Source: a virus
Virus record (IMG/VR): IMGVR_UViG_3300034117_000531
Span: 1 to 20,897 of that record
Direction: 5' to 3' (one strand)
DNA: 20,897 bases
Part shown: positions 1 through 20,897 of the stretch, one piece after another
How positions within the stretch are numbered: the stretch's first letter is position 1
Layout of the letters: every line of letters starts with the position of its first letter
Made by a program: the position numbers and the translations under genes
The notes under the pieces: generated by a model
Seen by the model: only the letters and a program-made list of their open reading frames with translations
Databases searched by the model: none
Told to the model about the DNA's origin: nothing

Positions 1-1
1 T

Positions 2-3000
2 GCTAATTGGAATGGAGATTTGTTCAGTCCAGGTTTTATATATGACTCTGTTGAAATTTCAGACTGGAAAGCATATGGCATTTATCTTCCTGGAAAGGTT
101 GTTAGATATAACGGTGTCTATTATGAATCGTCGACACGTATAAACGGTGATGAAACTTTTGATTTTAACAAATGGGTTAAACTATCTAAAAAACCTGCAC
201 CTGATCTGTTGCCTAATTTTGACTACAAGATCAATCAGTTTGAAGATTTCTATAGCTTAGATATTGATAACTTTGATTACGGGCAACAACAGTTAGCACA
301 ACATTTAATTGGTTATACTCCTCGCACGTATCTAAACAATATCTTTACCAATGCCACAGCACAATACAAGTTCTATCAAGGATTTATTCGTGAAAAAGGT
401 ACTCGAAATGCAATTGATAAAATTGTAAAAGCAGGAACCTTTGCACGTAAAGGTGACGTTTCTTTTAATGAAGATTGGGCTTTTAGAGTAGGACATTTTG
501 GCGGATTTGAAACATATAAAGAAATTGAATTTAAACTAGAAGAAGGTACAGCAATTGAAAATCCTTATGTTGTTAAATTTATTTCTGAGATGCCTTCAAA
601 TGCCAGCAATTTAATTAACTATACATCTTCTACAAATTTATTAATTTCTCCATCGGGATACAATCCTGCACAGACATTTAAAGTATACAATAGCACAGGC
701 TATGAAGATACAAATATTGATTTAACCACTGTTGGATATGTTAGATTAGATGACGTTACATCTACAGCATATAATAAAAATAGTTTATTAGACATTGCAA
801 ACAATTCTTCTATTCAAGAAGGCGACACTATTTGGATGGGGTTCTTAGAGAATGGTGACTGGGATGTTTATAGATATTCTAGACAAACTGCAAAAGTTTC
901 TGGAGTGTATGTAAGTGCGCCAGCAACCGCTATTACCTTTACTACTGACATACATCACAGTCTTGCAGTGGGTGATATTGTTTCAGTTGTTAAATTTAAT
1001 GATCAAGTGAATGGTGTCTACATTGTTACTGAAATTCCAGAACTAAATCAATTTACTGTTGCATCTGGTTTAACAACTATTGTTAATGATGACTTATTAG
1101 CGTTCGGCGCATTGTTTAAATTTGATGATGTTCGTTATCAGAATTTTGAAGAATTAAAAAATGTTCCTGACCTACGTAAACTTAAAACAGGTGAAAAAAT
1201 ATGGATTGACAATGCACCTGACAAGTGGGCAGTCTATCAAAAGATAAAAAATTATGATACAGGTATAGGAATTAATTCATCTGCATCTCCTATTGCACAG
1301 CAGTTAGGTTTCTCAATCTATGCTTCGGATGATATTCCGTTGGTTATCGTTTCTGCTCCTACATGGGATTTTCCTAGTTACGACAGTACTGGCCGAGTTT
1401 CGGTATTAGAAAAGAACAGACTAACATTAGACAAGCAGTTTGAATATATAATGAACAGTAACGATAAAATATACTGTGACGTATCTTTATCTACTGGATT
1501 TGGTTATTCTTTAAATTATGACAACAGTAAAGAATTAATTTTTACAGGAGCTCCTGAAGCAACAAATGTACGTTCTACTGGTACAAGTGCTATATTATTC
1601 AGCACAGGCAGTGGATATGCAAAGTCTTTTGTTTCTGAAGGTCTTGTAAAGATTAGTTCAAAGAGACCTTTAGTTAATGAAGAAATAACACAGAAAGTTT
1701 TAGTAAGACCTAACTACAACGACACAGTAACTTATTCAACTTCTAGCTATGCTAGATTTGGTCATTCTATATACTTAAATCAAGTTGTTTCTACTAGTTC
1801 TTCAACACTTCTTGTTAGTGCTCCAGGGGATGGCGTGAACAATACAGGAACTGGTCATGTATATGCCTATTACCTAAGTACAACTACTTCTGCAACAAAT
1901 CTTGTTAGCATTACACAACACTTATCTTCTAACTTAGAAGATGGCATATCTTTAAGACCTGAAGGAATTACACAAAATTCTCAAATGCAATGGGGACATA
2001 AGATTGCAGGAGATTATGCTGGCAAATTTATTGCTATCAGTGCTCCTGGCTACACTACATCTTCCACTTCGGGTATTGTTCAAATTTTTGACAATAGTTT
2101 AAACTGGAAGCAAACTATTGTTTCACCGTTTGGAACAACTGATATATTTGGCGACGATGTATACGTATCTGCTTCTGGCAAATTTATGTTCATCTCGTCA
2201 GTTAATACAAAACTGATCGGTGAAGGTTTTGGTAAAGTTGCAGTTTACACGGCTACTAACTTAACATCTACAGGTACATATATACTTCGTCAAGTTATTG
2301 ACAATCCTGTTCTTACTAACGATCTTAAATTTGGTCAGGCTATTTCATTGAGCAAGAACGAAACAGTATTAACAGTTAGTTCTTTAGGAAAAAATAGATC
2401 TAAGATTTACGGATTTGATGAAGGAACTCGATTTGGTGAAACTACATTTGACCAGGGAACTACACGTTTTATATCTCCTATTTCAGATGCTGGTGCAGTC
2501 TATGTTTATAACAACCTGGGTGATTATTTTATTCAGGCTGAAGAATTAAACGATGCTGACTTTATTGAAGGTAGTCGTTATGGAACATCTGTTGTTGCAA
2601 CAAATGATGCAGTTTATGTAGGAGCCCCGTGGTATGTTTCTGCATCTGAAGCAGACGGCTCTACATTCTTTCAGTTCAATAAGATTGACAACACAAAAAA
2701 TAGCTGGTCGTTACTGAGAGAGCAACCAGACCTAGTTGAAATTGATACTGTAAAGAGAATTGTTTTAATTGATTCTGTAAATGAAGAAGTAATTGAATAC
2801 TTAGATGTAATTGATCCTTTAAAAGGAAAAATTGCAGGAATTGCCGAACAAGAGTTAAAATATAAGTCTGCTTCCGATCCTGCAACATATTCTATAGGTA
2901 CTATTGGTACAATCAACGATTCTGAAACTAACTGGATTGACGAACACGTTGGCGAATTGTGGTGGGATCTAAGTACCGCTAAGTATGTATGGTACGAACA

Positions 3001-6000
3001 GGGCGATGACATCTTTAGAAAAAATAACTGGGGTAAACTATTCCCGGGTGCAACTATTGATGTTTATGAATGGGTCAAATCTAATTTACTACCTACCGAA
3101 TGGGCATCACAAGCAGATACTTCGGAAGGATTAACTAATGGTATCAGTGGTCAGCCTAAGTATCCTGATAACAGTATTGTTTCTGTTAAGCAAGTTTGGA
3201 ACACTGTAACGAATTCATTTGAAAATGTCTTTTTCTTCTGGGTTAAGAATAAAGTATTAATTCCTGATGCTAAAAATAGAAGAATCAGTGCATATCAAGT
3301 TTCGAGTTTGATTGCGGATCCAGTATCGAATGGTTTGAAATTTGCTGAAATTTTATCTTCTGACTCGGTTGCTTTTGCAAATATTCAACCTATGCTAATA
3401 GGAAATTATATTAATGCAAATATTTCTACAGATGAAATAAAAAATTCTATCCCTAGACATACAGAATGGTTGTTGTTAGAAGAAGGTTCAGCATCAAGTA
3501 TGCCAAATACAATGTTGAATAAAAAACTATTTGACAGTCTATTGGGTCGTGATGCATTAGGAAATCTAGTACCCGACATCAATTTGTCATATAGAAACAA
3601 ATACGGAATTGGAATTAGACCTCAACAGACTCTGTTCAAAGACAGACTGCAAGCATTAAGAAATATTGTTGAGTTTGCTAATTCTGTATTAATTGACAGT
3701 AGAATTACAGGTAATTATTCTTTTTCTAATTTAGAACGTAAGGAAGAAATTCCAGATGCATTAGATAGGGAGTATGATTTAATTGTTGAAGATCTAGAAG
3801 AGTTAACTGAGGTCGATACATCAACTTTTAAACAAGCATACATTGAATGTTTCACTTTGAACGGCAAAGTAATTAGTGCAGTAGTTACAGATCCTGGCTT
3901 CGGATATGCATTACCTCCAAAAGTTAATGTTAACGCTACAACAGGTATCGGTGCAGTTATTGAAACAGAAATTGATGTAAATGGTCGAGTAATTAATGCT
4001 GTTGTTACTGCACCTGGATCAAATTACGTTGAAGAAAGTCCTGTAGTAGTAGTCAGACCACATACAGTGATTGTACAGGTTAACACTGAATACGGAAATC
4101 GCTGGACAAAACATATCTACGACTATTTGTACAAAACATGGTTAAGAATTAAAACTCAAACATATAATACTCCATTGTACTGGAAATATGCTGATTGGGT
4201 AAAGTCTACTTATGACGGATTTAAAGATTACAAATATGTTGTTAATGATACATATGAAGTAGCAACACTAAATGACACAGTACCTGGTGATTACGTAAAA
4301 ATTAAAAATGCCGGAGATGGTAATTACATTATTTTAGAAAAGTTAACCGACACTGAAATAGGTGATTTTTCAACGTCTTACGATATCATTTATAGACAAA
4401 ATGGAACTGTTCAAATTCTGGACACTATTTGGAACTACTCGGACAGTAACTATGCCTATGATGTTGCAACATTAGAGGAAACTCTGTATGATCAAATTCC
4501 TGATCTAGAGCTATTCTATATTTTAACAGCACTTAAAGACGATATCTTTGTTAGAGATTTAAAAATCAACTGGAATCTATTATTCTTTAAGGCAGTCAAA
4601 TATGCACTAACTGAACAGAAGTTGCTCGATTGGGCATTTAAAACTTCTTTCATTAATGTCAAAAACAACATAGGCAGTTTAGATCAAAGATCTGTTTATC
4701 AATTGGAAAATGAACAATACTTTGAAGATTATATTAAAGAAGTAAAACCTTATAGAACAAAGATTAGATCTTACACATCTATCTATAATAATAACGTTGA
4801 CCAAGGATCTGTATATTTGACAGATTTTGATTTGCCTTCTTATTATAACTCTTCTACTGGAAAGTTTGAAGTTGTGCAGTTAGGTAATACATTGCTAGAT
4901 GAGTATCCTAGAAAGTCTTGGAATGACAACTACAAATATTATGTTAAATCTATTGAAGTTGGAAATAAAGGTGCAGGGTACACTCAACGACCTAACGTCC
5001 AAATTACTACTGCTCTAGGAGATAGCGGCGTCGGCGCTAAAGCAGAAGCCTATATTAGAAACGGTGAACTATATAAAGTTCTAGTTACTCATCCTGGTTC
5101 TGGATATGTTACTCCTCCTCTAGTTACAATTACTGGCGGCGGCCAGTACGTGACATCAACTGCAACTGTATCAGTTGTAATGGGTAATGACACAATTAGA
5201 AAAAACACTGTTGGTATTAAATTTGACAGAGTTGGTACAGGCTACGAATTAGGTGATACTACAGTAACTGAAACGTTCGTCTGTTCAGGAGATGCAAATA
5301 AGTTTGTACTTAGCTGGTTAGCTGAACCTAACAAGTCTAATATTACTCCATTAGTAGATGGTAAGTTGGTGCTTGCTACTGACTATACTATTGAATATTA
5401 TACAGAAACATATAATAATTACACTAAGAAATATTCTAGGTTTGTATTTTTAAACTATGTTCCTGGTGAAGGACAGATATTTAAAATTACATATAATAAA
5501 AATATCAACCTTTATACAGCAGTTGATAGAATTCATAATTATTACGAACCTACAGACAGCATGCCTGGACTAGAATTGCCTCTATTAATGTCTGGTGCAG
5601 AATTTGGTGAGACTCAACTGCAAGGTTTAAGATTTGATTATTCTCCACCTTGGGGCCACGGAGCATACGACAACAATTCTGCATGGTCTGACTTAACTGA
5701 TTACTATGCTTCTGCAAAATTAGTAGCAGATGCGCTTTACAATACAGGTACACTAGTATTAAGTACCACTGAAGGAATTTCTCCAGGGCAGAAAATTATC
5801 TTAACGAACACTGCCTTAAATTATCTAAGGACAGATACTGTAGTTGTTTCTGTTAACACTGGCGCCAACTCGATTGAAGTTAGTAATTATGAATTTCAAA
5901 TTAAACGTGTTTGGTCTGACAGCCTAACTACCAGAGGAACTTTAGTATTCTACACAGTTGAAGATTTCGGCGGCGATATTAGAGTAGGAGACTACGCAGA

Positions 6001-9000
6001 AATTTGGGGAATTAATGGAGGCGAAGGCGGAACACTTACTGGCTTCGACGGTAGATATCAAGTAACTGGAGTTGGTACAGATAGATTTACTGCAATCGGA
6101 ACGGGCACACACTGGTCTAGTGTGTTGTCGACATCGACTGTGCGTTCTGCTCCAGCAGGCACAACAGTTCGTATTCCATCAATGTTAAGAGACTACGAAG
6201 TTACATCAACTTATAAGATATATTCTTTTGCTGATGATATCATAAACACTACAACAGTTTATTATGATACTTTAATTTCTATTCAAGATGTTTCAACATC
6301 ATCTGTTTACTTAGATTATTCTACTTTGCCGTTGCAAACAAGTTCATTGGCTGAATATGTTGAAACAACTGCTACTTCTAGCGGAACACTTGCTCTTACT
6401 ATTCGTGGGCTAGGCCTAAGTGGTCATCATATTGATGTTGATATTTACGGATATCCAAAATTAGAATTTTGGAAAGATAATTTTAATGTTAACGGAGTTG
6501 ACACAGAACTTACAGCAGGATCCTGGGACAGTGCTGGCAACTTTGTTGGAGCACTAGGAGTAAATCCTACAGACTTAACAGTCAATGGCAGCGGCTTCTT
6601 AAATGCTCAATTAGGGTATGCTCCCGAAGAGCATGTTAAAGGACAGACATTTGATAGTGTTAGTATTAATGTCTATACACAAGAAAATAACTCATCTCCT
6701 CTAGTAATTTCAGGCGCTGTTCCTGTAGTCAGCGGTAGAGTTTCTGTTACTACATTGCCACATCCTGTTACAGAATCCGTAGGTGTTCAGGTAGAATATA
6801 AAGGATTAATTTTTGATAGATTAGATACTCCACCTAATCCTGGTACAATAGGTCCTTATTTTAGCTCTTCTCTTGCTACGCCAATCGGCGTTTCTGGGGC
6901 ACCTATCGGAGCCTCTGCCGGTGACGATACATTTACTGGACCCTATTCGCTAGGGTTTAATTGGAACATGTTTGGTACAGTGTACACTGAAGTGTACGTT
7001 GGCACAAATGGTTATGTAACGTTTGGCGGAGGAGATACTGAGTACACGCCTTTAAATATCGACGCTCTTGAAAATCCATCAATTATGGTGATGTTCTGCG
7101 ACTTATGGCAGGCAATAGGAATATTCGGTCAACCATTAGAAAACGGACAACTTCCTGGGCTATGGTTCGATACCGGTACGATTTCAGGAACAACTACTCA
7201 ATTTAATTACTGGAGATTGCGCTTTCAAGGTAGTCATTACCAGAAAAGAGATGAACCTGGAGTGTTACCTGCGTACCAGTATGAACTCGGATTATATTCT
7301 GATGGAGTGAATCAGTATGTAGAAATGATTTATGAAAACACATGGCGCGAGTATGATCCTTTAAACGCTTCATCTTCTGTTCCAAATGGCGGATTTATAA
7401 CAGGTATTTCTAATCAAAATGGCGCTAATGCCGTTCAGGTGCCGTATACTTCTATACAAAATAATACCAGTCATGTATTCTATAGTACTTCGGAGGGCGG
7501 AAACTGGCAGTATGCAGGACAAGGAAGTTTTGATCCTAATAAAGAACCGTATAACTTTACAGCAAGAAATCAGTTCTTTATCTATGATCGAACTTTGTAC
7601 ATTGCTCCTCAGACAACAACTGGTAGAGCAGGTTATACATTAATGACCATGGGAGGCGATTATCTGTTAGATAGTAACCTAGTATCAGTTAGTGATCAAT
7701 CATCTGTATTAATTCCTAGTTTAGCTAGTATAGACGATGTTCGTTCTGTTTATGTAACAGTTAATGGTACTCAAATTTTTGAAACACTATCAACTTCATC
7801 ATATGGTTATATGGTATCTCCTACTGGTATTGAAAATAATAGAGCGGCAGTTACAGTTTACAATATTCCTGCTGGTACTAACGTGATTCAAGCATGGTTT
7901 TTTGAAACTAACTATCCTGAGTTTAACGGAGTTTGGACAGAATATTTCAACATTACTACAACTACTACTGTGTTGAATTTAACAAAGCCTATTGCTAATA
8001 TAGAACCGATTAGTGCTCAGGTATTAGTAGAATATGAAGCATTGGCTGGAGCAGGCAGAAGAAGACTTTCTCCTCCTGATGTGACTTATTATAAATTTGA
8101 TGGAACTCAACTTACATTCAATATTGACAATAAGCCTAGACCATCAGGTACATATTCTATTGAAACAGTGCATGTTTACTTAAATGGCTTCTTACTAAGA
8201 TCGGGCTTTGATTATACGCTATCCGTAAGTAACAGTACAATTACTTTCCCTACCGGATTACTTGTAAACGGTGATGCAATTGCAATCGAAAGCCTTATTG
8301 ATTATGATTATATAGTGTCTGGTAACACGGTTATTTTATCAACTCCTCTTACATCCGGATCTGTAAAAGTAACTACGTTTACAGACCATGATGGCATGTT
8401 GATTAGAACAGAACGTTTCTCAGGTAATTCTATGCGTAGATTTACTCTTAGCTTACCTGTTATTAGTGCAGAGTATGTCTGGGTCTATGTAGACGGAGCA
8501 CCGTTAATACCTGGATATGACTTTGGACTTCTTCCAGATCAACGAACTATTCAACTTAGTGAATGGATATTTGTCAATACGTCAAACGACATTATGATTA
8601 CCTCTATTAATTCACCATTAAGAAATAACGTTACTTTAGGTTATAGAATTTTTAAAGATATTTTTGATAGAACATCATATACTCGATTATCAGATTTTTA
8701 CAGTACACGTTTAACTAAAGAGTTAACGCTCACTGATACTGAAATTCACGTTGAAGATTCTAGCAGATTGATTCCTCCTAATCCTATTAGAAATATTCCA
8801 GGAGTAGTATTTGTTGACAGCGAACGTATTGAGTTCTTTGAAAAAGCCAGTAATACATTAAGCAATTTACGAAGAAGCACTCACGGCACAGCACCCGCAT
8901 TGTTTTCTGAAGTTGGAACTAAACTAATGGATCAAAGTACACAACAACAAGTTCCCTACAGTGATGTAATTAAGAAGCAATATCATATTACTACCAGCAC

Positions 9001-9574
9001 AACAAATGCTCGAGTATTAAGTACTGTAACTAACTCGTTCAACACATACACATTTGTTATTAGCACTTCCAGTTATTCCACTGACGTGGGCCCATACCAG
9101 TTTGTGTGTGACGGAATTACTCTTTCTACATCGACTGATGCAACTAATCAGGTAACTATTAAGTACGGTGGAAGGACACTTCGCAAAACAAGTACCTTGG
9201 TACATGATTCTAGAAGAGCCTATGATACGACTTCAACAAGTTTAGTAACACTGGATTCTGAATTTACTGTAGTTTATAATTCGTTGACTAACAATCATGA
9301 ATTAAAATTAAATATTGAGGGATTTGTTTCCGGAGTGAGATTAGAAATTGAACAAAGAACTGGTCAGTTCTGGCAACCGATTGAAGAAGTATCTGCTAAT
9401 GAGTGGGTAATTAAATCTTCGTTATTGACTGCTGTAACACCGCAGGCTATGTTTATACAACAGAAAACAACAGAATTACCTGATTATTATTATTATGGTG
9501 GAGATCCTACTCTAACAGACAATAATAATTTTGAATTGACAGACGACAATAACAATCCGATAGAGGGATATTAA
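2..9574 (+). CDS. Giant virion structural protein (5'-truncated, at least 3190 residues)
   Basis: The frame is open to the left edge, so the gene starts outside the window; the TTG at 20 is only the first start-like codon. Residues below count from that TTG. The protein is built of beta-rich modules: seven FG-GAP-like blades (about 430-890), a GELWWD/YEWVKS segment (about 978-1030), Gly-Tyr/Pro repeats (about 1290-1345 and 1650-1705), a helical stretch with HIYDYLYKTW (about 1365), a KEVKPYRTKIR motif (about 1573), a NIDO-like domain (about 2306-2478), several 'NG...G-x-DY...GD' beta modules (about 2580-2870), and an RRSTHGTAP segment (about 2951). The C-terminus is rich in Asn and Asp. No signal peptide, membrane segment or catalytic motif is seen. 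Size, modules and position ahead of fibre genes fit the very large tail or baseplate-associated proteins of marine T4-like phages. The exact place in the virion is unknown. Confidence 0.85.
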   Translation, partial: ANWNGDLFSPGFIYDSVEISDWKAYGIYLPGKVVRYNGVYYESSTRINGDETFDFNKWVKLSKKPAPDLLPNFDYKINQFEDFYSLDIDNFDYGQQQLAQHLIGYTPRTYLNNIFTNATAQYKFYQGFIREKGTRNAIDKIVKAGTFARKGDVSFNEDWAFRVGHFGGFETYKEIEFKLEEGTAIENPYVVKFISEMPSNASNLINYTSSTNLLISPSGYNPAQTFKVYNSTGYEDTNIDLTTVGYVRLDDVTSTAYNKNSLLDIANNSSIQEGDTIWMGFLENGDWDVYRYSRQTAKVSGVYVSAPATAITFTTDIHHSLAVGDIVSVVKFNDQVNGVYIVTEIPELNQFTVASGLTTIVNDDLLAFGALFKFDDVRYQNFEELKNVPDLRKLKTGEKIWIDNAPDKWAVYQKIKNYDTGIGINSSASPIAQQLGFSIYASDDIPLVIVSAPTWDFPSYDSTGRVSVLEKNRLTLDKQFEYIMNSNDKIYCDVSLSTGFGYSLNYDNSKELIFTGAPEATNVRSTGTSAILFSTGSGYAKSFVSEGLVKISSKRPLVNEEITQKVLVRPNYNDTVTYSTSSYARFGHSIYLNQVVSTSSSTLLVSAPGDGVNNTGTGHVYAYYLSTTTSATNLVSITQHLSSNLEDGISLRPEGITQNSQMQWGHKIAGDYAGKFIAISAPGYTTSSTSGIVQIFDNSLNWKQTIVSPFGTTDIFGDDVYVSASGKFMFISSVNTKLIGEGFGKVAVYTATNLTSTGTYILRQVIDNPVLTNDLKFGQAISLSKNETVLTVSSLGKNRSKIYGFDEGTRFGETTFDQGTTRFISPISDAGAVYVYNNLGDYFIQAEELNDADFIEGSRYGTSVVATNDAVYVGAPWYVSASEADGSTFFQFNKIDNTKNSWSLLREQPDLVEIDTVKRIVLIDSVNEEVIEYLDVIDPLKGKIAGIAEQELKYKSASDPATYSIGTIGTINDSETNWIDEHVGELWWDLSTAKYVWYEQGDDIFRKNNWGKLFPGATIDVYEWVKSNLLPTEWASQADTSEGLTNGISGQPKYPDNSIVSVKQVWNTVTNSFENVFFFWVKNKVLIPDAKNRRISAYQVSSLIADPVSNGLKFAEILSSDSVAFANIQPMLIGNYINANISTDEIKNSIPRHTEWLLLEEGSASSMPNTMLNKKLFDSLLGRDALGNLVPDINLSYRNKYGIGIRPQQTLFKDRLQALRNIVEFANSVLIDSRITGNYSFSNLERKEEIPDALDREYDLIVEDLEELTEVDTSTFKQAYIECFTLNGKVISAVVTDPGFGYALPPKVNVNATTGIGAVIETEIDVNGRVINAVVTAPGSNYVEESPVVVVRPHTVIVQVNTEYGNRWTKHIYDYLYKTWLRIKTQTYNTPLYWKYADWVKSTYDGFKDYKYVVNDTYEVATLNDTVPGDYVKIKNAGDGNYIILEKLTDTEIGDFSTSYDIIYRQNGTVQILDTIWNYSDSNYAYDVATLEETLYDQIPDLELFYILTALKDDIFVRDLKINWNLLFFKAVKYALTEQKLLDWAFKTSFINVKNNIGSLDQRSVYQLENEQYFEDYIKEVKPYRTKIRSYTSIYNNNVDQGSVYLTDFDLPSYYNSSTGKFEVVQLGNTLLDEYPRKSWNDNYKYYVKSIEVGNKGAGYTQRPNVQITTALGDSGVGAKAEAYIRNGELYKVLVTHPGSGYVTPPLVTITGGGQYVTSTATVSVVMGNDTIRKNTVGIKFDRVGTGYELGDTTVTETFVCSGDANKFVLSWLAEPNKSNITPLVDGKLVLATDYTIEYYTETYNNYTKKYSRFVFLNYVPGEGQIFKITYNKNINLYTAVDRIHNYYEPTDSMPGLELPLLMSGAEFGETQLQGLRFDYSPPWGHGAYDNNSAWSDLTDYYASAKLVADALYNTGTLVLSTTEGISPGQKIILTNTALNYLRTDTVVVSVNTGANSIEVSNYEFQIKRVWSDSLTTRGTLVFYTVEDFGGDIRVGDYAEIWGINGGEGGTLTGFDGRYQVTGVGTDRFTAIGTGTHWSSVLSTSTVRSAPAGTTVRIPSMLRDYEVTSTYKIYSFADDIINTTTVYYDTLISIQDVSTSSVYLDYSTLPLQTSSLAEYVETTATSSGTLALTIRGLGLSGHHIDVDIYGYPKLEFWKDNFNVNGVDTELTAGSWDSAGNFVGALGVNPTDLTVNGSGFLNAQLGYAPEEHVKGQTFDSVSINVYTQENNSSPLVISGAVPVVSGRVSVTTLPHPVTESVGVQVEYKGLIFDRLDTPPNPGTIGPYFSSSLATPIGVSGAPIGASAGDDTFTGPYSLGFNWNMFGTVYTEVYVGTNGYVTFGGGDTEYTPLNIDALENPSIMVMFCDLWQAIGIFGQPLENGQLPGLWFDTGTISGTTTQFNYWRLRFQGSHYQKRDEPGVLPAYQYELGLYSDGVNQYVEMIYENTWREYDPLNASSSVPNGGFITGISNQNGANAVQVPYTSIQNNTSHVFYSTSEGGNWQYAGQGSFDPNKEPYNFTARNQFFIYDRTLYIAPQTTTGRAGYTLMTMGGDYLLDSNLVSVSDQSSVLIPSLASIDDVRSVYVTVNGTQIFETLSTSSYGYMVSPTGIENNRAAVTVYNIPAGTNVIQAWFFETNYPEFNGVWTEYFNITTTTTVLNLTKPIANIEPISAQVLVEYEALAGAGRRRLSPPDVTYYKFDGTQLTFNIDNKPRPSGTYSIETVHVYLNGFLLRSGFDYTLSVSNSTITFPTGLLVNGDAIAIESLIDYDYIVSGNTVILSTPLTSGSVKVTTFTDHDGMLIRTERFSGNSMRRFTLSLPVISAEYVWVYVDGAPLIPGYDFGLLPDQRTIQLSEWIFVNTSNDIMITSINSPLRNNVTLGYRIFKDIFDRTSYTRLSDFYSTRLTKELTLTDTEIHVEDSSRLIPPNPIRNIPGVVFVDSERIEFFEKASNTLSNLRRSTHGTAPALFSEVGTKLMDQSTQQQVPYSDVIKKQYHITTSTTNARVLSTVTNSFNTYTFVISTSSYSTDVGPYQFVCDGITLSTSTDATNQVTIKYGGRTLRKTSTLVHDSRRAYDTTSTSLVTLDSEFTVVYNSLTNNHELKLNIEGFVSGVRLEIEQRTGQFWQPIEEVSANEWVIKSSLLTAVTPQAMFIQQKTTELPDYYYYGGDPTLTDNNNFELTDDNNNPIEGY
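1307..2680 (+). repeat. Seven FG-GAP-like repeats (predicted beta-propeller) in the giant protein
   Basis: Seven protein repeats each begin with an F/W/Y-G-like pair followed, usually 12-20 residues later, by a hydrophobic strand ending in Ala-Pro or its equivalent. They start near residues 430 (LGFSIYA...VSAP), 494 (FGYSLNY...TGAP), 580 (FGHSIYL...VSAP), 658 (WGHKIAG...ISAP), 710 (FGDDVYV...ISSV), 771 (FGQAISL...VSSL) and 854 (YGTSVVA...VGAP). Short strands such as GRVSVLE, GHVYAYY, GIVQIFD, GKVAVYT and GAVYVYN end most blades. Seven such units are the number that closes an integrin-type propeller. The Ca-binding DxDxDG loops of integrins are not evident. Confidence 0.6.
3890..4060 (+). repeat. 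First pair of Gly-Tyr/Pro beta repeats in the giant protein
   Basis: Two copies of a short module are seen: GFGYALPPKVNV and, about 38 residues later, GSNYVEESPVVVV, separated by a G-x-V-I-N-A-V-V strand. The pattern is 'G-x-x-Y-x-x-x-P-x-V-x-V', then a strand, then again. The same module recurs at 4964-5143. Such G-Y-P repeats are common in beta-structured phage tail proteins. Confidence 0.55.
4964..5143 (+). repeat. Second pair of Gly-Tyr/Pro beta repeats in the giant protein
   Basis: GAGYTQRPNVQITT and GSGYVTPPLVTITGGG are about 42 residues apart and bracket the strand GELYKVLVTHP. They match the arrangement of the pair at 3890-4060, so this appears to be a domain duplicated within one protein and separated by about 300 residues of mostly helical sequence. 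Confidence 0.55.
6935..7450 (+). other. NIDO-like (nidogen-type) extracellular domain within the giant protein
   Basis: Residues about 2306-2478 begin with a Gly-Pro-Tyr-x-Leu-Gly-Phe-x-Trp-x-x-Phe-Gly pattern, followed by YTEVYVGTNGYVTFGGG, then an 'IMVMFCDLW' strand and a later stretch (YWRLRFQG, QYELGLYSDG, EMIYEN). This is the layout of nidogen-like domains: a 'F-x-F-F-G-x-x-Y-x-x-V-x-V-x-x-N-G-Y-x-x-F-G' opening, a strand naming a possible metal-binding or structural Asp, and a short amphipathic 'F-Q-x-x-L' end. In cellular proteins this domain is found on adhesive surface proteins. Assigned by eye only. Confidence 0.5.
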
Positions 9575-9577
9575 AAG

Positions 9578-10294
9578 ATGAAAATTAATCAATTACCATT
9601 TATAACTTCAGGTACAACTGTTACAAGTTTTGTAATAGTTGATGAGATACTACCGAGAAGAATCCGTTACACTGACTTAGTTGATCAAGTTGTTACAGAA
9701 ATAGGTGCCGCCGAATTTACTGGTCCCACAGGGCCTGCGGGTCCTAAAGGACCGACTGGACCAGCAGGTTCGAGTGTGGTCCCAGGCCCAACTGGCCCAA
9801 CTGGACCAGGTCTACCAGATGGTGGATCTATTGGGCAGGCGCTGATTAAAATTTCAGGTCTAAACTATGATTATGATTGGGGAACTGTTTCTGGCGGCAG
9901 CGGAGTTGGTCTATCTTCGAGAATATTAACTACTGGAACAACAGCATCTCTTGCTGCTAATGCTAGTGGAAATACAGAAGCAACTGGTTTTAAAACTTAT
10001 ATGTTGTCAAAGGTACAAACTTCTCATGCTGCATGGGTTCGAATTTACTCAGACAGCACTAGCAGAACTAATGATGCAGCAAGGACCGAAGGTAATGATC
10101 CGTTGCCAGGTAGCGGAGTTATTGCGGAAGTTATTACAACTGCATCCTCTCTAACTCAATTAATAACTCCCGGAGTTATAGGGTTTAATAATGATGTGCC
10201 TACCACTACTACTGTTTATCTATCTGTAACAAACAAAGACACGGTATCTAGAACAATCGATGTTACGTTAACATTACTACAACTGGAGTCTTAA
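9578..10294 (+). CDS. Collagen-like virion fibre/adhesin protein
   Basis: This 238-residue protein has an N-terminal segment (1-45) typical of attachment regions of small phage fibre proteins, an interrupted Gly-X-Y collagen stretch (49-79), and a C-terminal beta domain (about 105-238) containing FKTYMLSKVQTSHAAWVRIYS, DPLPGSGVIAEV, and QLITPGVIGFN. That C-terminal layout recurs in marine phage fibre tips. The collagen rod should trimerise and present the C-terminal domain outward, which would suit a receptor-binding or decoration role, but this is inferred. The ATG lies 3 bases after the stop of the giant gene, with GAGGGA 9 bases upstream; the protease gene follows after one base, so the three genes are probably co-transcribed. 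There is no enzymatic motif. Confidence 0.7.
   Translation: MKINQLPFITSGTTVTSFVIVDEILPRRIRYTDLVDQVVTEIGAAEFTGPTGPAGPKGPTGPAGSSVVPGPTGPTGPGLPDGGSIGQALIKISGLNYDYDWGTVSGGSGVGLSSRILTTGTTASLAANASGNTEATGFKTYMLSKVQTSHAAWVRIYSDSTSRTNDAARTEGNDPLPGSGVIAEVITTASSLTQLITPGVIGFNNDVPTTTTVYLSVTNKDTVSRTIDVTLTLLQLES
9722..9814 (+). repeat. Interrupted collagen-like Gly-X-Y repeat
   Basis: Residues 49-63 of the fibre protein are five perfect triplets (GPT GPA GPK GPT GPA). A short break (GSSVVP) is followed by GPT GPT GPG. Pro at X and Thr or Ala at Y are usual for bacterial and phage collagen-like segments, which lack hydroxyproline. The codons for glycine and proline vary, so the repeat is not a recent expansion of one DNA unit. 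Confidence 0.85.
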
Positions 10295-10295
10295 A

Positions 10296-11963
10296 ATGAG
10301 TTCTGAAGCTAGAGAGTATATTATAACTTTAAAAAATAAAGAAGATCTTGAATCTTTTTATAATGATATGGAGTTGTCTAACGGGGCAAAATTTATTCCT
10401 CACCGCGCCATTCCGGTAAAGGATAGAAGACCGGTAAGTCGAAATACTCATTATACGTTATATGCATCTGAAGCCGAACTTATTAAAAACGATCCTAGAG
10501 TGTTGCATGTTGAATTGAGCCTTGAAGAACAAGGTTTAAAATTTAAACCATTTTGGACACAAGCTAGTACGTTATGGAACAGGTCTAATACTCTAAGTTC
10601 ATCTCATAGAAACTGGGGAATATTAAGATCTGTTGAAGGAGTACAAAGAAGTGGATGGGGAACAAACGGAACTACTAATGTATCCGGAACAGTTAATACA
10701 ACTTCGAGCGGAAAATATGTTGATGTGGTTATAGTAGACGGACATTTTAATCCCTTACATCCCGAGTTTGCAGTCAATGCAGACGGCTCTGGTGGGTCTA
10801 GGGTTGTTCAATATAATTGGTTACAACATAACCTAGCTGTACTAGGAACAGCACCTGGTACATATGCTTATACTCCTTATATTGATCCTTCATATCCAGA
10901 TAACAATCTTGATGGAATATCTGACAGAACAGTAGACGGCGATCACGGGACACACGTTGCTTCTACAGCATGTGGTAACACCTACGGATGGGCAAGAGAT
11001 GCAAACATTTATAATATAAGTCCGTACTCAACGAATCCATCTAATACAGGAGCACGGACAATAGATTACATCAGAGAGTGGCATAGAACTAAGCCTATTA
11101 ATCCTGCCACAGGTAGACGTAATCCTACGGTTACTAATCACAGTTATGGAGTATCTATTGAAGTACCTATTTCTGAAATTACTATTGTTAGATTTCAAGG
11201 TACAGAATTTAGTGGTCCTTTTACGGAATCAGAATTAACCAATTATGGATTGGTTGTAAGTGCAGGAAACGTAGCATTTCCAATAAGAAGCGTTGCATAC
11301 GAGGAAGATTTAATAGATGCGATGAACGAAGGGATTATCGTTGTCGGAGCCGCAGGAAACGATTATACAAAAATTTCTAATTTTACAGTTGATACTGGGG
11401 ATGACTATAATAATTACATTGTTCAAAGTGATGTGTTTACTTATTACTATAACAGGGGCCCATTAGGTGCAGCATCTGGATCAATTTGTGTCGGCGGCGC
11501 AGACGCAAATACAACTGAAACAAAAATTGTTTACAGTAATTGCGGACCTAGGATAGACTTGTATGCTCCGGGAAGATTTATTGTTGGCGGAGTAAACTCT
11601 ACTACTGGAGTTACAACTGGAGATAGTAGAAACTCTGCGTATAGAGTGACTAAAAGATCTGGAACTAGTATGTCTAGCCCACAAGTTGCGGGAGTTCTAG
11701 CCTGTCTTGCAGAGCAATGGCCTACTATGAAACAATCACAGGCTAGGGATTACATTAGAAATAAAGCTAAAATAGGGCAAATTACTGCTACTACAGGCGG
11801 TATAGGTGACTATACAGACTTGCAAGGGTCTACAAATAGATTCCTATACTACAATAAAGAACGCCTAGATCAAGGTATGGTTGGTCCCAAAGTTAATCAA
11901 GGTAATCGATCTAGTACAGGGCACATATGGCCTAGAACTAAAATCTACCGATACGGAAGATAA
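10296..11963 (+). CDS. Subtilisin-family (S8) serine protease in the virion cassette
   Basis: 555 residues. The catalytic triad is complete: Asp148 in the VIVDGH strand, His217 in DHGTHVAS and Ser458 in SGTSMSSPQVAG; the oxyanion Asn is probably Asn355 in GAAGND. Residues 1 to about 85 start with REYIITLKN and include the segment SRNTHYTLYASEAEL...DPRVLHVEL, which resembles an I9-type inhibitor/pro-domain fold. No signal peptide is seen, which fits cytoplasmic assembly into a virion rather than export. GGAG lies 7 bases before the ATG, and only one base separates it from the collagen-like gene. It may cleave a tail protein during maturation, or attack the host envelope or surface proteins at infection; the sequence does not decide. 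The S8 assignment is firm and the role is inferred. Confidence 0.92.
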   Translation: MSSEAREYIITLKNKEDLESFYNDMELSNGAKFIPHRAIPVKDRRPVSRNTHYTLYASEAELIKNDPRVLHVELSLEEQGLKFKPFWTQASTLWNRSNTLSSSHRNWGILRSVEGVQRSGWGTNGTTNVSGTVNTTSSGKYVDVVIVDGHFNPLHPEFAVNADGSGGSRVVQYNWLQHNLAVLGTAPGTYAYTPYIDPSYPDNNLDGISDRTVDGDHGTHVASTACGNTYGWARDANIYNISPYSTNPSNTGARTIDYIREWHRTKPINPATGRRNPTVTNHSYGVSIEVPISEITIVRFQGTEFSGPFTESELTNYGLVVSAGNVAFPIRSVAYEEDLIDAMNEGIIVVGAAGNDYTKISNFTVDTGDDYNNYIVQSDVFTYYYNRGPLGAASGSICVGGADANTTETKIVYSNCGPRIDLYAPGRFIVGGVNSTTGVTTGDSRNSAYRVTKRSGTSMSSPQVAGVLACLAEQWPTMKQSQARDYIRNKAKIGQITATTGGIGDYTDLQGSTNRFLYYNKERLDQGMVGPKVNQGNRSSTGHIWPRTKIYRYGR

Positions 11964-11969
11964 ACCGCT

Positions 11970-11990
11970 TATAATTTAGATGGATAAATA
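11970..11990 (+). promoter_or_regulatory. Possible late-promoter-like box ahead of the 209-residue gene
   Basis: The only sizeable gap of the plus-strand cassette (32 bases) holds GATAAATA (11983-11990), seven of eight matches to the T4 late box TATAAATA, and a TATAAT at 11970-11975 without a convincing -35 element. If the late box were used, the transcript would begin at about the A of the ATG at 11996, so it would be leaderless for that start or have about 15 bases of leader for the ATG at 12011. The match could be chance in AT-rich DNA. Confidence 0.3.
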
Positions 11991-11995
11991 TCATT

Positions 11996-12625
11996 ATGGA
12001 TAACAGAAACATGAACAATTTACCGAATGAAGCTGGAGCAATAGGCATCCAGGGTCATATTAAAATCTACGATCCTATCTCTCAAGAAGTCTTTATTAAT
12101 AAAAGAAACGCTATTCATTATGAGAATTTTTCCATAGCATTGGCACAGAGTATAGCAAATCAAGGCGAAGGACCCATTGCCGAGATGGTGTTCGGCAACG
12201 GAGGAAGCAGAGTTGATAGTACAGGAATCATTACTTACCTTACACCTAACAGTGTAGGAACAAGTGCTAGCCTATATAATCAAACTTATTATAAAACTGT
12301 TGATTCGAAAAGTTCATACTCGTTAGATCCTGCACGTAATTTTATGGAAACTAGACACATTGCTGGCACAGTTTATACTGACGTGCTAGTAAGTTGTTTG
12401 CTTGATTTTGGTGAGCCGAGCGGTCAAGCCGCATTTGATACAGAAACAAACACTGAATCTAATTTTGTGTTTGATGAATTAGGATTGAGATCCTTTAATC
12501 CAGAAGGTCCGAATACAGGAATGTTATTAACACATGTTATCTTCCACCCTGTTCAGAAATCATTAAACAGGATGATTCAGGTAGATTATACAATTAGGAT
12601 CCAAAGTTTGAGCACCGGAGTTTAA
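11996..12625 (+). CDS. Conserved virion-type protein of unknown function
   Basis: A 209-residue protein with no enzymatic motif, signal peptide or membrane segment. Recognisable stretches are HIKIYDP, KRNAIHYENFSIALAQSIA, EMVFGNGG and THVIFHPVQKSLNR; they resemble a family found beside fibre genes in marine T4-like phages, which I recall but cannot confirm here. The mix of beta strands and a short helical middle fits a structural or assembly protein. The start may be the ATG at 11996, or the in-frame ATG at 12011 (giving MNNLPNEAG...). Neither has a strong Shine-Dalgarno sequence; GATGGA lies about 10 bases before the first. The next gene starts 4 bases after the stop. It sits between the protease and the three fibre paralogues, so a tail role is likely. 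Confidence 0.6.
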   Translation: MDNRNMNNLPNEAGAIGIQGHIKIYDPISQEVFINKRNAIHYENFSIALAQSIANQGEGPIAEMVFGNGGSRVDSTGIITYLTPNSVGTSASLYNQTYYKTVDSKSSYSLDPARNFMETRHIAGTVYTDVLVSCLLDFGEPSGQAAFDTETNTESNFVFDELGLRSFNPEGPNTGMLLTHVIFHPVQKSLNRMIQVDYTIRIQSLSTGV

Positions 12626-12628
12626 AAC

Positions 12629-14449
12629 ATGGCTAATTCATATACACTTCGATTCTCAGACCCTACAAACACTGGCACAGTGCAGGTATTAGGAACAACA
12701 TTAGGTCCTGGAAAGAACAATTATAGTACCAGTCTTGATCTAGTCGGGCCAGGATATACTAATTACGGTCTTGATACTACACAAAATTTTTTAAAATTGT
12801 TGGAAAATTTTGCAGGACCTAACCCTCCTATTAATTCAATTAAGGGACAACTATGGTATGATACTAGCAATCCTAACAGAAAAGTTTTAAGAGTTAATAA
12901 TGGTGACATTACAAGTAATCGATGGCCAGCTGCTAGCGGAATCTATCAACAAAATTCTGATCCTAGTTTAAGTTATAGTTCTGGAGTAACAATTGGAGAC
13001 ATCTGGGTTGATACAGTTTCGAATCAATTAAACATACGTGATGCCGATGGATGGACTCTTGTTGGTCCTAGTAGCTTATCTGGTACTTCAAAGTCCGGAG
13101 CAGAAGTTAGAGTCATTGAAACTAATACTAGTACCGTTGCTAATAAAGTAGAGTATCCTGTTATTTTAAACTGGGCAAACGGCAAAGTAGTTGAAATTAT
13201 CTCTTATAATGAATTTACTCCTAGAAGTGTTATTGATGGTTTTACTGTTATTAAGGCAGGAACAAATTTAACTTCCAGAATTCCTACAAGATACAACGGA
13301 GTAGCAGAAAGTGCTGCATCTTTATATCTCAGTTCGGGTGTAACCGTTAAAGCATCTGATGTATTAAGAAATAAATCTATACTTGCACCTCAGATTCATA
13401 CAGGTACCTTTGTAGTTGAGTCATCTGGCGGTATTCAAATTAAAAAAGATACAACTGCAAAAGCTATTAAAATATATAGTACTGCATCTGAGGCATTTGT
13501 TACCTACGCTAACACTAGCTCTTCTGGAATGAAGATAGGTATTTCTGATAGTTTCTTTGACAAGTCTTATTTAAAGCTCACATCTGCAGGATTTGTGGGA
13601 GTTAATAATCCTATTCCTACCAAAACATTAGATGTTACAGGTAGCGGTAAGTTTTCAGATGATGTAACAATTACTTCTAATACCGATTCTGCTCTAGATG
13701 TTTCCGGTGGCGGGTCGTTTGGAAGAACTTTAGAAGCAAACACATTAACTGTAGTAACAACTTCTTCAATGGTTGGGCTAATTACAATAGGTCAGCCCGG
13801 CGGAAGCGGCACTATTTTACAACCAGCAGAAAACAATTCATATGAATTAGGATCTCCAACTAGAGCATTTCGTAGAATTTATACATCACAAATTGGTTCA
13901 ACTGGATCTACACTTACAATATACGGAGTTGCTTCACAGGCTGTTCAATTAGAAGCTTCTCGACAATTTAGTGTTATTGGACAGTTTGCAACAACCGGAT
14001 CTGTATCATTTAATGGATTAGGTAATGTAGCTCTTAATACTACTGCTACCACAGCTTTAATTACAGCACAGTCAACAGTTACATCGACCACTGCTACTCA
14101 GACGTTGTTAGTAGTTGACACCGCAACATCTACAACTATAGAGCAAGGTGTAAGACAAATCAGCAAGGCAGATTTCTTATCAGATGTTTACGACATGGTA
14201 ATGCAGCCAGGGATGATTATTCCGTGGCCAACTTCAACACCTCCCTCAGCGGTTAAGCCAGACGGTCAGCCTACATGGATTTTATGCAATGGCGGGTCTA
14301 CATCTACCGTGTTACAGGGAGATTTATTTGGTGTAATTGGTTATACATTTGGTGGAGCAAGTGGTAGCTTTAGTGTTCCGGATTTGAGATATGCTACTAC
14401 CACTACAAACATTGTACCAGTTACAATGAACTATATTATAAAGACATAA
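12629..14449 (+). CDS. Fibre-like tail protein with C-terminal tail-collar domain
   Basis: 606 residues. Residues 37-79 carry the module shared with the next two genes (NYGLDTTQNFLKLLENF ... GQLWYDT), and a second copy-like motif follows (GDIWVDTVSNQLNIRD). The middle is rich in Thr, Ser and Gly, with fibre-type segments such as TGSGKFSDDVTITSN and YELGSPTRAFRRIYTS. The end, about 522-606, matches the phage tail-collar domain seen in T4 gp12-type proteins: GMIIPWPT, WILCNGG, LFGVIGYTFGG, FSVPDLR. The protein is probably trimeric and elongated, attached by its N-terminus and ending in a globular tip. GGAG lies 8 bases before the ATG. The gene directly follows the 209-residue gene and directly precedes its paralogue. 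Confidence 0.8.
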   Translation: MANSYTLRFSDPTNTGTVQVLGTTLGPGKNNYSTSLDLVGPGYTNYGLDTTQNFLKLLENFAGPNPPINSIKGQLWYDTSNPNRKVLRVNNGDITSNRWPAASGIYQQNSDPSLSYSSGVTIGDIWVDTVSNQLNIRDADGWTLVGPSSLSGTSKSGAEVRVIETNTSTVANKVEYPVILNWANGKVVEIISYNEFTPRSVIDGFTVIKAGTNLTSRIPTRYNGVAESAASLYLSSGVTVKASDVLRNKSILAPQIHTGTFVVESSGGIQIKKDTTAKAIKIYSTASEAFVTYANTSSSGMKIGISDSFFDKSYLKLTSAGFVGVNNPIPTKTLDVTGSGKFSDDVTITSNTDSALDVSGGGSFGRTLEANTLTVVTTSSMVGLITIGQPGGSGTILQPAENNSYELGSPTRAFRRIYTSQIGSTGSTLTIYGVASQAVQLEASRQFSVIGQFATTGSVSFNGLGNVALNTTATTALITAQSTVTSTTATQTLLVVDTATSTTIEQGVRQISKADFLSDVYDMVMQPGMIIPWPTSTPPSAVKPDGQPTWILCNGGSTSTVLQGDLFGVIGYTFGGASGSFSVPDLRYATTTTNIVPVTMNYIIKT

Positions 14450-14453
14450 TAAC

Positions 14454-15422
14454 ATGGCATATATCATATATAGAAGTGACGGTACAGTATTGTTAACCAT
14501 GGCAGATGGAGATGTAGATTCTATCACTACTAGTTTAGATTTAATAGGTAAGAATGTTAACAAGTACGGACAGTATGTAAACAATAATTTTGTAAAACTG
14601 TTGACTAATTTTGCTTCTCCTAATCAACCTTTACAAGCACAAGTTGGTCAGTTGTGGTACGACACAATTAACAGTAAATTAACAGTCTATGATGGTGTAG
14701 AGTTTAATCCTACATACGGCGCAACTATCAGTGGTACGCAACCCGTAACAACAAGTACAGGAGATTTGTGGTACAATAGCACTAATGGTGAATTTAAAAT
14801 CTGGCAAGGATATCCTTTAAATCAATGGTTCCTTGTTGATCCTAGAGTAGATCTACAAAATGGTAAAATGGGAGTTATGGTTCCTCCTGTAAATATTTTA
14901 GAGAATACGTTTAACCAAAAACAAAATGTTTCAGTGCTGTATTCTTACGGTGCTCCGACTGCGTTAGTGACTACTGCATCCTTTACAATGAGTGCTTCTA
15001 GCTCAACAGTGTACTTTGGACAGACAACAGCAACTAATGTTGTTAACGGTATTACAATTTTAGATGACCTTGATGTAAAAGGAAATTTATATGTAAGGGG
15101 TAATACAGTTTATGATAAGAATTTAACAACTGCATTTGATATTACCACATACGGTGATACAAAAACTGGCACAACTGGAACAAATCTAACAAACATCAAT
15201 GATGGAAACAATGCTTTAAGATTAAAAGCATTGCCTAATTTGTTTAGTACCGCAACCTATGTTATAGGATCTCAGGCTAAAGTGCTGTGTAATTACAATG
15301 CTCTTCTTTCTGTTAGACACTTTACATTAACAAATGTAGGAGGACTTGCTCGCTGGGATACTGTAGATGCATATTATAATTCTTTTACCACTTTTAACAA
15401 TAACATTACATATCAGGAATAA
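14454..15422 (+). CDS. Fibre-like tail protein, second paralogue, shorter
   Basis: 322 residues. Residues 29-71 are the shared module (LDLIGKNVNKYGQYVNNNF ... VGQLWYDT); then GDLWYNSTNGEFKIW repeats the GD-L-W motif. The remainder, including DLDVKGNLYVRGNTVYD, has fibre-like strands but no collar or GRVPCK domain. The C-terminus (RHFTLTNVGGLARWDTVDAYY) is not assigned. It begins 4 bases after the first paralogue, with only a weak AAAGA before the ATG, suggesting translational coupling. It may be a fibre segment, a connector or a partner of the neighbouring paralogues; this is inferred from order and shared N-terminus only. Confidence 0.65.
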   Translation: MAYIIYRSDGTVLLTMADGDVDSITTSLDLIGKNVNKYGQYVNNNFVKLLTNFASPNQPLQAQVGQLWYDTINSKLTVYDGVEFNPTYGATISGTQPVTTSTGDLWYNSTNGEFKIWQGYPLNQWFLVDPRVDLQNGKMGVMVPPVNILENTFNQKQNVSVLYSYGAPTALVTTASFTMSASSSTVYFGQTTATNVVNGITILDDLDVKGNLYVRGNTVYDKNLTTAFDITTYGDTKTGTTGTNLTNINDGNNALRLKALPNLFSTATYVIGSQAKVLCNYNALLSVRHFTLTNVGGLARWDTVDAYYNSFTTFNNNITYQE

Positions 15423-15424
15423 TT

Positions 15425-16693
15425 ATGCCTTACATTCTCAATAAAACAGATGGAACACAGATTACGATAGTACAAGATGCTTCGTTGGATCTCACAACTG
15501 ATTTAATTTTTGTTGGAAGAAACTATGCAGGTTACGGTGAATGGCAAAATGAAAACTTTTTAAAATTGCTTGAGAATTTTTCAAATACTATTCCTCCATC
15601 TAAACCGATTGATGGTCAACTTTGGTATGATACTGCAAACAAAAGACTCAATGTGTTTGATGGCGCAAATTGGAAAAGCATTTCCAATTTAGATGTTAAT
15701 ACTGAAAATCCTAACAATACTAAAATCTACGAATCAGGCGATCTATGGTTTGATAGTAGAGAAGAACAACTTTATGCCTACAATGGTGAGAATTTTGTTT
15801 TAATAGGTCCTCCTAGCGGCGCCGACACCAGAGCTCAATGGAAAGGCGATGTCGAATACGCACAAGAAGATACTGGTACACCAAAATACAATATTAAAGC
15901 TATTGTAGGAGCAAATGATGAAGTAGTTGCTATGGTTTCTGCAGAAACATATACAGTAACTCAAGCAGATCAACCACCACTACCAAAATATCCTATCTAT
16001 GATTCAGGTTCTACATCAACGATCAGTAAAGGTATTACTTTAAGAGGTGCAAACTACTCAACAGGTGAATCAGCGTCTCAGGGAATTTACTTTTGGGGAA
16101 GTGCAAGGCATGCAGTTAATGCAAATACTGCAACCACTGCAATCGGACTTGTTACAGATATTCCGCCAAGTGTAGGTACATTTCCTATTCCGTTTACAAC
16201 TGGCACAACTTATACCAAAACAGACGCAATCTACACTACTTCATCGTTTTATTATAATCCATTTGATAAAAGTGTTAAAGCTGATATTTTTAAAGGCGTT
16301 GCAACCAGTGCATATTATGCTGACATTGCTGAACGCTATGCCGCAGATGCGGCATATGAATTTGGAACTGTACTAATGTTAGGCGGAGAAAAAGAAGTTA
16401 CTCTTGCTACATTACAGGCAACGACAACGGTTGCAGGAGTAGTGAGTAAAAATCCGGCATATATGATGAATTCCGAGGCAGGAACCGACGAAACTCACCC
16501 CTATATTGCCTTAAAAGGTCGTGTTCCTTGCAAGATTTGTGGCCCCGTTAAGAAGGGCGACCTATTAGTTACCAGTGGATATAAACAGGGATATGCTACT
16601 AAGAAACAGGATCATGACAGTTCGGATGCTGTAATAGGAAAAGCCCTCGAAGATTTCGAAGGCTCTTTTGGTGTAATAGAAATTAAAGTTTAA
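15425..16693 (+). CDS. Fibre-like tail protein, third paralogue, with GRVPCK-type C-terminal domain
   Basis: 422 residues. Residues 26-70 are the shared N-terminal module (NYAGYGEWQNENFLKLLENF ... GQLWYDT), followed by GDLWFDSREEQLYAYNG. The last 120 residues begin SAYYADIAERYAADAAYEFG, then VLMLGG, VAGVVSKNPAYMMNS, ALKGRVPCKICGPVKKGD and VIGKALED; this layout is common at the end of phage fibre proteins and is similar to domains reported with intramolecular chaperone or autoproteolytic roles, but I see no proof of cleavage. AGGA lies 6 bases before the ATG. Its stop overlaps the thyA stop on the other strand in TTAA. The end of its coding region also contains a hairpin with flanking T-runs (see terminator). 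Confidence 0.75.
   Translation: MPYILNKTDGTQITIVQDASLDLTTDLIFVGRNYAGYGEWQNENFLKLLENFSNTIPPSKPIDGQLWYDTANKRLNVFDGANWKSISNLDVNTENPNNTKIYESGDLWFDSREEQLYAYNGENFVLIGPPSGADTRAQWKGDVEYAQEDTGTPKYNIKAIVGANDEVVAMVSAETYTVTQADQPPLPKYPIYDSGSTSTISKGITLRGANYSTGESASQGIYFWGSARHAVNANTATTAIGLVTDIPPSVGTFPIPFTTGTTYTKTDAIYTTSSFYYNPFDKSVKADIFKGVATSAYYADIAERYAADAAYEFGTVLMLGGEKEVTLATLQATTTVAGVVSKNPAYMMNSEAGTDETHPYIALKGRVPCKICGPVKKGDLLVTSGYKQGYATKKQDHDSSDAVIGKALEDFEGSFGVIEIKV
16639..16668 (-). terminator. Hairpin with T-tracts on both sides, probable terminator of folA-thyA
   Basis: The hairpin at 16643-16663 pairs GCC with GGC and TCGAA with TTCGA, with one C-A mismatch and a GAT loop. On the minus strand it is followed by TTTT and lies 27 bases beyond the thyA stop, a normal place for a terminator. 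On the plus strand it is followed by TCTTTT but sits within the fibre coding sequence, upstream of its stop, where moving ribosomes would be expected to keep it open. Its strength is not measured here. Confidence 0.45.
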
Positions 16694-17574
16694 ACAGCCA
16701 TTGGTGCTTTAATAGCATCGTGACTAGTATAATTTACCAATTCAATATCGTCCATTGTAAACCCTGTGATGTTTTTGACAGCAGGGTTTAGTTTTAACTC
16801 TGGCAACGGTAATGGCTTACGTGCTAATTGCTCGTTAACCTGATCAACATGATTGGTGTAGATATGAGCGTCACCTAGGGTAATAATAAGTTCGCCGACT
16901 TCTAATTCACAGGCTTGTGCAATCATATGTGTGAACAGTGCATAGCTGGCAATGTTAAACGGTACTCCGAGGAACATGTCTGCACTACGTTGATACATTG
17001 AACAACTTAGTTTCCCGTTGCTTACGTAGAATTGACTCATCATATGGCACGGAGGTAATGCCATTAGTTCTAGTTCGCCTGGATTCCATGCAGTAATGAT
17101 ATGTCTACGACCGTAAGGGTCTTTCTTTAAGCCGTCAATTAAATTAAGCAACTGGTCGCAATTTTGTAGGACAACTTTGTTAATACGAACTAACGGAGCA
17201 CGCCACTTTCGCCATTGCACGCCGTAGACACGACCGAGATCACCTGCATGCCGCTGGAGTCGTTTGTTTGTCCAGTAAGGTGCTGTGGCATTATCTGACC
17301 ATATAGTTTTCTTATCGGTATAACGCTCACCGTGTAGGATTTCCTTTAAGCGATTCTCATCACCACTGCCTTCAATAAACCAAAGCAGTTCGCTAACACA
17401 GGCACGCCATGCTAGCTTCTTAGTAGTAACAGCAGGAAATCCTTTCTGCAGATCAAATCGCAATTGTACACCGAACTTACTAATAGTCCCGACTCCAGTT
17501 CTATCGGGTCGCTGTTCACCTGTTGCTAAAATGTCTTTAAGTGCATTGAGATATGCTTGTTCTGGATGTGTCAT
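16690..17574 (-). CDS. thyA: Thymidylate synthase
   Basis: Converts dUMP to dTMP with methylene-tetrahydrofolate as methyl donor, releasing dihydrofolate that the neighbouring DHFR recycles. All expected sites are present in 294 residues: Glu62 in ELLWF, the catalytic Cys176 in LPPCH, the Arg pair 156-157 in GRRHI, Arg196/Ser197/Asp199 in QRSADMF, Asn207 in FNIASYA, and His237 and Tyr239 in DAHIYTNH. The conserved C-terminus ends in PMAV. The length is near that of T4 Td (286 residues); no intron interrupts it. Its start ATG overlaps the folA stop (ATGA), as in T4 frd-td. Hand counts of sampled lines give about 42-57% G+C, higher than sampled folA or fibre DNA, so separate acquisition is possible. 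It is the last gene of the minus-strand run. Confidence 0.96.
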   Translation of the reverse strand: MTHPEQAYLNALKDILATGEQRPDRTGVGTISKFGVQLRFDLQKGFPAVTTKKLAWRACVSELLWFIEGSGDENRLKEILHGERYTDKKTIWSDNATAPYWTNKRLQRHAGDLGRVYGVQWRKWRAPLVRINKVVLQNCDQLLNLIDGLKKDPYGRRHIITAWNPGELELMALPPCHMMSQFYVSNGKLSCSMYQRSADMFLGVPFNIASYALFTHMIAQACELEVGELIITLGDAHIYTNHVDQVNEQLARKPLPLPELKLNPAVKNITGFTMDDIELVNYTSHDAIKAPMAV

Positions 17575-18047
17575 AAGTTGTATTCTTTTATTGTATATTT
17601 TATCGGGTCATTAAGTATAGCGTGTTCTTTAACCTTTGTAAAGTGTTCTTTTACATAGGTAAGGTCAAAAAACTTATCACACTCATAGTCTGCATCTATT
17701 TCGGTAATATAAAATCTGTCAATAATATCGAGATATTGTTCATAAACGGCACTTCCGCCGATAATGAAAATTTCCTTATCAGGGTATTCTACAGAACAAA
17801 AATCTAAGGCAGCACCGCAGTCGTCAAAGGTGTGATCACCTAGCACTCTCTTTCTGCTTATCACTACATTAATTCTATTAGGTAAAGATTTACCCAAACT
17901 ATCATATGTGGTTGAACCCATAATAACAACTTGATTAGTTGTCATTTGTTTAAACCACTGCATATCACCCCTAAGGTGAGGCCAGGGCATTTGACCATTA
18001 AATCCTATGCCCTGGTTTCGTTCAACTGCAACTAAACAGTTAATCAT
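17571..18047 (-). CDS. folA: Dihydrofolate reductase
   Basis: Reduces dihydrofolate to tetrahydrofolate with NADPH, feeding thymidylate synthase. 158 residues, a usual bacterial length. Visible sites: the GIG loop (13-15), PW at 21-22, the acidic substrate contact Asp28 in GDMQWFK, the LPNR motif with Arg58, the IIGG of the cofactor loop (95-98) followed by AVYEQYL, and ITEID (114-118). Residues 43-48 read MGSTTY where cellular enzymes usually have MGRxTx, so one NADPH-phosphate Arg is missing; Arg65 in SRKR may compensate. T4 DHFR also lacks that Arg. Its start shares one base with the stop of the 201-residue gene (TAATG) and has no clear ribosome site, so it is probably translated by coupling. 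It is likely to be co-transcribed with thyA. Confidence 0.95.
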   Translation of the reverse strand: MINCLVAVERNQGIGFNGQMPWPHLRGDMQWFKQMTTNQVVIMGSTTYDSLGKSLPNRINVVISRKRVLGDHTFDDCGAALDFCSVEYPDKEIFIIGGSAVYEQYLDIIDRFYITEIDADYECDKFFDLTYVKEHFTKVKEHAILNDPIKYTIKEYNL

Positions 18048-18652
18048 TAAGCTTCGGCTTTTGTTGCCTTAGCCGTCTTCTTAACTGGCGGAGACATTTC
18101 GTCTGCTTTGCGGCGCATCTCTGCTGCCTGCTTAGAAAGTTTGTCTGCCATTGACCGCAAGTCAGATGCAGTAACTGGTGCTTCTGCAATTGTAGGAGCA
18201 GTGTCGACAATAATATCATCGACAATAATTTCTTCCTTGGCTTCTTTTTTAGTAACGGTAGATTTTTTCTGACCATCACTAACAGCCAAATCCTCAACAG
18301 TGATTCCTTTCTGAGTTGCAATCATTTCATTGAGTTCATTCAATGGAATTTGTGTTTGAGTATTGGGAGTCATTAACACGAGATTAGTGGGAACTTTTTT
18401 AAGTTGTCCACGGGCGTGTAACCAACTTAGCATTACATCACCGTCTGGGAATCGGCGTGTTGCTAAGATGTCAGCTAACTCGTTTGCTTGTTGACCGGAT
18501 TCACTTTGAATAACGCTCATCAAAGCATCGTGATTAGCATCTGGCAAGCCACTAGTCCCAACTACTAATGCGTTGTTGGGCTCTCCCGGAACAGTCCTAT
18601 AAACTACTGCTACTCGAGCAGCATTATTTTTCATTTTTCCCACATGTTTCAT
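18047..18652 (-). CDS. Conserved phage protein of unknown function with Ala/Lys-rich tail
   Basis: A 201-residue protein without a recognised enzymatic motif. The N-terminal part (about 1-125) is ordered: AVVYRTVPGEPNNALVVGTSGLP, then a helix, LATRRFPDGDVMLSWLHA and TNLVLMTP. The last 60-70 residues are low-complexity, with Val/Ile/Asp runs and a helical, charged end (KQAAEMRRKAD ... KKTAKATKAEA) that could bind nucleic acid or act as a coiled coil. I believe similar proteins occur in marine T4-like phages but cannot confirm that here. AGGAGA lies 5 bases before the ATG, a good ribosome site; an internal Met at residue 7 is less likely as start. The gene follows the 80-residue gene after 12 bases and overlaps folA by one base. 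Confidence 0.6.
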   Translation of the reverse strand: MKHVGKMKNNAARVAVVYRTVPGEPNNALVVGTSGLPDANHDALMSVIQSESGQQANELADILATRRFPDGDVMLSWLHARGQLKKVPTNLVLMTPNTQTQIPLNELNEMIATQKGITVEDLAVSDGQKKSTVTKKEAKEEIIVDDIIVDTAPTIAEAPVTASDLRSMADKLSKQAAEMRRKADEMSPPVKKTAKATKAEA

Positions 18653-18664
18653 GTGAATCTCCTT

Positions 18665-18907
18665 TTATTGTTTTGGTGCTTTGTCGTCTGACTTAGGAGG
18701 TGCAACAGCATTTAAGAATGCGTTTAGTTTATCAAATACTGTGCCTACTCCGGACGCTTCTGAAGCTCCAAATGCCCCTCTACGAACTGCAACATCAATG
18801 ATCGCACGGATATTTGTTAGATCAGTGATTGTAAGATCTGGTTGTTGCGGTGGCGCAGCCTCTGGAGTTACTTGACTAGCGTCTTGAACTGTTTCTTGAT
18901 TTTCCAT
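18665..18907 (-). CDS. Small conserved phage protein of unknown function (80 residues)
   Basis: Acidic Gln/Pro/Ala-rich N-terminus (about 1-24), then a compact helical core (LTITDLTNIRAIIDVAVRRG ... ASGVGTVFDKLNAFLNAV) and a short charged tail. The pattern 'I-D-V-A-x-R-R-G-A-F-x-A-x-E-x-x-x-V-G-x-x-F-D-K-L' recalls small proteins common in marine T4-like phages. No function is known to me. The start codon directly follows the stop of the 96-residue gene (TAAATG), with AGGAA upstream of it, so translation is coupled. It shares the putative late promoter with the flanking genes, which suggests a virion or assembly role, but this is inferred. Confidence 0.6.
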   Translation of the reverse strand: MENQETVQDASQVTPEAAPPQQPDLTITDLTNIRAIIDVAVRRGAFGASEASGVGTVFDKLNAFLNAVAPPKSDDKAPKQ

Positions 18908-19198
18908 TTAATTAATTCCTTTTTTATGTAAATGTTGACATCCTAATGATAACATAGTTAGTTCTTTAGGATCCTCGATTCCTATTTCAATAACAGAAAT
19001 CATTTTCCTATTTGCATCTAAACTATATTTTCCTTGTATAGCGTATCTGCTATTTAAATTATATTCGATCCATTGTTCTATAATTTTGGTATCAAACTTT
19101 GAATCAATAGAGATTTTGGAAAAATGTTCTGGAATAAAAGATAGTTTTCTAAATCCTAGAACATTTAAAGCATTTACCGTTCCTCTATTTAATGCCAT
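18908..19198 (-). CDS. Small protein of unknown function behind a T4-type late box (96 residues)
   Basis: No family is recognised. The sequence begins MALNRGTVNALNVLGFRKLSF, then an amphipathic mix with two likely beta strands (RYAIQGKYSLD, KMISVIEIGIED) and ends with a His/Lys-rich helix (LGCQHLHKKGIN). No signal peptide, membrane segment or catalytic motif is visible. The ATG at 19198 is preceded by AGGT about 5-8 bases upstream and, further up, by an exact TATAAATA box. It begins 12 bases after the stop of the metallopeptidase-VWA gene and is followed with no gap by the 80-residue gene. It heads what looks like a late operon of three unknown genes then folA and thyA. Confidence 0.6.
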   Translation of the reverse strand: MALNRGTVNALNVLGFRKLSFIPEHFSKISIDSKFDTKIIEQWIEYNLNSRYAIQGKYSLDANRKMISVIEIGIEDPKELTMLSLGCQHLHKKGIN

Positions 19199-19210
19199 AA
19201 TCTACCTATA

Positions 19211-20479
19211 TTATTTATAATGCGCGGTCTGGCCGAATGGAGAAATTATGGCATCGTTACCGTGAATAATAAAGATAGTATCACAATAATCTTCATCTCC
19301 CCAGCTACCGCAGGGATAACCGTCAGTAAACATAATAAACTTCTTGGGTTGAATATCATTGTACTTCATGAATTCCCAGTTTGCATCAAAATCAGTACCA
19401 CCGCCACCTTGGCAATCGTACTCGTTAATATCATCAGCAGTATCTCCGGTAAATTGTTTGTAACCGTATACGTTAGTATCAAAACACCACAAATCTAATT
19501 TAAAGTCCTTGTACTCATCCATAATACCTTTGACTTCTGACAAGAAATCTTTAGCCATAGCATCTGAAATACTACCAGACATATCGATTGCTACAGATAC
19601 GTCAATAGTTTCTTCATTCATCATACCTGGCAAGATAGCGCCACATTGTTGACTCTTGCGGTTAGGGCGAGCAAAGCTAAAATTGCTTTTAAGAATACTT
19701 TGGATATTCATGCGCAACAGTTGTCGCCAGTCCATCTTTGGCTCAGTAAAGTCTTTGATCATTCTAGCAATACCTGCAGGCACTTTACCTGCACCTGCTG
19801 ATTGAGCAGCCGCTACCATAGCTTCTTTGATCTCATCACGGATTTGTTTCTTTTCTTCTGCAGTCAAACGTGGCCGGCCCTTACCACTTCCGTTAATTTC
19901 TTCTCCATCTTTGCCTTCACCTTCCCCATCTTCACCCTCACCATCTAGGTGTTCGTCGAGCAATTCCCCTAATTGGGAAATATCAATCTTTTCAGCCTTG
20001 TCGTAAAGGTCCTGATAAATCTGCTCGTAACTCCATCCGCGATATTTGTCGTCCTGGAAAATCTTAATAAAGCTAGGAACTGTACCGATACGTTCGTCTT
20101 TAAGAATTTGGTTAGCGGCATAGTCTGCGGCAATGTTTGACAGTTGAGGGTCGCGCCCGTCTCGCCGACCCATATGATCAAATACATTATGGAGGACCTC
20201 GTGTGCAAAGCCAAACTCTGCTTCCTTAGGAGTAAGTTTATTTACAAATCCTAAATTAAAATAAAAATTGCGACCATCTGTTGCAAGGGTTTGACACCAG
20301 TCGCTAGCCTCTACCATTTTCATTCGGGTAGCAAGATTACCAAAAAACGGATGGCGGAGCAAGAGCCCAACTCGTGCGGTAATTAGTTTATCGAGAATTT
20401 TAGCTTTTTCACTTTCGCTAAAAGTTTTACCTAACCAATCTTGTTTCTTTTGTTTTTCTTGTTTCATTACTGCGGACAT
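19211..20479 (-). CDS. Two-domain metallopeptidase-like and VWA (MIDAS) protein
   Basis: 422 residues. The N-terminal domain has HEVLH at 93-97 and NIAADYAAN at 115-123, the layout of a zinc metallopeptidase-like fold in which the Asp of the second motif could be a third ligand. Residues 169-198 form a very acidic Gly/Glu/Asp linker; 203-225 is a charged helix. The C-terminal VWA-type domain shows a complete MIDAS: DMSGS (299-303), GGGTDF with Thr362, and TDG with Asp386. The family resembles DUF2201-type proteins, which are commonly encoded beside MoxR-type AAA+ ATPases. Here the upstream neighbour is such an ATPase, probably. AGGAG lies 6 bases before the ATG, and a sigma70-like promoter precedes it. 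Its role in a phage is unknown; protein remodelling or cleavage with the ATPase is the natural suggestion. Confidence 0.85.
   Translation of the reverse strand: MSAVMKQEKQKKQDWLGKTFSESEKAKILDKLITARVGLLLRHPFFGNLATRMKMVEASDWCQTLATDGRNFYFNLGFVNKLTPKEAEFGFAHEVLHNVFDHMGRRDGRDPQLSNIAADYAANQILKDERIGTVPSFIKIFQDDKYRGWSYEQIYQDLYDKAEKIDISQLGELLDEHLDGEGEDGEGEGKDGEEINGSGKGRPRLTAEEKKQIRDEIKEAMVAAAQSAGAGKVPAGIARMIKDFTEPKMDWRQLLRMNIQSILKSNFSFARPNRKSQQCGAILPGMMNEETIDVSVAIDMSGSISDAMAKDFLSEVKGIMDEYKDFKLDLWCFDTNVYGYKQFTGDTADDINEYDCQGGGGTDFDANWEFMKYNDIQPKKFIMFTDGYPCGSWGDEDYCDTIFIIHGNDAIISPFGQTAHYK
19212..19219 (-). promoter_or_regulatory. Exact T4 late-promoter box TATAAATA
   Basis: On the minus strand the sequence reads TATAAATA, 13 bases before the ATG of the 96-residue gene, and overlaps the stop codon of the metallopeptidase-VWA gene. 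The T4-type late box places the start about six bases beyond it, near the GGTAG of the ribosome site, so the leader would be only about 8 bases. This is short but possible. An exact 8-base match in AT-rich DNA is not proof. Confidence 0.5.
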
Positions 20480-20505
20480 TTATTACTCCTAGTTGCGATA
20501 GTACT

Positions 20506-20534
20506 ATTATACATTCAATTTATCAAAAGAGCAA
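20506..20534 (-). promoter_or_regulatory. Sigma70-like promoter of the metallopeptidase-VWA gene
   Basis: On the minus strand TTGCTC (20534-20529) and TATAAT (20511-20506) are separated by 17 bases, with the -10 about 27 bases before the ATG at 20479. The -10 is a perfect consensus and the -35 matches at three of six. A terminator lies immediately upstream, so this gene seems to have its own transcription start rather than reading through from the ATPase. Confidence 0.5.
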
Positions 20535-20536
20535 GT

Positions 20537-20555
20537 AAAAAGGCCCCTAAGGGCC
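20537..20555 (-). terminator. Rho-independent terminator after the AAA+ ATPase gene
   Basis: On the minus strand GGCCC and GGGCC pair across a four-base TTAG loop and are followed at once by TTTTT (fwd positions 20541-20537). The hairpin lies just past the stop codon at 20562-20560 and upstream of the metallopeptidase-VWA promoter, so it would close the ATPase transcript. Confidence 0.75.
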
Positions 20556-20559
20556 AATT

Positions 20560-20897
20560 TTAACCTTCCATTGCCTGGATAATGTACTTGCCGTACTTAT
20601 CGTGGAACTTGTCAAAGTTCTTCAATTTGCTAGCATCAAACGGCAGTTGATAGTTAGTCAACGCAACCTTTGCACCCATAACAACTAATTCAGTTGGGAA
20701 ATTATCCATCATAAAGCCAAAGAAATTGTCTGCCATTGCATCCCAATCTTTGATCTTCTTGCGGTCAGCTTCTTGAAGCTCGTAGCACAGGCTAATAGTA
20801 AGTGAATACATCGCAGAGATTTCTTTGATATCACACTTCTTAACCTTACCTGCCAGAATGTCTTCTGGCTTAGGCATCTGTTTTGCAACCTTACGGT
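20560..20897 (-). CDS. C-terminal end of a probable MoxR-type AAA+ ATPase (5' part outside window)
   Basis: The frame is open to the right edge, so the ATG at 20877 is likely internal; residues RKVAKQ precede it. About 112 residues are visible and contain no Walker motif, which would be upstream. The mainly helical region with AMYSLTISLCYELQ, MMDNFPTELVVMGAKVALTNY and FDKFHDKYGKYII resembles the C-terminal part of the AAA+ (MoxR) ATPases I recall from marine T4-like phages. The metallopeptidase-VWA gene downstream is the typical partner of such an ATPase and supports the assignment. A terminator directly follows the stop. Without the ATPase core, the assignment remains provisional. Confidence 0.45.
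   Translation of the reverse strand, partial: RKVAKQMPKPEDILAGKVKKCDIKEISAMYSLTISLCYELQEADRKKIKDWDAMADNFFGFMMDNFPTELVVMGAKVALTNYQLPFDASKLKNFDKFHDKYGKYIIQAMEG

Follow-up and report, generated by a model that had tools for sequence, protein, structure and literature searches.

Gene content of the locus

The window (the whole 20,897-nucleotide stretch of viral DNA analyzed here) ends in two neighboring genes on the minus strand, one encoding a protein that joins a putative metallopeptidase domain to a VWA domain and the other, cut by the window end, encoding a MoxR-type AAA+ ATPase. The features of this locus are as follows.

19211-20479, minus strand: VWA-metallopeptidase gene (DUF2201_N plus DUF2201), 422 aa, ATG start; Pfam and PHROGs profiles
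19571-19585, minus strand: MIDAS motif DMSGS, residues 299-303; D299, S301 and S303 invariant where present
20111-20125, minus strand: D119-x3-N123, invariant in a 172-protein comparison
20189-20203, minus strand: HEVLH zinc-binding motif, residues 93-97; motif position and conservation
20506-20534, minus strand: promoter-like TTGCTC-N17-TATAAT preceding the VWA gene; pattern scan, with the -10 recurring in relatives
20542-20555, minus strand: intrinsic terminator GGCCCTTAGGGGCC-TTTTT between the ATPase and VWA genes; hairpin and T-run
20560-20895, minus strand: MoxR-type AAA+ ATPase, C-terminal 111 residues, gene continuing off the window; phrog_1297, E = 9.3e-9

Comparison of the 422-residue protein with Pfam identified PF13203 (DUF2201_N, putative metallopeptidase; E = 1.3e-42, 146.8 bits against a cut-off of 23.2) and PF09967 (DUF2201, VWA-like; E = 9.1e-16, 58.5 bits against a cut-off of 26.4). 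NIAADYAAN occupies residues 115-123, and the remaining MIDAS residues are T362 in GGGGT and D386 in FTDG. The motif positions and the two Pfam models thus bear out the preliminary description of a 422-residue protein with HEVLH, NIAADYAAN and a complete MIDAS. As read from the sequence, the five motifs are placed as a putative zincin and a complete MIDAS require, with D119 as a candidate third metal ligand; among shuffled versions of the protein, HExxH followed by DxSxS more than 150 aa further on arose in 0.01%. The predicted structure reached a modest pTM of 0.51 and resembled integrin I domains and the MIDAS domains of MDN1/Rea1 in a comparison with PDB folds; none of the listed folds matched its metallopeptidase half. 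A PDB sequence search with the VWA protein as query returned no convincing match. The protein also matched phrog_1314 (E = 7.9e-109), which, like many RefSeq records, is labeled HNH endonuclease. We give virtually no credence to that identity and rejected it, since in the window protein and four divergent relatives the Pfam matches comprised DUF2201_N and DUF2201 only and no HNH domain; the label on DUF2201 VWA proteins looks like a propagated error.

The ATPase fragment aligns to positions 261-354 of the 356-position phrog_1297 profile. As the window holds the C-terminal end only, the ATPase core was read from L003, one of three relatives (L003-L005) that share 99.5% identity with the window across 14214-20897. 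Inside the ATPase gene, at 20698-20897, identity to L003 falls from 100% to about 83%, reflecting either strain variation or a mixed contig end. The complete gene in this relative (L003:3838-4920) encodes 360 aa with Walker A (GPPGIGKS), Walker B (ILFLDE) and sensor-1-like (AAGN) motifs, and the full-length protein scored above the Pfam cut-off for AAA_3 and AAA_5. The Walker motifs that the preliminary description had proposed to look for upstream of 20897 are therefore present, and an AAA+ core does lie there, as seen in L003. A high-confidence AlphaFold2 model of the ATPase (mean pLDDT 88.5) gave NorQ, NorQ-NorD VWA complexes and CbbQ2 as its best PDB matches by Foldseek (E about 1e-9, TM up to 0.69 on target), and the nearest PDB sequence match was midasin. 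Given that the model is closest to NorQ and CbbQ2, the predicted fold is that of the MoxR group; together with the phrog_1297 match, this upholds the earlier reading of the neighboring gene as the C-terminal end of a MoxR-type ATPase.

Between the two genes, the terminator and the promoter-like element noted earlier are both present in the window and recur in relatives. An automatic scan found a terminator in 79 of 81 ATPase-VWA intergenic regions, with stems that vary (GGCCC/GGGCC, GGACCC/GGGTCC and others) and a structure that is kept. The -10 hexamer TATAAT recurs throughout the intergenic regions listed for relatives. The standard promoter scanner omitted TTGCTC-N17-TATAAT because of its weak -35 and listed an overlapping site instead; the pattern TTGnnn-16/18-TATAAT occurs only three times in the window, both strands counted. 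An Rfam search of the window gave no match. From the terminator and promoter-like element we infer that the ATPase and VWA genes may be separately timed.

Pairing of the two genes across relatives

In the first set of viral relatives together with three annotated phages, the ATPase was located upstream of the VWA gene in 79/79 loci with room for it, and an ATPase was present somewhere in 15/15 whole records or long contigs checked. These counts support the preliminary description of the two as a genuine pair, and the refuting case that it had named, VWA homologues standing without adjacent ATPases, did not emerge from them. Of 223 loci, among which are some redundant entries and two views of the window itself, 197 had the ATPase directly upstream; at the other loci it overlapped in the stop-to-stop count or lay 0.6-3.6 kb off, or the contig ended. 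The locus scans used alignment subsets A3 and A4 because alignment A1 was too divergent. Among loci where the ATPase was missing, L010, L044, L072 and L185 are truncated and L095 has an ATPase elsewhere in its genome, while L223 and L224, fragments of one distant relative, had no ATPase in the available flanks. In FV3 and Vibrio phage 1.025.O both genes are present but separated. In a phage collection of 50,697 records, the VWA protein had 759 matching records and the ATPase 827, and the counts per host genus were nearly equal; this agreement is one of totals and not record by record.

The sole match in the genome-contig search, L104, was an N4-like ATPase-VWA pair on a contig of 69 kb that had been assigned to an archaeal MAG; the contig is probably a misbinned N4-like phage genome. 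In Vibrio phage VCO139 (L090:567-4555), the ATPase gene is fragmented, an HNH endonuclease gene separates its parts, and Rfam detected a group I intron (RF00028) just upstream of the split gene; homing elements therefore appear to have invaded the ATPase gene.

Relation to described systems

The window pair belongs to an already known kind of system, so its earlier billing as an undescribed one does not hold. A MoxR-vWA-metallopeptidase pair has been described in group 2.2 jumbo phages, with ASV44729.1/ASV44728.2 of Agrobacterium phage Atu_ph07 as a named example (Iyer et al., 2021; PMC7824862), and a MoxR-type pair in Bacillus phage 0305phi8-36 had been pointed out in a 2007 paper. The Atu_ph07 proteins are homologous to those of the window, with the same domains and gene order and about 45% identity between the VWA proteins, but have HQxxH where the window protein has HExxH. 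In the N4-like phages (Schitoviridae), gp24 (ATPase) and gp25 (vWFA/DUF2201) of N4 are core genes; in N4 itself, genes 24 and 25 are middle transcripts. They represent a podovirus version of the pair, of the same two families in the same order with the active-site residues conserved, although identity is about 26-29% and the podovirus genomes are smaller. Our literature search found no reported function for N4 gp24/gp25, no experimental study of the phage pair and nothing that tested directly for proteolysis or complex formation.

Outside these phages, the CbbQ-CbbO and NorQ-NorD pairs are closest to the predicted ATPase fold and have a VWA partner with a MIDAS. To our knowledge, CbbO and NorD are without a DUF2201_N metallopeptidase. 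The N-terminal region of CbbO has no recognizable homology; in CbbQO an acidic residue of the substrate is presumed to be the ligand of the VWA MIDAS, and nearly all MIDAS mutants retained ATPase activity but failed to activate the substrate (PMC4660213). The p618/p892 proteins of Acidianus two-tailed virus are likewise a viral MoxR-VWA pair and interact physically (PMC4660213), but are without the peptidase domain (PMC7824862). Membership in the MoxR-vWA ternary conflict systems (VMAP, iSTAND, beta-propeller) was considered and rejected, as PADLOC gave no defence-system match for either protein and Pfam bpMoxR appeared only below cut-off. Inspection of the pair loci, made without a profile search, noticed no third conserved component.

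Conservation of the active sites

Residues were compared in a set of 172 distinct proteins, with identities as low as about 23%, taken from jumbo phages, Vequintavirinae and Schitoviridae. The results showed that H93, H97, D119, N123, D299, S301, S303, T362 and D386 are kept wherever the sequence reaches, and that E94 is kept in all but one clear exception, Atu_ph07, in which it is Q. The Atu_ph07 protein (L082:5941-7230) reads HQILH and keeps the remaining motif and the ATPase pairing; thus, catalysis has probably been lost in at least this one member, although the pair persists. For the VWA-metallopeptidase gene, dN/dS was about 0.05 against two relatives. In addition, DUF2201 proteins encoded on plasmids (Cupriavidus, Burkholderia, Rhodovastum) share HExxH, D-x3-N, the MIDAS and an upstream AAA partner, but differ in having an extra gene between the two or, in one case, an IS21 insertion. 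Together, the residue conservation, the dN/dS and the plasmid homologues indicate strong constraint on both the putative peptidase site and the MIDAS. Among the plasmid loci L225-L227 (Burkholderiales, Rhodovastum), the L225 pair adjoins type IV secretion genes, with the IS21 element lying between.

Proposed mechanism and possible targets

We consider it probable that the pair works as an ATP-powered remodeler whose VWA partner uses its MIDAS to choose a substrate, to which it delivers a zincin protease. The upstream gene would supply a MoxR/CbbQ-type AAA+ ATPase acting as a hexamer, and the downstream gene its predicted VWA cofactor, which begins with a zincin-type metallopeptidase domain and has its VWA domain C-terminally. 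By analogy, the MIDAS would grip a specific target protein by an acidic residue and the ATPase would remodel this target using ATP, upon which the tethered metallopeptidase may cut an exposed segment. The domains, motifs, conservation, gene pairing and NorQ/CbbQ-like predicted fold were seen directly; the hexamer, the MIDAS grip and the force are modeled on CbbQO, NorQD, RavA-ViaA and midasin, and the cutting step is read from the HExxH motif and its conservation alone. Against this mechanism stand the pTM of 0.51 of the VWA model, the failure of its metallopeptidase half to match any listed PDB fold, the HQILH of Atu_ph07 and the non-adjacent genes in some phages. A bolder version, which we hold to be rather unlikely, is that the two proteins form an AAA+ protease of new layout in which a MoxR motor would unfold a MIDAS-chosen substrate and pass it to a zinc peptidase that is part of the adaptor itself, for one important step common to jumbo phages, Vequintavirinae and N4-like phages.

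What the pair acts on may be a phage structural protein, a phage enzyme complex or a host protein. Virion assembly and the processing of structural proteins were proposed by Iyer et al. (2021), who cited the MoxR-vWA pair (p618/p892) of Acidianus two-tailed virus by analogy (PMC7824862), and a chaperone-protease that folds or processes phage structural proteins seems to us a tentative reading with somewhat less than an even chance. In line with it, a run of genes annotated as structural precedes the pair in phage 121Q, and the phAPEC6 ATPase gp265c ('MoxR ATPase'), whose gene adjoins gp264c (annotated 'N4 gp25-like'), was detected in virions by MS with 6 peptides and 19% coverage; however, the same virion list contains thymidylate synthase (gp259c), so that carry-over is possible, and makes no mention of gp264. 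The middle transcription of N4 genes 24 and 25 also speaks against an assembly role, as does the placement of the window pair, which shares its strand with the DHFR and thymidylate synthase genes and lies just ahead of them. The middle timing fits a middle-stage factor that would act in replication or nucleotide metabolism by maturing or remodeling a phage enzyme complex, a reading that we regard as possible but doubtful. It agrees with the promoter-like element owned by the VWA gene and with the presence of thyA, DHFR or dCTP deaminase within 4 kb downstream in 30/31 N4-like and 57/85 window-like loci with enough flank, these being raw counts without a background rate; yet clustering of middle genes is expected in any case, and no physical link is known between the pair and these three enzymes.

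The preliminary description had also raised host-complex takeover and defence evasion, for which no specific evidence emerged. Extraction and cleavage of a host protein by the pair appears rather unlikely: a substrate-selective protease of this sort is plausible in general, and middle-type timing in N4 would suit it, but the pair spans unrelated hosts, counts among the core genes of N4-like phages and lacks any defence-family match in PADLOC, and conservation as strong as that measured here does not suggest an arms-race factor.

The pair matters as a set of core genes in N4-like phages that is common in jumbo phages and widely mislabeled as HNH endonuclease. As far as our searches show, new elements are how widely the residues are conserved, the conserved terminator and promoter-like element, the connection with homologues on plasmids, the missing catalytic Glu of Atu_ph07 and the likely HNH mislabeling. 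Because the catalytic and MIDAS residues are almost completely conserved, simple mutants would be informative, and laboratory E. coli infected with N4 is a tractable setting.

Elsewhere in the window, on the plus strand, a subtilase-family serine protease (Peptidase_S8) is encoded at 10296-11963 within a cluster of likely structural genes, and a protein with collagen-like GPTGPAG repeats is encoded at 9578-10294, adjoining an open frame of 3190 residues.
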